Origin: Kaistia algarum
GTDB lineage: Bacteria; Pseudomonadota; Alphaproteobacteria; Rhizobiales; Kaistiaceae
Assembly (NCBI RefSeq): GCF_026343945.1
Contig: NZ_JAPKNJ010000001.1
Coordinates: forward strand, 186,001-250,000
Length of the DNA: 64,000 nt
Reading direction: 5' to 3'
In this document: positions 1-64,000 of the stretch, piece after piece
How the letters are laid out: each line of letters begins with the position of its first letter
Position numbering within the stretch: position 1 is the first letter of the stretch
Notes under the pieces: generated by a model
Databases searched by the model: none
What the model was told of the DNA's origin: nothing
What the model saw: only the letters and a program-made list of their open reading frames with translations
Translations under genes and position numbers: made by a program

Positions 1-201
1 GAGCGCCTCAGTTGGCCGCATTCCCTGCGCCGTTCTCTCAAAAAGGACAAACCCGAGCCGCTCTTCAGCCCGCTTCAGATGTTGACTTACAGCGCCTGGC
101 GTTACGCCGAGCTCATCGGCCGCCGCGCCGAGATGGCCGCCTCTCGCGACAATTTCTATGGCCCGAAGGGCGTTCAACGGGACTTTGAATGGGTTCGCCA
201 T
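1..201 (-). CDS. LysR-family transcriptional regulator, N-terminal part
   Basis: Reading the minus strand from an ATG at 201 to the window edge gives 67 residues with a standard LysR winged helix-turn-helix. Residues about 8-60 include the recognition segment GVTPGAVSQHLKRAEERLG and the following LFERTAQGMRPTEAL, which is close to the GcvA-like branch. The effector-binding domain lies outside the window, so the ligand is unknown. The gene is divergent from the DUF1127 gene at 293 with 91 bp between start codons, a usual arrangement for a LysR regulator and its target. That regulatory link is inference. Confidence 0.9.
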   Translation of the reverse strand, partial: MANPFKVPLNALRAIEIVARGGHLGAAADELGVTPGAVSQHLKRAEERLGFVLFERTAQGMRPTEAL

Positions 202-292
202 TCAGTTTTTCTAAAGTGTGACCGAGATCATGTCGATGGCTTCCGTTCTCCCCTATGCCCATCTTCGAAGGCGCAAGCCAAGGAGAAGCAAC

Positions 293-475
293 ATGACCAT
301 CACCGGCCTCTATCGCGCCTTCATCGAATGGGCCTCACGTCCGATGCTCACGCATGACAATGAGAACGAGCTCTGGAGCCTGAGCGCCCGCGACCTCGCG
401 GACCTGCCGATCGGACATGAACCGATCGACGAACCTTCCGCCTTCGAATCGGAACGACGAGACCGCTGCGCCTGA
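293..475 (+). CDS. DUF1127 small protein
   Basis: This gene encodes a 60-residue protein. The ATG at 293 is preceded by an AGGAGA Shine-Dalgarno; an upstream in-frame ATG at 218 has no such site. The C-terminal half, ELWSLSARDLADLPIGHEPI, matches the DUF1127 pattern (short Arg/Leu-rich helix followed by LSxRDLxDxGI). Members of this family in rhizobia, Brucella and Rhodobacter are often stress- or LysR-controlled and can influence small-RNA or phosphate physiology. The molecular function here is unknown. The divergent LysR gene at 201 is the natural candidate regulator. Confidence 0.8.
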   Translation: MTITGLYRAFIEWASRPMLTHDNENELWSLSARDLADLPIGHEPIDEPSAFESERRDRCA

Positions 476-507
476 GCGCAGCGGCACAGCTTGAGAGGAG
501 AAATTCC

Positions 508-678
508 ATGTCCATCGCCCAGAACGGCGTCCGAAGCGCCCAGACCTCCCGCGACGAGCGGCTGCAGGACCACTACAAGGTCCTGAACCGCCACCTTCAG
601 GCAGCGCTGATGCATGCCCGCCCAGAAGGCCGCCGCGAGCGTCCCGAGCCCTGCGGCGGCGATTCGGCGATGGACTGA
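508..678 (+). CDS. Small hypothetical protein (56 aa)
   Basis: The ATG at 508 follows a GAGAGGAG ribosome-binding site and opens a 56-residue reading frame ending at 678. It starts 32 bp after the DUF1127 gene, so the two are probably co-transcribed. The product is basic and hydrophilic, with a central helix-like stretch (DERLQDHYKVLNRHLQAALM) and a Pro/Arg/Gly-rich tail. There is no signal peptide or membrane segment, and I do not recognise a family. The good ribosome-binding site and the compact spacing support a real gene. The TGA stop lies inside a perfect palindrome shared with the convergent gene. Confidence 0.55.
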   Translation: MSIAQNGVRSAQTSRDERLQDHYKVLNRHLQAALMHARPEGRRERPEPCGGDSAMD

Positions 679-692
679 GGGCGCGCCCTCAG
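675..692. other. Perfect 18-bp palindrome spanning two convergent stop codons
   Basis: CTGAGGGCGCGCCCTCAG is a perfect inverted repeat. It contains the TGA of the plus-strand gene (676-678) and the TGA of the minus-strand fusion gene (689-691). There is no T-run, so it is not a classical intrinsic terminator. It could still act as a bidirectional 3' hairpin protecting both messages. Confidence 0.6.
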
Positions 693-2701
693 CCCCGGTC
701 GAGCCAGGCCACCTGTTCCGGCGTGAGGCGGATGTCCAGGGCAGAGAGGCTGTCTTCCAGTTCGTCCAGCGTGCGCGGCCCGATCAGCGGCACCACCGGG
801 AAGGGCTGGGCGAGGACGAAGGCCAGCGCGATGTGGATCGGGCTGCGGCCGAGCTGCTTCGCCAGTTCGATCGCGCGATCGCGCCGATCGAAATTCTTCT
901 CATTGTACCAGACGCGAACCAACTCCTCATTGTCGCGCTTGTCGCGGCCGGCACGATCGGTGAAGAAGCCGCGGCCCTGGCTGGACCAGGCGAAGTTCGG
1001 CACCTGGCGATCACGGAACCAGGCCTTCCATTCATCGTCCGAGGACGAGACGCAGCCGGGCCAGATCACGTCCTGCATTTCGGCAAGCGCAAAATTGTTG
1101 GAAAGCGCCCCCGGCTTCTGCTTGCCGTTCTTCTCGGCATAGGCCACGGCCGCGTCGAACCGCTCGCGCGTCCAGTTGGAGCCGCCGAAAATGCCGCGAA
1201 TGCGGCCGGCCTTGGCCTCGGCGTCCATGGCATCGACGAATTCGCCGACCGGAACGTCCGGGTTGTCGCGATGCATGAAATAGACGTCGAGATAATCGGT
1301 CTGCAGGCGGTCGAGGGTCTGGGTCAGCTGCTTGCCGATCACGTCGGGATAGCAGAGCGGGCTATGCGCGCCCTTGCCGATGACGACGGACTGCTCGCGC
1401 ACCCCACGATTGGTGAGCCATTCGCCGAGCAGCCTTTCCGTATAGCCGCTGCCATAGACCCAGCCCGTATCGAAGAGATTGCCGCCCGCCTCGTAGAAGG
1501 CATCGAGCAGGATCGACCCCGACGCAAAAGTCCGGAAATCCTCGAAGCCGAGCGCGACGATTGAGATTTCCTTGCCAATGCCCGCCAGTTTGCGCCGCGG
1601 CACGGTGGTCCCGCCGGATTTCAGCGGCCGGCCCGAAAGCGTCTGCTTGCGATGGGCCGGCTTCTCGACGCTGTATTCAATGCCGGCATCGGCGCGCCAT
1701 TTGTCGAGGACGCGCAGATTGCCGAGCGTATCGGCCCAGCTCATGCCGGGCGAATCGAGCTGCTGCTTGCCGGCGAAGATCGCTTCCGCGGCGGCATCGG
1801 CCTCGAAGGAATAGAGGTGGCGCTGCTTGCCGGTCCGGACGGTCTGCGTCTCGCCTTTCTTGATGATGTCGATGCGGCCGTCGCCGCCGCTGCGATCACC
1901 GTCGGCGAACCAGAAATCCGGAACCTCGATGCGGCCTTCGGTGCCGATGATGCGCAGGACATTGTCGAGATTGATCATAACCGCGCAGCTCACCTCAGCG
2001 ATGATGCCGTTCTCGAACTGCAGCAGGGCCGAGGCCCAATCATCGGTGCCTTCGGCGTTGAGCTTGGCCATGCCCGAAACCTTTACGGGATCGAGGAACG
2101 GCTTGCCGGCCGTGGCGCCGGCGATGAAGCGGCTCATCGACACCGGATAGCCGCCGACATCGAGGATACCGCCGCCGGCCAGCGCGCTGGCGAAGAGGCG
2201 ATGATCCGGCATGAAGCCCGGCATCTGGAAGCCGAAGCTCGATTTGATGGACCGCACTTCGCCTATGGTGCCGGAGGCGACGAGATCATAGATAGCCTTG
2301 GTCTGCGGATGCAGGCGATACATGAAGGCTTCGGCCGCGAAGGTGCCTGCCTTGCGATGGGCGTGGAAGACGGCATCGGCCTCGAAGGCGCTGAGCGCGA
2401 AGGGCTTCTCGACAAGAACATGCTTGCCGGCCTCGGCCGCCTTGATCGCCCATTCGGCATGGCCGACATGCGGCGTCGCGATATAAATCGCGTCGACATT
2501 CGGATCCCTCAGGATGGCGTCATAACCATCGAGGATGCGAGCTTCGGGGAAGTCCTCGGCAAGACCTGCCTTGCCCGGATTGCGGGTGGCGATCGCTTCG
2601 AGCTTACTGAGACGGGAATCGAGCACGCCGCGGCGGAAATCCTTGGCGATGGCGCCCGGTCCGACAATGCCCCAGCGAACGGGGTTCTGGCTTTCGGCCA
2701 T
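689..2701 (-). CDS. Bifunctional Gfo/Idh/MocA oxidoreductase - aldo/keto reductase fusion
   Basis: This 670-residue protein joins two NAD(P)-dependent sugar oxidoreductases. Residues 1-345 are a Gfo/Idh/MocA enzyme, with Rossmann start WGIVGPGAIA, the EKP motif at 98-100 and a C-terminal beta-sheet domain. Residues about 365-670 are an aldo/keto reductase with a plausible tetrad of Asp411, Tyr416, Lys443 and His477. A linker of about 20 residues separates them. The gene is the last of a sugar ABC importer operon (95 bp after the permease), so it probably oxidises or epimerises the imported sugar through a keto intermediate passed between domains. The substrate is unknown. Both active sites look intact, so the protein appears to be a true bifunctional enzyme and not a sequencing artefact. 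Confidence 0.88.
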   Translation of the reverse strand: MAESQNPVRWGIVGPGAIAKDFRRGVLDSRLSKLEAIATRNPGKAGLAEDFPEARILDGYDAILRDPNVDAIYIATPHVGHAEWAIKAAEAGKHVLVEKPFALSAFEADAVFHAHRKAGTFAAEAFMYRLHPQTKAIYDLVASGTIGEVRSIKSSFGFQMPGFMPDHRLFASALAGGGILDVGGYPVSMSRFIAGATAGKPFLDPVKVSGMAKLNAEGTDDWASALLQFENGIIAEVSCAVMINLDNVLRIIGTEGRIEVPDFWFADGDRSGGDGRIDIIKKGETQTVRTGKQRHLYSFEADAAAEAIFAGKQQLDSPGMSWADTLGNLRVLDKWRADAGIEYSVEKPAHRKQTLSGRPLKSGGTTVPRRKLAGIGKEISIVALGFEDFRTFASGSILLDAFYEAGGNLFDTGWVYGSGYTERLLGEWLTNRGVREQSVVIGKGAHSPLCYPDVIGKQLTQTLDRLQTDYLDVYFMHRDNPDVPVGEFVDAMDAEAKAGRIRGIFGGSNWTRERFDAAVAYAEKNGKQKPGALSNNFALAEMQDVIWPGCVSSSDDEWKAWFRDRQVPNFAWSSQGRGFFTDRAGRDKRDNEELVRVWYNEKNFDRRDRAIELAKQLGRSPIHIALAFVLAQPFPVVPLIGPRTLDELEDSLSALDIRLTPEQVAWLDRG

Positions 2702-2796
2702 AGGAAGTCCTCTTTTCTTGCAAAGTCAGGATGAAAGCGTAAGCGGCGCACCGCGGGAATGCGCGGAGCTTGGAGAAGGGCGGGCTGCGGGCCGTC

Positions 2797-3663
2797 TCAT
2801 TTGACGGCGCCGGCGGTTATACCGGCAACGAAGTAGCGCTGCAGGAAAATGAACACGACAACCATCGGCAGCGTCATCAGCGTCGCGCCGGCCATCAGCG
2901 GGCCCCAGGGCACGACGTTGAGGCCGATCAGGCTGCCAAGCGCGACCGGCGCGGTGCGCGCGCCGGGTGACGTGCCGACGAGCAGCGGCCAGAGATAGGA
3001 GTTCCACGAGGCCAGGAAGAGGATGATCGACAGCGCCGCGATCGCCGGGCGGACCAGAGGCATCGCGATGGTGAAGAAGATACGCCATTCGCCCGCCCCG
3101 TCGACGCGCGCTGCATCCAGCAATTCTTGCGGCAGCGAGGAGAAGCTCTGGCGCATGAACAGGACACCGAGCGAATTGAACAGCGGCGGCACGATCAGCG
3201 CCACCCAGGTGTTGGAAAGGCCGAGTTCGCGGGCGATCAGGATATATTGGGGGATGACGACGACGGCATAAGGCACGGTTAACGTCGCGACCAGAAGGCC
3301 GAACAGAACGTTCTTGCCGACGAATTCGAACCTGGCGAAGGCGTAGCCGGCCATCGAAGTGAGCAGCACCGACAGCACGGCATAGATCAGGCCGATCATC
3401 ACCGAATTGCCGAGCGCGCGCAGGAAATTCGCCGAGCCGGCCAGCGCGGCGACATTGTTGAAGAACTCGCTGCCGGGCGGCGGCAGGGTCGGCGAGAAAA
3501 TCGAATTGTCGGGCAAGGTCGCGAACAGGACCATCAAAGCGAGCGGCGCCAGCCAGAGGAGCGCCAACGGCGTCATGATGGCAGTCAAGAGGATCGACGT
3601 TCGGCGCGGCGAACTCCCGGCCGGCCGCGACCAAGCCAAATGCGGAGGAGTTGGCGCCGTCAT
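2797..3663 (-). CDS. Carbohydrate ABC transporter permease, MalG type
   Basis: This gene encodes a 288-residue inner-membrane permease. The ATG at 3663 overlaps the preceding permease stop by 4 nt (ATGA), which fixes the start and implies translational coupling. Six membrane segments are apparent. The EAA loop (ELLDAARVDGAGEWRIF) lies near residues 185-205, and the C-terminal end YFVAGITAGAVK is typical of MalG/UgpE subunits. It forms the transmembrane pore with the product of 3660-4589. No ATP-binding gene lies in this operon, so the importer must borrow an ATPase encoded elsewhere. Confidence 0.92.
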   Translation of the reverse strand: MTAPTPPHLAWSRPAGSSPRRTSILLTAIMTPLALLWLAPLALMVLFATLPDNSIFSPTLPPPGSEFFNNVAALAGSANFLRALGNSVMIGLIYAVLSVLLTSMAGYAFARFEFVGKNVLFGLLVATLTVPYAVVVIPQYILIARELGLSNTWVALIVPPLFNSLGVLFMRQSFSSLPQELLDAARVDGAGEWRIFFTIAMPLVRPAIAALSIILFLASWNSYLWPLLVGTSPGARTAPVALGSLIGLNVVPWGPLMAGATLMTLPMVVVFIFLQRYFVAGITAGAVK

Positions 3664-4589
3664 GACGAGGATCTCCGCGACAGCAGCAGGTTGAACGCCG
3701 CCATCGCCGCCGCCATCGCCGCGATCGTATAAGCGATCGCCGAGGCATAGCCGAAGTTCAGATTGCGGAAGCCCTGCTTGAAGAGATAGGTGCCGAGCAT
3801 CTCGATCGAGACGCCGCTCGACTGCGCGTCGGTGATCAGCCACGGCTCGGTGAAGAGCTGCATCGTGCCGATGACAGAGAGAACGAGAGCGAAGACGATG
3901 ACGGGCTTCAGCAGCGGCAGCGTGATGTGGCGGAAGCGCCGCCAGGCCCCTGCCCCATCGATCGCCGCGGCCTCGTAGAGGTCCTTCGGGATCGTCTGCA
4001 GGCCGGCGAGGATGATGATGGCGTTGTAGCCGGTCCAGCGCCAGGTCACCGCGATAATGATCGTCGCCATCATCCAGGTCGGGTCATGCAGCCAGTCGAG
4101 CGCCGGCAGTCCGATGGCCGTGAGCGCCTGGTTGACCGCGCCATACTGGCCGTTGAACAGCAGGCGGAAGATGACCGAATAGGCGACGTCCGAAACGACG
4201 ATCGGCGCGAAGAAGGCGAAGCGGAACAGCGGCCGGGCGGCGAGCTTCGGCGAATCCAGCGCCAGCGCGATGGCGGTCGCCAGCGCCAGCATGATCGGCA
4301 CCTGCAGCACCAGAACGATCAGCGTGTTGCGCAGCGCCGCATGGAAGGCCTGATCGACCCAGAGGCGACGCCAGTTTACCGCGACGTCGATCGTCCACGG
4401 ATTGACGCGGGTATTCTGGAACGAAAGCAGGAAGGAATAGATCAGCGGCCAGAACCAGAAGATCGAAAAGACGATCAGATAAGGCAGCAGGAAGCGATAC
4501 GGCACCGACCATTGCCGGTCGATCGGCTTGCCGCGCCGGGCCCGTGCCTGCCGGCTCGTCGTCGCGCTTGCGGAAATCGTCGCCACCAT
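3660..4589 (-). CDS. Carbohydrate ABC transporter permease, MalF/UgpA type
   Basis: This gene encodes a 309-residue membrane protein with a cytoplasmic Arg-rich N-terminus and about six hydrophobic segments. The EAA motif with the sequence EAAAIDGAGAWRRFRHITLP is near residues 205-225. It follows the substrate-binding protein gene by 98 bp and overlaps the second permease by 4 nt. The family (binding-protein-dependent permeases of the CUT1 group) imports oligosaccharides, glycerol-phosphate or polyols. The substrate is not deducible here beyond the likelihood that it is a sugar. Confidence 0.92.
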   Translation of the reverse strand: MVATISASATTSRQARARRGKPIDRQWSVPYRFLLPYLIVFSIFWFWPLIYSFLLSFQNTRVNPWTIDVAVNWRRLWVDQAFHAALRNTLIVLVLQVPIMLALATAIALALDSPKLAARPLFRFAFFAPIVVSDVAYSVIFRLLFNGQYGAVNQALTAIGLPALDWLHDPTWMMATIIIAVTWRWTGYNAIIILAGLQTIPKDLYEAAAIDGAGAWRRFRHITLPLLKPVIVFALVLSVIGTMQLFTEPWLITDAQSSGVSIEMLGTYLFKQGFRNLNFGYASAIAYTIAAMAAAMAAFNLLLSRRSSS

Positions 4590-4687
4590 GGGGAAGCCTG
4601 CCAGGGGTTCGGAGACCAGCCCGAGGGAAAAGGCTGGTCTCCGGGACGCGAACGGCCGAAACGAGCGGCCGGTTTTCGCGCGTTACA

Positions 4688-6004
4688 CTACTTGGCTGCG
4701 ATCGGCAGGCCGGTGGCGCTGGCGATCTGATTGGCAGCTTCGTCCAGCACAGCCTGCGCCGAACCACCCTCGCCCTTCAGGAAGTTGACATAGGCGGCAC
4801 TCACCAGGCTGTCGGCCTCGGCGAAATACTGCGTGCCGCGCGACGGCTTGATGTCGGGGAGCGTGCCGAGCACAACTTCCCAGACCTTCTGGCCGCCCCA
4901 ATAGGGCTGCTCTTCCTTCACGAATGGGTCGTTCACCGCCTCGGGCAGGGTCGGCACAAGGCCGGAGGCCTTCAGCTGCGTGATCTGGCTGTCGGGACGG
5001 CCATTCGCGAAGTTGACGAAGGCGAGCGCGGCCTTCGGGTTCTTCGACGAAGCGGGGATGGCGAGCGCCGAACCGCCGATATTGGCCGTCTGGTTGCCGC
5101 CCTTCTCGAAGGCCGGGAGCTTGAAGACGCCCCATTTGCCGCTCTGGTCCGGGGCGTTGCCGCGGATCGAGCCTTCATACCAGCCGCCATAGACGGCGCT
5201 GGCGAGCGCATTGGCCTTGATCGCCGTCAGCGTCTCGTCCCAGTTGCCGCTCATGAACAGGCCGGCATCGTTGATCTTCTTGATCGTCTCCAGCGCCTGG
5301 ACGCAGCCCGGCTGGCCGATCGTGATGCTCTCGCCCTTCTCGTCGAAATAGGCACAGCCGGCCTGGTTCGCGAGCATGCGGAACCAGCTCGTATCGCCAT
5401 TGGTCGAGACAAACTTGGTGTTGCCGCCGGCCTTGGCGATCACCTTCTTGCCAGCCTCGATGAAATCGTCCCAGGTCGCGATCGTCGTGGGATCGACGCC
5501 GGCCGCCTCATAGAGGTCGCGGCGATAGAAGACGACGGCGGGACCCGAATCCCACGGCAGCGCATAGACCTTGTCGCCGACAGTGAGCTCGGTGAGCTTG
5601 AAGGCCGGGAACTTGGCGAGCAACGCGCCCTCATCGGGCGACATGGTCTTCAAATCGCTGAAGCATTCCGGAAAGCGGTTCCAGAACACTTCGGCCTCGC
5701 CATTCTCGACCGAATAGACGTCGGGCATGTCGGTGCCGCCAGCGGCGCAGCCGGCGAGGCCGCGGTCATAGACCGGTTGGTTGCCGAGGTCCTGCACCGT
5801 GACCTTGACGTTCGGATATTCCTTGTTGAAGGCCGGCACCACGGCCTGCAGCGCCGCCGCGGCGACGTTCCAGCTCCAGACCGTGATATCGCCGGAAACG
5901 TCGTCAGCCGCACGGGCCGCGCCACTGAACAGCATGGATCCCGCGAGCAGGGCGGCGGCAAGGCTCCATCCGGCGCGCGGACGGCGTTCGATTGTCGTCT
6001 TCAT
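4688..6004 (-). CDS. Sugar ABC transporter substrate-binding protein
   Basis: This gene encodes a 438-residue periplasmic protein of the extracellular solute-binding family 1 (MalE-like, CUT1). The ATG at 6004 has a strong GGAGGAGAG site just upstream. It begins a signal peptide of about 33 residues with a basic start (KTTIERRPR), a hydrophobic core and an ARAAD cleavage region. The next ATGs upstream would place a long Arg-rich extension before the signal and are rejected. It is first in the operon with two permeases and the fusion oxidoreductase. A 437-bp gene-free region upstream carries candidate operators. Confidence 0.92.
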   Translation of the reverse strand: MKTTIERRPRAGWSLAAALLAGSMLFSGAARAADDVSGDITVWSWNVAAAALQAVVPAFNKEYPNVKVTVQDLGNQPVYDRGLAGCAAGGTDMPDVYSVENGEAEVFWNRFPECFSDLKTMSPDEGALLAKFPAFKLTELTVGDKVYALPWDSGPAVVFYRRDLYEAAGVDPTTIATWDDFIEAGKKVIAKAGGNTKFVSTNGDTSWFRMLANQAGCAYFDEKGESITIGQPGCVQALETIKKINDAGLFMSGNWDETLTAIKANALASAVYGGWYEGSIRGNAPDQSGKWGVFKLPAFEKGGNQTANIGGSALAIPASSKNPKAALAFVNFANGRPDSQITQLKASGLVPTLPEAVNDPFVKEEQPYWGGQKVWEVVLGTLPDIKPSRGTQYFAEADSLVSAAYVNFLKGEGGSAQAVLDEAANQIASATGLPIAAK

Positions 6005-6138
6005 GTCTCTCCTCCCAGTAGAGTCTCGGCTTGCGACACTCGGCATGAACTTGGAGCGTCGAACCGCTTCGAGGGCGGCGCGGATGTGTCTCCGCCTCCC
6101 CCCACCCCCTGCAGCGACCTGATCTTCCTCCGCTCCAA

Positions 6139-6347
6139 TTCCGGTATCATTAGGCCAACCTCCGCTTCTCCTGTCAAGCATAGAGGGAGACTGTTCGGCT
6201 ATGCCCGCCAGAAACACGCTGAAAATCTAGATGTAGATGGATTTTGACCGAACTTGATACACTATATTGATATTGTGCACCGCATCCAGAGTTAGGGAAC
6301 ATTATAATCGCATTACGATACCGGAAGTATATCAAACAATACCGGAA
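6139..6347. promoter_or_regulatory. Gene-free region with three ATACCGGAA boxes (candidate operator)
   Basis: The 437 bp between 6005 and 6441 contain no convincing gene and are more A/T-rich than their surroundings. Three copies of ATACCGGAA are present: direct copies at 6318-6326 and 6339-6347, spaced 21 bp (two helical turns), and an inverted copy at 6139-6147, 135 bp upstream of the binding-protein ATG. This spacing suits a regulator of the minus-strand ABC operon. No regulator gene is adjacent and the binding protein is unknown. Confidence 0.4.
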
Positions 6348-6441
6348 ACCCTCGATATGGAACCGCCCGCAGCGATGACGCGGCGGGCGGGAACGTTCGA
6401 ATGCGGGGAGAGGTTTGCGCGCCGATGCCGGCCGACGCGGC

Positions 6442-7026
6442 TCAGCTAGCGGGCCAATGCCCGTGAAAGGCGAATTCGGCCACGGGGCGGCGGGAGCGCT
6501 CGGCCAGTTCCCGCAGCGCGCCACGCTCGCCCAGCAGGGTCGGATCGCCGGGATAGCCGATGGCGACACCCGTGCACGGCTCGAAGCCGTCCGGTATACC
6601 GGCAGCCGCAATCACCTTGTCGCTGTCGAAACCGCCAAAGGGATGGACTGCATAGCCCGCCGCCGTCGCCTGCAGCAGCAGATGGGCGAGCGCCATGCCC
6701 GTGTCGTGGCGATTGTGCCAGAGATGGCTGCCGTCCTCGGCCTGGAGTTTCGCCACCGAATAGGCAAGGACCGAGGCGCGCTGGATCCAGCGCTGATTGC
6801 CCTCGACGGCCGCCGCCATCAGCGCCTCGAAGGCCGGCTCGCCGCGGAATGCATAGACGAAGCGCCAGGGCTGGCTGTTGTTCGACGAGGCCGACCAACG
6901 AGCCGCCTCGAACAGCGGCGCGACATCGACCTCGCTCAATACCCGCTCCGGATCGAAGGCGCGCGGGCTCCAGCGCTCGGCGATGACATCAAGGATCGGA
7001 TGGTCGGTCTGGGCGGTCTTCTTCAC
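6442..7026 (-). CDS. Nitroreductase-family protein
   Basis: This 194-residue protein is of the FMN-dependent nitroreductase superfamily. Family marks are the N-terminal RWSPRAFDPERV, the FMN phosphate-binding ARWSASSNNSQPWRFV (residues about 42-57), and the C-terminal GYPGDP segment. These enzymes reduce nitro groups, quinones or enones with NAD(P)H; the natural substrate is unknown. The gene lies 67 bp downstream of the GGDEF-EAL gene on the same strand and may be co-transcribed with it. Confidence 0.9.
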   Translation of the reverse strand: MKKTAQTDHPILDVIAERWSPRAFDPERVLSEVDVAPLFEAARWSASSNNSQPWRFVYAFRGEPAFEALMAAAVEGNQRWIQRASVLAYSVAKLQAEDGSHLWHNRHDTGMALAHLLLQATAAGYAVHPFGGFDSDKVIAAAGIPDGFEPCTGVAIGYPGDPTLLGERGALRELAERSRRPVAEFAFHGHWPAS

Positions 7027-7093
7027 AGGGGCTCCTCATCGGGCAGGATTGGTCTCCCCTATCTAGGCCACTGCGGAAGGCAGGAACAATGCG

Positions 7094-9304
7094 TCAGACG
7101 ATCCAGGGCACCACAAGCGGCCGGCTCAGCGTCGCCACCAGGAAACTGCCGACGACATCAGCGCTCATCGGACGCGCAAAAGCATAGCCTTGCAGATCGT
7201 CGCATCCGGCCTTGGTCAGGATCTCGGCCTCCTGCTCCGTCTCGACGCCCTCGGCGGTGACAGAGAGGTCGAGCGCGCGGGCGAGCGCGATGGTTGCTTC
7301 GCATAATTCGCGGCCGGAGCCGTTGCCGGTCACGCCGACGACAAGCGACCGGTCGATCTTCACCTTGTCGAAGGTGAAGCGGCGCAGGTAGCCGATCGAT
7401 GAATAGCCGGTGCCGAAATCGTCCAGCGAGATCGTGACGCCCAGGGCGCGAAGGCTGGCGATAATCGCTTGGGCGCGGTCGGGATTGGCGACGAGGTGAG
7501 TTTCGGTCATCTCGATCTCGAGGCGGCGCGGCGGAAAGCCGGTGTCGGCGAGAACCTTGGCAAGCAGCGTATCGAAGCCCGGATTGCGGAACTGGACCGG
7601 CGATACGTTGACCGACAGCTTGACGTCGGGCCAGGCGAGCGCATCGCGGCAGGCCCGGCGAAGAACCCATTCGCCGATCGGCTCGATCAGTCCGCTTTCC
7701 TCCGCGATCGGCACGAACTTGTCGGGAGGCACCAGACCCAGCTCCGGGTGGAGCCAGCGCAGCAGCGCCTCGACGCCGGAAGGCCGCATGGTGCGGGCAT
7801 CGAAGATCGGCTGGTAGACGACGGCGAGATTGTCCTGCCGGATGGCGTTCCGCAGATCCTCTGCGAGACGCACCCGCTCGGCCTTCGCCGCATCGATCGA
7901 CGGGTCATAGAAGGCGACGCGGTTGCGGCCGAACTCCTTGGCGAGATACATGGCGACGTCGGCGCGGCGCGTGAGTTCATCGGCCGAGATGGGTTCGCCC
8001 CATGTCGCCGCGACGCCGGCGCTGGTGCTGATCTGGACCTGCCTGCCGTCGAGGTCGAACGGCTCGTCGCAGGCGCGCACCATCGTCTCCGCCACGACGC
8101 CGGCCGCATTGGCCGCATTGGCACCATGCATCACGACGGCAAATTCATCGCCGCCGACGCGCGAAAGCATGCCACGCCCCTCGCAGATCCGTGCGAACGC
8201 CGCCGCGACCTTGACGAGCAGGCGGTCACCGATCTCGTGGCCATAGGTGTCGTTGACCTCTTTGAAACCGTCGAGGTCGAGATAGATGACGGCCAACCGC
8301 CCGTCGCGACCCGTCTGGACGGCATCGCCGAGGGCGCGGCCGAGCGTGCGGCGGTTCGGCAGACCGGTCAGCCCGTCCTGGCCGGCCGCGCGCTGGGCCT
8401 CCTGCTCGCGGCGCTGCAACTCAACCTGATTGCGGAAGCTGATGACAAGGAGAAACGCCATCGTCGCGCAGATGAGCGTCATCGCGAGCACGGCCGTAGG
8501 CGCCACGCGGGTAAGCGCCTCCGTGCCACGACTCGACGGGCCCCAGCTCAGTGCGCCGATCTGGTGGCCGAGCGGATCCAGAATGGGTAGCACCTGCGCC
8601 AATCCACTCGCATCCTTGACGAGCGTCAGCTCGTCGAGGACAAAGTCTCGGCTCAGCCGCTGTATCGCCGTCTGCTCGAGATGGCGCGCCATCACGAGGA
8701 GGCGCGTTCTGCCGGTAGGCAGGCGCACTTCGCCGTTGGACGGCAAGACCGAACCAATCGCCACGGCGGCGATCTCGCCCACATGATCCTTCAAGAATGC
8801 CGTCTGGGCTGCCGTACGGTACGGCTCGCGACGTACGGCCTCGATCATCAGATCGATCGCCGGGCCGAATTCCTCACGCACAGATCTCAGTGCGGGCTGG
8901 CCATTGCGATAACCGAAGACATCGCGACCGGACTCATCGAGGAGAAATACCTGATCATAGAGCACACCCGCGCGCGTCGAATCCTGGATATTGGTGCGGA
9001 CGAAATCGTAGTTCACCGTCCCGTAGAGATTGGTGACGGCATCGTTCCAGACCGCGTAGTCGCCATGGGTCTCGCGGAGATGTGTCAGGAAGGAATTCAA
9101 CGCCGCTTGCGAGGATTTCTCGCGGCCCGTCGTCTCGATCCGGTCGACCTGGGCAGCCATGTCGCTCAGGACCAGCGAGGCAGCGCCGATGGCGACGGCC
9201 AGCAGCAAAGCAGAGGGTATGGCGACCTTGAGGCTGAAGCCCCATGTGGATCTCAGAAATCGCGCCACGAATCCCCCGCTGCGCCCGACTTTCTCTCCAT
9301 CCAA
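7094..9304 (-). CDS. CHASE4-type GGDEF-EAL cyclic-di-GMP enzyme
   Basis: This 736-residue inner-membrane protein has membrane segments at about 24-46 and 268-290. They bracket a periplasmic sensor region resembling CHASE4 (GDYAVWNDAVTNLYG near 81-95). The cytoplasmic part carries a GGDEF domain (motif 384-388 intact) and an EAL domain (EALLRW from 512, DDFGTGYS near 625). Both catalytic motifs are complete, so the protein could make and degrade c-di-GMP. No RxxD inhibitory site precedes GGDEF. It lies 28 bp after the YcaQ-like gene in the same direction. Confidence 0.93.
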   Translation of the reverse strand: MDGEKVGRSGGFVARFLRSTWGFSLKVAIPSALLLAVAIGAASLVLSDMAAQVDRIETTGREKSSQAALNSFLTHLRETHGDYAVWNDAVTNLYGTVNYDFVRTNIQDSTRAGVLYDQVFLLDESGRDVFGYRNGQPALRSVREEFGPAIDLMIEAVRREPYRTAAQTAFLKDHVGEIAAVAIGSVLPSNGEVRLPTGRTRLLVMARHLEQTAIQRLSRDFVLDELTLVKDASGLAQVLPILDPLGHQIGALSWGPSSRGTEALTRVAPTAVLAMTLICATMAFLLVISFRNQVELQRREQEAQRAAGQDGLTGLPNRRTLGRALGDAVQTGRDGRLAVIYLDLDGFKEVNDTYGHEIGDRLLVKVAAAFARICEGRGMLSRVGGDEFAVVMHGANAANAAGVVAETMVRACDEPFDLDGRQVQISTSAGVAATWGEPISADELTRRADVAMYLAKEFGRNRVAFYDPSIDAAKAERVRLAEDLRNAIRQDNLAVVYQPIFDARTMRPSGVEALLRWLHPELGLVPPDKFVPIAEESGLIEPIGEWVLRRACRDALAWPDVKLSVNVSPVQFRNPGFDTLLAKVLADTGFPPRRLEIEMTETHLVANPDRAQAIIASLRALGVTISLDDFGTGYSSIGYLRRFTFDKVKIDRSLVVGVTGNGSGRELCEATIALARALDLSVTAEGVETEQEAEILTKAGCDDLQGYAFARPMSADVVGSFLVATLSRPLVVPWIV

Positions 9305-9332
9305 TCCTGCCCGCTTTAAGATCGGATGAAGT

Positions 9333-10583
9333 TTATGTCGACCCTCCGAGATCGCCCAGCACGGCGCTCAACGCATCCGCCGCGACCGTGCCGGGCGTAA
9401 CGGCGATGGCGGGAATCGAAAGCCAGGCGGCGAGATGGCGCAATTCTTCGGCGAGCGCCTCCAGCATCGGCCCGATTTGGCGCACCCCTTCTTCCGGGAA
9501 GACCCCGAGAACGAGCAGCCGACCGGTCTTCCGGTCGGCCTTCAGATCGACGCGCGCTTCGATACGCCCGCGATGCAGAAACGGCATGACGAAATAACCG
9601 AAATTGCGTTTGTGGCCGGGTGTGTAGAACTCGAGCCGATAGTGAAAATCGAAGATCCGCTCCGTCCGCTCGCGATAGGAGATCAGTGGATCGAAGGGCG
9701 AGAGCAGCGCGGTCGGCAGAAGGCGGGCCGGCACCGGCTGCTCCGGATCGAAATAGGCCGGCTGACGCCAGCCTTCGACGGTGACCTGAGCCAGGCGGCC
9801 CGCTTCGACGAGTTCGGTCAGCGCCTGGCGGGTTTCGGCGACCGGCAGGCGGAAATAGTCGCGGATCTCGGCCTCGGTTGCGATGCCGTGGGCCTTGGCG
9901 CCTAGGCGGGCTAGTTCGCGCGCCCCGTCGGCGGCGGACGGGGTCGGGCGCTGCAGCACCTCAGCCGGCAATACCCGCTCCGGGAGATCGTAGACGCGCT
10001 CGAACCCGCGGCGGAACGCTGTCGTGACCTTGCCGGTCCAGAACAGATATTCCAGCGCAATCTTGCCCTTGTGCCAGCCCCACCAGGGCCCGTTGCGTTT
10101 CCCCGGATCGTCAAGTTCAGAGGCGGAGCGAGCGCCGTTTCGTTCGATTTCCGCCAAGGTCGCGGCGACATAGGCCGGATTCTCGCTGGCAAAGCGATGG
10201 ACGCCGCCATAGATGCCAAGCCCATCTTGGGCGCGCTGCATGCGCCAGCGGAACAAAGGTTGCAGTTCGATCGGCAGCAGCGAAGCTTCATGTGCCCAAT
10301 ATTCGAAGAAAACCCGCTTCGAACCGGCCGCGAAGGCGCGGGCGTCCAGGCTTGAAGCAGGATAGAAGCCCAGACGGCTATAGATCGGGAGATAGTGCGA
10401 CCGGACCAGGACATTGACGGAATCGAGCTGCAGAAAGCCCATCTGACGGATGGCAGCCTCGACCTGCGGCCAGCGCGAAGGCGCCTCCGAGCGACGGACA
10501 CCGAAACCTTGGGCCGACAGCGCGATCCGGCGGGCCTCCGAAGCCGAGAACTCCGCCCGTACTCCTGAGCCGGCCTTCGTCAC
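9333..10583 (-). CDS. YcaQ-like (HTH_42) DNA glycosylase / winged-helix protein
   Basis: This 416-residue protein of the YcaQ/AlkZ/AlkX family (winged-helix repeats) includes glycosylases that remove bulky N-alkyl adducts or unhook interstrand crosslinks. The family catalytic Q-hydrophobic-D/Q motif is present as QLD in GFLQLDSVNVLVRSHY (residues about 49-64), the AlkX/YcaQ-type variant. Other conserved blocks are EYWAHEASLLP and WWGWHKGKIALEYLF. It starts at a GTG 4 nt after the upstream GGDEF-EAL stop, so the three genes appear to be one transcript. Crosslink repair is a family-level inference. Confidence 0.87.
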   Translation of the reverse strand: MTKAGSGVRAEFSASEARRIALSAQGFGVRRSEAPSRWPQVEAAIRQMGFLQLDSVNVLVRSHYLPIYSRLGFYPASSLDARAFAAGSKRVFFEYWAHEASLLPIELQPLFRWRMQRAQDGLGIYGGVHRFASENPAYVAATLAEIERNGARSASELDDPGKRNGPWWGWHKGKIALEYLFWTGKVTTAFRRGFERVYDLPERVLPAEVLQRPTPSAADGARELARLGAKAHGIATEAEIRDYFRLPVAETRQALTELVEAGRLAQVTVEGWRQPAYFDPEQPVPARLLPTALLSPFDPLISYRERTERIFDFHYRLEFYTPGHKRNFGYFVMPFLHRGRIEARVDLKADRKTGRLLVLGVFPEEGVRQIGPMLEALAEELRHLAAWLSIPAIAVTPGTVAADALSAVLGDLGGST

Positions 10584-10587
10584 GGGA

Positions 10588-12786
10588 TCACGACATCCGT
10601 TCGGCGGTGCGGGCCGTTTCGGCCATGGCCGTCTGGATCCGCCGCCCCTCGCCGAGTCGGTCGAACAGGGCCGTCACCTCGGCCGCGGCGATCGGCTTGG
10701 AGAGATAGAAGCCCTGGACGTATTCGCACTGGAGCAGGCGCAGGAGCTTCAGCTGTTCGGCCGTCTCGATCCCTTCGGCCACAACGGCGATGTCGAGCGC
10801 GTCGCCCAGCGCGATCATCGACTGGATCAGAGCATTGGCGGTCGGATTGGTGCCGAGTTCGGCAACGAAGGACTTGTCGATCTTGAGCCAGTCGAAAGGG
10901 AACTGGCGCACATAGCCGATCGACGAAAAGCCCGTGCCGAAATCGTCGAGCGACAGACCAAAGCCCATGGATTTCAGCCGCGCCAGCTTGCGCTTGGCGA
11001 TGGTCGGATTGCGTACCAGCAGACCTTCGGTCAATTCGAGCTTGAAGCGGTTCGGCACCACTGCATGCCGGCGCGCGATGGCGGCAAGATCGTTGGCGAA
11101 ATTGGGCTCGCGAAGCTGGGCCGGCGAGACGTTGATCGACACCTTGATGCCGGGCCAATCGGCCATGTCCTCGCAGGCGCGCTGAAAGACGAACTTGCCG
11201 ATGTCGTGGATGAGGCCCGTTTCCTCGGCTACGGGAATGAAATCCGCCGGCGAAACCCGCCCGAATTCGTGCGAATCCCAGCGCACAAGCGCCTCGACGG
11301 AGACGATGGCGAGATCGTTGGCGCGCGCGATCGGCTGATAGACGACGGAGAGTTCACCCGACTCCAGCGCCGAACGCAGGGCGACGCTCAGCCGCTTCTT
11401 GTGCAGCGCACCCGTCTCCATGCCGGGATGATACTGGACCGCATCGCGCTCGGCGGAATTCTTGGCATGATACATGGCGAGATCGGCGCGGCGCAGCAGT
11501 TCGGCCGGCGACGCTTCCGGGCCGTCCGAGACGGCATAGCCGACCGCCGCGGTGACCTGGAACTGGAAGCCGCCGACCCCGAAAGACTGGTCGAGCATGT
11601 GCACCATGGCCGAGGCGATGCCGGCGGCGGCCTGAGAAGCCGTGCTGCCGACCAGAGCGACGGCGAATTCATCGCCACCGACGCGGGCAAAGGTCGCATC
11701 CGGCGGCATGACGATCGCGAGTCGTTCGGCGAGCCGCTTCACCAGTTCGTCGCCGCCTTGGTGCCCGATCGAATCGTTCACCGACTTGAAACCGTTGACA
11801 TCGAGATAGATGATCGCCGCTTCACCGCGGCTACAGGCGTCTGCAAAGGCGCGGGCTTCGCTGAACTCGTTGAATCCGAAGCGGTTGATCAGATCCGTCA
11901 GACTGTCGCGGCGGGCCGCGTTGATCGCCAGTTTCTCGCTCTTTCCCTGCGACAGAGCCAAGCGGCGGGCGCGCAACACGGTCGCCATCGCGATAATGCA
12001 GAACACCAGCACGCCGAGGGCGATTGGCAGGAACACGCTGCGAAGCACCGCATATCCCGGCGTCGGCGGCGACCACACGAAGGCGCCGATCAGGTTGCCA
12101 TCGAAGTCCTTGATTGGTGGAAATCCGGACTGGATCGCATGATCGGTCGCTTCGAGGTTCAGCGACAGGTCCTCGATCAGGAACTGGCGGCCAAGTTCAT
12201 GCAGCCGGCTGTGGTTGAGATAGACGCCCTGCACGAGGAACGGCAGCGTCGCCGGATCGACCTCGGAGGCCCGCGAGACGGGCGCGATACGGGCGACCGC
12301 GATCAGCAGGATACTGTCGCCGACGCGGAAATAGGCGGCTCTGGCAGCCTCGTTCTCGACCGGCATGCCCACGGCAAGCAGCTTGATCTTCGCGCGAATC
12401 TCAGGGGAAAAGATGTCGCGCGGCGCTCCGCGATCATTGTCTATGGCCCAGGCATAGGGAATCTCGCCCTCCGGCGAGATGATCACCAGGATATCGGAGA
12501 TCTGGGTGTCCTTGATGCCCGAGCCGAAGTTGGCATCCACCCAGGCTTCGTCATGCGCCACATAGGCGTTGTAGCCGGCCTCCCACCACGCATAGTCATT
12601 GGCGAAGGCTTTGACGTTGTCCTCCATGGCCACGATTCCGCCCGTGACCATGGTGCGCGTGTTGATCTGCGCCTGCTCGTTCTGCGCCTGAGCCATCCAC
12701 CACACGGCGATCGCAACGGTGAGAATCGTGACGACGATCGCTGCGACAAGATTGAGCGTTATGCGGCCGGCAATCGAGATCGGCAT
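10588..12786 (-). CDS. CHASE4-type GGDEF-EAL cyclic-di-GMP enzyme (second copy)
   Basis: This 732-residue paralogue of the 7094-9304 protein has an N-terminal membrane segment (ITLNLVAAIVVTILTVAIAV), a periplasmic CHASE4-like region (FANDYAWWEAGYNAYVAHDE), and a second membrane segment. GGDEF (RVGGDEFAVA) and EAL (VEALVRW, DDFGTGFSS) domains follow, all motifs intact. The start is uncertain: the ATG at 12786 has a GGAACGGAG-like site upstream and is preferred. An ATG at 12813 would add nine residues without a clear site. It is the first gene of a run that continues with the YcaQ-like gene. Confidence 0.92.
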   Translation of the reverse strand: MPISIAGRITLNLVAAIVVTILTVAIAVWWMAQAQNEQAQINTRTMVTGGIVAMEDNVKAFANDYAWWEAGYNAYVAHDEAWVDANFGSGIKDTQISDILVIISPEGEIPYAWAIDNDRGAPRDIFSPEIRAKIKLLAVGMPVENEAARAAYFRVGDSILLIAVARIAPVSRASEVDPATLPFLVQGVYLNHSRLHELGRQFLIEDLSLNLEATDHAIQSGFPPIKDFDGNLIGAFVWSPPTPGYAVLRSVFLPIALGVLVFCIIAMATVLRARRLALSQGKSEKLAINAARRDSLTDLINRFGFNEFSEARAFADACSRGEAAIIYLDVNGFKSVNDSIGHQGGDELVKRLAERLAIVMPPDATFARVGGDEFAVALVGSTASQAAAGIASAMVHMLDQSFGVGGFQFQVTAAVGYAVSDGPEASPAELLRRADLAMYHAKNSAERDAVQYHPGMETGALHKKRLSVALRSALESGELSVVYQPIARANDLAIVSVEALVRWDSHEFGRVSPADFIPVAEETGLIHDIGKFVFQRACEDMADWPGIKVSINVSPAQLREPNFANDLAAIARRHAVVPNRFKLELTEGLLVRNPTIAKRKLARLKSMGFGLSLDDFGTGFSSIGYVRQFPFDWLKIDKSFVAELGTNPTANALIQSMIALGDALDIAVVAEGIETAEQLKLLRLLQCEYVQGFYLSKPIAAAEVTALFDRLGEGRRIQTAMAETARTAERMS

Positions 12787-13056
12787 CAGGCGGAGGGCTC
12801 CGTTCCTACCCATTGTGGCGGCGAAGATTTGACATAGGCTTAAGACAATTGGCGATTTTCGGCGCTTTCTGGCGCTAAATGACGACAAAGGCCGGATTGG
12901 GTACCAATCGGCTAGAATTGCGATGATCAGCCAGACCAATATTTTCCCCGGGGCCATTCTTGAAGCCGTCACGACGAACCGCTATGGTTAACTAACAGTA
13001 AACTTCGCGCGCAGGTTGCCGGCCAGCGACCCGCGGGGTTCGTTAGTGCGTAGCGG

Positions 13057-14025
13057 GTGCGGGCGATGCGGCGGGATCATGAAGACGGCGAGCCGGTTTC
13101 GGCTCGTGCGCGGGAGGGCCGATGCCCTGTCGACCACGGGCGCGGATTTGTATCCGGCTCGGACTTCGAGCGATGGCGCGACAGCGAGGTCCGTTGCTCC
13201 GCTGGCAAGCGTGAATTCCAGCTCGGCCGCTATCTGGTCGAGCATGTTCGCAACGGCTACCAGTTCCTCCAAGCTTTCGAACGCTTCCAGGCCGGTGTCG
13301 TCGCGCATGAGAAGACGGGATTCCTCGCCATCGTGCCGAGCCTTGCCACCGATTTCTCCGATTCTGTCGGCGAACTGCGCCGGATGGGCGAAATCATGGT
13401 CGAGGCGGGCCTCGCCGAAAGCGCCGGCGCGCTCATCCATGGCCAAACCATCGCCGTGCCGATCGACGTGCGCTGCCCGGTAACGGGAATCGACACGGTC
13501 TATGAGTTCTTCCCGGTCGCGTTCTGCCGCCATGCGGCTTCGCTCACCGATCCGCTCTATGATCCGTCGTTGAGTTCTCCGTTTCTGGCGATCAACACGA
13601 CCTCCGACGCCTTCGCGTTCGGTATGCTGGTGCGCGATCTTTCCGATCGGCATTTCCACTGCGCGCCCCATGAGATCGGCAATCGCGCCGACTTCGAAAG
13701 GCTGCTGCACAAATGTGCCGTGGCCTGGCAGAACATGTCGGCTAACACGATCCTGAGCTATAATCGCGTCTCGGCCGTTCCCGAGCGCGCGGTCACGCTG
13801 TCGGAGGATCGTCGCTGGTGGACCGCGCCGCACAATGACCCCGTCTTCGCGGAGATGGAGAAACAGACGCATAGTCACGAGATGCCGGTGGTTTATGCTG
13901 ATCGGCTGTGCCGAAAGTGGATCGCGGCCCTCTACGAGGACGCCGATTTTGTGCCTGGGCGCGACGGCCAGTCCGGCGGCATCTATGTTTCGGCCGAAGA
14001 CATCGCCGCCGCTTTCCAGCCTTGA
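13057..14025 (+). CDS. Conserved-looking hypothetical protein
   Basis: This gene encodes up to 322 residues. I do not recognise the family. From about residue 50 the sequence has normal protein composition with many aromatic and charged residues, for example FQLGRYLVEHVRNGYQFLQA, and no membrane segment or signal peptide. The first 45 residues are less convincing, and the true start may be the ATG at 13066 or further in. The stop at 14025 nearly abuts the MFS transporter start, implying an operon. A roughly 270-bp gap upstream separates it from the divergent GGDEF-EAL gene and probably holds both promoters. Confidence 0.65.
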   Translation: MRAMRRDHEDGEPVSARAREGRCPVDHGRGFVSGSDFERWRDSEVRCSAGKREFQLGRYLVEHVRNGYQFLQAFERFQAGVVAHEKTGFLAIVPSLATDFSDSVGELRRMGEIMVEAGLAESAGALIHGQTIAVPIDVRCPVTGIDTVYEFFPVAFCRHAASLTDPLYDPSLSSPFLAINTTSDAFAFGMLVRDLSDRHFHCAPHEIGNRADFERLLHKCAVAWQNMSANTILSYNRVSAVPERAVTLSEDRRWWTAPHNDPVFAEMEKQTHSHEMPVVYADRLCRKWIAALYEDADFVPGRDGQSGGIYVSAEDIAAAFQP

Positions 14026-14030
14026 CCGTC

Positions 14031-15254
14031 GTGCCGAAGCCCGGGACCCTACCGACCGTCCAAGCTGAGAGCCGGGTCGGAACGCCATCCCTCGCCCTGC
14101 GCGGACGGGGCCTCCGCATCGCCGGCATCCTGTTTCTGATCGGCACCGAGGCCCTGCTCTATGGCTTCAGCTACCCCTTCTTCTCGCTCGCCCTGGAGAA
14201 GCAGGGGCTCTCCAACTGGCTGATCGGGCTCAACGCGTCGCTAGCCGGTGTGGGCATCCTGTTCTTCGGGCCGTTCCTGCCGAGGGTGATCGACCGGATC
14301 GGCATCGGGCGGCTCGTGGCGCTGCTCTTCGCCATCCCCTTCCTCTCCTTCGCGGCAATCCTGCTCCGTGGCGACACTTTCACCTGGTTCGCGGCGCGCT
14401 TCATCATGGGAACCTGCTTCTCGGCGCTGTGGACGACGACGGAAATCTGGCTGAACGGTGAACTCGATGACCGTCGGCGCGGCCGCATCATCGCCGCTTC
14501 CGGAACGCTCTACGCCGCCTGCCAGTTCGTTGGCCCGGTCCTGCTCGGGTTTTCCGGCGCGGCCGGATCGCTCCCGCTTCTGGTCGCCATGGTGCCGCTG
14601 GCAGTAGGCGCGCTTGTCGCCGCCCTTCTGTCGGACCGCGGCGGCCCGACCCCCGGGCTGGAGGAGGCGGAGCCGGCGGTCTCCTGGCGGCTCGCCGTGG
14701 TGCTGGCCGGGCCGATCCTGTTCACCGCCTTCGTCTCGGGCGTCGGCGAGACGGCGATGCAGAGTCTGCTGCCGCTCTATGGACTGGCACATGGGCTTGG
14801 CGATGCCGCCGCCTCCGGCTTGGTCGCGACCTTCGCGCTCGGCGAGGCGGTGCTTGTCATCGCGCTCGGCTGGTCGGCCGACCGCTATGGCCGCCGTCTC
14901 GTGCTGGTCGTGGCGACGCTTGTGGCGGCGCTGTCGACGGCGGCTCTGCCGCTCGCCATCGGCCATGTCGCCTTGCTGCAGGCGGCGCTGTTCCTGTCGG
15001 GAGGAACCGTCGCCGGCGTCTATACGCTCGGCATCGTGCTGATCGGCCAAGATTTCCGCGGCCAGAGACTGGCGATGGTGTCGACGGCCTTCGGCATGGC
15101 CTATTCGGCCGGGTCGGTGATCGGCGCGACGCCGATCGGCTACATGATCGATCTTGCCGGCGTCGAGGCACTGCCGATCGCGGTAGCCGGCAGCTTCCTG
15201 ATGCTGGCGCTGCTCATCGCCCGCCCCGGCCGACGAGATCCGGACGGCAGCTGA
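14031..15254 (+). CDS. MFS transporter
   Basis: This gene encodes a protein of about 407 residues with roughly twelve hydrophobic segments and the cytoplasmic loop motif DRxGRRxxL (WSADRYGRRLVL, second half), which mark a major facilitator superfamily permease. The overall look (WTTTEIWLNGE, GTVAGVYTLG) resembles the YcaD/UMF group of small-molecule exporters. A GTG at 14031 is chosen because it follows the previous stop by 5 nt and leads straight into the first membrane segment. A TTG at 14022 is an alternative. It ends 7 bp from the convergent kup gene. Confidence 0.88.
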   Translation: MPKPGTLPTVQAESRVGTPSLALRGRGLRIAGILFLIGTEALLYGFSYPFFSLALEKQGLSNWLIGLNASLAGVGILFFGPFLPRVIDRIGIGRLVALLFAIPFLSFAAILLRGDTFTWFAARFIMGTCFSALWTTTEIWLNGELDDRRRGRIIAASGTLYAACQFVGPVLLGFSGAAGSLPLLVAMVPLAVGALVAALLSDRGGPTPGLEEAEPAVSWRLAVVLAGPILFTAFVSGVGETAMQSLLPLYGLAHGLGDAAASGLVATFALGEAVLVIALGWSADRYGRRLVLVVATLVAALSTAALPLAIGHVALLQAALFLSGGTVAGVYTLGIVLIGQDFRGQRLAMVSTAFGMAYSAGSVIGATPIGYMIDLAGVEALPIAVAGSFLMLALLIARPGRRDPDGS

Positions 15255-15261
15255 CGTCGCC

Positions 15262-17208
15262 TCAGATCGTCATCTGCGTGCCGATCTCGACCACGCGGCC
15301 CGTCGGGATGTGGAAATACTCCGTCGCGTCGCTCGCGTTGATGGCGAGCTTGATGAACAGCTTGTCCTGCAGGCGCGAGAAGATGCGCTCGTTCGCCGGC
15401 TTGATCGAGCGGCGGGAGAGGAAGAACGACGTCGACATGATGTCGTATTTCCAGCCCTGCTTGCGGCAAAGGCCGAGCGCGCGCGGGACGTTCGGCGTTT
15501 CCATATAGCCGAACGACATGAACACGCGGGTGAAGCTGTCATTGACCGGCTCGATACGAACGCGCTCGGAATCGTCGATGTGCGGCACATTGGCCGAGAT
15601 GACGGTCAGGAGCACGTTCTTCTGATGCAGCACGCGATAGTGCTTCAGGCTGTGCAGCAGCGAGGATGGCGCCGTCTCGGGATCCGACGTCAGGAAAACG
15701 GCGGTACCGGGGACGCGGACGACGGAACTCTTCTCGAGGTTCTTGACCAGTTCGACCAGCGGCACGTCGTTGCGGCGGCTCTTGTCGAACAGGATCTTCG
15801 TGCCGCGCACCCAGGAGCGCATGATCACCATGATCGAGAAGGCGAAGAGCAGCGGCACCCAGCCGCCCTCGGTTATCTTGATCAGATTGGCGCCGAGGAA
15901 GACGAGGTCGATCACCAGGAAAGGCGCGATCAACAGCGCCGCGACCCAGATCGGCCAGCGCCAGAAGCGCCAGACGACGATGAAGGCGAGGCAGGCGGTG
16001 ATCACCATCTCGCCGGTGACCGAGATGCCATAGGCGGTGGCAAGCTTCGACGACGAGCCGAACAGCACGACGAGCATCAGCACCGCGATCATCAGCAGCG
16101 AGTTCACCTGCGGCATGTAGATCTGGCCGGCATGGTGCTCGGACGTGTGCTCGATCTCCATGCGCGGCAGCAGCTTCAACTGGATCGCCTGTCGCGTCAT
16201 CGAGAAGGCGCCGGTGATCACAGCCTGCGAGGCGATCACGGTCGCCATGGTGGCGAGGATGACAATGGGCAGGACCGCCCATTCAGGAAACAGCAGGAAG
16301 AACGGGTTGGCGAGCGCCTCGGGATGGGCCAGCACCAGCGCGCCCTGCCCCAGATAATTGGCGGCAAGCGCGGGAAAGACGAAGGCGAGCCAGGCTGCCT
16401 GAATCGGCTTGCGGCCGAAATGGCCGAGATCGGCATAAAGCGCCTCGGCGCCCGTCACCGACAGGAACACGGCGCCGATAACGATGAGCCCTGTATAGCC
16501 GTTGGTCACGATATAGCGCACGGCATGGTAGGGATTGAGCGCGGCGAAGATGCCGGGATCGTCGGCGATATGGGTGAAGCCGCCAATGGTCATGACCACG
16601 AACCAGACCGCGGTGATCGGCCCGAACAGCGAGGCTACGCGGGCTGTGCCATAGCGCTGCACCAGGAAGAGTGCCGTGATGATCGCGATCGTAATCGGGA
16701 TGACGTAGCGGTCCAGCGAAGGCGTGACGAGCTTCAGGCCTTCCACGGCCGACAGTACGGATATGGCCGGTGTGATCACCGCATCGCCATAGAACAGCGC
16801 CGCGCCGGCCACGCCCAGCAGAAAAACGATCGGCGCGGACTTGCCCATCGTCCGGCTTGCGAGCGCCATCAGCGAAAGCGTGCCGCCCTCGCCATTGTTG
16901 TCGGCCCTGAGCAGAATGACGACATATTTCAGCGTCACGATGATCGTCAGGGTCCAGAGGATCAGGGAGATGATGCTGACGACATCCTCTCGGACGATTT
17001 CGCCATGGGCCGTCTCGGCGGCGTGCAGCGCTTCGCGGAAGGCGTAGATGACGCTCGTGCCGATATCGCCATAGACGACGCCGACGGAGCCAAGCGCAAG
17101 CGTCCAGAAGCCGGCGGTCGTCGCCGTGCCGTGCTCGTTTTGCGGGGCGCCCGAAGGAACCGCTGCCTGTTCTCCAGGCGTGCCCGCGCCCTGCGCATTC
17201 AGAGACAT
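15262..17208 (-). CDS. kup: Kup-family potassium uptake protein
   Basis: This 648-residue K+/H+ symporter has the normal length for bacterial Kup (TrkD). The hallmark first helix, [20 protein letters not shown], is near residues 38-57. The [14 protein letters not shown] loop and twelve membrane segments follow, with a cytosolic C-terminal domain containing [12 protein letters not shown]. It imports potassium, particularly under low pH or osmotic stress. It is monocistronic: convergent with the MFS gene and preceded by a 279-bp gap with no other gene. Confidence 0.97.
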
Positions 17209-17487
17209 CAGCCTCTCATCCGGTTCACCGCGCCCACCGGCGGCAGCGGGTGCTTATAGCAGATGGGGTGCGCTGCACAACGATAGCGGAATGTCGGGCC
17301 GGCACAAGCTCGGATCTGGCCCCGTCCGACGCCAGGGTGAAGGCGAGGCAGCAACGCCGAACCCTGGATCATCGTTAACGGAAATTGAGACTTTCTCGCT
17401 GGTCGGCGCAAGCAAGGATTAAAGCGCATCTGTTTCAAGTTTTACCGAATTTCGTAACCTGCGTCCCCGACAGAGAGCTTCCCCACC

Positions 17488-17967
17488 ATGCCGCGGGCTC
17501 GCCCGACCGACGCGCCTGCGACGCGCCATTCTCGATCCGCGGCGCACTTTCTGCGCGCCGAGGGCGGCAACGTCGCCGTCATCTTCGCCATCGTTTCTAT
17601 CCTGCTGGTCGGCGTCACCGGCATCGCGATCGATTTCTCGCGCGTCTCGCTCGGGCGAGCCGAACTGCAACGCCGTCTCGATTCCGCCCTCGCCGCTGCC
17701 ATGCAGACACCGCCGGAAGCGAGAATCGCAGCTGCGGAAGACTCCTTCGACACCAACAGCACGGGCTCGATCACCAAGATCGAGAGCCGCTTCGAGACCG
17801 CCACCGACGGCCTGAAGGGCACCGCCACTGCCGACGTTCCGGCCACCTTATCGAGCCTTCTCGGCATCAAGTCCGTCGCCGTCTCCGCAGCCGGCGAGGC
17901 CATGGCGTCGCCCAGCAGACCGAAGCCGGTCGGACCGGGGCCGAGCGATGCCATGCCCGTGCCGTAG
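17488..17967 (+). CDS. Stand-alone TadG/TadE-like N-terminal (Flp pilus type) protein
   Basis: This 159-residue protein has an N-terminus of the TadG-like pseudopilin type: RAEGGNVAVIFAIVSILLVG followed by GIAIDFSR (residues about 28-55). In Tad systems this segment is a membrane-anchored, prepilin-peptidase-processed helix. The C-terminal von Willebrand domain of full TadG proteins (usually over 400 residues) is absent, and the tail is low-complexity Pro/Ala/Ser. There are no other tad/cpa genes nearby. It could be a minor envelope protein or a truncated TadG. Confidence 0.75.
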   Translation: MPRARPTDAPATRHSRSAAHFLRAEGGNVAVIFAIVSILLVGVTGIAIDFSRVSLGRAELQRRLDSALAAAMQTPPEARIAAAEDSFDTNSTGSITKIESRFETATDGLKGTATADVPATLSSLLGIKSVAVSAAGEAMASPSRPKPVGPGPSDAMPVP

Positions 17968-17972
17968 CAGGA

Positions 17973-18956
17973 TCACATCCCCCAGCGCAGCCCCGCCGTG
18001 TGCACCGGCGCATCCCAATGCCGCGCGATCTCGTCGTCGAGAAGCGACAGGGTGATCGAGCAACCCGCCATTTCCAGCGACGTCACATAGTTGCCGACCA
18101 ACGAGCGGGCGAGGCGGAAGCCGTGCTTCTCCATCTGCGCCTTCGCGGCGTGGAACATGAGATAGAGTTCCATCTGCGGCGTACCGCCGAAGCCGTTGAC
18201 GAGCAGGATCGCGTCGCCCCGCCCTTCAAGGTCGCCGGCAATCGCTGCGATCATTTCCTCGGTGATCTGGCCCGCCGGCTCCAGCGGCACGCGGCGACGG
18301 CCGGGCTCGCCATGAATGCCGACGCCCATTTCCATCTCGTTCTCACTGAGTGTGAAGGTCGGCGTCCCAGCGGCGGGTACTGTGCAACTCGTTAGCGCGA
18401 CGCCCATCGAGCGCGTCCGCGCATTGACGCGGTCGCCAAGCGCCTTGAGCCCGGCAAGCGGCATGCCGGCTTCGGCCGCCGCGCCGACGATCTTCTCGAC
18501 GATCATGGTGCCGGCGACGCCGCGACGGCCGATCGAATAGGTCGATGTCTCGACAGCGACGTCGTCATCGGTGATGACCGTCAGAACCTCGCTGCCAGCC
18601 ATTTCGGCGGCCATCTCGAAGTTCATGCGGTCGCCTTCATAATTCTTGACGATGAACAGCGCGCCGCCGCCGGTATCGACGGCTTCGATCGCTGCCAGCA
18701 TCTGGTCCGGTGTCGGCGAGGTGAAGACCTGTCCGGGACAGGCGGCGTCGAGCATGCCGAAGCCGACAAAGCCGGCATGCAGCGGCTCATGCCCGGAGCC
18801 GCCACCCGAGACGATCGCCGCCTTGCCTTGGGTCAGGACCTTGCGGCGGACGAATTTCCGTTCCTCGCCCAGGATGACGATGTCGGCATGGGCGGCCGCG
18901 AAACCATCGAGGCTCTCGGCGAGGACGGTTTCGGGCGAATTGATGAGCTTCTTCAT
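17973..18956 (-). CDS. dhaK: PTS-dependent dihydroxyacetone kinase, substrate-binding subunit DhaK
   Basis: This 327-residue DhaK subunit binds dihydroxyacetone covalently. His215 in [10 protein letters not shown] corresponds to the hemiaminal-forming His of E. coli DhaK, and [16 protein letters not shown] (50-65) is the conserved substrate pocket loop. The ATG at 18956 begins the family-standard MKKLINSPE; upstream in-frame sequence is a palindromic repeat, not coding. It is the last gene of the Dha/PTS/ABC run and is separated from the HTH gene by a 127-bp repeat. DhaK works with DhaL and DhaM in the cytoplasm to make dihydroxyacetone phosphate. Confidence 0.96.
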
Positions 18957-18992
18957 GGTTCCTCCGCTGCTTTCGTTCTGGAGCAAGGAAGG

Positions 18993-19119
18993 AAGACCCT
19001 CACCCCAGCCCTCTCCCGCTTCGCGGGCGAGGGGGTTCTGCTTGTGCCTTCCCAATCCTCGCGGCCGATCGTTGGCGCCCCCTCGCCCGCTTGCGGGAGA
19101 GGGCTGGGGTGAGGGTCTT
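18993..19119. repeat. Palindromic intergenic element (copy 1)
   Basis: Two arms of about 42 bp, 18993-19035 and 19078-19119, are near-perfect inverted repeats, each starting or ending with AAGACCCTCACCCCAGCCCT or its complement. Each arm also holds a small internal hairpin (CTCTCCCGC / GCGGGcGAG). The middle 42 bp are unrelated. The element lies between dhaK and the HTH gene, within an apparent operon. The same family recurs at 57802, 57976, 59691, 60515, 62708 and 63408. Confidence 0.9.
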
Positions 19120-19125
19120 GCTGCC

Positions 19126-19545
19126 CTACCCCTCCACCAGCTTCGCCAGCCGCTGCACGAATTCGCCGACCAGGCGGTCCATGTCCTGATTGCGCTCGGC
19201 ATCGCCGAGATCGGGGAGATAGATCACATGCGGCCGCATGCGGCGCACTTCCTTCAGCGCCGGGACGCGGCGCGGGTGGGCGGCGCCATAGGCGTCGAGG
19301 AAGAGGCGCCGATCCTCCGGCGAGAAATGGCAGATCTCGAAAATGGTCTCGATGTGCTGCGCCGGTATGGGCGTGGCATAGGCCGGGCTGGCGATATGGC
19401 TGACGAAGGAACGGTTCTTGCCGAGGGCCTGAGCGAGGCGGCCGCGCGTTCCGGAAGGGCGGTTGTCGAGCACGCGCTGCAACACCGCCTTGTAGGCCGC
19501 GACGGAATCACCCGTGGCGCTCGCGGTTTCCGCAGGCGGCGTCAT
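19126..19545 (-). CDS. Putative HTH DNA-binding protein in the Dha operon
   Basis: This gene encodes a 139-residue soluble protein. Residues about 30-60 (SGTRGRLAQALGKNRSFVSH) read like a helix-turn-helix with the spacing of Cro/C1-type domains. This is followed by EICHFSPEDRRLFLDAYGAAHP, which is common in phage-repressor-like relatives. I cannot place it in a named family. It overlaps the EI gene by 4 nt and precedes dhaK, so it is an integral operon member. An operon-specific regulator sensing PTS phosphorylation is a reasonable guess, without direct evidence. Confidence 0.7.
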   Translation of the reverse strand: MTPPAETASATGDSVAAYKAVLQRVLDNRPSGTRGRLAQALGKNRSFVSHIASPAYATPIPAQHIETIFEICHFSPEDRRLFLDAYGAAHPRRVPALKEVRRMRPHVIYLPDLGDAERNQDMDRLVGEFVQRLAKLVEG

Positions 19546-21140
19546 GTCCCCTCCCCGCTGATCCTGGCCAACGCCAGCTTGACGCGGCCGACCAGCGGCG
19601 GCGCGACCGAGACGGAGCGCAGCCCTGCCGCGATCAGCGCCGGCAGCAGGCGCGGGTCGCCGCCCATGTCGCCGCAGAGGCTAACGTCGATGCCGAGCTT
19701 GGCGGCGCCGGTGACGACATTGCGGATCAGCGCAATCACCGCCGGATGGCCGGCATCACCCAGTTCGGCCACGGCCGCGATGTCGCGGGCGGCGGCAGTC
19801 GTATATTGCGTCAGATCGTTGGAGCCGATGGAGAAGAAGGCGGCGGCGCCGAAGATTTCCGGCACAACGGCAACGGCCGGGACCTCGACCATGATGCCAA
19901 GCGGCGGCCGCCGGCAGGGGATGCCTTCGGCCCGAAGCTCGGCGATGGCCGCATCGAGCAGCGCCGCCGAGCGGTCGATCTCGGCCGGCACCGTCACCAT
20001 GGGCAGCATGATCTTCAGATTGCCATGCTCCGCCGCTCTCGCCAGCGCGCGCAGCTGCAGGCGGAAGATGTCCGGTTTAGCCAGCGACAACCGCACGCCG
20101 CGCGTGCCGAGGAAGGGGTTCGATTCGCCATCGATCGTAAATCCGGGCACCGGCTTGTCGCCGCCGGCATCGACGGTGCGGATGGTGACCGGCCGGTCGC
20201 CGGCCCATTCGAGGATGGTGCGATAGGCGCGATACTGCGTCTCCTCGTCCGGCAGTCCGGCCGGGCCATGAAACAGGAACTCGGTGCGTACCAGGCCGAT
20301 GCCGTCGCAGATGGCCGGGTCAATCGCGGCGAGTTCCGCCGGCTCCGCGACATTGATCAGGACGGCGATGCTCTCGCCCGATGCAATATGCGCCGGAAGC
20401 CGCAGCACGGCGTCCTCCTGCCCGACCCGCTCGGCCGCCTCGGCCTGCGACCCGGCAAAGCGGTCAAGTTCCTCGGGCGGCGGATCGAGCACCAGCCGGC
20501 CACGATCGCCATCGACGATCGCATCCGCGAACGCCTCGCCCGGCAGGTCGGATAGGTCCACGACCATGGGCACGCCGCGCGAGCGCGCCAGCATGGCGAC
20601 ATGGCTCGACGGGCTGCCTTCGGTAAGCGCGATGCCGCCGCCCTTGGACCATTCCAGTCCCAGGAAGCGGCTCGGCGTCAGGTCGCGGCCGATGAGGATC
20701 GAACCCGGTGCTATCGTCTCGCCCGCGCCATCCTCGACGAGATGGCCGAGCACGCGGTCGCGCAGATCTTCGAGGTCGGTAGCGCGCGCAGCAAAATAGG
20801 CATCGCCGGAGGCGCGATAGTCGTCGATCTGGATGCCCAGCGCATCCTTCCAGCCGGTGGCGGCATCTGACCCGGCGGCGATGGCGGATAGCGCCGGCTC
20901 GCGCAAGGCGTCATCTTCCAGCATGGCAAGCTGGAATTCCAGCATCGCCGCGCCATCCTCCTCGGAGGTCCCCATCAGGCTTACGAGGTCGGCCGAGGCC
21001 ACGGCGATCGCTGCTTCCAGCGCCGAACGTTCTTCGGCGGGGGTGCCGCCATGCCGCGCGATCTCGGTCCGATCGACGATGCGATGGACCGGCCCGCGAG
21101 CGAGCCCGGGAGCGGCGGCGCGACCGAAGCGCTCAACCAT
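19542..21140 (-). CDS. PEP-protein phosphotransferase (Enzyme I) of the Dha system
   Basis: This gene encodes a 532-residue Enzyme I. The N-terminal phospho-His domain has His180 in TEGSPSSHVAMLARSRG, and the PEP-binding barrel has DGIGLVRTEFLFHGP and the C-terminal SLCGDMGGDPR with the catalytic Cys. It transfers phosphate from PEP to HPr. The ATG at 21140 (MVERFG) overlaps the HPr gene by 8 nt. There is no GAF domain, so it is not PtsP of the nitrogen PTS. In E. coli this activity is fused to DhaM (as an inactive or partial EI); here it is a free-standing gene in the operon. Confidence 0.93.
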   Translation of the reverse strand: MVERFGRAAAPGLARGPVHRIVDRTEIARHGGTPAEERSALEAAIAVASADLVSLMGTSEEDGAAMLEFQLAMLEDDALREPALSAIAAGSDAATGWKDALGIQIDDYRASGDAYFAARATDLEDLRDRVLGHLVEDGAGETIAPGSILIGRDLTPSRFLGLEWSKGGGIALTEGSPSSHVAMLARSRGVPMVVDLSDLPGEAFADAIVDGDRGRLVLDPPPEELDRFAGSQAEAAERVGQEDAVLRLPAHIASGESIAVLINVAEPAELAAIDPAICDGIGLVRTEFLFHGPAGLPDEETQYRAYRTILEWAGDRPVTIRTVDAGGDKPVPGFTIDGESNPFLGTRGVRLSLAKPDIFRLQLRALARAAEHGNLKIMLPMVTVPAEIDRSAALLDAAIAELRAEGIPCRRPPLGIMVEVPAVAVVPEIFGAAAFFSIGSNDLTQYTTAAARDIAAVAELGDAGHPAVIALIRNVVTGAAKLGIDVSLCGDMGGDPRLLPALIAAGLRSVSVAPPLVGRVKLALARISGEGT

Positions 21141-21471
21141 GGCCAGCCTGCGTGCCCGCCTCGTCAAAATCGCGCTCGACGAGAGCGACCAGTGCCGCCA
21201 CAGCCTCGTCCGCATCCAGACCCGCCGCGCGAAAATGCAGCGTCGTTCCCTGTGGCGCCTTGGCGGCCATGACCTTGACGATGCTCTTGGCGTCGATCCA
21301 CGGACCGTCGGCGCTGGTACCGAGTTGGATCGCGGCGCCGAAGGTCTTGGCGAGCTTGGTCAGCTTCACCGAGGGTCGCGCATGCAGCCCGACCTCATGG
21401 GTGAGCAGGACGCTGCCCGCGATCGCCTTGCCGCCCGAAATGTCGCCGCCCGCCATATCTCGGTCCGTCAT
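21133..21471 (-). CDS. HPr phosphocarrier protein of the Dha system
   Basis: This 112-residue HPr has the phosphorylatable His30 in HEVGLHARPSVKLTKLA. A serine at position 63 (DAKSIVKVM) corresponds to regulatory Ser46 of canonical HPr. It is about 25 residues longer than standard HPr, with a Gly-rich N-terminal extension and an acidic tail. The ATG at 21471 is immediately preceded by an in-frame GTG, and a GGAAGGA site lies upstream, so either could start. It passes phosphate from Enzyme I (next gene) to DhaM (previous gene). Confidence 0.93.
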   Translation of the reverse strand: MTDRDMAGGDISGGKAIAGSVLLTHEVGLHARPSVKLTKLAKTFGAAIQLGTSADGPWIDAKSIVKVMAAKAPQGTTLHFRAAGLDADEAVAALVALVERDFDEAGTQAGHG

Positions 21472-21509
21472 CACGATTTCCTTCCACTTGTCCGCCGGGT
21501 CGCCGGACC

Positions 21510-21926
21510 TCAGGCAGGCGACAGTTCTTCGGCTGTGCGCCGTACCGTATCGAGCGATGCGCCGCCAGAGGCCTCTGTCGCCGCGATGACGGCACCCTCG
21601 ACAATCGGTGCATTGCAGACAACGATTTTGCCGGCGCGCTCTTCCGGCTGCATCTCGATCGCCATCTCGCTATTGGTCTCGGCGCCGCCGAGATCGACCA
21701 GGATCGCGACCCCCGCATCCGACCAGGCGCGGTCGATCGCGGCGAGGATCGCCTCGACACTAGTCCCGAGGCCGCCATCGGGATTGCCGCCGCAAAAGGC
21801 GAGCGGCACTTCCTCGCCGACCATCTGCCGCACCATCTCCGCCGTTCCCTTGGCCACGTCGGGCGAATGGGAAACGATGACGATGCCGACATTGCCGTTC
21901 GGCTCACGCTTGTTCTGGCCGCTCAT
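21510..21926 (-). CDS. dhaM: Dihydroxyacetone kinase phosphotransfer subunit DhaM (EIIA-Man domain only)
   Basis: This 138-residue protein consists of the EIIA-mannose-like domain. The phosphorylation site is His20 in GIVIVSHSPDVAKGTAEM, and the family segment CGGNPDGGLGTS follows. It takes phosphate from HPr and rephosphorylates the ADP held by DhaL. Its ATG at 21926 overlaps the dhaL stop by 4 nt, so the two are translationally coupled. Unlike E. coli DhaM, the HPr and Enzyme I modules are encoded by separate downstream genes. Confidence 0.95.
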   Translation of the reverse strand: MSGQNKREPNGNVGIVIVSHSPDVAKGTAEMVRQMVGEEVPLAFCGGNPDGGLGTSVEAILAAIDRAWSDAGVAILVDLGGAETNSEMAIEMQPEERAGKIVVCNAPIVEGAVIAATEASGGASLDTVRRTAEELSPA

Positions 21927-22519
21927 GCTGTTGTGTCCAAAGCCTTGCTGATGGCGGCGACAAGCAAAGCGCTCGACCGCGCGCCGGGGTCCATATGGCC
22001 GATCGACCGGTCGCCGAGGAAGGAGGCCCGGCCGCGGATCGCCTTCATCGGCACGGTTGCCTCGGCAGCTGCGTCGGCGGCCGCCACCGGATCGGCACCG
22101 GTCTCGAGCGCCGCCGCCACCGGCTCCAGCACGTCGAGCATCGTCTTCTGCCCGCTCTCCGACTTGCCGCGCGCCTTCACGGCCACGATCGCGGAACGCA
22201 GGGCGCGGGCGAGATCGGCCCTGGACGGGTCGGCGGACAATTCCTTGCCGAGCGCCATGGCCAGCGTGCCGTAGAGCGGCCCGGAAGCGCCGCCGACCTT
22301 CATCACCAGCGTTGTGCCGAGCGCCTTCAGCGCATCCGGCAACGCCTTGCCCGCGATGACGTCCTTGTCGGCCTGCACGGCGTCGAAGCCGCGCTTCATG
22401 TTGAGGCCGTGGTCGCCGTCGCCGATCGCCTGGTCGAGTGCGGTCAACTCCTCGGCGTGATCCGTCATGGATTTCGCCATCGCTATGATCAGCGCCCGTC
22501 TCTTCGTTTCGTCGATCAT
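21923..22519 (-). CDS. dhaL: Dihydroxyacetone kinase ADP-binding subunit DhaL
   Basis: This 198-residue DhaL has the metal-binding aspartate cluster AIGDGDHGLNMKRG (residues 31-44) and the nucleotide loop VGGASGPLYGT. DhaL keeps ADP as a bound cofactor that DhaM rephosphorylates, then transfers phosphate to dihydroxyacetone on DhaK. It overlaps both its upstream ABC ATPase gene and dhaM by 4 nt, tying the kinase tightly to the transporter. The length is usual for the family (about 200-210). Confidence 0.96.
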   Translation of the reverse strand: MIDETKRRALIIAMAKSMTDHAEELTALDQAIGDGDHGLNMKRGFDAVQADKDVIAGKALPDALKALGTTLVMKVGGASGPLYGTLAMALGKELSADPSRADLARALRSAIVAVKARGKSESGQKTMLDVLEPVAAALETGADPVAAADAAAEATVPMKAIRGRASFLGDRSIGHMDPGARSSALLVAAISKALDTTA

Positions 22520-23541
22520 GCCGCCCGGCCCTCGATCCGATTCCCTGTTGCATCGAAATAGAGCGGATCGACCAGGGAGAGCGCAACCGCGTCGCCGGCG
22601 ACAAGCTCGCTTTCCGGGTCCACCAGCGTGGTCAGCTTCTTCTCGCCAATCCGCACATGCAGATGATTCTGGTCGCCGAGATGCTCAATCCATTCGACCT
22701 GCGCATTGGCCGCCGAAGCCTGCGCCTTCTCGATGCGGAAATGCTCCGTCCTCGCGCCGACCGTCTTGGCGCCTGCCGGTGTCGTCCCGGCTGGCACCAG
22801 TCCTTCGGGAAATAGGTTGATTGCCGGCTGGCCGAGCCGGGCCGCAACATAGGTATTGGCGGGCCGCTCATAAATCTCGCGCGGCGTGCCGATCTGGACC
22901 AATGTTCCCCGATCGAGCACGCCGATCCGGCTCGCCAACGTCATCGCCTCGATCTGGTCGTGCGTCACATAGAGGACGGTGGCGCCCAGTTGCTGCTGGA
23001 TGCGCTTCAGCTCCAGCCGCAGATCCGACCTTAATTTGGCGTCGAGCGAGGAGAGCGGCTCGTCCATCAGATAGATCGTCGGCCGCCGCACCAGGGCCCT
23101 GCCGATCGCGACGCGTTGCATCTCGCCGCCGGATAGTTTGGTCGCGCGGTTCTGAAGCTTGTGAGCAATGCGCAGCAGCCCTGCCACCTCCTCGACGCGG
23201 CGGCGGATCTCCTCCTCCGCCACCCGGCGCTGCGGCGAGCGCAACGGAAAGGCAAGGTTGTCGTAGACGGACAGATGCGGGTAGAGGGAATATTGCTGGA
23301 AGACGAAGGTGACATCGCGCGCCGATGGTTCGAGCTTGGTAACATCGCGCCCGTCTATCCGGATCGTGCCTTCGTCCGGGCGTTCCAGACCGGCGACGAG
23401 ACGGAGCGTCGTCGTCTTGCCGGCGCCGGTCGGCCCGAGCAGCACGACGAATTCGCCATTGGCGATCTCCAGGTGAAGATTGGCGAGCGCCGTCGTCGTG
23501 CCGAAACACTTGGTGACGCTCTCGATGGTGACATCAGCCAT
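22516..23541 (-). CDS. ABC transporter ATP-binding protein (MalK/UgpC type; GlpT/GlpS-like)
   Basis: This gene encodes a 341-residue ATPase. Walker A is GPTGAGKTTT (about 36-45), the Q-loop FQQYS, the signature LSGGEMQR, Walker B YLMDEPLSSLD and the H-loop YVTHDQ. A C-terminal TOBE-type regulatory domain runs from about residue 240. All catalytic motifs are present. It overlaps the second ATPase gene by 8 nt and dhaL by 4 nt. A pair of distinct MalK-like ATPases plus a DUF2160 protein resembles the rhizobial GlpSTPQUV glycerol importer, so glycerol, dihydroxyacetone or a related polyol is the likely cargo. Confidence 0.93.
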   Translation of the reverse strand: MADVTIESVTKCFGTTTALANLHLEIANGEFVVLLGPTGAGKTTTLRLVAGLERPDEGTIRIDGRDVTKLEPSARDVTFVFQQYSLYPHLSVYDNLAFPLRSPQRRVAEEEIRRRVEEVAGLLRIAHKLQNRATKLSGGEMQRVAIGRALVRRPTIYLMDEPLSSLDAKLRSDLRLELKRIQQQLGATVLYVTHDQIEAMTLASRIGVLDRGTLVQIGTPREIYERPANTYVAARLGQPAINLFPEGLVPAGTTPAGAKTVGARTEHFRIEKAQASAANAQVEWIEHLGDQNHLHVRIGEKKLTTLVDPESELVAGDAVALSLVDPLYFDATGNRIEGRAA

Positions 23542-24631
23542 GACGGCTCCCCTCCAGCAAAGCGGAACGGATCGCCCGTCCGGACTTCCGGTCGAACAGC
23601 GAGAGGTTCTGCGAGCGAAAGGCGAGGCCGACCGTCTCCCCGGTTCTCACGACCCGGTCGGCCGGGAGCCTGGCCTTGATCGGGCCATGGGCGGTCTCGA
23701 CCGCAACGATCTGCGTGGTACCGAGATATTCGGCGCCGAATACCTGGCCCCGCAAGGCCGACGCGTCGTCGAAGCGTATATGTTCGGGCCGGACGCCTAG
23801 CGCCAGTTCGCCCGCGGCGCGATCCTCGCGCAGTTCGGGAAGCGCGATATCGGCGCCGTTGATCCGAACGGCCTGCTGGCCGGTCGCCACAGCACCTTCA
23901 AAGGTGAGGAAATTCATCGGCGGCGAGCCGAGGAAATCGGCGACGAACATCGTTGCCGGGCGATCGTAGATTTCCTGCGGCCGGCCGAACTGCTCGATGA
24001 CGCCGTGGTTCATCACGGCGATCTTGTCCGCCATCGCCATAGCCTCGAGCTGGTCATGCGTCACATAGACGGTGGTGGCGCCGATGCGGTTATGCAGTTC
24101 CCGCAGTTCCCGGACCATGAGGTCGCGGAACTCGGTGTCGAGCGTGCCGAGCGGCTCGTCCATCAGGAAGGCCTTGGGACGGCGGACGATGCACCGGCCG
24201 AGCGCGACGCGCTGGCGATCACCGCCGGCGAGGCCCGAGACAGAGCGATTCAGCAGATGGTCGATCCTGAGCAGTCGCGCCGCTTCGTCCACCGCCTTGC
24301 GGATCTCTGCGCCCGGCATGCCCTGGCACTTTAGCGGAAAGCCGATGTTCTGCCGCACATTCATATGCGGATAGAGCGCGAAAAGCTGGAAGACGAAGGC
24401 GATATCGCGCGCCGCCGCGCGGTTGAAGGTGACATCCTCGCCGCCGAGCAAGATCTTGCCGGAAGTCGGCAATTCGAGCCCCGCGATCATCCTGAGCGTC
24501 GTTGTCTTGCCGCAACCCGACGGCCCGAGCATGACGAAGAACTCGCCGTCCTCGATGGTAAAGGTCGACCCCTTTACCGCGGTAAAGGCGCCGAAGCTCT
24601 TCTGGACGTTCTCGACCCGGATCTCGGCCAT
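23534..24631 (-). CDS. ABC transporter ATP-binding protein with atypical signature
   Basis: This is the 365-residue partner ATPase. Walker A GPSGCGKTTT, Walker B FLMDEPLGTLD and the H-loop YVTHDQ are intact, but the ABC signature reads LAGGDRQR instead of LSGGQ. The Q-loop is FQLFALYPH. The TOBE region is C-terminal (RPEHIRF near 285). In a heterodimer with the 22516-23541 protein, one ATP site would use this altered signature. It lies directly after the DUF2160 gene (3 bp). Confidence 0.93.
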   Translation of the reverse strand: MAEIRVENVQKSFGAFTAVKGSTFTIEDGEFFVMLGPSGCGKTTTLRMIAGLELPTSGKILLGGEDVTFNRAAARDIAFVFQLFALYPHMNVRQNIGFPLKCQGMPGAEIRKAVDEAARLLRIDHLLNRSVSGLAGGDRQRVALGRCIVRRPKAFLMDEPLGTLDTEFRDLMVRELRELHNRIGATTVYVTHDQLEAMAMADKIAVMNHGVIEQFGRPQEIYDRPATMFVADFLGSPPMNFLTFEGAVATGQQAVRINGADIALPELREDRAAGELALGVRPEHIRFDDASALRGQVFGAEYLGTTQIVAVETAHGPIKARLPADRVVRTGETVGLAFRSQNLSLFDRKSGRAIRSALLEGSRHG

Positions 24632-24634
24632 GCT

Positions 24635-24850
24635 CTACTCCGGAAAATGGCTGACGATCGCGAACAGCAAGGTGCCCGCCAGGATCGTGACGAAGGAATA
24701 GGCATAGGCGATCGCCGAGAAGGGTTGCATCAGCATGACGACGCCAAGGCCGATCAGGACGGTCGCCAGATTCTCCCACGGCCCCCGGCGAAGGCGCAGG
24801 AACCGGGAAAGAAGTGAGGCACGCGGAACCGCTTCGATCTGTTCGCTCAT
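24635..24850 (-). CDS. DUF2160 small membrane protein (GlpU-like)
   Basis: This 71-residue protein starts at the ATG at 24850, which overlaps the preceding permease stop by 4 nt. It has a short basic N-terminus followed by two hydrophobic helices (NLATVLIGLGVVMLMQP and SFVTILAGTLLFAIVS). Small DUF2160 membrane proteins accompany glycerol-type ABC importers in rhizobia (GlpU). Their role is not established; they may be auxiliary transporter subunits. Confidence 0.85.
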   Translation of the reverse strand: MSEQIEAVPRASLLSRFLRLRRGPWENLATVLIGLGVVMLMQPFSAIAYAYSFVTILAGTLLFAIVSHFPE

Positions 24851-25800
24851 TTCCGCACCGCTCCAAAGGTGATGCCGCGCAGCAGGTGCTTCCGAAGCAG
24901 GATGGTGAAGACGAGGATCGGGATCACGAACAGGGTCGTCGCCGCCGCGACGGCCGGCCAATCCTGCCCGCCCTCGCCGATGATGAAGGGGATGAAGGGC
25001 GGCATGGTCTGCGCATTGCCGGAGGTCAGCAGCACCGCGAAGGCATATTCGTTCCAGGCGAAGATCAGGCAGAAGATCGCGGTCGCGGCGATGCCGGTCG
25101 CCGCCTGCGGCAGCACGGCCTTGCGGAAGGCCTGCAGCCGCGTATAGCCGTCGATCATGGCCGCTTCCTCATATTCGCGCGGGATCTCGTCGATGAAGCC
25201 CTTGAGCAGCCACACGGCGAGCGAAACGTTTACGGCCGTATAGAGCAGGATCATGCCGAGCTTGGTGTCGGTCAGGCCAAGCTCGCGATACATGAGATAG
25301 ATCGGGATCGCGACGGCGATCGGCGGCATCATCCGCGTCGACAGGATGAAGAACAGCAGATCGTCCTTGAGCGGCACGCGGAAGCGCGAAAAGCCGTAAG
25401 CCGAAAGCGTTCCGAGAAAGACCGCGAGGAAGGTCGAGCCGAAAGCGATGATGATCGAGTTGACGAAGCGAGGAATGACGTTGGACGGCCCGGCGATGAC
25501 CATATTGCGCGAGCGCACCAGCTTGTCATACCAGGCGGTCGGCGGCGGCAGCGTTGCGAGAACTTCCGGCGACTGGCGTGTGCGCGTCGTGAACAGATTG
25601 ACGTAGCCTTCCAGCGACGGCGTGAAGACGATCTTCGGCGGATAGGCGATGGAATCTGGCGGCGTCTTGAAGCTCGTCGCGACGATCCAGAGCAGCGGGA
25701 TCATGGTGATCAGCGCATAGGTGATCACCAGCGCGCCGGCGATGCGGCGCGTCGTCGTGGAGGGCGCGACGACGGAATGGGCTTGGGCCAGGTCGCTCAT
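24847..25800 (-). CDS. ABC transporter permease, MalG-like (GlpQ-like)
   Basis: This gene encodes a 317-residue inner-membrane permease with six predicted helices. The EAA loop with EEAAMIDGYTRLQAFRKAVLP lies near residues 210-230, and the C-terminus LRKHLLRGITFGAVRK is characteristic of the MalG subunit. The ATG at 25800 overlaps the other permease stop by 4 nt. The periplasmic loop between helices 1 and 2 is long (about 90 residues), as in the sugar-alcohol and glycerol importer group. Confidence 0.93.
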   Translation of the reverse strand: MSDLAQAHSVVAPSTTTRRIAGALVITYALITMIPLLWIVATSFKTPPDSIAYPPKIVFTPSLEGYVNLFTTRTRQSPEVLATLPPPTAWYDKLVRSRNMVIAGPSNVIPRFVNSIIIAFGSTFLAVFLGTLSAYGFSRFRVPLKDDLLFFILSTRMMPPIAVAIPIYLMYRELGLTDTKLGMILLYTAVNVSLAVWLLKGFIDEIPREYEEAAMIDGYTRLQAFRKAVLPQAATGIAATAIFCLIFAWNEYAFAVLLTSGNAQTMPPFIPFIIGEGGQDWPAVAAATTLFVIPILVFTILLRKHLLRGITFGAVRK

Positions 25801-26777
25801 CTCTGTTTCACCCGGTTGAGCGCCTTCACATAGATGTTGGCGAGGCCGAAGACGGTCACGAAGAGGATGATGGCGAGCGCCGAGGAATAGCCGGTGCGCC
25901 AGCTTTCGAAGGCCTGTCGCTTCAGCGTGATCGACACGACCTCGGTGGTCGAGCCGGGTCCGCCGCCGGTCAGGAGATTGACCATGTCGAACATCTTGAA
26001 GTTCTCGATGCCGCGAAAGAGCACGGCGAGCATGATGAAGGGCAGCGCCATCGGCACCGTGATCGACCAGAACTGGCGCCAGGGCGAGGCGCGGTCGACC
26101 TCGGCTGCCTCGTAGATGTAATCGGGGATCGAGCGCAGCCCGGCGAGGCAGATCAGCATGACGTAGGGCGTCCACATCCAGGCATCGACGATCACGATCG
26201 CCCAGGGCGACAGCGTGACGGAGCCGAGCATCTGGAAGGACGACGGATCAATGCCGGTCAGGAACGAGACGCCGTAATTGAACAGGCCACTCTGCGGCTG
26301 GTAGAGAAACGTCCAGAAATTGCCGATGACGGCGGGCGACAGCATCATCGGGATCAGGATCACCGTCGTCCAGATTCCATGGCCGCGGAACTTCTTGTCG
26401 ATGAGCCAGGCCAGGCCGAAGCCGAGCACCGTTTCGACGACGATCGTCCAGACGACGAAATGGGCTGTCGTCTGCATCGCGAGCCAGACGTCGCTGTCCG
26501 TCAGTATCTTTTGATACCATTGCAGACCGACCATCTTCACGTCCGCATTCGGCTTGTTGGCGCGGTAGTTCGTGAAGGAAAGGTAGATCGTCCAGATCAG
26601 CGGGAAGATATTGATGGCGAGGAGCAGCAGGATGGTCGGTCCGATGAAGAACCAGGCGATGGCCCGATCCGACAGGCCCCGGATCGGCTTCGCCACGCCA
26701 TCCGGCGTCACTCGCGCGGCCCGGTCGGCCAGCTTCAGAGAGGTCGAGGCTTCGCTCATCGAATGGGGATCCGGCAT
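25797..26777 (-). CDS. ABC transporter permease, MalF-like (GlpP-like)
   Basis: This gene encodes a permease of up to 326 residues with six hydrophobic segments. The EAA motif is YEAAEVDRASPWRQFWSITVP near residues 220-240, and the LTGGGPGSTTEVVS segment is typical of sugar permeases. The start could be the ATG at 26777 or the one at 26759; neither has a strong ribosome-binding site. A 120-bp spacer with stacked hairpins separates it from the binding-protein gene upstream, which may reduce permease expression relative to the binding protein. Confidence 0.92.
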   Translation of the reverse strand: MPDPHSMSEASTSLKLADRAARVTPDGVAKPIRGLSDRAIAWFFIGPTILLLLAINIFPLIWTIYLSFTNYRANKPNADVKMVGLQWYQKILTDSDVWLAMQTTAHFVVWTIVVETVLGFGLAWLIDKKFRGHGIWTTVILIPMMLSPAVIGNFWTFLYQPQSGLFNYGVSFLTGIDPSSFQMLGSVTLSPWAIVIVDAWMWTPYVMLICLAGLRSIPDYIYEAAEVDRASPWRQFWSITVPMALPFIMLAVLFRGIENFKMFDMVNLLTGGGPGSTTEVVSITLKRQAFESWRTGYSSALAIILFVTVFGLANIYVKALNRVKQR

Positions 26778-26815
26778 CGTCAGTCCGCGGCTGCAGGCGG
26801 GGCCGTCCTAGCGGA

Positions 26816-26879
26816 CCATGCCGCCTGGGGGAGGCCCCCTCTTCCGAAGTCTCCGGGAGGCAAGCCCCCCGGAGCATGG
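26816..26879 (-). repeat. Nested hairpins between binding-protein and permease genes
   Basis: The spacer carries an outer CCATG...CATGG pair (26816-26820 and 26875-26879) enclosing two GC-rich hairpins. One has arms CTCCGGG and CCCGGAG around 26851-26874; the other has GGGGG and CCCCC arms from 26827. There is no T-run. REP/BIME-type structures in this position in malEFG-like operons stabilise the upstream binding-protein message and damp permease expression; that role is inferred here. Confidence 0.6.
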
Positions 26880-26897
26880 CGCCAGTCGCGCCGGCTT

Positions 26898-28229
26898 CTA
26901 CAGTTTGCCTTCGTCCTCGAAGACCTGCGTCCAGTCGGCGACGAGCTTGTCGAGCGCCTCCTGAGCCGTGCCCTGATCGGCGATGACGTAGTCGGAGACG
27001 CGCTTCTGCATGGCCTGGAGCAGCTGGGCGTAGACCGGCTCCGCCCAGAAATCCTTCACGATGGCCATGGATTCGAGGAAGGTCGATGCATAGGGCGCGC
27101 TCTTCACGAAGTCTGGCGCTTCCAGCACGGACTTGGCGCAGGAATAGCCGCCAAGCGACCACCATTTCGCCTGCACCTCGGGTTTCACGAACCACTTGAT
27201 GTAGGAGAGCGCGTCGTCCCGCTTGTCCGAATAGGACACGACGGAGATACCCTGGCCGCCGAGCTGGGCGAAGTGCTTCTTCTCGGCCGGATTGGTAAAG
27301 AAGCCGATCTTGTCGCCACCGACATTCGGGTCCTTGTAGAGCCCCGGCCAGGTAAAGGCGAAGTTCATCTGCATCGCCACCTGGCCCGACTTGAAGGCGT
27401 CGGCATCCTCGGCCATGTACCAGTTCGAGGCGCCGGGAGGCGTGCAGCAATTATAGAGGCTCTTGTAGAACTCCAGACCTTTCGCTGCCTCGGGCGAATT
27501 CACGAAGCCCTGCATGTCGTAGGGCTTGTCGGGGTTCTGGTATTCGAAGCCCCAGTCATAGAGGACGTTGGTGACGCCCATCGTGATGCCTTCCGAGCCG
27601 CGCTCGGTATAGATGGCGGCGCCGTAAACCTTCTTGCCGTCGATCTCGCGGCCCTGGAAGAACTCGGCAATCTGCTTCAGCTGGTCGTAGGTCTTGGGCG
27701 CGTCGAGATCCCAGCCGTATTTCTCCTTGAATTCCTTCTGCAGTTCCGGCTTCGAGAACCAGTCCTTGCGATAGGTCCAGCCGACGACATCGCCCATCGC
27801 CGGCAGCGCCCAGTAATTCGGCGTGTTCTTCGGCCATTCGGCATAGCCGACCACGGTGGCCGGCAGGAAGTCATCCATCGAGATGTTGTTCTTCTCGAAG
27901 AAGTCGTTCAGCTTGACGTAGTGACCATTCTCCGCCGCGCCGCCGATCCACTGGCTGTCGCCGATGATCAGATCGCACAGTTTGCCCTTCGAGTTGAGCT
28001 CGTTGAGGAAGCGGTCCGCATAGCTCGTCCACGGGACGAACTCGAACTTCATGTCGATGCCGGATTCCTTGGTGAAATCCTTCGACAGCTCAACCAATGC
28101 ATTGGCCGGATCCCAGGCCGCCCAGCAAAGTGTGAGCGACTTGTCCGCCGCATGGGCGGCGCCAACCGGCGCTCCGGCCGCAATAGCTGCGGCGCCGAGC
28201 GCGGCGGCGATCGTCAGAAGCTTCCTCAT
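26898..28229 (-). CDS. ABC transporter substrate-binding protein of the Dha-linked importer
   Basis: This gene encodes a 443-residue periplasmic binding protein (family 1). The ATG at 28229 is preceded by GGGAGGGA, and a 27-residue signal peptide ends AAHAAD. The mature sequence begins LTLCWAAWDPANALVELSKD and contains several Cys residues, including a CC pair in SLYNCCTPPGAS. It is the promoter-proximal gene of a run that continues through the permeases, ATPases and DhaLM-HPr-EI-DhaK. The ligand is not provable from sequence; context suggests a polyol or dihydroxyacetone-yielding sugar. Confidence 0.93.
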   Translation of the reverse strand: MRKLLTIAAALGAAAIAAGAPVGAAHAADKSLTLCWAAWDPANALVELSKDFTKESGIDMKFEFVPWTSYADRFLNELNSKGKLCDLIIGDSQWIGGAAENGHYVKLNDFFEKNNISMDDFLPATVVGYAEWPKNTPNYWALPAMGDVVGWTYRKDWFSKPELQKEFKEKYGWDLDAPKTYDQLKQIAEFFQGREIDGKKVYGAAIYTERGSEGITMGVTNVLYDWGFEYQNPDKPYDMQGFVNSPEAAKGLEFYKSLYNCCTPPGASNWYMAEDADAFKSGQVAMQMNFAFTWPGLYKDPNVGGDKIGFFTNPAEKKHFAQLGGQGISVVSYSDKRDDALSYIKWFVKPEVQAKWWSLGGYSCAKSVLEAPDFVKSAPYASTFLESMAIVKDFWAEPVYAQLLQAMQKRVSDYVIADQGTAQEALDKLVADWTQVFEDEGKL

Positions 28230-28357
28230 GAGTCCCTCCCGGAAATGCCCATGCCGAGACATCGCGCAAAGGACCGCGCGTCCGCGTGAATCGCCTCCTC
28301 CGGCAATCCTGGGCAGGTGAATGGAAAATCCCTCCGGCGCCGGTTCATTCCGGCGTC

Positions 28358-28454
28358 TGTTTAGTGATTATGTTTAGTGATAGCCATTTTACTAAACAAA
28401 GCAATGGCCTATTTCTGCCATTTTGTGCTGCAGTGCGATGGTCATTTCACTAAA
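28358..28454. promoter_or_regulatory. TTTAGTGA/TCACTAAA operator cluster upstream of the ABC-Dha operon
   Basis: There are four half-sites in the A/T-rich gap upstream of the binding-protein gene. Direct TGTTTAGTGA copies lie at 28358-28367 and 28371-28380. An inverted copy, ACTAAACA, lies at 28391-28398, and TTTCACTAAA at 28445-28454. Copies two and three form a perfect TGTTTAGT-N12-ACTAAACA palindrome. The LacI-family regulator at 30847-31872 is the nearest candidate binder, although the sites are longer-spaced than classical LacI operators. Confidence 0.5.
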
Positions 28455-28467
28455 TTTTGTGCGCAGC

Positions 28468-28490
28468 AAAAAGGGCGCCGAAGCGCCCCT
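28468..28490 (-). terminator. Intrinsic terminator of the dehydrogenase operon
   Basis: On the minus strand GGGCGC-TTCG-GCGCCC is a perfect 6-bp stem closed by a UUCG tetraloop and followed by five T residues. It sits 43 bp past the stop of the Gfo/Idh gene and terminates that operon before the ABC-Dha promoter region. Confidence 0.85.
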
Positions 28491-28532
28491 TTCCTTTTGG
28501 CAAAGCCTTTCGGCATCGGCAGACGCCTATGT

Positions 28533-29705
28533 TCAGGCCTTGGTCCAGACGTTCCCCCCCTCGGAGGATTTCACCGCGGCATCGATGAACCGCATGCCCT
28601 TGAGCCCGTCCTCGACCGTCGGGAAAATCACGTCGGCATCCACGGCCTTGCCGGAACGGGCGGCGACGATCGCTCGTGCCGCTTCCGTGTAGATGTTGGC
28701 GAAGCCTTCGAGATAGCCCTCCGGGTGACCGCCCGGAACCCGCGTGACGCGGGCCGCCTCCGGCCAGGCGCCGGCACCGCCGCGGGTCAGCAACTGCTTC
28801 GGTTCGCCGAATTTGGTGAACCAGAGATAGTTCGGGTCGGCCTGCGTCCATTCCAGCCCGCCCTTGGTGCCATAGACACGCAGCTTCAGGCCGTTCTCGT
28901 TGCCGACCGCGACCTGGCTCGCCCAAATCATCCCGCGAGCGCCGCCCTTCCAGCGCAGCAGGATCTGCACGTCATCGTCGAGCAAGCGCCCGGGAACGAA
29001 GGTCGTGAGCTGGGCGAGAAGCTGGTCGAGTTCGAGCCCCGATACGAAGCAGGCGAGGTTGTAGGCGTGCGTGCCGATATCGCCGATGCAGCCGCCGGCG
29101 CCCGAACGCTTCGGGTCGGTCCGCCACTCGGCCTGCTTGGAGCCGGACGCCTCGGCCTTTTCCGTCAGCCAGTCCTGCGGATACTCGGCCTGGACGAGAC
29201 GGATCTCGCCCAACTCTCCCGCCTCGACCATGGCCCGCGCCTGCCGGATCATCGGATAACCGGTGTAATTGTGAGTCACGGCAAAGACTTTGCCGGACTT
29301 CTTCACCAGCGACACGAGTTCCTCGGCCTCGGCGACGGTTGTCGTCAGCGGCTTGTCGCAGATGACGTGGATGCCGGCTTCGAGAAACGCCTTCGCCGCC
29401 GGGGCATGCATATGATTCGGCGTCACGATCGCCACCGCCTCGATGCCGTCGGAGCGCGCCGCCTCGGCCTTCGCCATTTCGGCGAAGGAGCCATAGGAGC
29501 GGTCCGGCGCAATACCGATATCGGCCGCCGAGGCCTTTGCCTTTTCCGGCTCGGCCGAGAGCGCGCCGGCCACCAGTTCATATTGATCGTCGATGCGCGA
29601 CGCGATCCGGTGGACGGCGCCGATAAAGGCCCCCCGCCCGCCGCCGACCATGCCGAGGCGAATCCGCCCAGCAGCCGCCTCTTCCTTGCTGCCTTCGATA
29701 GCCAT
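28533..29705 (-). CDS. Gfo/Idh/MocA-family oxidoreductase
   Basis: This 390-residue NAD(P)-dependent sugar or polyol dehydrogenase has a Rossmann fold starting at LGMVGGGRGAFIG (about residues 17-29). The catalytic-type motif is DKP in HVICDKPLTTT, and the C-terminal domain has GGCIGDIGTHAYNLACF. The ATG at 29705 is preceded by a GGAAC/AAGGAA region and follows the TIM-barrel gene by 17 bp. Together with the isomerase it probably converts the imported polyol or sugar to a ketose that feeds dihydroxyacetone formation; the pathway is inferred. Confidence 0.92.
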   Translation of the reverse strand: MAIEGSKEEAAAGRIRLGMVGGGRGAFIGAVHRIASRIDDQYELVAGALSAEPEKAKASAADIGIAPDRSYGSFAEMAKAEAARSDGIEAVAIVTPNHMHAPAAKAFLEAGIHVICDKPLTTTVAEAEELVSLVKKSGKVFAVTHNYTGYPMIRQARAMVEAGELGEIRLVQAEYPQDWLTEKAEASGSKQAEWRTDPKRSGAGGCIGDIGTHAYNLACFVSGLELDQLLAQLTTFVPGRLLDDDVQILLRWKGGARGMIWASQVAVGNENGLKLRVYGTKGGLEWTQADPNYLWFTKFGEPKQLLTRGGAGAWPEAARVTRVPGGHPEGYLEGFANIYTEAARAIVAARSGKAVDADVIFPTVEDGLKGMRFIDAAVKSSEGGNVWTKA

Positions 29706-29722
29706 CGGTTCTGTTCCTTTCT

Positions 29723-30778
29723 TCACGCAATACCGAGGATACGGCGGTTGGCCGCCGCGTCGGTGCCTGCGTCGGCGAAATCGTCGAAAGCCCGCTCGGT
29801 GACGCGGATGATATGCGCCGCGATGAACTCGGCGCCCTCGCGCGCGCCATCTTCGGGATGCTTCAGCGCGCATTCCCATTCGAGCACGGCCCAGCTGCCA
29901 TAGTCATAGGCGGTGAGCTTGGAGAAGATCGCGCCGAAATCGACCTGACCGTCGCCGAGCGAACGGAAGCGGCCGGCGCGGTTGACCCAGCTCTGATAGC
30001 CGCCATAGACGCCCTGGCGGCCGGTGGGGTTGAACTCGGCGTCCTTCACATGAAACGCCTTGATGCGCTCGTGATAAATGTCGATGTAGTCGAGATAGTC
30101 GAGCTGCTGCAGCACGAAGTGCGAGGGATCGTAGAGCAGATTGGCGCGCGGATGGTTCTTCACCTCGGCGAGGAACATCTCGAAGGTGATGCCGTCATGG
30201 AGATCCTCGCTCGGATGGATCTCATAGGCGACATCGACGCCGTTCTCCTCAAACACATCCAGGATCGGCGTCCAGCGGCGGCCGAGTTCAGCGAACGCCT
30301 CCTCGACCAGGCCGGCCGGACGCTGCGGGAACGGATAGAGGAATGGCCAGGCGAGCGCGCCGGAGAAGGTCGGATGCGCCTTGAGGCCGAGATTCTTCGA
30401 TGCCCGGGCGCAGCGCTTCAGATGGTCGACCGCCCATTCCTGGCGGGCCGTCGGATTGCCGCGCACCGCCGGCACCGCGAAGCCGTCCATCAGCTCGTCA
30501 TAGACCGGATGAACGGCGACCAGCTGGCCGATGATATGCGAGGAAAGCTCGGTGATCGCCAGTCCATGGCTCGCGGCCGTGCCGGCGAGTTCGTCGCAGT
30601 AATCCTTGGAGTCTGACGCCTTGTTCAGATCGATCAGGCGGCTGTCCCAGGTCGGAATCTGGACGCCCTTATAGCCGAGCGAAGCGGCCCAGCCGCAGAT
30701 CGCGTCAAAGGAATTGAACGGCGCCGCGTCGCCCGCGAACTGGGCGAGGAAGATGGCGGGACCTTTGATCGTCTTCAT
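29723..30778 (-). CDS. Xylose isomerase-like TIM-barrel sugar isomerase/epimerase
   Basis: This 351-residue protein is of the AP-endonuclease-2/xylose-isomerase TIM-barrel superfamily (IolE/IolH/Hyi relatives). Metal-binding positions are visible: EIHPSED (Glu/His near 190), YDPSHFV (Asp/His near 220), HVKDAE (His/Asp near 245) and VLEWEC (Glu near 300). A strong AAGGAGGAA site precedes the ATG at 30778. It is transcribed with the downstream dehydrogenase, and the LacI gene lies 68 bp upstream on the same strand. Confidence 0.9.
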   Translation of the reverse strand: MKTIKGPAIFLAQFAGDAAPFNSFDAICGWAASLGYKGVQIPTWDSRLIDLNKASDSKDYCDELAGTAASHGLAITELSSHIIGQLVAVHPVYDELMDGFAVPAVRGNPTARQEWAVDHLKRCARASKNLGLKAHPTFSGALAWPFLYPFPQRPAGLVEEAFAELGRRWTPILDVFEENGVDVAYEIHPSEDLHDGITFEMFLAEVKNHPRANLLYDPSHFVLQQLDYLDYIDIYHERIKAFHVKDAEFNPTGRQGVYGGYQSWVNRAGRFRSLGDGQVDFGAIFSKLTAYDYGSWAVLEWECALKHPEDGAREGAEFIAAHIIRVTERAFDDFADAGTDAAANRRILGIA

Positions 30779-30846
30779 GTATTTCCTCCTTCAAGAACAA
30801 TGGCTTGTGTTTGTCGCCGGCAATTCTGCGGCGTGTCTCCTGGTCG

Positions 30847-31872
30847 TCACGGGACATTGTCCCGGACGAAGATATCGATGCGGATGCGCTCCTGGCCGGG
30901 CACGATCGGCACCGCCTCTCGAAGGGCAAGCAGGGTGCGCGCGGCGCTGCGCGCCATATGCCCAGGGTCCTGGTTGAGAATCGCGTCGATCGTCCCGCGG
31001 ACGAGATGGCGGCGATTGAACGGGGTCAGTTCATGCGCGATGAACACGATCTCCCGCGCCCGGCCGGATTCCTCCAGCGCCGCCACGATGCCCGGCGTTC
31101 CGGCCCCAACATTGTAAATGCCGACGAGATCGCCATGCTCGGCGAGAAGGGCGCGCCCAACATCGTGCACCTGCGCGTCATCGTCCCGCCCTTCCCGCAA
31201 AGGGAGCAGCATGAGGTCGGGATATTCGCGCGCGATCACCTGCTCGAAGCCATATTGGCGCTCGATATGGTCGCGCAGCGACAACGAGCCGGCGATCAGG
31301 CCGACCTTGCCGCTGCGATGGCCGAGGAAGCGGCCGAGCAGCGTCGCTGCGGTGCGTCCGGCGGCGTAATTGTCGATGCCGACGAAATGGGCGCGCTTGG
31401 TTCCGGGAAGGTCGGACACCAACGTGACGACAGGGACGCCACGCTCGACGATCCCGTTGACCGCCTCGCTGACGGCGGGGTGATCCAGCGCGACGACGGC
31501 GACGCCGTCAATATCCGCCGGCAGGCGCTCGAGCGCCGCAGCCAGCGCCTCCCCGTCAAAGACGTCGACATGAGTGACGGCGAGACGCACGCGCTCCTGC
31601 ACATAGCGATCGGCAGTCGAGCGGAATTCGGCCTCGAGCATGCGCATGAATTCGTTGGCGCCGGTCGGCAGAACGATTTCGAATCGATAGTCCCGCCCGC
31701 GGGCCAGCCGCGAAGCGAGGCGATCCGGCTGGTAGTTGAGCCTTTCGATCGCAGCTTGAACGCGCTCGATGGTACGGACATGAACGCCCGTCCTGCCATT
31801 CAGCACGCGATCCACGGTCGCGAGGCTCACGCCAGCCTCTCGCGCGACGTCTTGCAGCGTCGTCTTGGCCAC
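30847..31872 (-). CDS. LacI-family transcriptional regulator
   Basis: This gene encodes a 341-residue repressor. The LacI helix-turn-helix TLQDVAREAGVSLATVDRVL is at residues about 5-24, followed by the hinge-helix region and a periplasmic-binding-like effector domain (GIDNYAAGRTAATLLGRF, VGLIAGS). The GTG start at 31872 has a perfect GGAGGAA site and puts the HTH at the very N-terminus, so an upstream ATG extension is rejected. It heads the isomerase-dehydrogenase operon and probably controls it and possibly the ABC-Dha operon. A 247-bp gap separates it from divergent pepN. Confidence 0.93.
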   Translation of the reverse strand: MAKTTLQDVAREAGVSLATVDRVLNGRTGVHVRTIERVQAAIERLNYQPDRLASRLARGRDYRFEIVLPTGANEFMRMLEAEFRSTADRYVQERVRLAVTHVDVFDGEALAAALERLPADIDGVAVVALDHPAVSEAVNGIVERGVPVVTLVSDLPGTKRAHFVGIDNYAAGRTAATLLGRFLGHRSGKVGLIAGSLSLRDHIERQYGFEQVIAREYPDLMLLPLREGRDDDAQVHDVGRALLAEHGDLVGIYNVGAGTPGIVAALEESGRAREIVFIAHELTPFNRRHLVRGTIDAILNQDPGHMARSAARTLLALREAVPIVPGQERIRIDIFVRDNVP

Positions 31873-32119
31873 GAGAGTTCCTCCCGCGTGATGCAATAGC
31901 ATCAGAAAATGAGGTAGGCAACGCAAGCGGGAGCCGGAACGGCGTCCGCCATGGAGCACGGGCTCCGGAAGACGGATTGTCGATCGACGTTCTCCCGGAC
32001 GAATTCTGAACTGTGGCTATAGTCGTCCGCTAGTAGCGGTAGGCAGGGGGAGCCAATAGAAGATAGATAGGAACAGAACGAACCGGCAAACCAATGCCGG
32101 AGCTACCGGGAGACCGCCC

Positions 32120-34762
32120 ATGAAGAGCGAATCCGCGCCGTTCCGGCTGGAGGACTACCGCCCGCCCGCGTTCACGATCGACCGTGTCGACCTCGATTTC
32201 CGCCTTTCGCCTTCGGCAACCCGGGTCACGGCACGGCTGTCGATCCGTCCGAATACGGCCGATGCGGCTTCCGGCCGGCTCGAACTCGTGGGCGACGAAA
32301 TCCTGCTCAAGGGCCTGAAGCTGGACGGCCTCCCCCTGCCCGCTTCGCGGTTCACGGCGCTGCCGTCATCGCTCTCTGTTCGCGACGTTCCGAACACTCC
32401 ATTCGAGTTGGAGATCGAGACCGAGATCGACCCTTCCGCCAACACCAAGCTGATGGGCCTGTATCGGACCAACGGCAACTATTGCACGCAGTGCGAGGCG
32501 GAAGGCTTCCGACGGATCACCTATTTCCTCGACCGACCGGATGTGCTCGCCGTTTATACGACGCGCATCGAAGCCGAGAAGGCCGATGCGCCGATCCTGC
32601 TTGGCAACGGCAATCCCGGCGAGAGCGGCGACATTCCCGGCACGACCCGCCACTATGCAATCTGGCACGATCCGTTTCCCAAACCGTCCTACCTCTTCGC
32701 CCTCGTCGCCGGCGATCTTGGCGTCCTCACCGACAGATTTACGACCCGTTCCGGCAAGCCAGTCGAATTGCGCATTTATTGCGAGCACGGCAAGGAGGCC
32801 CGCTGCACCTATGCCATGGACGCGCTGAAGCGCTCCATGAAGTGGGATGAAGACGTCTTCGGACTCGAATACGACCTCGACATCTTCATCATCGTCGCCG
32901 TGTCGGATTTCAACATGGGGGCGATGGAGAACAAGGGTCTCAACATTTTCAACGACAAATACGTCCTTGCTGACCCCGATACGGCGAGCGACATCGACTA
33001 CGCCAATGTCGAGGGCGTGATCGCGCACGAATATTTCCACAACTGGACCGGCAATCGGATCACCTGCCGCGACTGGTTTCAGCTCTGCCTCAAGGAAGGC
33101 CTGACGGTCTTTCGCGACCAGGAATTCTCATCCGACATGCGCTCCCGTCCGGTGAAGCGCATCGCCGATGTCCGCACGCTGCAGGCGCGCCAGTTTCCCG
33201 AGGATGGAGGCCCCCTCGCCCATCCGGTTCGGCCTGAAATCTATCACGAAATCAGCAACTTCTACACGCCGACCGTTTATGAGAAGGGTGCGGAGGTCGT
33301 CCGCATGCTGAGAACGATCCTCGGGGCGGAGGGCTTCCGTCGCGGCATGGATCTCTATTTCGAGCGCCATGACGGCGACGCGGCGACGATCGAGGATTTT
33401 CTGGCCTGCTTCTCCGAAACGACCGGCTCGGATCTCGCGCAGTTCAAGCTCTGGTATTCCCAGGCCGGCACACCGCAGATCGTCGCCAAGGGGCATTATG
33501 ACGAGGCGTCGCGATCCTATCGGCTGACGCTCGCCCAGAACGTACCGCCGACCCCTGGCCAGCCCGTCAAGAAGTCGATGCACATTCCAGTGCGCTTCGG
33601 GCTGATCGGCCCCAATGGTGAGGATCTCGACTTCAGCACCGTCTCCGGCGGCAAGGTCGAGGGCGATGTCATCCACATGACGGAACCGGCCCAGACCTTC
33701 GTCTTCCACGAGGTGGCGGCGCGGCCGGTTCCCTCGCTCATGCGGGCGTTCTCGGCGCCGGTGCGACTGGCCATAGACCTGTCGTCCGACGATCTCCTGT
33801 TCCAGGTCCGCGCCGACAAGGATCCCTTCAATCGATGGCAGGCGGCGCAGACATTGGCGATGCGCGCCCTTGTCGCCGGCACATCGGACGCGGCACAGGG
33901 GCGTCATGTCCAGGTCGACCCGACCCTCGTCTCCGCGCTCGCCGAGATACTTGAAGACGAGACGCTCGAGCCGGCCTTCCGCGCACAGGTGCTGCAGATT
34001 CCAGGTGAATCGGACATCGCCCGGGAGATCGGCCAGGATGTCGATCCCGATGCCATCGCAACCGCCCGCCGCCAGCTTCGGCTCGGCGTGACGAGAGGCC
34101 TTGGTGCACGTCTCGCCGACCGATATCGCGCCTTTGACGATCACCGCCTCTACAGCCCCGACGCAGCCGACGCCGGACGCCGGGCGCTCCGCAATGTCCT
34201 GCTCGACCTCATGGTGGCTTCGGGCGCAGCCGATGCCATCGCAGCGGCGAGGCACCAATTCGAAACGGCGGACAACATGACCGACCGCCTCGCTGCGCTC
34301 TCGGCCGTTTCCGCCTCGGCTCTGGCCGAGCGCCGCCACATGCTGGAGGCGTTCTATGAGCGCTACCAGGGCGACGCTCTCGTGCTCGACAAATGGTTGA
34401 TGCTCGAAGCGACCGTCCCGGCGCTGGAGACGCTCGACCGCGTGAAGACGCTGCTCGTCCATCCAGCCTTTGCCCTTTCGAACCCCAATCGGGTGCGGGC
34501 TCTGGTAGGGGGCTTCTCCAGCTCCAATCCGACGCAGTTCAACCGCGCGGACGGCGCAGGCTTCGATTTCCTGGCCGATTTCGTGCTCGATCTGGATCGC
34601 CGCAACCCACAGACGGCCGCGCGATTGCTGATCGCCTTCCGGTCCTGGCGGGCGCTGGAACCCGTCAGACGGGGCCTAGCCGAGGCCCAGTTGCGGCGGA
34701 TCGCGGCTTCCGATCGCCTCTCGCCGGACACGCAGGACATCGTTACGCGCACGCTCGCCTGA
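32120..34762 (+). CDS. pepN: Aminopeptidase N (M1 family)
   Basis: This gene encodes an 880-residue zinc aminopeptidase, the normal length for bacterial PepN. The exopeptidase GAMEN motif is at about 266-270 and the zinc site HEYFHNW at 303-309, with the third ligand in LKEGLTVFRDQEF. It degrades cytosolic peptides from the N-terminus. The ATG at 32120 follows a CCGGGAG site. The intergenic region toward the LacI gene probably contains its promoter (TATAGT near 32015). It is followed by the PleC-like kinase in the same direction. Confidence 0.97.
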   Translation: MKSESAPFRLEDYRPPAFTIDRVDLDFRLSPSATRVTARLSIRPNTADAASGRLELVGDEILLKGLKLDGLPLPASRFTALPSSLSVRDVPNTPFELEIETEIDPSANTKLMGLYRTNGNYCTQCEAEGFRRITYFLDRPDVLAVYTTRIEAEKADAPILLGNGNPGESGDIPGTTRHYAIWHDPFPKPSYLFALVAGDLGVLTDRFTTRSGKPVELRIYCEHGKEARCTYAMDALKRSMKWDEDVFGLEYDLDIFIIVAVSDFNMGAMENKGLNIFNDKYVLADPDTASDIDYANVEGVIAHEYFHNWTGNRITCRDWFQLCLKEGLTVFRDQEFSSDMRSRPVKRIADVRTLQARQFPEDGGPLAHPVRPEIYHEISNFYTPTVYEKGAEVVRMLRTILGAEGFRRGMDLYFERHDGDAATIEDFLACFSETTGSDLAQFKLWYSQAGTPQIVAKGHYDEASRSYRLTLAQNVPPTPGQPVKKSMHIPVRFGLIGPNGEDLDFSTVSGGKVEGDVIHMTEPAQTFVFHEVAARPVPSLMRAFSAPVRLAIDLSSDDLLFQVRADKDPFNRWQAAQTLAMRALVAGTSDAAQGRHVQVDPTLVSALAEILEDETLEPAFRAQVLQIPGESDIAREIGQDVDPDAIATARRQLRLGVTRGLGARLADRYRAFDDHRLYSPDAADAGRRALRNVLLDLMVASGAADAIAAARHQFETADNMTDRLAALSAVSASALAERRHMLEAFYERYQGDALVLDKWLMLEATVPALETLDRVKTLLVHPAFALSNPNRVRALVGGFSSSNPTQFNRADGAGFDFLADFVLDLDRRNPQTAARLLIAFRSWRALEPVRRGLAEAQLRRIAASDRLSPDTQDIVTRTLA

Positions 34763-34797
34763 GCGCGCGCCGCATCAGCGGAGGCCCCGGCCGTTCG

Positions 34798-34825
34798 TTA
34801 ACGAATATGATTAACGAAACCCTAA
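34798..34825 (+). promoter_or_regulatory. Possible CtrA-type box upstream of the PleC-like kinase gene
   Basis: The 155-bp spacer has TTAA at 34798-34801 and 34811-34814, and then CTAA at 34822-34825. TTAA-N7-CTAA (34811-34825) differs by one base from the CtrA consensus TTAA-N7-TTAA. The first pair has N9 spacing and is less convincing. CtrA control of a pleC homologue would fit alphaproteobacterial cell-cycle circuits but is unproven. Confidence 0.35.
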
Positions 34826-34917
34826 TTCGCCCTAGACAACGCGATTCGCGTCGATTCAAATGAGGGTGATTCGGGCGTGGGCGTATCCCCGATCACAGCA
34901 CACATCAGGGGGCCGGA

Positions 34918-37320
<2,403 letters not shown>

Positions 37321-40289
37321 TCCGCTCGAAGGCAGCGCGCACCTCCTCCTGCGTCATACGCAGATGGGCGTCGAGCGTCGCGAAGTCCGGAAGCTCGCCG
37401 GCCCGCGCCAGCAAGGCCGGCAAGCCGCGCGGCGCGTCGGCGACGTTGAAACTTCCGCCGACGCAAAGCCGGATGATCTGGGTGAGCCGCTGGTAAAGGC
37501 TAAGCCCCGGCAGGAGGACCGCCGCCTCGCTCGCGGGAAGCAGCCCGGCGCGAGAGGCGGCGGCGAGAACGGCTTCCGTCTCGACGCCCAGCACTTCCGG
37601 ATGCTCGGCACCGTGAACGAGCTGCAGATATTGCGCCACGAACTCGATATCCACGAGGCCCCCCGGCGCATGTTTGAGATCCCACGGACCCTCGGCAGGC
37701 TTTTCCGTCTGCAGAAGCGCACGCATGTCGAGGACATCGCGCGCTATTTTTTTCGGGTCGCGCGGCGCCGAGAGTACCGACCGAATGACGGCTTCGACCT
37801 CGACGATCAGGCTGCGATCACCGGCGATCGCTCGTGCCCGCGTCAACGCCATGTGCTCCCATGTCCAGGCATCCTTGGCCTGATAGGCTGTGAACGCATC
37901 GAGACGGCTGGCGAGCGGCCCGGCATTGCCGGAGGGGCGAAGGCGGAAATCGACCGCGTATAGCGATCCTTCGGCCGTTGGCGCCGAAATCGCCGCGATC
38001 AGCCTTTGTGTCAGCCGCGCGTAATATTGGCTGCCCGAAAGCGGCCGAACGCCGTCGGAGCCAACCACATCGTCGGAAAAATCATAGAGCATCAGCAGGT
38101 CGAGATCGGACGCGGCGGTCATCTCACGGCCGCCGAGCTTGCCCATGGCGAGAAGCGCGACGCGGCCGCCCTGCATCTTGCCGTGCACCGCCTCGAATGT
38201 CTGGCGCACCTCCGCCAGAAGCCGGGCGACGACGATCTCGGCAAGCTCGGCATAAGCAAAGCCGGCGGCCCGCGCCCCGATCGTGCCTGCGATGACGCGG
38301 ACGCCGATCAGGAATGCTTGTTCCTTGCCGAAGATGCGGACGCGGTCGAGCGCCTCCTCGATCGCGCCGGCCTCGGCGAGCGTCGCATCGAGACGGGCTG
38401 TGAGGGTCTTGCGATCGGGAAGGCGGCCGAAGAAGGCAGGGTCGAGCACCGCATCGAGCACATGGGGACGGGCGGTCACCACTTCGGCCAGATGTGGCGC
38501 CGTGCCCATGATCACGGCCAGCAATCGCAGGAGGCCGGGATTGGAGCTGAGCAGCGAGAAGAGCTGCACACCGGCGGGAAGACGAGCGAGAAATCGATCA
38601 AAGGCGTTGAACGCCGCATCGGCATTGTCGGTGGTGGCGAGAGCTTCGAGCAGGACCGGCGTGATTTCGGTCAAACGCTCGCGCGCGGCCGCAGAGCGCA
38701 TCGCGGGATAGCGACCGAAATGCCAGCCGCGAATGGTCCGGCTGACTTCGCGCGGGTTGACGTAGCCAATCCCCGCCAGCGTCGACACGGTTTCGGGGTC
38801 CTCGTCGTCGCCGGTGAAGACCAGGCTGCCAATCGACGAGGAAAGCGACGGCGCGGATTCGAACAGGTGGACATAATGGTCGCGCACCTGCTCCATCGTC
38901 GCCGTTAGCGCCTTGGCGAACGCCGCAACCGTGCGAAAGCCGGAGAGCCTGGCGATGTCATCGAGATCCTGATCGGTCTCTGGCAACGAATGGGTCTGCT
39001 CGTCGCGGATCATCTGGAGGCGATGTTCGACCCGCCGCAGCGCCCGATAGGCCTCCGCAAGATCCGCAGCCGCGCCAGGCTCGATCCAGCCCTTGCCGGC
39101 AAGCGCGTCCAGCATATCGAGCGTGCGCCGGCCGCGAAGTTCAGTATCCCGCCCCCCGGCGATCAGTTGCTGTGTCTGCACGAAAAATTCGATCTCACGG
39201 ATGCCGCCGCGCCCTAGCTTGATATTATGTCCAGCAATCGCGATCGTCTCGTGACCGCGATGATCGTGGATCTGGCGCTTGATCGAATGGATGTCGGCGA
39301 TCGCCGCGTAGTCCAGATATTTGCGCCATATAAACGGCGAGAGCTCGTGCAAGAAAGCCTCGCCAGCCGCGATGTCGCCAGCCACCGGTGCCGCCTTGAT
39401 CATCGCCGCTCGTTCCCAGTTCTGGCCGCTGCCCTCGTAGTACTGGAAGGCAGCCGGCGTCGAGACGGCGAGCGGAGTGGAGCCGGGATCTGGGCGCAAC
39501 CGGAGATCCGTTCGGAAGACGTAGCCGTCCGCGGTTCGCTCCTGGAGTATCTTCACCAAGCGCCGCGTTAGCTTGACGAAAAAGCTGACCGACTCGCTCG
39601 GGTCGGCAAGCTGCGCGATCTCCGGATCGAACAGGACGATCAAATCGATATCGCTGGAATAATTCAGCTCGCCAGCGCCGAACTTGCCCATGCCGAGCAG
39701 GATCCATCCTGAGCCCTCGGCGGGCCGCTCGGGATCCGGAAGGTGGATGGCGCCAGCCTGGTGGGCTTCCGCGAGGAGGAAGTTCACCGCGGACGACACC
39801 GCGACTTCGGCAAACCGCGTCAACGCATCCGTCACCCGGTCGACGTCCCAGACGCCACCAAGATCGGCGAGACCGACGAGGAGCGCCGTCTCGGCCCGCG
39901 CCTTACGGAGACTCGCCATCAGACCTTCAGCATCGCCTTCGCGCCAAAGCCCGGCGACGCGCTCGCAGAGTTCGCTGAACCGGCGGTCCGGATCCGTTTC
40001 GAGGACCGCCAGCAGCCGTTCGACATCGACAAGCGCCGTATCCCGCAGGAAGGGCGAAGCGTCGAAGACGGAGGCGAGGAATGGCGCAATCTCGGCATGG
40101 CGCGCGGCAAGCGCCTCCCATTCGGCAAGGCGGCCGGCCTCTTTCACCGCTTCATGGATGGCGCTGAGGGCGGCCTTCAACCGGACCGCCCGCGGCGGCC
40201 GGACCTCGGCAGCGATCAACGCCGCCAGAACTGTGCCGCTTTCGGCGACCCGCGACTTGGTGCGGCTCGGCATCGCCACCCTGCTTGGT

Positions 40290-41684
40290 TCAGGCCAGGA
40301 CCGGGAACCTCAAGTTCACGACAAGGCCGGGATTCGCATCTCCCAGCGATATGACACCATGATGGAGCCTTGTCACGGCGTCGACGAGACTGAGGCCGAG
40401 ACCGCTTCCCGGCATGGTGCGGCTTTTCTCGAGGCGCACGAAACGCTGAAGCACACGCTCCCGGTCCTCGGCGGCGATGCCGGGGCCATTATCCGCCACC
40501 GTGACGACGATCCAGTCGCCTTCCCGCCGGGCCGCGATCGCGACGCGCGGCGACGTCGGGGGCGCGGCGCCGCTACGAACATATTTGATGGCATTGTCGA
40601 CCAGATTGCCGATGGCCTGGCTGATCAGTTCGCGATTTCCCGCGATCGGCAACGGATCCTCCAGCGACAGAGCGAGGAACACTTCGGATTCCTCGGCCAC
40701 CGGCTCATAGAACTCGGCGACATCGGCGAGGATCGGCGAAAGGTCGATCGGTCCCATGGCGCCGTCGGGCGAACCGGCTTCAATCCGCGCGATCATCAGG
40801 AGTGCGTTGAAGGTGCGGATGAGCTGGTCCGATTCGTCGATCGTCGCTTCGAGCGCCGCGCGATAGGCCTCGGTGTTCCCAGGCCCCGCGAGGGTGGCCT
40901 CGACCCGGGTGCGCAACCGCGTCAGCGGCGTTTTCAGATCATGGGCAATATTGTCGGAAACGTCCTTCAGCCCGTAGAAGAGATGCTCCATACGATCGAG
41001 CATCGCATTGAGGCTCTGCGCCAGACGGTCGAATTCGTCGCCGCTGCCGGTCACCTCGAGGCGGCCTGAAAGATCGCCTGCCATGATCTGACGACCAGCT
41101 GCCGAAATCGAATCGATCCGCTTCAAGACACGACGGCTGACGAAGAACCACGACCCGAGTGCCAGCACGATCAACAGGCCGACGCCGAGGAACATCGCCT
41201 TGGCGACCACCATGCGCACGCGGTCGATATCGCTGATATCGCGCCCGACCAGCAGGCGCAGGCCGTTCGGCAGCGGCAGGACCTGAACCATGGCGGTCTT
41301 GGGCCCATTCTCATCGTCGAGGCTCTTATAGGGAATGATGATTGGGTCGAGCCCGCCACGCTGCAGTAGCGCGGGAGGGACCTCGGTCACATTGCCGGCG
41401 ACGACGCGACCTTGCGAATCGGCGATGACATAGAGGCTGGCGCCGGGGACGCGGCTGCGCTGGTCGATCGCAGCCACGATGCCGGTCAGGCCGCGACTCA
41501 GCCCCTCATCGGCGAGGACGCCGATCTCCGCCTCGATCGAATCCTTCACCTGCTGCGTCAGGATGCGGTCAGTCTCGCGCGAGATCCAGCCGACAAAGAC
41601 TACGGCGAACAGCGTAAAGACCACGAAATAGATCGCGGAAAGCTTGAAGGCGGTGGTGCGGACGACTTTACCGAGCGCCGTCAC
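40290..41684 (-). CDS. Two-component sensor histidine kinase (HAMP/HisKA)
   Basis: This gene encodes a 464-residue membrane kinase. A helix near 13-34, a periplasmic domain of about 140 residues and a second helix near 165-185 are followed by HAMP. The HisKA domain has SDNIAHDLKTPLTRLRTRVE and an intact HATPase (N box NLVDNAIKY, DNGPGI, GSGLGLSL). It overlaps its response regulator gene by 17 nt. This pair sits between glnE and degP in many rhizobia and is thought to respond to envelope conditions; the stimulus is not known. Confidence 0.92.
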   Translation of the reverse strand: MTALGKVVRTTAFKLSAIYFVVFTLFAVVFVGWISRETDRILTQQVKDSIEAEIGVLADEGLSRGLTGIVAAIDQRSRVPGASLYVIADSQGRVVAGNVTEVPPALLQRGGLDPIIIPYKSLDDENGPKTAMVQVLPLPNGLRLLVGRDISDIDRVRMVVAKAMFLGVGLLIVLALGSWFFVSRRVLKRIDSISAAGRQIMAGDLSGRLEVTGSGDEFDRLAQSLNAMLDRMEHLFYGLKDVSDNIAHDLKTPLTRLRTRVEATLAGPGNTEAYRAALEATIDESDQLIRTFNALLMIARIEAGSPDGAMGPIDLSPILADVAEFYEPVAEESEVFLALSLEDPLPIAGNRELISQAIGNLVDNAIKYVRSGAAPPTSPRVAIAARREGDWIVVTVADNGPGIAAEDRERVLQRFVRLEKSRTMPGSGLGLSLVDAVTRLHHGVISLGDANPGLVVNLRFPVLA

Positions 41685-42348
41685 GGATCATGTATCCTGC
41701 GCCCCGAACCGTATGGACGAGTTGGTCGGGATAGCCCTTGTCGACCTTGGAGCGCAGTCGAGAGATGTGAACGTCGATGACGTTGGTCTGCGGATCGAAA
41801 TGATAGTCCCAGACGTTCTCCAGCAGCATGGTCCGCGTCACGACCTGCCCTGCGTGCTTCATGAGATATTCAAGCAGGCGGAACTCGCGCGGCTGGAGCG
41901 CAATGGCGGCGCTGCCGCGGCGAACCGTGTGGCTCAGCCGGTCAAGCTCCAAATCGCCGACGCGCAGGATCGTCTCCGCTTCGCCGGGCTTGCGGCGGCG
42001 AGCCAGGACCTCGACGCGCGCCAGAAGTTCCGAGAACGCGTAGGGCTTGGCGAGATAATCGTCGCCGCCAGCGCGCAGCCCGGTGACGCGATCATCGACC
42101 TGGCCTAGCGCCGACAGGATGAGGACGGGCGTGTCGTTGCCCTTGGCCCTCGCTTCCGAAACCAGTGAGAGACCGTCCTTCTTCGGAAGCATGCGGTCGA
42201 CGACCAGCACGTCATAGCGATTGGACTCGGCCAGAAACGCCCCCTCCTCGCCATCGGCGGCGTGGTCGGGCACATGGCCGGCCTCCTTCAACGCTTTGGT
42301 GAGGTAGGCGGCCGTTTCACGATCGTCTTCGACGAGAAGGATTCGCAT
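41668..42348 (-). CDS. OmpR-family response regulator
   Basis: This 226-residue regulator has a receiver domain with the acidic pair EDD (7-9), phospho-acceptor Asp51 in LVVDRMLP and the conserved Lys in YLAKPYAFSELLARVE. A winged-helix OmpR/PhoB DNA-binding domain runs from about 125 to 222 (ending VRGAGYMIRDGAR). It is the cognate partner of the kinase at 40290-41684. It follows degP with an intrinsic terminator between, so the regulator-kinase-glnE group has its own promoter in the roughly 50 bp before 42348 or relies on read-through. Confidence 0.94.
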   Translation of the reverse strand: MRILLVEDDRETAAYLTKALKEAGHVPDHAADGEEGAFLAESNRYDVLVVDRMLPKKDGLSLVSEARAKGNDTPVLILSALGQVDDRVTGLRAGGDDYLAKPYAFSELLARVEVLARRRKPGEAETILRVGDLELDRLSHTVRRGSAAIALQPREFRLLEYLMKHAGQVVTRTMLLENVWDYHFDPQTNVIDVHISRLRSKVDKGYPDQLVHTVRGAGYMIRDGAR

Positions 42349-42402
42349 GGCGATAGCTTAACCGATTGGAGACGGAAGCAGGAGCCCGCAAGCGGACCCA
42401 AC

Positions 42403-42436
42403 AAAAACGGCAGGCGGGTCATAGGACCCGCCTGCC
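42403..42436 (-). terminator. Intrinsic terminator downstream of degP
   Basis: On the minus strand a 12-bp perfect stem (arms 42425-42436 and 42409-42420, GGCAGGCGGGTC and its complement) with a 4-nt loop is followed by G then TTTTT. A second 12-bp inverted repeat (arms 42444-42455 and 42472-42483, loop 16 nt) lies just before it, making a tandem hairpin at the degP 3' end. Confidence 0.9.
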
Positions 42437-42499
42437 GGGGTTTCCGACTTCCGCCTAGGAAAATTACGCCGGGCGGAAGTCGGATCTATGCAGGTTGGG

Positions 42500-44035
42500 T
42501 CAGGCCTTGCCGAACGGCAGGGCGACGAAGCGGGTCTGGTCGCCCGACTTGATACGGATCAGGACGGCCTTCATGCCAGCTTTCTTGGCATCGACCACCT
42601 CGCGCTCGACATCGCCAGGACGCGAAACTTCGCTGCCGCCGACCGCGAGGATGATGTCGCCGGCCTGGATGCCCTGCTCGGCCGCCGCGCCATTGGGATC
42701 GACGTCCGAGACGACGACGCCCTTGTCATCCGGCGAGGCCGACAAGGCGAGGCCGAGATCGGCAACCGAGGACGGCTTCACGTCCTCCTGCGCCGCGGCG
42801 ACCTTCTGCTCTACCGGCATCTTGCCGAGCTTGACTTCGACCGTCTGGTCCTTGCCATCGCGCCAGATGCCGAGCTTGACGGTCGCGCCCGGCGCATAGC
42901 CGCCGATGACCTGCGACAGGTTGCGGGCATCGTCGATCTTCTTGCCGTCCACGGTGAGGATCGCGTCGCCCGACTTGATGCCGGCGAGCGTGGCCGGGCT
43001 GCCATCCTGCGGCTCGGCGACCAGAGCGCCCTTGGCATCGGCGAGCTTCAGGCTGTCGGCAATGTCCTTGGTCACCGGCTGGATCTGTACGCCGAGCCAG
43101 CCACGGACGACTTCGCCATGTTCCTTCAGGTCGGCAATGACGCGCTGGGCGGTCGCGGCCGGAATGTCGAAGGCGATGCCGACGCTGCCACCCGACGGCG
43201 AGTAGATCGCCGTGTTGATGCCGATGACCTGGCCGTTCATGTTGAAGGTCGGGCCACCGGAATTGCCCTTGTTGACCGAGGCGTCGATCTGGATGAAGTC
43301 GTCATAGCTCGACGAGCCGATGTCGCGGCCCAAGGCCGAGACGATGCCCGCCGTGACCGTGCCGCCGAGGCCGAACGGGTTGCCGACCGCGACCACCCAC
43401 TGGCCGACGCGCACTTCGCCCGGAGCGAACTCGACGAAGGTAAACTTCTGGCTACTGTCGTCGACCTTGAGCAGGGCGAGATCAGTCTTCGGATCCTTGC
43501 CGATCAGGCGAGCGGTATATTCCTTGCCGGCCGCGTCGGTGACGGTGAAGTCGGTCGAGCCGTCGACGACGTGATTGTTAGTGACGACATAGCCGTCCTC
43601 GGAGATGAAGAAGCCGGAACCGAGGCCAACGGCCTTATGGCTGGGCGAATTCTTCCAACGGTTCGGACCGTTCTGGCCGCCTTGGCCGTTCTGCTGGTCC
43701 TGGAACTGCTTGAAGAAACGCTCCATCGGCGAGCCGGGCGGGAACTGCCCCGGGTTCGGGAAACCATTGCCCGAATCTTCGTCCGAAGCATCGGCGATGT
43801 CGGCCTTGACGCGGACACTGACGACCGCCGGCTTCACCTTGTCGACCAGATCGGCAAAATCGGGGATCACCGCCGGGGCCTGGATGCGGACCGCATCGGC
43901 ATAGGCCGGCGTGCGGTTGCCGAGCACGGCTTCACCCGCAACGCCGCCAACGATGACGGCGGCGAGCGCCGTACCGAGAAGGACACGGCTACGGATGCGG
44001 CGAGCGGTCTTGGGCGAGGTGTTCAGTTCGGGCAT
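42500..44035 (-). CDS. degP: Periplasmic serine protease, DegP/HtrA family
   Basis: This gene encodes 511 residues. The N-terminal signal-anchor is residues 15-38 and the trypsin-like domain has the catalytic triad His155 (TNNHVV), Asp185 (KTDLALLKV) and Ser259 (GNSGGP). Two PDZ domains follow (about 300-390 and 415-500). A Gln/Gly/Asn-rich LA loop runs from about 112 to 125. The ATG at 44035 has a GGTGGAGA site. It degrades or refolds misfolded envelope proteins under stress. A tandem hairpin terminator follows the gene. Confidence 0.95.
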   Translation of the reverse strand: MPELNTSPKTARRIRSRVLLGTALAAVIVGGVAGEAVLGNRTPAYADAVRIQAPAVIPDFADLVDKVKPAVVSVRVKADIADASDEDSGNGFPNPGQFPPGSPMERFFKQFQDQQNGQGGQNGPNRWKNSPSHKAVGLGSGFFISEDGYVVTNNHVVDGSTDFTVTDAAGKEYTARLIGKDPKTDLALLKVDDSSQKFTFVEFAPGEVRVGQWVVAVGNPFGLGGTVTAGIVSALGRDIGSSSYDDFIQIDASVNKGNSGGPTFNMNGQVIGINTAIYSPSGGSVGIAFDIPAATAQRVIADLKEHGEVVRGWLGVQIQPVTKDIADSLKLADAKGALVAEPQDGSPATLAGIKSGDAILTVDGKKIDDARNLSQVIGGYAPGATVKLGIWRDGKDQTVEVKLGKMPVEQKVAAAQEDVKPSSVADLGLALSASPDDKGVVVSDVDPNGAAAEQGIQAGDIILAVGGSEVSRPGDVEREVVDAKKAGMKAVLIRIKSGDQTRFVALPFGKA

Positions 44036-44150
44036 CGCTATCTCCACCTGAATTTCACGATGAGAGCCTTGCGGGGGCTGCATCTCATGGAAACACCATG
44101 GAGGGTCGGACCTTACGGTCGCCTGTCACCGATGTGAATTCTTGGTAATG

Positions 44151-44612
44151 TCAGCGCGCTTCGTCCTCGGCGACGAGCGCCTTAAGCCGTGCTTCCTCTT
44201 CGGCACTCAAAGCCGCCGGCGGCGAGCGTCCCGAACGGCGATACAGCAGGAGGAAAAGGCCGCCGCCAACAAGGATCGCCAGCGGTGCCGCGCCCCATAG
44301 CAGGGCATTATGCCAGGCGAAAGCCGGCCGCAGCAGGACATATTCGCCGTAGCGATCGACGAGGAACGCCTTGACCGCCGCGTCGCTGTCCCCGGCCTTC
44401 AGCCGCTCGCGGATCAGGAGACGCAGATCGCGCGCGATCGTCGCATCGGAATCGTCGATCGACTGGCTCTGGCAGATGAGGCAGCGCAGCTCCTCCGAAA
44501 GCGAACGGGCGCGTGCCTCCAGCGTCGGATCCGGCAGGACCTCGTCGGGCTGGACGGCTGCCGCGGGAACGGCTGACAGAAGGAAAAGCATCAGGGCGAA
44601 GAGAGCGCGCAT
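44151..44612 (-). CDS. ccmH: Cytochrome c maturation protein CcmH (CycL)
   Basis: This 153-residue membrane-anchored thiol-disulfide protein has a signal peptide at 1-19 and the redox motif in EELRCLICQSQSI (Cys44, Cys47). A C-terminal membrane helix (LLWGAAPLAILVGGGLFLLL) is followed by a short cytosolic tail. It reduces apocytochrome CxxCH cysteines and delivers them to CcmF for haem ligation. The start lies 2 bp after the ccmF stop. It is the last gene of a ccmI-E-F-H (cycHJKL) operon. Confidence 0.95.
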   Translation of the reverse strand: MRALFALMLFLLSAVPAAAVQPDEVLPDPTLEARARSLSEELRCLICQSQSIDDSDATIARDLRLLIRERLKAGDSDAAVKAFLVDRYGEYVLLRPAFAWHNALLWGAAPLAILVGGGLFLLLYRRSGRSPPAALSAEEEARLKALVAEDEAR

Positions 44613-44614
44613 GC

Positions 44615-46594
44615 TCACTCCGCCGCTACGGCAACGGCCCGGCGGGCCGGCTTTGGTGCGCCGACGCGGAGGCGGCGGTCCGAAAGCGAGAGCAGACCGC
44701 CCGCGGCCATCACCAGCGTTCCGAGCCAGATCAGCGTGATCAGCCGCTTCCAATAGACACGGACCGTCGTCGAGCCGTCAGACTTGATATCGCCGAGCGA
44801 AACATAGAGCTGCGAGAAGCCGAAAGTCCGGATCGCCGACTCGGTCGTCGGCATGTTCTGCACCTGATAGAGCCGCTTCTCGGGCGCCAGCGTGCCCACC
44901 GTCGAGCCGCCCTCGCGAATGGTGAAGCGCACGGCCGTGCCCGTGTAGGTGCCGCCGGCGACCGGCAGGAAGCGGTCCATGGTCAGCGTGCGCGAGCCGA
45001 TCGTGACGCTGTCGCCCAGCTTCATGGTCGTGATGGTTTCGCTGTTCCAGGCGGTCGAGGCGACGATGCCGAGCACGGTCATCCCGACGCCGAAATGCGC
45101 CACCGTCGTGCCCCAGGCCGAACGGGGAAGGCCGACGCCGCGGCGCAGGCTCTCGGCCAGCGGGGCGCGGAAAAGGCGGATTCGGAAGGCCACTTCCGAA
45201 AGCGAGCCAACCATCAGCCAAACGGCAAGTGCGACACCGAGGAAGGCGAGCGCCGAGGACAGGCCCGAGGCGATGAGCCCGACGAGCACGACCGCGAGCG
45301 CCGCGAGGAACGCCACGAAAAGCCTTTGGCTGGCAGCGAGGATATCGCCGCGCTTCCAGGCCAGAAACGGCCCGAACGGGACGGCAATCAGCAGCGGCAC
45401 CATCAAGGGCCCGAACGTCATGTTGAAGAACGGCGCGCCGACCGAGATCTTCCCGCCGGTCAGGGCTTCGAGAACCAGCGGATAGAGCGTGCCGGTCAGG
45501 ACCGTGGCGCAGGCCGCCGTCAGGATCAGATTGTTGAAGACGAGCGCGCCCTCGCGGCTGATGGGCGAGAAGACACCGCCGGGCGTGAGCGAGCCGGCTC
45601 GCGCCGCGAACAGGGTCAGTCCCCCGCCGATGAAAAGGCAGAGGATGCAGAGGATGAAAACGCCGCGCGTCGGGTCGCTCGCAAAGGCGTGGACCGAAGT
45701 CAGGACGCCGGAGCGGACGAGGAAGGTGCCGAGCAGGGACAGCGAGAAGGTCAGCACGGCGAGCAGGATCGTCCAGATCTTCAGCGCGTCGCGCTTTTCC
45801 ATGACGACAGCGGAGTGCAGCAAGGCCGTCGCCGACAGCCACGGCATGAAGCTGGCGTTCTCGACCGGATCCCAGAACCACCACCCGCCCCAGCCGAGCT
45901 CGTAATAGGCCCAGTAGGATCCCATCGCGATGCCGAGCGTCAGGAACAGCCAGGCAGCCAGCGTCCAGGGCCGAACCCAGCGCGCCCATGCCGCATCGAT
46001 CCGGCCGTCGATCAGCGCGGCGATAGCAAAGGAGAACGAGATCGAGCAGCCGACATAACCGAGATAGAGCAGCGGCGGATGGATGGCGAGGCCGATATCC
46101 TGCAGCACCGGATTGAGATCATGGCCCTCGGCCGGGGCCGGATTGAGCCGCAGGAACGGGTTGGAGGTCGCCAGGATGAACAGGAGAAAGGCGGTGCCGA
46201 TCAGGGACTGAATGGCGAGAACCAGCGCCTTCAGCCGCATGGGAAGGTTGTTGCCGAAGAGGGCGACCAGCGCGCCGAACAGCGCCAGGATCAAGACCCA
46301 GAGCAGCATGGAGCCTTCGTGGTTTCCCCAGACGCCGCTGATCTTGAAGATGAGCGGCTTCATCGAATGCGAATTCTCGACGACGTTGACGACCGAGAAA
46401 TCCGAGACGAGATAGGCGTGGGTCAACGCCGCGAAGCTCGCTGCGACGAAGACGAATTGCGCGATCGCGGCGGCCGGCGCCACCGCCATCAGCGGGCCGT
46501 CATGGCGCAGCGCGCCGACCAGCGGCAGGACGGAGCCGACGATCGCGAGCGCCAGGGCCAGCACCAGCGCGTAATGGCCGAGTTCGACAATCAT
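44615..46594 (-). CDS. ccmF: Haem lyase subunit CcmF (CycK)
   Basis: This 659-residue polytopic membrane protein is of the CcmF/CcmC haem-handling family. The tryptophan-rich WWD motif is in [20 protein letters not shown] (about 227-246), and flanking periplasmic histidines (for example [11 protein letters not shown] and HSAVVM) can ligate haem. It takes haem from holo-CcmE and attaches it to apocytochrome c. The ATG at 46594 overlaps the ccmE stop by 4 nt. Confidence 0.96.
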
Positions 46595-47061
46595 TGGATC
46601 GCCCTCGGCGCCGGGCCTTCGGCGGCGGTCTCGGGCCGCCACTCGCCGCTCTTCTTCAGCGCCTCGACCACTTCCTTGGGCATGTAGGTCTCGTCATGCT
46701 TGGCGAGGATCGTATCGGCGGCGAAGAAGCCGGCCGGATCGACCCGGCCCTCCGCCACGACGCCCTGCCCCTCGCGGAAGAGATCGGGCAGGATGCCGAC
46801 ATAGTGGATCGTAACCGCCGCCTTGCCATCAGTCACGGCGAAGCGCACGGCGCCGCCATCCTCCTTGACGAGGCTGCCGGTCTCGACAAGGCCGCCGAGG
46901 CGCAGGCGCCGCTCGGGTCCCGGCGGGCTGGTGGCGATCTCGGACGGTGTCGCGAAGAAGGCGATGCCATCCGACATCGCGTAGAGCACGAGCCCGACGG
47001 CGAAGACGAGAACCGCTCCCGCTACGCCGATGAGGCTGAGACGCCGTTGCTTCCTCGTCAT
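46591..47061 (-). CDS. ccmE: Haem chaperone CcmE (CycJ)
   Basis: This 156-residue protein has an N-terminal membrane anchor (9-30) and a periplasmic OB-fold. The haem-binding His122 is in [11 protein letters not shown] with Tyr126 nearby, the classic CcmE signature. It covalently carries haem from CcmC to CcmF. The ATG at 47061 gives the family-typical MTRKQRRL start. It lies between ccmI (28 bp) and ccmF (4-nt overlap). Confidence 0.96.
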
Positions 47062-47089
47062 GATCGCGATGCCGTCCCGTTCTTCGTTC

Positions 47090-48241
47090 TCATGGCGCCG
47101 TGCCGACGCCGTTGTCCGCGGCCGCCTTCTCGACGGCAGCCAGGACCGTGCTGTTGCCGGCCAGCGCCTTGCGCGCCTTGTCGAGGGCGGCTTGCGCATC
47201 GGCCGGACGCCCCAGCACGATATAGGCACGAAACAGCCGCGCCCACCCCTCGGCGTCGTCCGGCGAGGCATCGAGACGCGCGGCGAGGCCCGCGACCATT
47301 CCCTCGATCATCTGCTGGCGCGCGGCCGGCGTCTGCTGGGACGCCGCGGCGACATCGGCGGCGGTCGGCCCGGGTGCGGCCTGACTGGAAGCCATCGGTC
47401 CCGTCGCAACCGGTCCAGCCGAGCCGCCCTGCACCTTTTCCAGCTCGGCCTTCGCGACCGGCAGCCATGGCGCATCGGCGGGCGAATCGGCGATCAGCCC
47501 GTTCCACGCCGCGATCGCCTCGTCCTTGCGGCCCGACTGGCTGAGCGCGACGGCGAGATAGAAGCGCGCGCGGGCATTGCCGGGATCGCCCTGAAGCGCC
47601 CGCTCGAAGGCGGTCCTCGCCTCTTCCGTGACCAGGCCGCCATGGGCGCGCGTCACCGCCTCGCCGAAGAAGGCGTCGCGCTCCGGCGTCGCGCCAAGTA
47701 TGCGGCGCGAATTGTCGAAGGCGCGGGCGGCGTCGTCGAAGCGGCCGACGCGCATATAGACCGGTCCCAGAACCTCCCAGCCCTTGCCGTCTTCCGGATC
47801 CTGGGCGAGATGCGTCTCGACCTTGAGCACCAGGCTTTCCAGCTCGGGGTCAGCCGCAGCCGCGCGCCGTTCGGCGATCGGCTGGTCGATCAGATTGGGG
47901 GAGCCCAGCGCCAGATAGGTGCCAACCGCAATGAGCGGAATGGCGATGACGGCCGCGAAGGTCGCAAGAGCCCGGACAGGGGACGATCCCGCTGGATCTG
48001 CCGCGCTCGCCTCATCGGTCTTCAGCAGGCGGCGGGAGATTTCGAGGCGGGCGGCGTCGGTTTCCGCCTCGCCGATGAGGCCGCGCTCGCGGTCGCGATC
48101 CAGCTCCGTGAGCTGGTCGCGATAGATCGCGCGCGCCGATGGGTCGGCGGAAACGGCCCCTGCCCGCGAACGTCCCAGAGGAACGAGTATCGCGAGCGAA
48201 GCGGCGGCCGTCAGAACGGCCATGGCGATCCAAAGCAGCAT
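47090..48241 (-). CDS. ccmI: Cytochrome c biogenesis protein CcmI (CycH)
   Basis: This 383-residue protein has two N-terminal membrane helices (1-22 and about 93-113) with an intervening cytoplasmic coiled-coil-like loop ([22 protein letters not shown] type). A periplasmic TPR domain follows ([21 protein letters not shown] and later repeats) that holds apocytochromes for CcmFH. The ATG at 48241 has a GGAGA site; an upstream ATG adds twelve non-family residues. It is the first gene of the cycHJKL cluster. Confidence 0.93.
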
Positions 48242-48382
48242 CGGTCTCCAATGCCCTGCAGGCTGGCGGCGCCCCAAGCGGCGCCTCGCGCATTCAGGGC
48301 CCCGAATAGCCTCTAGCCATTCGGGCGACCGTCCGCATAGCGCAATCTGTCACAGGCGCGTTTGCGCCCGCTCAAATTACCG

Positions 48383-48841
48383 TCAGTCGACCGCCCGCCA
48401 CGTTCCGTCGGGCTGGCGGCAAGCCGTGCCGCGCGCCGTCTGCGGCTGGCCGTCGATCCAGATTTCATGCGTATAGTCGCGGCACTCATAGGCATTGACG
48501 TTGTAGCGCGGGCCCGGAATCACCTCGCCGCGCGTGCTGCCGGAATTCCACGCGACAGGTGTGCCGGGACGGCCATTCTCAAGCGCCTGCATCTGCGCCT
48601 GAGCGGCCTGCTGCTCGGCCTGCGCGTCCAGGCTGACACCAATGGCATTGCCGACAAAGGCCCCGATGAGACCGCCAGCCACCGTCGCCGCGACTTTGCC
48701 GGACCCCGAGCCGAACTGGTTGCCGATGAGCGCGCCGGCCGCCGAGCCGCCGACGATGCCCACCTGCTGGTTGGTCGGAGACTGGCAGGCAGACAGCATC
48801 AGTCCGGTCGTGCCGACGACGATCAGGGAAATGAGCCTCAT
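48383..48841 (-). CDS. Glycine-zipper outer-membrane lipoprotein
   Basis: This 152-residue lipoprotein has a signal peptide with lipobox LSAC (Cys about 19). A glycine-zipper (GGSAAGALIGNQFGSGSGKV and AGGLIGAFVGNAIG) typical of 17-kDa surface-antigen or Rick_17kDa-like proteins follows. The C-terminal domain (YECRDYTHEIWIDGQPQTARG) matches the RT0821/Lpp0805 surface-protein family. The ATG at 48841 is preceded by GAGAGGAAC. It lies alone between feuQ and ccmI. Its role is unknown, probably envelope structure. Confidence 0.87.
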   Translation of the reverse strand: MRLISLIVVGTTGLMLSACQSPTNQQVGIVGGSAAGALIGNQFGSGSGKVAATVAGGLIGAFVGNAIGVSLDAQAEQQAAQAQMQALENGRPGTPVAWNSGSTRGEVIPGPRYNVNAYECRDYTHEIWIDGQPQTARGTACRQPDGTWRAVD

Positions 48842-48946
48842 TGTTCCTCTCGAGCCTTTCGCCGGCCCGGACCGACACGTCCGATCGCGGGTCCCATGCA
48901 GCAGCACCATGGCGGAAATGGGGTTTAGCGACAGCCGGCATGGGCT

Positions 48947-50311
48947 TCAAGCAGCTGGCAGGCTCAGTTCGGCCCGCAATCCGCCAAGGGGCGAGGCTCG
49001 CAAGACGAAGGTGCCGCCATAGATCTCGGCAAGATCGGTAACGATCGAAAGCCCGAGCCCTGAGCCCGGCTTGGTCTCGTCAAGCCGGCGACCGCGACGC
49101 GTCGCCTCGACGATGTCCGCGTCAGAAAGGCCTGGGCCGTCGTCGTCGATCGCGATCGTCAGCCAGCGCTCCTCATCGACGACGGCGCCGAGCGCGACGG
49201 TCACGCGAACCTTACTCTTCGACCATTTGCAGGCATTGTCGACGAGATTGCCGATCATCTCCTCGAAATCCTGCTGCTCGCCCCGGAACTTTACGCCGTC
49301 CGGAACCTCGGCCTCGATGGAGAGGTCGCGGTCGCCATGGATGCGCCGCATGGCGCGCAGCAGGCGCGCAACGATCGGCTCGACATCCGTCACCACGCCG
49401 ATCACCTTGGAGCGCGCCGCGATCCGCGCCCGCTCCAGATGGTGGTGGATCTGGACACGCATCAGTTCCGCCTGTTCGGCGACCTTGTCGGCCAGCGGAC
49501 CTTGCGAAGCGCGCGCCTCGTTGGTGATGACGCTGAGCGGCGTCTTCAGCGCATGCGCCAGATTGCCGACATGGGTGCGGGCCCGTTCGATGATCGCCTG
49601 GTTGGAGTTGATGAGGGCATTGAGTTCGCGGGCCAGCGGCTCCAGTTCGGCGGGGAACGGACCTTCGAAGCGCTGCTCGCGGCCCGACCGGAGTTCGGCG
49701 AGTCCGTGGCGCACCCGGTCCAGCGGCTGCAGCGCCCAGCGCATCAGCACCCAGATCGCCGCGATCAGCCCCACGCCGAATACCGACAAAGTCAATGCGA
49801 CGCTGGTCTGGAAACGGCGGATTTCCGTCTTCAGATCGCTGACATTGCCGGCGACGACGACGTCGTAGCGATGATCGGCGTCGAAGGTGAAGGTGCGGCG
49901 CAACAGCCGCAGCTCCTGGCCATCGGGGCCGGTCAACGTCGCCGATTCGATCCCGTCGACGGTGCCGAGCACCTCGGCCCGGGCCATGTCCAGCGTGTCG
50001 GTGGCGAGCGAACGCGATGCCATGAGCACGGGGCCGCTGGCGCGGCCAACCTGCCAGTACCAGCCGGAATAGATAAGCTCGAAGCGCTGTTCGCCGAGAT
50101 TGCCGGGATCGTGAAGCTCGCCCGGCGACTGGGAGGCGAGATTGCCGACCAGCGTCTTCAGATAGACGCTGAGGCGCGCGTCGAAGGCGCGCTCCGCAGT
50201 ATCGCGATAGAGCGAGGAGAGGATGAACCCGGCCGCGACGAGCGCGATCGCCGCCCAGACCGTCGCACCGGCGATCAGGCGAAAGGCGAGCGAGTCGACA
50301 CGAACCCTCAT
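48947..50311 (-). CDS. feuQ: Sensor histidine kinase FeuQ-like
   Basis: This 454-residue kinase has membrane helices near 12-33 and 178-198, a periplasmic sensor, and HAMP. The H box is HVGNLAHALKTPLSVITNEA, the N box NLVDNACKWS, and the G boxes DDDGPGL and GSGLGLSIV. It overlaps the response regulator gene by 4 nt. The order (small periplasmic protein, regulator, kinase, then the cycHJKL cluster) is the arrangement reported for feuPQ in Rhizobium leguminosarum and Sinorhizobium meliloti, where it affects iron uptake and cyclic glucan/osmotic responses. Confidence 0.87.
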   Translation of the reverse strand: MRVRVDSLAFRLIAGATVWAAIALVAAGFILSSLYRDTAERAFDARLSVYLKTLVGNLASQSPGELHDPGNLGEQRFELIYSGWYWQVGRASGPVLMASRSLATDTLDMARAEVLGTVDGIESATLTGPDGQELRLLRRTFTFDADHRYDVVVAGNVSDLKTEIRRFQTSVALTLSVFGVGLIAAIWVLMRWALQPLDRVRHGLAELRSGREQRFEGPFPAELEPLARELNALINSNQAIIERARTHVGNLAHALKTPLSVITNEARASQGPLADKVAEQAELMRVQIHHHLERARIAARSKVIGVVTDVEPIVARLLRAMRRIHGDRDLSIEAEVPDGVKFRGEQQDFEEMIGNLVDNACKWSKSKVRVTVALGAVVDEERWLTIAIDDDGPGLSDADIVEATRRGRRLDETKPGSGLGLSIVTDLAEIYGGTFVLRASPLGGLRAELSLPAA

Positions 50312-50976
50312 GAGCCGCCCGGCGTGATGATCCGGTAGCCGAGGCCGCGAACCGTGTCGATCAGATCCGGCGACACCTTCTTGCGCAATCTCCCGACGAA
50401 GACCTCGATCGTGTTGGAATCACGGTCGAAATCCTGATCGTAGAGATGCTCGGTGAGCTCCGTCCGAGACACCACGCGATCACGATGGTGCATCAGATAT
50501 TCCAGAACCTTGTACTCATGCGCCGTGAGCTTGACGGGATTGCCGTCGACGGTGACGCGGCCGGACTTGGTGTCGATCCGGACCGGGCCGATCTCGATAT
50601 CGTTGGTGGCGTGGCCGGCGGCGCGGCGGACCAGCGCACGGATGCGGGCCAGCACTTCCTCGATATGGAAGGGCTTGGCGACGTAGTCATCCGCGCCGGC
50701 ATCGATGCCCTGGACCTTGTCGCTCCAGCGGTCGCGCGCGGTGAGGATCAGGACCGGCATCTTGCGGCCATCGCGCCGCCAGGCCTCGAGCACGCTGATG
50801 CCGTCCATGCGCGGCAAGCCGATATCGAGCACGACGGCGTCATAAGGCTCCGTATCGCCGAGAAAGTGACCCTCCTCGCCGTCGCGCGCCGTATCGACGA
50901 CATAGCCGGCCGCCTTGAAAGCATCGGCCAACTGACGGTTCAGGTCGAGATCGTCTTCTACGACAAGGATGCGCAT
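50308..50976 (-). CDS. feuP: OmpR-family response regulator FeuP-like
   Basis: This 222-residue regulator has a receiver with Asp51 (AVVLDIGLP), acidic pocket EDD, and the conserved Lys in YVAKPFHIEEVLARIR. A winged-helix domain ends TVRGLGYRIITPGGS. It is encoded directly after the FeuN-like gene (4 bp) and overlaps the kinase gene. FeuP in rhizobia controls envelope and glucan-export genes; target genes here cannot be read from the sequence. Confidence 0.9.
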   Translation of the reverse strand: MRILVVEDDLDLNRQLADAFKAAGYVVDTARDGEEGHFLGDTEPYDAVVLDIGLPRMDGISVLEAWRRDGRKMPVLILTARDRWSDKVQGIDAGADDYVAKPFHIEEVLARIRALVRRAAGHATNDIEIGPVRIDTKSGRVTVDGNPVKLTAHEYKVLEYLMHHRDRVVSRTELTEHLYDQDFDRDSNTIEVFVGRLRKKVSPDLIDTVRGLGYRIITPGGS

Positions 50977-50980
50977 CGCT

Positions 50981-51271
50981 TCAGTTCCCGCTTACCGCGC
51001 CGCTCTGCGCATCGACGCGAAGCCGCTTCACCGCGCCGCCATCGGCCAGCACGCTCACCACATAGACGAGACCGCCGCCGGAACGGCAGAGCTGCGCCGA
51101 CAATACCTCGCCTGGAATGCCGGAGCGCAGCTGGCTCAGCGAAACCGCCTGGCCGCTCTGCACGGCCTGCCGCGCCTCGCTCTGCGACAGGCAGCCATCC
51201 GCGAAGGCCGGCTGGCTCATGGAAGCCAGGCAGCACAGGATCGCGGCGGCTTTGAGGAAGGGCTTCGACAT
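50981..51271 (-). CDS. Small periplasmic PepSY-like protein (FeuN-like)
   Basis: This gene encodes 96 residues. The signal peptide spans 1-24 (CCLASMSQPAFAD), followed by a compact domain with two cysteines (Cys27 and Cys62) that could form a disulfide. Repeated polar segments (SQSEARQAVQSGQ, VKRLRVDAQSGAV) recall PepSY domains. In S. meliloti, FeuN is a small periplasmic inhibitor of FeuQ encoded with feuPQ. Position and type make this the likely counterpart, although I could not align the sequences. Confidence 0.75.
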   Translation of the reverse strand: MSKPFLKAAAILCCLASMSQPAFADGCLSQSEARQAVQSGQAVSLSQLRSGIPGEVLSAQLCRSGGGLVYVVSVLADGGAVKRLRVDAQSGAVSGN

Positions 51272-51295
51272 GCTTCCCCTCTAGCAGGTGCCAAA

Positions 51296-51310
51296 TGAAC
51301 GCCCACTGAA
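51296..51310 (-). promoter_or_regulatory. Direct TTCA repeats with 11-bp period upstream of the FeuN-like gene
   Basis: On the minus strand TTCA occurs at 51310-51307 and 51299-51296, giving TTCA-N7-TTCA with an 11-bp period about 25-40 bp before the start codon. This periodicity is usual for OmpR/PhoP-family dimers and suggests FeuP autoregulation. The motif is short, so support is weak. Confidence 0.3.
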
Positions 51311-51357
51311 TGGGTAGCGCTACGCGACCGCCTCGGCAATCTTCGCGCGAGGCATCG

Positions 51358-51732
51358 CTATTTGGAGCCGATCGGCGTCTTAGCCACCCAGCGCCCATAA
51401 AGCGCGAGGCCGGCGCCGGCGAGCGTGCCGGCAGCGGTGCCGATTTCGACGATCGACGCCTGATCCGCGACGCTGACTGTGCGGCCGAGGACAAGGCCCA
51501 GGATCGGCGCCAGGGCGGCGATGATTGCACCCCAGGTGACGCGGGACGCGTACCAAGGCTCGGCATTGGTGACATGCCGCAGCGCGGGATCCTGCGCCGC
51601 CTCCGCCGCGACCGCCGCCGAGATGGCCGGGACGAGGTCCGGCGTCACGGGATTGTCGTCACGGGCCGCGACGCGGGTGAGGGCGCCGTCGAGGGCGCCG
51701 AGGAGAATGTCGAACGAAGCGGGCTTGGCCAT
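51358..51732 (-). CDS. Holin-like small membrane protein of the GTA lysis module
   Basis: This 124-residue protein has an N-terminal soluble part of about 65 residues. Two hydrophobic stretches follow (WGAIIAALAPILGLVLG and IVEIGTAAGTLAGAGLALYG), with a short positive C-terminus, as in phage holins of the two-helix class. It starts 2 bp after the endolysin stop with a GGAAAGGA site, so the two are coupled. Function is inferred from topology and position. It is the last gene of the GTA block before the FeuNPQ genes. Confidence 0.7.
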   Translation of the reverse strand: MAKPASFDILLGALDGALTRVAARDDNPVTPDLVPAISAAVAAEAAQDPALRHVTNAEPWYASRVTWGAIIAALAPILGLVLGRTVSVADQASIVEIGTAAGTLAGAGLALYGRWVAKTPIGSK

Positions 51733-51734
51733 GA

Positions 51735-52631
51735 TCAATCTTTCCTTTCCATGAAGAACAGCGTGCGGATCTCGTCGCGATAGCGCCAGAGCGTCAGCGC
51801 GAGAGCGGCCAGCAACAGCGTGCCGGCGATCGCGGCGGGCAGGACGAGAGAGACCTCGGCCGCTTCGGGGAGCGCCGGATGAGCGGCTGCCGCCGCGCCG
51901 GCCACGAGGACGGCGCCAACGCTGGTGGCGGCCGTCTTGCCGCGTACAGCCAGCACCCGCTCGATCTGCGCGCGCGTCGCGGGGCCGGCGATGCCGTCGA
52001 CGGTGAGCTGGGGATGCGCCGACTGGAAGGTGCGGACCGCTGCCTCCGTCGCCGCGCCGAAGCGGCCGTCGGGTGGCCCTTGCAGCAGGCCGAGCCGGGC
52101 CAGTTTCTCCTGCAATTCGGCAACCGCCTCGCCCTGGGCGGCGCGGCGGAGCGCCGGATCGGTCAGGCCGCCGGCTTCGGCACCGGCATAGCGGGCGTCG
52201 AGGATGAGATCGGCTTCGCGAGCGCGGCGGCGGCGCAGCCCCTCGATCGAACGGCCCCCGGCCTTGCTCCACAGCAGGAGGCCCGAGCGCACGCCCGCGC
52301 GATCGCCACCCCGCCAGGCTTTGATCCAGCCAGCACGGCCAATGGCGCCTGTATTGAAATGGAACGAGACGGCGCCGTCGAATTCGTGGGCGGCGGCACC
52401 CGGCATCGCCGCGGCGACGGCGGGCTCGTAGCGCGTCTCCAGCGCCTTGGCGAGAAGTTGGCGGCTCTCCTCGCGGCTGATGATCATGCCGGCCTTCGGC
52501 GCGATGACGCCGGACGCCTTGGTGAGCCCGACACCGATCGTCCAGACCCCGGCAACGTCGCGGTAGGCGCGAAGCGATTCACCCTCCTCCGCTGCAAGCT
52601 GCGCGAGGCCCGCGGTACTCGTTCGTGGCAT
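51735..52631 (-). CDS. GH24 lysozyme with peptidoglycan-binding domain and membrane anchor
   Basis: This gene encodes a 298-residue endolysin. The T4-lysozyme-type (GH24) domain at 1-150 has the catalytic signature E16-G, D25, T31 in AAEEGESLRAYRD and TIGVGLT. A PG_binding_1 domain is near 170-232 (AVAELQEKLARLGLLQG). A hydrophobic helix (about 258-280) and a charged C-terminus ending FFMERKD follow. A membrane anchor on the C-terminus is unusual for a soluble endolysin. It sits just beyond the tail genes and upstream of the holin-like gene, forming a lysis cassette. Confidence 0.88.
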   Translation of the reverse strand: MPRTSTAGLAQLAAEEGESLRAYRDVAGVWTIGVGLTKASGVIAPKAGMIISREESRQLLAKALETRYEPAVAAAMPGAAAHEFDGAVSFHFNTGAIGRAGWIKAWRGGDRAGVRSGLLLWSKAGGRSIEGLRRRRAREADLILDARYAGAEAGGLTDPALRRAAQGEAVAELQEKLARLGLLQGPPDGRFGAATEAAVRTFQSAHPQLTVDGIAGPATRAQIERVLAVRGKTAATSVGAVLVAGAAAAAHPALPEAAEVSLVLPAAIAGTLLLAALALTLWRYRDEIRTLFFMERKD

Positions 52632-52748
52632 GGCGGCATTCCTCTCATGCTTAAGATTTGTTGAAAGTCACCTGAAGGCCCGCCATGGCTTTGCCGCTTT
52701 TGCGATGCAGCGTAGGAATTCCGCTGGGGGCCGGTGGAGCCATCATCA

Positions 52749-52973
52749 ATGTGGAAAGCGGTCGTTATCGCCGCGCTTGGCGGCATGTTGTCCGGGCATT
52801 GGGTGCGCAATGGCTGGTGGGCGCTGCTGCTGCTCATCGGATTGGTCAGCACCGAGACGACCTATGAGGCCGTGCGCCATCATTGGAAGCCGGTGGCGGA
52901 TCTCGGCGCTTTTGCCCTGCTCGACACGGTCGGCTCGACGGCCGTCCTTGTCGGCGAAGTGCTGTCGATCTGA
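52749..52973 (+). CDS. Small hypothetical membrane protein
   Basis: This 74-residue reading frame on the strand opposite to the GTA genes has an ATG at 52749 preceded by GGTGGAG. It contains one or two hydrophobic segments (VVIAALGGMLSG; GWWALLLLIGLVS) and a final amphipathic helix. No family is recognised. It is divergent from the endolysin gene (117 bp between starts) and ends just upstream of a candidate small RNA and its terminator. It could be an extra lysis or immunity-like protein; this is a guess. Confidence 0.5.
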   Translation: MWKAVVIAALGGMLSGHWVRNGWWALLLLIGLVSTETTYEAVRHHWKPVADLGAFALLDTVGSTAVLVGEVLSI

Positions 52974-52998
52974 TCCTGAAACTTTTTTGGAAACGGAC

Positions 52999-53023
52999 GG
53001 AACCGTGGCGGAGCACGCGCATT
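52999..53023 (+). promoter_or_regulatory. EcfG (general stress sigma)-like promoter
   Basis: GGAAC at 52999-53003 and CATT at 53020-53023 are separated by 16 nt. This matches the alphaproteobacterial EcfG/RpoE2 consensus GGAAC-N16/17-CGTT with one mismatch in the -10 box. Transcription would begin near 53030 and run into the terminator ending at 53109. Confidence 0.4.
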
Positions 53024-53029
53024 GTTTCG

Positions 53030-53109
53030 ATAGGGAGCGCGAAAGCGCTTCCTAGCCGGTCCTAACCCGGAGAGCCCGCCGCGTCCCCCCGACGGCGGGC
53101 TCTTATTTT
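53030..53109 (+). ncRNA. Candidate stress-induced small RNA
   Basis: The segment folds into two strong hairpins. The 5' hairpin (53032-53053) has nine pairs capped by a GAAA tetraloop (GGAGCGC-GAAA-GCGCTTCC). The 3' hairpin is a 10-bp GC stem with an 11-nt loop containing six consecutive C residues, followed by TTATTTT. An EcfG-like promoter lies just upstream. The C-rich loop could pair with Shine-Dalgarno sequences, as in several alphaproteobacterial small RNAs. The alternative is that this is only the 3' untranslated end of the 52749-52973 gene. Confidence 0.45.
53072..53109 (+). terminator. Intrinsic terminator
   Basis: A GAGCCCGCCG / CGGCGGGCTC stem (53072-53081 and 53093-53102) is followed by TTATTTT. 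It terminates plus-strand transcription 22 bp before the end of the convergent DUF2793 gene. Confidence 0.85.
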
Positions 53110-53130
53110 GGGACCGAGCGTCGAGTGGCC

Positions 53131-53475
53131 TTAGACGGGGCTCCAGCCACCGCTCTTCAACACCAGCAATTGATCCGCATTGCGATCGAAGGCGAGCCAG
53201 CCGGTCGCCGGCACCGCAAACCACCATGCCCCGTCGGCATAGACGGCGAGATTGCCGCCCTGCCCGGACCATGCGCCCGTCGGCGTCGTGCCGAGGAGGT
53301 AGCGATCGCCTTCCGCCGGCGAGCCGGGCGGTGCGGTCGCGCCGCTCGCCTCGACCGCGAGCTGGACGATGCCGTCAAGGCGTTTCAGCGCCTCGTTATG
53401 GGTGACATGCTTCTGCGCCTGGGCCGCCGCGATATAGGGCAGCTTCAGCGAAGACGTCTCAAGCGGATCAGCCAT
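53131..53475 (-). CDS. DUF2793 tail-associated protein of the GTA
   Basis: This 114-residue protein matches the DUF2793 pattern. It has an N-terminal PYIAAAQAQKHVTHNEALKRLD helix, then a beta-rich domain with GDRYLLGTTPTGAWSG and WWFAVPATGW. DUF2793 domains are common at the distal tail of alphaproteobacterial phages and GTAs, where they may mediate surface binding. It overlaps the 3' end of the large host-specificity gene by 8 nt and so is translationally coupled. Confidence 0.88.
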   Translation of the reverse strand: MADPLETSSLKLPYIAAAQAQKHVTHNEALKRLDGIVQLAVEASGATAPPGSPAEGDRYLLGTTPTGAWSGQGGNLAVYADGAWWFAVPATGWLAFDRNADQLLVLKSGGWSPV

Positions 53476-56400
53476 CGATCAGGATCTCCGTGGAAAGGCC
53501 AGCGCCGCGTGTCGCGCTCAACTGCGCGACGCGGACGGTGAAGGGTGCCGAGGGGGTGGAAAGCACGGCGGCCAGCGCCGTGGCGGTCAGCGTCAGCGAT
53601 GGCGCGGCACTGGTCAGGCTGGCGCGAAGCGTCGTTGCCTCCAGCAGCTCGACCCGGTAGGCCTCGGTCGCCTCGCCGAGCGGCACCTCGACCTGGTCCC
53701 AGCCATCGCCGCCGATCCGGGTCTGGCGGATCCAGCGCAGAGCGACATCGCCGGACGAATCTCTCGCCCCCTGAAGATGAACGGGCGCGAGGCAGCGCAG
53801 CGCTATTCCCGCCACAGAGAAGCCGCGCTCCGCGAACTTGTCCGGGTCATAGGCGAGGCTGAGCGGGCCGGCGCGGAGCGAGCGGACGAGGCCGATCTCG
53901 GTGCTGTCCAGTTCGAGCCGAGGGGTCGCGCCATCGAGCCGGACGAAACGCGCTCCGGCCGCGTGGCCCACGTCGGCGAGATCGCTCGTGCCGCCCTGGC
54001 CGCGCAGCAATCCCGACAGACGCCAGAGATTGGCGCCGACCAGCTCGGCGTTACGATACTGGATAACCTCGAAACCCGAAGCTTCGGTGCCGATCGCCGC
54101 GAGATTGCCGCCATTCAGCACGGCTTCGTCCGGCAGCGCGGCGAGCGAGCCGGCGCGAAGCCGCACCTCGATCTCCGTCGCTTCGTCGAAGCGCGCGATC
54201 GGCCCCGGTGGGATCGCGGCGGCGATCGTGCCGAGCGTGGCGCGTTGCGCGACCGACTGGCGAAGCGCATAGCCGGCATCGGCCGAGCCGACCGAAATGC
54301 CGAACGGGCCGTTCCACGGGTCGGCGAAGAGCGCGATCCGCGCGGCGGCGCCGGTTGCATCCGCATCCTCGGATGGCAGATCGAGGATGACGACGTCCGG
54401 TGGTCCCGGATCGCCGGTCCAGCCCGGCAGCGTCGCCGTCGCGTCGGCAAGTGGCGTCGAGGCCGTTGGCGGGGCGATCGACGATCCTTCGACGCGCCGC
54501 GCCAGCCCGTCCTCGATGCGGGTAACCCGGAAGACGACGCTCTCGCCGTTCCGCTCCAGCCTCAGCACATCGGCCGGCTCGATATCCAGCCGACGGGGAT
54601 CGAGAGCCAGCGACACCGTCTCGCGCCCCTCCCAGAGATCCTGCAACCGGTCATCGGCGAGCGCCGTGGCGACGCCGTCATCCATGACGATGGAAGTGGA
54701 CGAAGACGCCTGGCGCCGGCTTGCCGTCTCCAGCCGCCGCGAGGCAACGGTGCGTGAGCGATAATCGTTGAGCGGATCGATGAAGCCCAGGCCGAACTCG
54801 GCCGGCAGCTCGGTCTCCTGCGCGCGGCGGAGGCTGACCAGCGGCGTCCCCTCCCCCTCGGCCAGCGTGCTTTCGGAAATCGCCAGCTTCGGCAGGCTGG
54901 AGCGCACGAAGCGGATGACATCGGCCGATTCGGCGGCGGTAAAGCCGAGCGCCTCGGCGAGCGGCTGGAGCGCCTGCCGCGCCGAACCGACGCTGCCAAT
55001 GACATAGCCGTCGACCATGCCGGCGAGATCGCCGATCTCATAGTCGGCAAAGCCGTAGTCCTTAAGGATGCGCTCGACGAGGCGGATTGCCGGCAGCGTG
55101 CCAAGCCGGCCGTTCAGCCAGTGGCCCGTCTGCCAGTTGCCGCCGTCCGACCAGACATCAGTGCGAAACGGAAAGGCCGGATAGGGTCGCGCATCCCAGG
55201 ACCAGACATAGGTGCGGCCGATATCGACCATCCGCCCGCCATAGACGGCGGAAACCGGATTGGAGGCCGCCGAGAACGCTGGCGAGGCGGGATCCCAATA
55301 GGATAGCAGTGCCGACAGCGCCCGCTCCTGCATCAGCGCATCGCGCGAGCCATTAGAAAAATGCGGCAGGCGCGCACCGCCGACTTTCGGATCGGGGAAG
55401 ACGTTGGGTTCGTTGGCGCCTTTGTCGATCGCCGGGCAGCCGATCTCCGTGAACCAGATCGGCTTGCCCTCCGGCACCCAGGATGTCGGGCTCGCCTGCT
55501 CGACATAGCCGACGCGGTCATAGTGCGGCTGGCTCCACCAGGACTTCAGATCCTTATAGCGATAGACCCAGGGCTTGCCATAGCCGCCATCGGTGATCGG
55601 CGAGCGGATCTGCGCGGCGCGATCGGCGTCCGAGCCATAGTACCAGTCGAAGCCCTCGCCGCCGGCGATGTTGGAGCGCAGATAGGCGATATCGCGGCCG
55701 CTATCGGCGATGGCCGCATCCAGATGATCGGCGCCGTCGCGCCAATCGGAGAGCGGAACATAGGAGTCGACGCCGACCGCATCGATGGCGCTGTCGCTCC
55801 AGAGCGGATCGAGATGGAAGAAGGCATCGCCGGACCCATCGCCCGGCTGGTGGCCGAAATATTCGCTCCAGTCGGCGGCATAGGTGATCTTACATCCGGT
55901 CCCGAGGATGGCGCGGACATCGGCGGCGAGCGTCTTCAAGGCGGCGACGAAGGGGTAGGCGTTGCCGGCGGAGCGGAGCGTCGTCAGCCCGCGCAGTTCC
56001 GAGCCGATGATGAAGGCATCGACGCCGCCGGCAATCACGCAAAGCCAGGCCGAATGCAGCACCATGCGCCGGTAGGACCATTCGGCCGGGCCGGAATAGA
56101 CGACGCTGACGCCGGACATGGCGAAATCCGTCCGCGCCGCCGTACCCATGAACGCGGCGATCTCGGCCTCCACGGCAGTCGTCTTGTCGGGCGAACCGCT
56201 CATCCCCGGCGCCCAGGACGACGTGATGCGGCCGCGCCAGGGATAGGCCGGCTGCGTGCCCCAGCCATAGGGATCGGTGAGGGCATTGCCGGCCGGCACA
56301 TCCATCATCAGGAATGGGTAATAGGTGACGGCGAGGCCCCGAAGCTTCAGATCGACGATGGCGCGCAGCACGCTGGCATCGGACGGCGTGCCGCCATAAG

Positions 56401-57343
56401 CGGGCCGGCCACCAATCTGGCTGACGAGCCCGGCGCTGGCCCGATTCAGCCCCGAGACGCTCCATTCGGTCGGGCTTGTCGCGGTTCCATAGGCTTCGAC
56501 GCGCGGCGTCACCGTGCAATGATCGGCGCGCAGATCGCTGCCGAACCAGCTCACGGCGAGCGCAGCACGATCGAGGTTCGGGCAGAGCGACTGAAGCTCG
56601 TCGAGCGAGGCCTGCCAATCGGTCAACGAGCCGTCGATGTGGCGATTGATCGTCTCGCGGCTGCCGATTTCGCCGTCGCGATAGACCGGGTTCGGGTCAT
56701 AGGCGAATTCGGAAGCGGCCGGGATGATCACCACCGAGCGGATCTCGTCCTCCAGCCCGCCTGCGGGGCGGAAGACTTCGAAGGCGAGCTGCGGCAGGCG
56801 GTTGCCATAATCGGTGATCGGTAGCCGCTCGAACACGACCACGGCCGTGCCGCGATAGGCCGGCGTGCCGGCCGTTCCCTGCTTGGCGACGATCAGGCTG
56901 TCGGTGCCCTGGCTCTCACCGCCGATATGGACGCGGTGATAGATCGTCGAGAGATCGATCTCGTCGCCATCGGCCCAGCAGCGGCCGATGCGGGCGATCG
57001 GTCCCTCGCAAAGGCCGATCGCGAAATTGGCATAGTAGGAATAGTTGATGACGGAGGCGCCGCCCTTGCCGCCCTCCTCGCTCTTCACCTCCTCGAAGCG
57101 CGTCGCCCAGATCACCTGGCCCGAGAGCCGCGCCTTGCCATAGACGCGCGGGATCGCCGCGCCCTCCTCCGAACGCTGGACGTTCAGATCCGAAAGCCGA
57201 GCGCCCTCGACCGTCGAGCCGAACAGATATTGATCGACCGCATAGCCGGCGAGCGCACCGGCGGCCGCACCAATCGTCGCGCCGAGCGGGCCCAGGACGC
57301 CACCAAGCGCCGCGCCCGCCACCTGAAGAACCAGCGTCGCCAT
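53468..57343 (-). CDS. GTA host-specificity / tail fibre megatron protein
   Basis: This 1,291-residue protein is the RcGTA gp15-type product, which forms the central tail-tip megatron. The N-terminal hydrophobic Gly/Ala-rich segment (GAALGGVLGPLGATIGAAAG), a GTA TIM-barrel-like domain (about 430-740, for example DAVGVDSYVPLSDWRD and WFTEIGCPAIDKGAN) and a phage-tail domain (about 800-960) are visible. The ATG at 57343 overlaps the NlpC/P60 stop by one base. The length is close to the family norm (about 1,300). It probably contacts the recipient envelope and guides DNA release. Confidence 0.95.
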   Translation of the reverse strand: MATLVLQVAGAALGGVLGPLGATIGAAAGALAGYAVDQYLFGSTVEGARLSDLNVQRSEEGAAIPRVYGKARLSGQVIWATRFEEVKSEEGGKGGASVINYSYYANFAIGLCEGPIARIGRCWADGDEIDLSTIYHRVHIGGESQGTDSLIVAKQGTAGTPAYRGTAVVVFERLPITDYGNRLPQLAFEVFRPAGGLEDEIRSVVIIPAASEFAYDPNPVYRDGEIGSRETINRHIDGSLTDWQASLDELQSLCPNLDRAALAVSWFGSDLRADHCTVTPRVEAYGTATSPTEWSVSGLNRASAGLVSQIGGRPAYGGTPSDASVLRAIVDLKLRGLAVTYYPFLMMDVPAGNALTDPYGWGTQPAYPWRGRITSSWAPGMSGSPDKTTAVEAEIAAFMGTAARTDFAMSGVSVVYSGPAEWSYRRMVLHSAWLCVIAGGVDAFIIGSELRGLTTLRSAGNAYPFVAALKTLAADVRAILGTGCKITYAADWSEYFGHQPGDGSGDAFFHLDPLWSDSAIDAVGVDSYVPLSDWRDGADHLDAAIADSGRDIAYLRSNIAGGEGFDWYYGSDADRAAQIRSPITDGGYGKPWVYRYKDLKSWWSQPHYDRVGYVEQASPTSWVPEGKPIWFTEIGCPAIDKGANEPNVFPDPKVGGARLPHFSNGSRDALMQERALSALLSYWDPASPAFSAASNPVSAVYGGRMVDIGRTYVWSWDARPYPAFPFRTDVWSDGGNWQTGHWLNGRLGTLPAIRLVERILKDYGFADYEIGDLAGMVDGYVIGSVGSARQALQPLAEALGFTAAESADVIRFVRSSLPKLAISESTLAEGEGTPLVSLRRAQETELPAEFGLGFIDPLNDYRSRTVASRRLETASRRQASSSTSIVMDDGVATALADDRLQDLWEGRETVSLALDPRRLDIEPADVLRLERNGESVVFRVTRIEDGLARRVEGSSIAPPTASTPLADATATLPGWTGDPGPPDVVILDLPSEDADATGAAARIALFADPWNGPFGISVGSADAGYALRQSVAQRATLGTIAAAIPPGPIARFDEATEIEVRLRAGSLAALPDEAVLNGGNLAAIGTEASGFEVIQYRNAELVGANLWRLSGLLRGQGGTSDLADVGHAAGARFVRLDGATPRLELDSTEIGLVRSLRAGPLSLAYDPDKFAERGFSVAGIALRCLAPVHLQGARDSSGDVALRWIRQTRIGGDGWDQVEVPLGEATEAYRVELLEATTLRASLTSAAPSLTLTATALAAVLSTPSAPFTVRVAQLSATRGAGLSTEILIDG

Positions 57344-57777
57344 CAGATCACTCCGGGAAAAGCAAAGGCGAAGGCGACACGGCGGCGCCACCAGGGCACT
57401 AAATCGGCCGGCGCGACGGCGGCGCCGTCATGGGCGTGGATGAAGCGATCGGGCGCGATCAGGATGCCGGCATGCTTGGCCGGCAGGCCGGGACGCCAGC
57501 GAAACAGCAAGACGTCGCCGGTTTGCGCCTCGGCCGGGTCCACAGGCGTCAGATGGCGGCCGGCCGCCTCGGCCAAGGTCTCGCGGCCCTGCGCCTCGGC
57601 CCAATCCGCCGTATAGCGCGGCGGCGCCTCCGGTTCCTCGCCATAAAGCTCGCGCCAGACGCCACGCACGAGGCCAAGGCAATCGCAGCCGACGCCCTTC
57701 AGCGAGGCCTGATGGCGGTACGGCGTGCCGAGCCACGACAGTGCGGCGACGGCGATGGCGTCGCGGGAGATGGGCAT
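57343..57777 (-). CDS. GTA NlpC/P60 peptidase
   Basis: This 144-residue NlpC/P60 cell-wall peptidase (RcGTA gp14-like) has catalytic Cys33 in GCDCLGLVRGVWREL and His102 in PAKHAGILI, with a third polar residue (His114 region) downstream. It starts at the ATG at 57777 (MPISRDAIAVAA), which gives the family N-terminus. The family is thought to open recipient peptidoglycan during DNA entry. A 339-bp gap to the DUF2163 gene holds two palindromic elements and no gene. Confidence 0.93.
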   Translation of the reverse strand: MPISRDAIAVAALSWLGTPYRHQASLKGVGCDCLGLVRGVWRELYGEEPEAPPRYTADWAEAQGRETLAEAAGRHLTPVDPAEAQTGDVLLFRWRPGLPAKHAGILIAPDRFIHAHDGAAVAPADLVPWWRRRVAFAFAFPGVI

Positions 57778-57801
57778 GAGGGTGCTCCGTTCTGGAAGAA
57801 A

Positions 57802-57926
57802 GGCCCTCACCCCCGCCCTCTCCCGCAAGCGGGCGAGGGGGCGCCAACGATGGGCTGCGGAGCCTGTGAAGGACACCGGCCGAACTCCCTCTCCCGCCTG
57901 CGGGAGAGGGCTGGGGTGAGGGTCTT
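57802..57926. repeat. Palindromic intergenic element (copy 2)
   Basis: Arms at about 57802-57841 and 57890-57926 are imperfect inverted repeats built from the same CCCTCACCCC...CCCTCTCCCGC / GCGGGAGAGGG modules as the 18993 copy. It lies upstream of the NlpC/P60 gene and, together with the next copy, fills the gap to the DUF2163 gene. Confidence 0.88.
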
Positions 57927-57975
57927 ACTCGCCGGCCGTAGAGCCACCATCACAACGTCGATCGCCATGCGGGTC

Positions 57976-58100
57976 GTCCCCTCTCCCGCGAAGCGGGGGA
58001 GGGCTAGGGAGGGGGTCCATCCGAGAGGTCGCTTGGCTCGCCAGTGGTTCCAGCGGCCCGCCGACCCCCACCCTGGCCCTCCCCGCGAGGGGGAGGGAAA
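57976..58100. repeat. Palindromic intergenic element (copy 3)
   Basis: Arms at about 57976-58019 (CCCCTCTCCCGCGAAGCGGG and a GGGCTAGGGAGGGGGTCC continuation) and 58063-58100 are inverted relative to each other. It uses the GAGGGxTxGGGAGGGGGTC variant arm, as in the 59691, 60515 and 63408 copies. Confidence 0.85.
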
Positions 58101-58116
58101 AGAGAAGAAAGGCACG

Positions 58117-59007
58117 TCACATCACGATCGCGCCGCCATCGTTCTGGCTGCCGCTCCTCGCATAGCCCAGGCTGAAATCATTGCCCGGCATGTGCGGAAA
58201 GCCGCGGAAGTTCAGCGTGTTGGCGAATTTGGCGCGGCAGGTCGAAAAGCGCTTGTCGCAGCCGGCCGTGACGGTCAGCGTGTCGCCCGCCGCGACCAGC
58301 CCGCTCATCGCTGTCCAGAGTTCAACCCGCAGCGCGCTATCGACGATCCGGTGCGAGCGCACGACACCGGCGCGGCCAGTATTGGCGCCGGAGGTGAACA
58401 TCGCCCGGCCGCGTTCGAACCAGCCGACCGCGAAGGCATCGAGGCCGGAGAGCGTCAGATATTTGCCGTCCTCGCTCGCGACCACCGTCGCAAAGCCGCG
58501 CAAGGCGCCCGCCGTGAGATCGACCTTGCAGCGCACATCGCCGAGCTCGGCGTCGCAGGCGGCGCGGAACGATCGCCCTTGCGGCTGGTCGAGCGCGGCA
58601 GCGAGGCCGCGGATCTCGACGCGAAAGGCGCCGTCCTCTCGCAGCACCTCGCCGACATGGCCGGTCCGCAGCAGCAGCCGTTCGGCTGGCGCCTGCCAAT
58701 TGACGGCGAAAGTCTCGATCCTCGCATGGTCATAGAGCCCGGCGGCGAGATCGGCCTCGGCAATGCGATCCGACGAGAGCGCGCCGGCGACCTCCATGCC
58801 GCCCGTCGAAAAGCCGGTCCCGGCATTGGCCTCGCTGGCGGAAAGCCCGCTCGCCGCCTCGAAGGTGACGCCGTCAAAGGCGAGGTCGCGGTCATGGTCG
58901 GTGAAACCGAGCACCGCGCCGTCCTTGCGCGTCAGCTTCCAGCAGCGGCACATGGTTGTGGCTTCGCCGGTCAGATGCGCCGCGAGATCGGTCGGCAGCG
59001 TCCTCAT
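58117..59007 (-). CDS. GTA DUF2163 tail hub protein
   Basis: This 296-residue protein of the DUF2163 / phage BR0599 family is RcGTA gp13-like. Four cysteines, Cys151 and Cys160 (RAACDAELGDVRCKVDL) and Cys250 and Cys257 (GCDKRFSTCRAKF), are in the positions thought to hold an iron-sulfur cluster in the RcGTA hub. The conserved end NFRGFPHMPGND is present. It overlaps the DUF2460 gene by 4 nt. It forms part of the baseplate hub that connects tail tube and megatron. Confidence 0.93.
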   Translation of the reverse strand: MRTLPTDLAAHLTGEATTMCRCWKLTRKDGAVLGFTDHDRDLAFDGVTFEAASGLSASEANAGTGFSTGGMEVAGALSSDRIAEADLAAGLYDHARIETFAVNWQAPAERLLLRTGHVGEVLREDGAFRVEIRGLAAALDQPQGRSFRAACDAELGDVRCKVDLTAGALRGFATVVASEDGKYLTLSGLDAFAVGWFERGRAMFTSGANTGRAGVVRSHRIVDSALRVELWTAMSGLVAAGDTLTVTAGCDKRFSTCRAKFANTLNFRGFPHMPGNDFSLGYARSGSQNDGGAIVM

Positions 59008-59654
59008 GGCAGGATCTCCACCAGCGGGATCGACGGGATCGCACCGGCCTCGAAGGCGGAAAGATCGATCGCGAGCTGGTCGAGATCGAAGCGCACCGGC
59101 ACGTCGAAGCGGAAGCCGGCCGTGATCGCTGCGCCGTCAGGAGGAATATGTCCGGGCAGAAAGGTGACGAGGCCGCTCGCCGGGTCGACGGCGACGGCGA
59201 TGCCCTCCGCCATTTCCGTGCCGGCGACGGCGACGCGCACGCTGCCCTCCACGGGCTTGGCGATCTGCCGGACATAGGGCGCATGGACTGAACCATAGGT
59301 TTTGGCGAGCTGGAACACGGTCTTGACCCCGTCGCCCGTGCCGATCGCCTGGTCGAGCGGACCCGGCTCGCTGCCGGGCGGCACGGAGCCGTCGTCGGTG
59401 CGGTCGCGCCAGCGGAAGCCGAACAGCTTGCCGCGCCGCTCCTCGAAGAACTCGATGACCGCATTCATGTCGACCAGCGAGCGCACGCCATAGCCGGCAT
59501 CATAGCGCCGTCGCGAATCCGCCCAGCGCTGGTTGCGCGTCTCGCGCCCCGAGCCGAGCGTCACCACCTCGGTCTTGCGCTCCGGCCCGCCCGAGGAGCG
59601 AAAGGCGATGCCGGTCGGAAAGCGGATTTCGTGGAAGGATGGGATCAGGGGCAT
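59004..59654 (-). CDS. GTA DUF2460 distal tail protein
   Basis: This 216-residue DUF2460 (TIGR02217) protein is RcGTA gp12-like, the distal-tail or baseplate adaptor. Conserved marks include FHEIRFPTGIAFRSSGGPE, NQRWADSRRRYDAGYGVRS and FFEERRGKLFGFRWRDR. Length and motifs are complete. It follows the tape-measure gene after a 197-bp spacer filled by a palindromic element, unlike the overlapping junction with DUF2163. Confidence 0.94.
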   Translation of the reverse strand: MPLIPSFHEIRFPTGIAFRSSGGPERKTEVVTLGSGRETRNQRWADSRRRYDAGYGVRSLVDMNAVIEFFEERRGKLFGFRWRDRTDDGSVPPGSEPGPLDQAIGTGDGVKTVFQLAKTYGSVHAPYVRQIAKPVEGSVRVAVAGTEMAEGIAVAVDPASGLVTFLPGHIPPDGAAITAGFRFDVPVRFDLDQLAIDLSAFEAGAIPSIPLVEILP

Positions 59655-59690
59655 GGGGGTTCTCCTCGCCGATGATGCGACGCTCTTTCT

Positions 59691-59814
59691 TCTCCTCCCC
59701 CCTTGTGGGGGAGGCCGGGAGGGGGGTCTCTATCCACGAGTCGGGTCGTCGAAGACAGAGATCGACGCCCAACGAAGCCCCCCTCTCCAGCTCTCCCCCA
59801 CAAGGGGGGAGAGG
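59691..59814. repeat. Palindromic intergenic element (copy 4)
   Basis: Arms at about 59691-59730 and 59776-59814 are inverted repeats (CTCCTCCCCCCTTGTGGGGG... and its complement) with a TTGTG/CACAA-type loop in place of CTTCG. It occupies the spacer between the tape-measure and DUF2460 genes. Confidence 0.85.
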
Positions 59815-59851
59815 GCCGGCCGTCGCGCTTCATCGGCAGCAGAGTCCGCGC

Positions 59852-60418
59852 TCACAGCCCCCGCCGGCCCCGGCCGACCGCGCGGGCGAGCGTCGCCGCG
59901 ACCTGGGCCTCGGATTTCCTGAAGCTCGCCGCGTCCTGGGTCTGGATCGCGACATTGACCGTGACGCCGGCCTGCCCGCCACCAGCGACGCCGAGGCGGC
60001 CGTCCGGCCCGCGTGACAGCGGCATCACGGCTTCGGCACCGGCCTCGCCCATCAGGCCGAGACCTCGCCCCAGCGGAAAATAGGTCGGGCTCGCCACGAC
60101 GCCGCCGGAGGCGAACGGCACGATTCCACCCTTGGCAAAGCCGCTGACGCCGAAGGACGAAAGCACGCTCGACAGCACGCCGCCGATCCCGCTCTCGAGC
60201 GGCTTCAGCGCCGCGTTGAGCGCGATCGTCGAAAACCGCAGCGCCAGGTTCTTCAAGACGTCGTCGAGATCCTTGCCGCCGATGACGGCGCTCGAAAAGG
60301 CACTGGTGATCGCGAAAGAGAAGGAATTGGCGCGCTTGGACAGATCATCCAGCGAAGCGCGGAAGGCGGTGGTGTCGGCTGAAATGGTGACCGAGAGTTC
60401 GTCGACGACGGTGGGCAT
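59852..60418 (-). CDS. GTA tail tape-measure protein
   Basis: This 188-residue protein is much shorter than phage tape measures (600 or more) but close to RcGTA gp11. The helical N-terminus (DELSVTISADTTAFRASLDDLS) leads to the conserved core FAKGGIVPFASGGVVASPTYF and GLMGEAGAEAVMPLSR, a tape-measure hallmark. The C-terminus is Gly/Arg-rich. The short length fits the short tail of GTA particles. It is flanked on both sides by palindromic elements. Confidence 0.9.
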   Translation of the reverse strand: MPTVVDELSVTISADTTAFRASLDDLSKRANSFSFAITSAFSSAVIGGKDLDDVLKNLALRFSTIALNAALKPLESGIGGVLSSVLSSFGVSGFAKGGIVPFASGGVVASPTYFPLGRGLGLMGEAGAEAVMPLSRGPDGRLGVAGGGQAGVTVNVAIQTQDAASFRKSEAQVAATLARAVGRGRRGL

Positions 60419-60514
60419 GGAGAGCCTTTCTCGAAGCCTCCCGTTGCGGGAGGCTCAAAACCGCGCGAGCGGTACTGGGGAGTGGTGCGCGAATCGTCGG
60501 ACGCCGAGACGCTG

Positions 60515-60643
60515 AGCCCTCTCCCGCTTGCGGGGGAGGGTTGGGAGGGGGCGAACCGCCGAGGCGCGGATCGCTTGCGATGGCGTTGCCAGTCGATCGA
60601 AGGACCCCCTCCCCGGCCCTCCCCCGCTTCGCGGGAGAGGGGG
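60515..60643. repeat. Palindromic intergenic element (copy 5)
   Basis: Arms at about 60515-60551 and 60603-60643 are inverted repeats (CCCTCTCCCGCTTGCGGGGG with GAGGGTTGGGAGGGGGC and the complement). It lies in the 314-bp gap between the tape-measure start and the divergent DUF2059 gene. Confidence 0.87.
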
Positions 60644-60732
60644 AAGGAAGGCACGCCGTTTCGTCAGGATCGTGTCTTCACATCGACACGTCTTTGCTGC
60701 TACCGATAGCGCCTGCTCTATCGGAGGTAGCA

Positions 60733-61224
60733 ATGAAGCTCGTCAGACTGGCCGTTGTTCTGTTCTTCACGGCGAGCGCGCTGCCGGCCGCTCATGCAGT
60801 CGAGCCGACGATCGACGAGAAGGTGGAATATCTCTTGAAGGGTTGCGCGACGACCGACAGTGAAGCCCTCTTTGCCGCGATGGCTCCAAGTCTCAAAAGA
60901 GATCTAAGCGGGCAACCGCCAGAAGCTGCGGCTCGGATGCTTGAAATTGCAAAGGGCCTGGTCGCCCTCGACTTTCCTGACTTCCGATCCAAATATCTGA
61001 CGTTCTATCGCGCGACGTTCAGCGATGCCGAGATTTCGGCCATGTACGAGTTCTACACGTCACCGATTGGCCGCCAGATCGTTGACAAGAACAAGCGAGT
61101 GACGGCCTTCGAGAGTCAGGCAATAGCGGATCACTTCAAAGGCTTTTCGGGCAAGATGTGGTCAGCCTGGGCAAAGGACGCGGAACTTCAGGCCATCTTG
61201 AGGAAGCCGAAGAACAAATCATAG
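60733..61224 (+). CDS. DUF2059-like secreted protein, inserted in the GTA tail operon
   Basis: This 163-residue protein on the opposite strand to the GTA genes has an ATG at 60733 with a perfect GGAGGT site and a 22-residue signal peptide ending AHAVE. The DUF2059-type helical domain contains LTFYRATFSDAEISAMYEFY followed by TSPIGRQIVDKNK. It is tail-to-tail with the tail-chaperone gene (4 bp). DUF2059 proteins are common periplasmic proteins of unknown role. Nothing links it to particle assembly; it looks like a passenger gene. Confidence 0.85.
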   Translation: MKLVRLAVVLFFTASALPAAHAVEPTIDEKVEYLLKGCATTDSEALFAAMAPSLKRDLSGQPPEAAARMLEIAKGLVALDFPDFRSKYLTFYRATFSDAEISAMYEFYTSPIGRQIVDKNKRVTAFESQAIADHFKGFSGKMWSAWAKDAELQAILRKPKNKS

Positions 61225-61228
61225 CCCC

Positions 61229-61420
61229 TCAATCCGGAAACCGTCTCGCCAATTCCTCCAGCCGTTCCCGGTCCATCGGCGCGCTCGTCCTTCCCGTCAG
61301 CCCTTCGATCGCGCTGGCGAGTTCCCTTGGCGTCAAGGCCCAAAATTCGCGACTGGACAGGCGCAGGACGCCGAAGCCGATCGCCATGGCCTCGCGCCAG
61401 GGAAAAGGCTCGGCGCTCAC
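61229..61420 (-). CDS. GTA tail assembly chaperone-like protein (small)
   Basis: This gene encodes 63 residues. The segment PFPWREAMAIGFGVLRLSSREFWALTPRELASAI is characteristic of the small phage tail-assembly-chaperone family found before the tape measure in RcGTA-type clusters. It overlaps the upstream 104-residue gene by 4 nt. As in tail chaperone pairs such as lambda G/GT, it probably helps polymerise the tail tube around the tape measure. Confidence 0.88.
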   Translation of the reverse strand: MSAEPFPWREAMAIGFGVLRLSSREFWALTPRELASAIEGLTGRTSAPMDRERLEELARRFPD

Positions 61421-61731
61421 GGTTCGCCGCCGAAGGTGACGGCCAGCAGTTCGGCGACGATAGAAGCGAAGCCGGCGGCGCCGCCTTCAGCCCGCATCGC
61501 GGCAACCTCGTCGTCGGAAATATCCGCGCCGGCACCGCGCAGGCCCGCACCGATAATCCGCGCCGCGTCGCGGGCCGAGAGGCGGCCTTGCGAAAAGCGT
61601 GTGGCCAGCGCCGAGAGATCCTCGGCGCCGAAGGCGGCCTCCAGTTCGGCCAGCGCGCCCAGCGTCAGGACGAGTACGCGGGCCTCGCCGTCGAGGACCG
61701 CCTCGATCTCGCCTCGCCTGCGGTTGGCCAT
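61417..61731 (-). CDS. GTA family protein (gp10-type tail chaperone)
   Basis: This 104-residue acidic-basic mixed protein is of the gene-transfer-agent gp10 family. It has MANRRRGEIEAVLDGEARVL, LTLGALAELEAAFG and ARDAARIIGAGLRGAG. It overlaps the major tail gene by one base and the small chaperone gene by 4 nt. Its position between major tail and tape measure matches tail chaperone genes in siphophages. Confidence 0.9.
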   Translation of the reverse strand: MANRRRGEIEAVLDGEARVLVLTLGALAELEAAFGAEDLSALATRFSQGRLSARDAARIIGAGLRGAGADISDDEVAAMRAEGGAAGFASIVAELLAVTFGGEP

Positions 61732-62144
61732 CAGGCGGCCGTGAAGCTGATGGGGCCGGCGGATTCGAGCGCGATCTCATAGGTGATCGCGCCGTCATGC
61801 TCGCCGGCATAATCGAGCGCCGTGATCTGGAACGCCCCCTGCAGCGTGCCGAAATCCGGCACGACGAGCTGGTAGTCGCGGATCAAACCGTCGAAGAAAA
61901 CGGTGCGCATGGCGGCGTCGCTCGCCTGGTCGCGGAAGATGCCGGCGCCGGAGATCGAGGCGCGGCGCACGCCCGCGCCGGCCAGAAGCTCGCGCCAGCG
62001 GCCGGCGGAATCGGTGTCGGTGATATCCACCGTCTCGGCATTGAAGGCGATACGGCGGGTGCGGAGCCCGGCGACGGTGGCGAATGAGCCGGCGCCGCTG
62101 GTGTCGATCTTCAGAAGAGGGTCCTTGCCCTTCTGTGCGGTCAT
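61731..62144 (-). CDS. GTA major tail protein
   Basis: This 137-residue protein of the TP901-1/TIGR02126 major tail family is RcGTA gp9-like. It has AQKGKDPLLKIDTSG, FNAETVDITDTDSAGRWREL, GAGIFRDQASD and ITALDYAGEHDGAITYEIAL. The ATG at 62144 follows a GAGGAGACA site. It forms the tail tube. Its start faces the divergent GNAT gene at 62194, so the 49 bp between them would have to contain any separate promoters. Confidence 0.94.
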   Translation of the reverse strand: MTAQKGKDPLLKIDTSGAGSFATVAGLRTRRIAFNAETVDITDTDSAGRWRELLAGAGVRRASISGAGIFRDQASDAAMRTVFFDGLIRDYQLVVPDFGTLQGAFQITALDYAGEHDGAITYEIALESAGPISFTAA

Positions 62145-62193
62145 GATGTCTCCTCGCTCGAAAGGGCGCGGGGCGCCGTGAGGGTTTGAAAGC

Positions 62194-62691
62194 GTGTCCG
62201 GTTCGGAATTTCTGGTGCGGCCCGCTGAGGCGGCCGATCTGCATTTCGTCATCGCGACCGAGCGATTGCCCGGCTATGAGCACCTCGTCGGCCGCTCGAC
62301 GCCGGCGCAGCACGAGGCGTACCTGGCCGATGACCGCCACGCCTATTTCATCGCCGAGGCGGCGGGCTCCCCCGCCGGTTTCGTCATCGTGCGCGACTGG
62401 AATTCATGGGACGGCGTCAGCCTGATGAAGCGGGTAGCGGTGGCCGAGCCCGGTCGCGGCATCGGCCGTGCCATGCTCTCGGCCGTCGTCGATCGGGTCT
62501 TTCTCCAGACCGAAGCCTGGCGCCTGGAGATCGGCCTGTTTCCGGCCAACGAGCGCGCCCGCCGCTGTTATGAAGCGTCCGGCTTCGTTCCCGAGGGCAT
62601 TGCGCGCGGCCGCGTGTTCTTCGAGGGCGAGCATCGCGACGAGATGGTGATGGCGATGCTACGGCCGGAATGGGAGGCGCGGCGGGGATAG
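62194..62691 (+). CDS. GNAT-family N-acetyltransferase, inserted in the GTA cluster
   Basis: This 165-residue GNAT enzyme has the acetyl-CoA motif A (VAEPGRGIGRAMLSAVVDRV, about 86-105) with RGIGRA as the Q/RxxGxG/A signature. The C-terminal NERARRCYEASGFVPEG gives motif B. The acceptor substrate is unknown. It is on the opposite strand from the tail genes, between major tail and DUF3168, and the downstream side is bordered by a palindromic element. It is not a usual GTA component and looks like an acquired passenger gene. Confidence 0.92.
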   Translation: MSGSEFLVRPAEAADLHFVIATERLPGYEHLVGRSTPAQHEAYLADDRHAYFIAEAAGSPAGFVIVRDWNSWDGVSLMKRVAVAEPGRGIGRAMLSAVVDRVFLQTEAWRLEIGLFPANERARRCYEASGFVPEGIARGRVFFEGEHRDEMVMAMLRPEWEARRG

Positions 62692-62707
62692 ACAAGCAGG
62701 CAAGGAA

Positions 62708-62831
62708 GGCCCTCACCCCCGCCCTCTCCCGCAAGCGGGCGAGGGGGCCGACACTGCCCTTCATAAGGCGAGCGCCCGGTCGTTGGCGCCCCCTCTCCCG
62801 CCTAGCGGGAGAGGGCCGGGGTGAGGGTCTT
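62708..62831. repeat. Palindromic intergenic element (copy 6)
   Basis: Arms at about 62708-62749 and 62786-62831 are inverted repeats of the 18993-type sequence (GGCCCTCACCCCCGCCCTCT and the complement ending AGGGTCTT). It lies between the convergent 3' ends of the GNAT and DUF3168 genes, where the hairpin may act as a transcription barrier. Confidence 0.9.
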
Positions 62832-62836
62832 GCTTC

Positions 62837-63241
62837 CTACCCCTCGACCAGTGCCCCGAGCCGCAACACGCCGTGCTCCGTCAGCCCGTCCGGGTCCGTC
62901 CGGACTTCGGCGAATTCGGCACGCAGTAGCACCAGCGCATGATCGGCCAGCGTCAGTTCGGCCTCGTGCAGCAGGCTCATCAGCCGTCCGAGGATCGTCC
63001 AGGCCTCGCGTTTGCCCGCCGCGCGCGACCAGACATGCAGCGTGACGCGCACCTGCCCGCCCGGCGTATCGCCATCCGACCAGTCGCTCTGCGCCCCATC
63101 GCCGATGGTCAGGAACGGAAATTCCGTTCCACGCGGCGCGCCGTCATGAATCCGCGGCCCGCCCAGCAGCGCGACGAGATCGGCATCGACGAGAAGAGCG
63201 GCGGCGATGGCGGCTTGCAGGTCGAGGGCGGCGGGATTCAT
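62837..63241 (-). CDS. GTA DUF3168 tail terminator-like protein
   Basis: This 134-residue DUF3168 protein (RcGTA gp8-type, tail terminator/completion) has LQAAIAAALLVDADLVALLG, FPFLTIGDGAQSDWSD, VTLHVWSRAAGKREAW and the C-terminal GVLRLGALVEG. It overlaps the HK97-gp10-like gene by 4 nt. Length and motifs are normal. Confidence 0.93.
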   Translation of the reverse strand: MNPAALDLQAAIAAALLVDADLVALLGGPRIHDGAPRGTEFPFLTIGDGAQSDWSDGDTPGGQVRVTLHVWSRAAGKREAWTILGRLMSLLHEAELTLADHALVLLRAEFAEVRTDPDGLTEHGVLRLGALVEG

Positions 63242-63678
63242 GCGGGCCTCCGTCGGATGGCGTCGATCGCGGGGGCGAGGACAGGATCGGCGGGCGTGTT
63301 CAGCGCACCGTATTCGCGGGCGAAGAGGTTCGGGGCGGAGAGGGTCAGGGTGGCGGAACGCCTGCCCGAGTGGGCGCGACCCGTGATCGCGAGCCGAGGC
63401 GTCGCCGCCCCCCTCTCCCCGAAGGGGGGAGGGTAAGGGAGGGGGCCAGTCGGCACGTCCAGCATCGGTCCGGGAACAGAAAGACCGACGCCCTTGGCGA
63501 CGGCCCCCTCTCCAACTCTCCCCCCTTCGGGGAGAGAGGGCTCGCTGCGGCCTGCATCGACATCCTCCAAAGCCTGTTGGAATTGAACAGCCTTGTTCTG
63601 CACCGCCCCCGCAATCGCCACCTCCGCCGCCTTGCCCAAAACCTCGGCCAGAGCGGCGCCCGTCAGCTTGCGGCTCAT
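63238..63678 (-). CDS. GTA HK97-gp10-like protein with an in-frame palindromic insertion
   Basis: This 146-residue protein of the HK97 gp10 / TIGR01725 family links head and tail. The N-terminal part (1-44, MSRKLTGAALAEVLGKAAEV) and C-terminal part (about 92-146) look like the family. The middle (about 46-91) is translated from the palindromic element at 63408-63541 and is Pro/Gly-rich with no family match. The insertion is in frame and leaves both overlapping gene junctions intact. The protein may still fold, with the insert as a surface loop, or the GTA may be impaired. Confidence 0.8.
   Translation of the reverse strand: MSRKLTGAALAEVLGKAAEVAIAGAVQNKAVQFQQALEDVDAGRSEPSLPEGGRVGEGAVAKGVGLSVPGPMLDVPTGPLPYPPPFGERGAATPRLAITGRAHSGRRSATLTLSAPNLFAREYGALNTPADPVLAPAIDAIRRRPA
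63408..63541. repeat. Palindromic element inside a coding region (copy 7)
   Basis: Arms at about 63408-63447 (CTCTCCCCGAAGGGGGGAGG and its GGTAAGGGAGGGGGCC continuation) and 63502-63541 are inverted repeats of the variant family seen at 57976, 59691 and 60515. All other copies are intergenic. This one contributes about 45 codons to the HK97-gp10-like gene without a stop. Confidence 0.85.
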
Positions 63679-64000
63679 ATCCGTTCCTCCTCGGCCTCGA
63701 TGACGAGGAAGCGCCGGCTCTCGTCGGCGTCGCGCAGGCTCGCGATCCGGAGAATCCGGCCGCGATGGCGAAGGCGCATGGCGCCGGTCAAATCGGCGCG
63801 CCAGCGGATCGTCACGCGGTGAGTGACGCGCGTGGCGAGGCGGCCGGATGCGCCGTCCTCGTTGGCGGAAAGCGGCTCGATCGCCGCCCAGACCGTGGCA
63901 AACGGCTCGAAGGCGATCGACGCGCCGCCGGCCCCGTCCTCCGTGCGCACCGGGCGCTCGATGGCGACGCGGTGCGTCAGACCGCCGGGGTCGAAATCCA
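63675..64000 (-). CDS. GTA head-tail adaptor protein, partial
   Basis: The reading frame runs off the right window edge; at least 108 residues are visible. FDPGGLTHRVAIERPVRTEDGAGG followed by WAAIEPLSA and RHRGRILRIASLRDADESRRFLVIEAEE is the standard head-tail joining (SPP1 gp16-like) family of GTAs and HK97-type phages. It overlaps the HK97-gp10-like gene by 4 nt. The capsid, protease, portal and terminase genes would be expected immediately to the right of the window. Confidence 0.9.
   Translation of the reverse strand, partial: DFDPGGLTHRVAIERPVRTEDGAGGASIAFEPFATVWAAIEPLSANEDGASGRLATRVTHRVTIRWRADLTGAMRLRHRGRILRIASLRDADESRRFLVIEAEEERI

Follow-up and report, generated by a model that had tools for sequence, protein, structure and literature searches.

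A small neck or tail gene of the gene transfer agent (GTA) cluster in the window (the whole stretch of 64,000 nucleotides that was analysed) contains a palindromic repeat that is kept in frame. Palindromes resembling the Rickettsia palindromic elements (RPEs) have very probably been captured repeatedly at permissive coding sites of Kaistia genomes and filtered for reading frame, and the copy in the GTA gene, which belongs to a type designated A, would be one that is tolerated in a protein loop. The element is RPE-like in that it is a repeated palindrome of ~100-150 bp, lies in frame in a gene that has repeat-free homologues, and has counterparts in unrelated genes. The initial annotation had suggested that an in-frame palindrome of this kind is tolerated in a GTA gene outside the order of Rickettsia, and the comparison across the genus supports this suggestion.

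One type A copy would have entered the gene for a small protein resembling neck or tail completion proteins, at the loop that joins its N-terminal helix to its β-hairpin. With the frame kept and the sense reading free of stops, the protein would be ~45 residues longer, would possess a disordered loop rich in Pro, Gly, and Glu, and would still work in a GTA that has retained its function. The same loop would have been struck, replaced, or built up several times within the genus by different palindrome types, presumably because it is structurally permissive and because new elements preferentially insert within or next to existing ones, and selection would clear arrivals that break the frame or bear stops. 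The mobile elements would arrive by means of an enzyme acting in trans, and the disorder of the loop would be the reason for tolerance. A point against this explanation is that the hairpin (-110 kcal/mol), through which translation would have to proceed, could hinder it.

The best-known in-frame palindromes are those of Rickettsia, which is obligate intracellular, so that weak selection is a ready excuse there. In the part of the source that was available, RPEs are described as ~150-bp palindromes of several families that lie in frame in unrelated genes and are read as extra peptide (PMC10969869). The Kaistia elements share with them the palindrome size, the existence of several families, and in-frame insertion in unrelated genes, a likeness of description; they differ in that they occur outside Rickettsiales, are GC-rich, reside in a GTA neck/tail gene, and vary in family from species to species at a single site. 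Enterobacterial RU elements, which are small mobile palindromic or MITE-like elements, reportedly also occur inside genes, in frame. Coxiella QMITEs, elements of the same general kind, are able to lengthen ORFs or insert into them in frame, according to the accessible portion of the source (PMC5896051). Compared with these systems, the Kaistia case adds tandem in-frame growth and, for a GTA gene outside Rickettsiales, the replacement of one element family by another at a single coding position within a genus. A search of the literature, mainly open-access, found nothing on Kaistia together with gene transfer agents and no title on palindromic repeats of Kaistia. The genus has cultured type strains and offers ten inserted and four uninserted natural alleles of one small gene, with three element types. 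As gene transfer provides a functional read-out, this allelic series makes both the neutrality of the loop and selection on GTAs directly testable, and the same genomes allow an analogous test on an enzyme, the cobaltochelatase CobN (see below).

The palindrome and its reading frame

The type A element occupies positions 63408..63541 of the window on the minus strand and corresponds to codons ~46-91 of a 146-aa protein. An inverted-repeat search delimited two arms of 39 nt that are 87% complementary; the arm nearer the gene start (63502..63540) encodes PSLPEGGRVGEGA and the arm nearer the gene end (63409..63447) encodes GPLPYPPPFGERG. The sense strand folds with -110.3 kcal/mol, compared with a mean of -74.2 (sd 4.49) for 200 shuffled sequences, none of which folds as well (z = -8.04); the RNA fold z-score thus rules out a chance palindrome. 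A DNA search of the genome of the window with the element returned 13 matches, including two that are the element itself on each strand, and the type A elements of this genome and of genome G002 are 79% identical over 150 columns (BLAST). The repeat of ~134 bp described in the initial annotation is borne out by these arms, by the fold (z = -8.0), and by the further genomic copies.

The ORF (63238-63678, minus strand, 146 aa) is open across the whole palindrome, as had been claimed for the ~45 codons added in frame and without a stop. By itself, however, the open frame of this insert is weak evidence, because five of its six readings are stop-free. Of the type B elements described below, 78 copies from four genomes, each of at least 115 nt and mostly but not all intergenic, have on average only 0.82-1.14 open readings out of six, in contrast to the copies of the GTA gene that bear a type B element, all six of which are open. 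It had also been stated that the family is otherwise seen only between genes. This is correct for the other palindromes within positions 58000-64000 of the window, but not genome-wide, where elements are found in genes for an ABC-transporter ATPase and for CobN. Another intergenic palindrome of the genome, found by the inverted-repeat search, lies just downstream of the GTA gene (62702..62835).

The GTA cluster and the identity of the gene

The host of the cluster is a Kaistia-related genome (Hyphomicrobiales). The cluster is an RcGTA-type GTA, as RcGTA-specific tail genes are co-located with head genes and open frames with family matches include those for terminase, portal, protease, capsid, connector, head completion, tail tube (61731..62141, minus strand), hub, distal tail protein, and megatron (53468..57391, minus strand; NF048004, 1693 bits); the last is of RcGTA type and marks the cluster as RcGTA-like. 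In particular, it shares with RcGTA the megatron, the hub, a distal tail protein of the Rcc01695 family, GTA-gp10, the tail tube, and an HK97-type capsid, but differs in possessing the palindrome-bearing gene between the head completion and terminator genes. In the part of PMC11661146 that was available, the table lists no such tail completion protein for RcGTA.

The insert-bearing gene (63238..63678, minus strand) was assigned to an HK97-gp10 or tail-completion-like protein from its ORF, orthologues, synteny, and predicted fold. Its upstream neighbour encodes a head completion protein (63675..63950, minus strand; Phage_HCP, gp16_SPP1 head closure) and overlaps its start by 4 nt, and its downstream neighbour (62837..63241, minus strand; PF11367, 111.9 bits) encodes a protein of the tail completion gp17 family in the tail terminator position. 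The gene is thus located between head closure and tail terminator, and the order of gp6-like connector, head closure, insert-bearing gene, terminator position, and tail tube is the same as in HK97. Two opposite-strand ORFs are also present within the cluster: one at 62194-62691 (plus strand), presumably acetyltransferase-like, with similar ORFs near the same place at three other loci (L011, L013, and L014), and one at 60541-61224 (plus strand) that encodes a small protein with a signal-like start.

The HK97-gp10-like label is partly supported: gene order and predicted fold favour it, but Pfam gives no match. PF04883 was not matched by any of the seven copies of the GTA protein scanned, and a profile comparison aligned just 20 columns, limited to the C-terminal motif. 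Pfam, PHROGs, and NCBIfam gave no name for the gene, apart from a weak match of one of the seven copies to the PHROG 'tail completion or Neck1' (E 0.069). No match was found when the PDB was searched by sequence or when phages were searched by tblastn with the uninserted protein, and a Foldseek comparison of the model of the uninserted homologue with the PDB returned nothing at E <= 0.001. With its uninserted length of only 88-93 aa, the lack of PF04883, and the 20-column match, the protein differs from HK97 gp10, SPP1 gp16.1, and 80alpha gp51. The fold order of 80alpha gp51 is given as helix, hairpin, short helix, helix in the accessible text (PMC11661146), and the secondary-structure order predicted for the Kaistia protein (long N-terminal helix, hairpin, short helix, C-terminal helix) would agree with it, a likeness of predicted order that the Foldseek comparison did not bear out.

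AlphaFold models suggest where the insert is accommodated. The uninserted homologue (mean pLDDT 75.7, pTM 0.50) is predicted to consist of a helix (3-36), two strands (41-47 and 50-56), and two further helices (62-70 and 77-87). The model of the inserted protein is of low confidence (mean pLDDT 58.0, pTM 0.25); it has a helix at residues 7-44, residues 52-93 that are all below pLDDT 50, strands at 95-103 and 106-114, and then helices. The insert would therefore form a low-confidence loop between the N-terminal helix and the β-hairpin, with the hairpin and helices predicted as in the uninserted homologue. On the DNA, the N-terminal part (residues 1-45) corresponds to 63544..63678 and the C-terminal part, with the predicted hairpin, the LFARE(F/Y)GALD motif, and the C-terminal helices, to 63241..63402 (both minus strand), as delimited by homologue comparison and the model. 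In the portion of the source available, one copy of the 80alpha tail completion protein is described as lying inside the neck lumen, with the DNA end on one side and the tape measure on the other (PMC11661146). If the 146-aa protein were the same as the 80alpha protein, the added loop would lie in a crowded place, which would be surprising.

Alleles and element types across the genus and at other sites

The neighbouring gp17 gene, used as bait, was found in all 14 genomes of the genus, and the gene upstream of it was read in each. An in-frame palindrome is present in the same loop of the orthologous gene in ten of the 14 (nine complete copies and the contig-broken copy of G002). In the other four (G005, G009, G011, and G012), the gene is uninserted and encodes a protein of 88-93 aa. 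Insertions in ten separate genomes rule out an assembly artefact, although the G002 copy is cut by contig ends. Outside the genus, the bait matched three of 14 genomes of the family (G017, G025, and G027); in G017, G025, and one further MAG, the gene is uninserted and encodes ~91-92 aa, while G027 gave no reading with the motif. A search with the uninserted protein found six proteins, all of 88 or 93 aa. As these matches and the relatives outside the genus are all short, the short form is most simply taken as ancestral. The search with the inserted protein, which uses words from the insert too and may favour inserted forms, found seven homologues besides the query, all with inserts.

Alignment of the homologues confirmed the insertion. 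The length gap to the uninserted homologues is 53-58 aa compared with ~45 in the palindrome and includes a diverged linker, since there is no exact empty site among the copies. The middle sequence was looked for in the repeat-free homologues and is absent from them. The protein is unlikely to start downstream of the insert, because the part upstream of it is kept in both inserted and uninserted homologues and is predicted to form one long helix in both.

When the gene copies were compared by BLAST with reference elements of types A, B, and C, the inserts at this one site proved to be of different types. Type A is present in the genome of the window and in G002, type B in G003, G004, G008, G010, and G013, and type C in G001 and G006; the insert of G007 is a composite of a half-C followed by B, and the four uninserted copies match none of the three. 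Types A and C have similar ends. The type B inserts vary in length, yet every copy is in frame. In the homologue P0008, the insert is also composite, with a C-like left half followed by a repeat of another type. Moreover, the G002 gene contains a tandem type A array of 3.2 units (three full copies and one half copy) with a period of 189 nt, i.e., 63 codons. This array (L016:1-610; end of L132) is cut by a contig end, and the G002 N-terminal part, which lies with a 79-nt element piece at the end of another contig, may belong to the same copy. In a tree of the g6, head completion, and gp17 proteins, insert types do not follow clades: the genome of the window (A) groups with G007 (C+B) and G006 (C) with G010 (B; support 94), and G002 (A) is placed elsewhere.

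The elements constitute several families of short (~120-150 bp), high-copy palindromes in Kaistia genomes. In the counts given here, palindromes count on both strands and up to 40 candidates per genome were scored. Type B has at least 73-87 matches in each of seven genomes, at least 54 in G006, 36 in G011, 21 in the genome of the window, and 8 in G005, and none among the matches listed in G002, G009, and G012. Type A has at least 99 matches in G002, at least 10 in the genome of the window, and at least 2-9 in four others, and none among the matches listed in eight. Type C is matched in 13 of the 14 genomes, with at least 22 matches in the genome of the window, 31 in G011, and 1 in G009, and none listed in G012. 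The uninserted genomes G009 and G012 have almost no elements among the matches listed, but G011 is element-rich and its gene is nevertheless uninserted; the presence of elements is therefore not sufficient for insertion.

The GTA insert is one case of a genus-wide habit, as is evident from CobN and the ABC-transporter ATPase. The cobN loci (L236-L258; G000:C2:412077-415550 in the genome of the window) carry in-frame elements at one or two places, with A, B, or C matches in ten of the 14 genomes; these are the same ten that have an insert in the GTA gene, and the same four have none (the 1228-aa CobN ORF of G005, for example, has no element match). At the first place (~nt 1335-1640 of the ORF), seven genomes have B, the genome of the window and G007 have A/C-type halves, and the insert of G002 has no match among the three types. 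At the second (~nt 2480-2815), C halves are found in the genome of the window, G001, G006, and G010, A in G002, and B in G007. The contig piece of G008 begins inside the gene, so that its coordinates differ, and the series of types is not as clear-cut as in the GTA gene. In the ABC-transporter ATPase of the genome of the window, a type-C-like element lies in frame between two ABC domains (L130, G000:C1:1669953-1670138).

In-gene elements were also sought more broadly. A crude codon-position screen of 46 loci (L070-L115, four skipped) scored three of 42 as gene-like, which is a lower bound, as the screen misses the GTA gene. A survey of 20 regions, chosen mostly for long open frames, led to 19 being screened and nine ORFs being scanned, of which CobN (four) and the ABC ATPase are convincing; PBP1C (two), an Fe-ADH, and a sugar-binding protein are doubtful because the element may precede the true start. 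A REP/RAYT system is not indicated as the source: none of the 14 genus genomes matches the Y1 (REP-associated, RAYT-type) transposase PF01797, compared with five of 14 control genomes, E. coli included.

At some orthologous element sites elsewhere, the copies of sister species differ. Among 11 sites of G003 and G004, five are clean pairs, three have different type B copies, and three are partial or one-sided; among seven sites of G001 and G006 (plus one spurious partial match), five are clean and two have different copies or types: at one, B adjoins a residual half of C, and at the other the B copies are not the same. Site-level turnover, i.e., different palindrome copies or types at orthologous sites, was seen at L137/L159, L146/L157, L147/L178, L197/L221, and L206/L223.

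It could be argued that a single old insertion occurred at the root of the inserted group and that gene conversion with copies elsewhere in the genome afterwards exchanged its sequence, in place of repeated arrivals. All inserts lie at one place in the ten genomes that have one, A and C have similar ends, and many B copies are 84-93% identical to the G004 copy, a similarity sufficient for conversion among elements of one type. Between types, however, the complete elements diverge too strongly for simple conversion. In G007 and P0008, a left C-like half has remained adjacent to a different element, and at L197/L221 the right half of C is preserved beside a B, which is the pattern expected if later elements arrive within or adjacent to an earlier one; a single insertion followed by conversion thus seems rather unlikely.

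Repeated capture of RPE-like elements may have a further consequence, which is put forward as a possible extension, somewhat less likely than not: a tolerated palindrome could serve as an in-gene landing pad that attracts other families, so that the loop, in CobN as well, would be rebuilt repeatedly with selection checking the frame alone. If so, unrelated selfish elements would supply a phage-like particle with new disordered loops throughout the genus, and a retained insert might then come under constraint at the nucleotide level.

Selection on the gene and its insert

The gene flanks have dN/dS values of 0.21-0.46 (12 non-independent pairs), which indicates that they are under purifying selection. 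The values for the insert, 0.38-1.33 where defined (eight of ten pairs), are uninformative, because three of the ten pairs compare different element types. At the nucleotide level, the insert differs at 1/129 positions between G003 and G004 compared with 36/300 in the flanks (p = 2e-5), and at 4/123 between G001 and G006 compared with 65/300 (p = 4e-7).

These differences raise the alternative that the insert is kept for a nucleic-acid role, either as an mRNA hairpin setting the level of the protein or of downstream tail genes or as a DNA palindrome serving as a binding site. In both genome pairs, no other part of the gene is as well conserved as the insert, whichever codon position is considered, and the insert also differs less than orthologous elements elsewhere (clean pairs; 30/628 for G003/G004 and 47/539 for G001/G006; p = 0.047 and 0.039), although these p values are soft, as the control pairs were picked by eye after the alignments had been seen (5/11 and 5/7 sites kept). 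Single control elements come close to the conservation of the insert (3/126 and 3/123), but most others do not. Moreover, the protein of the window and P0002 show no excess conservation, with 33/45 identical residues in the insert and 35/47 and 38/54 in the flanks. Four of the 14 genomes do without the insert, and sister genomes differ in its type. Part of the conservation would reflect the fast evolution of the gene around the insert and part would be common to other elements, and the remainder is suggestive only. The case for strong constraint is weakened by the control elements and by the comparison with P0002; it is kept just as a rival, and an improbable one, to the tolerated insertion of RPE-like elements.

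That the gene is decaying and the insert persists simply because it lies in a pseudogene or a silent GTA is very unlikely: Pfam does not match the protein, which also evolves faster than the region around it, and the tape measure protein scores below the cut-off of the RcGTA model (157.8 vs 220), but the reading frame is intact in all 13 complete gene copies examined, the flanks have the low dN/dS values given above, and the terminase, portal, protease, capsid, connector, head completion, tail, and megatron genes are all open with family matches.
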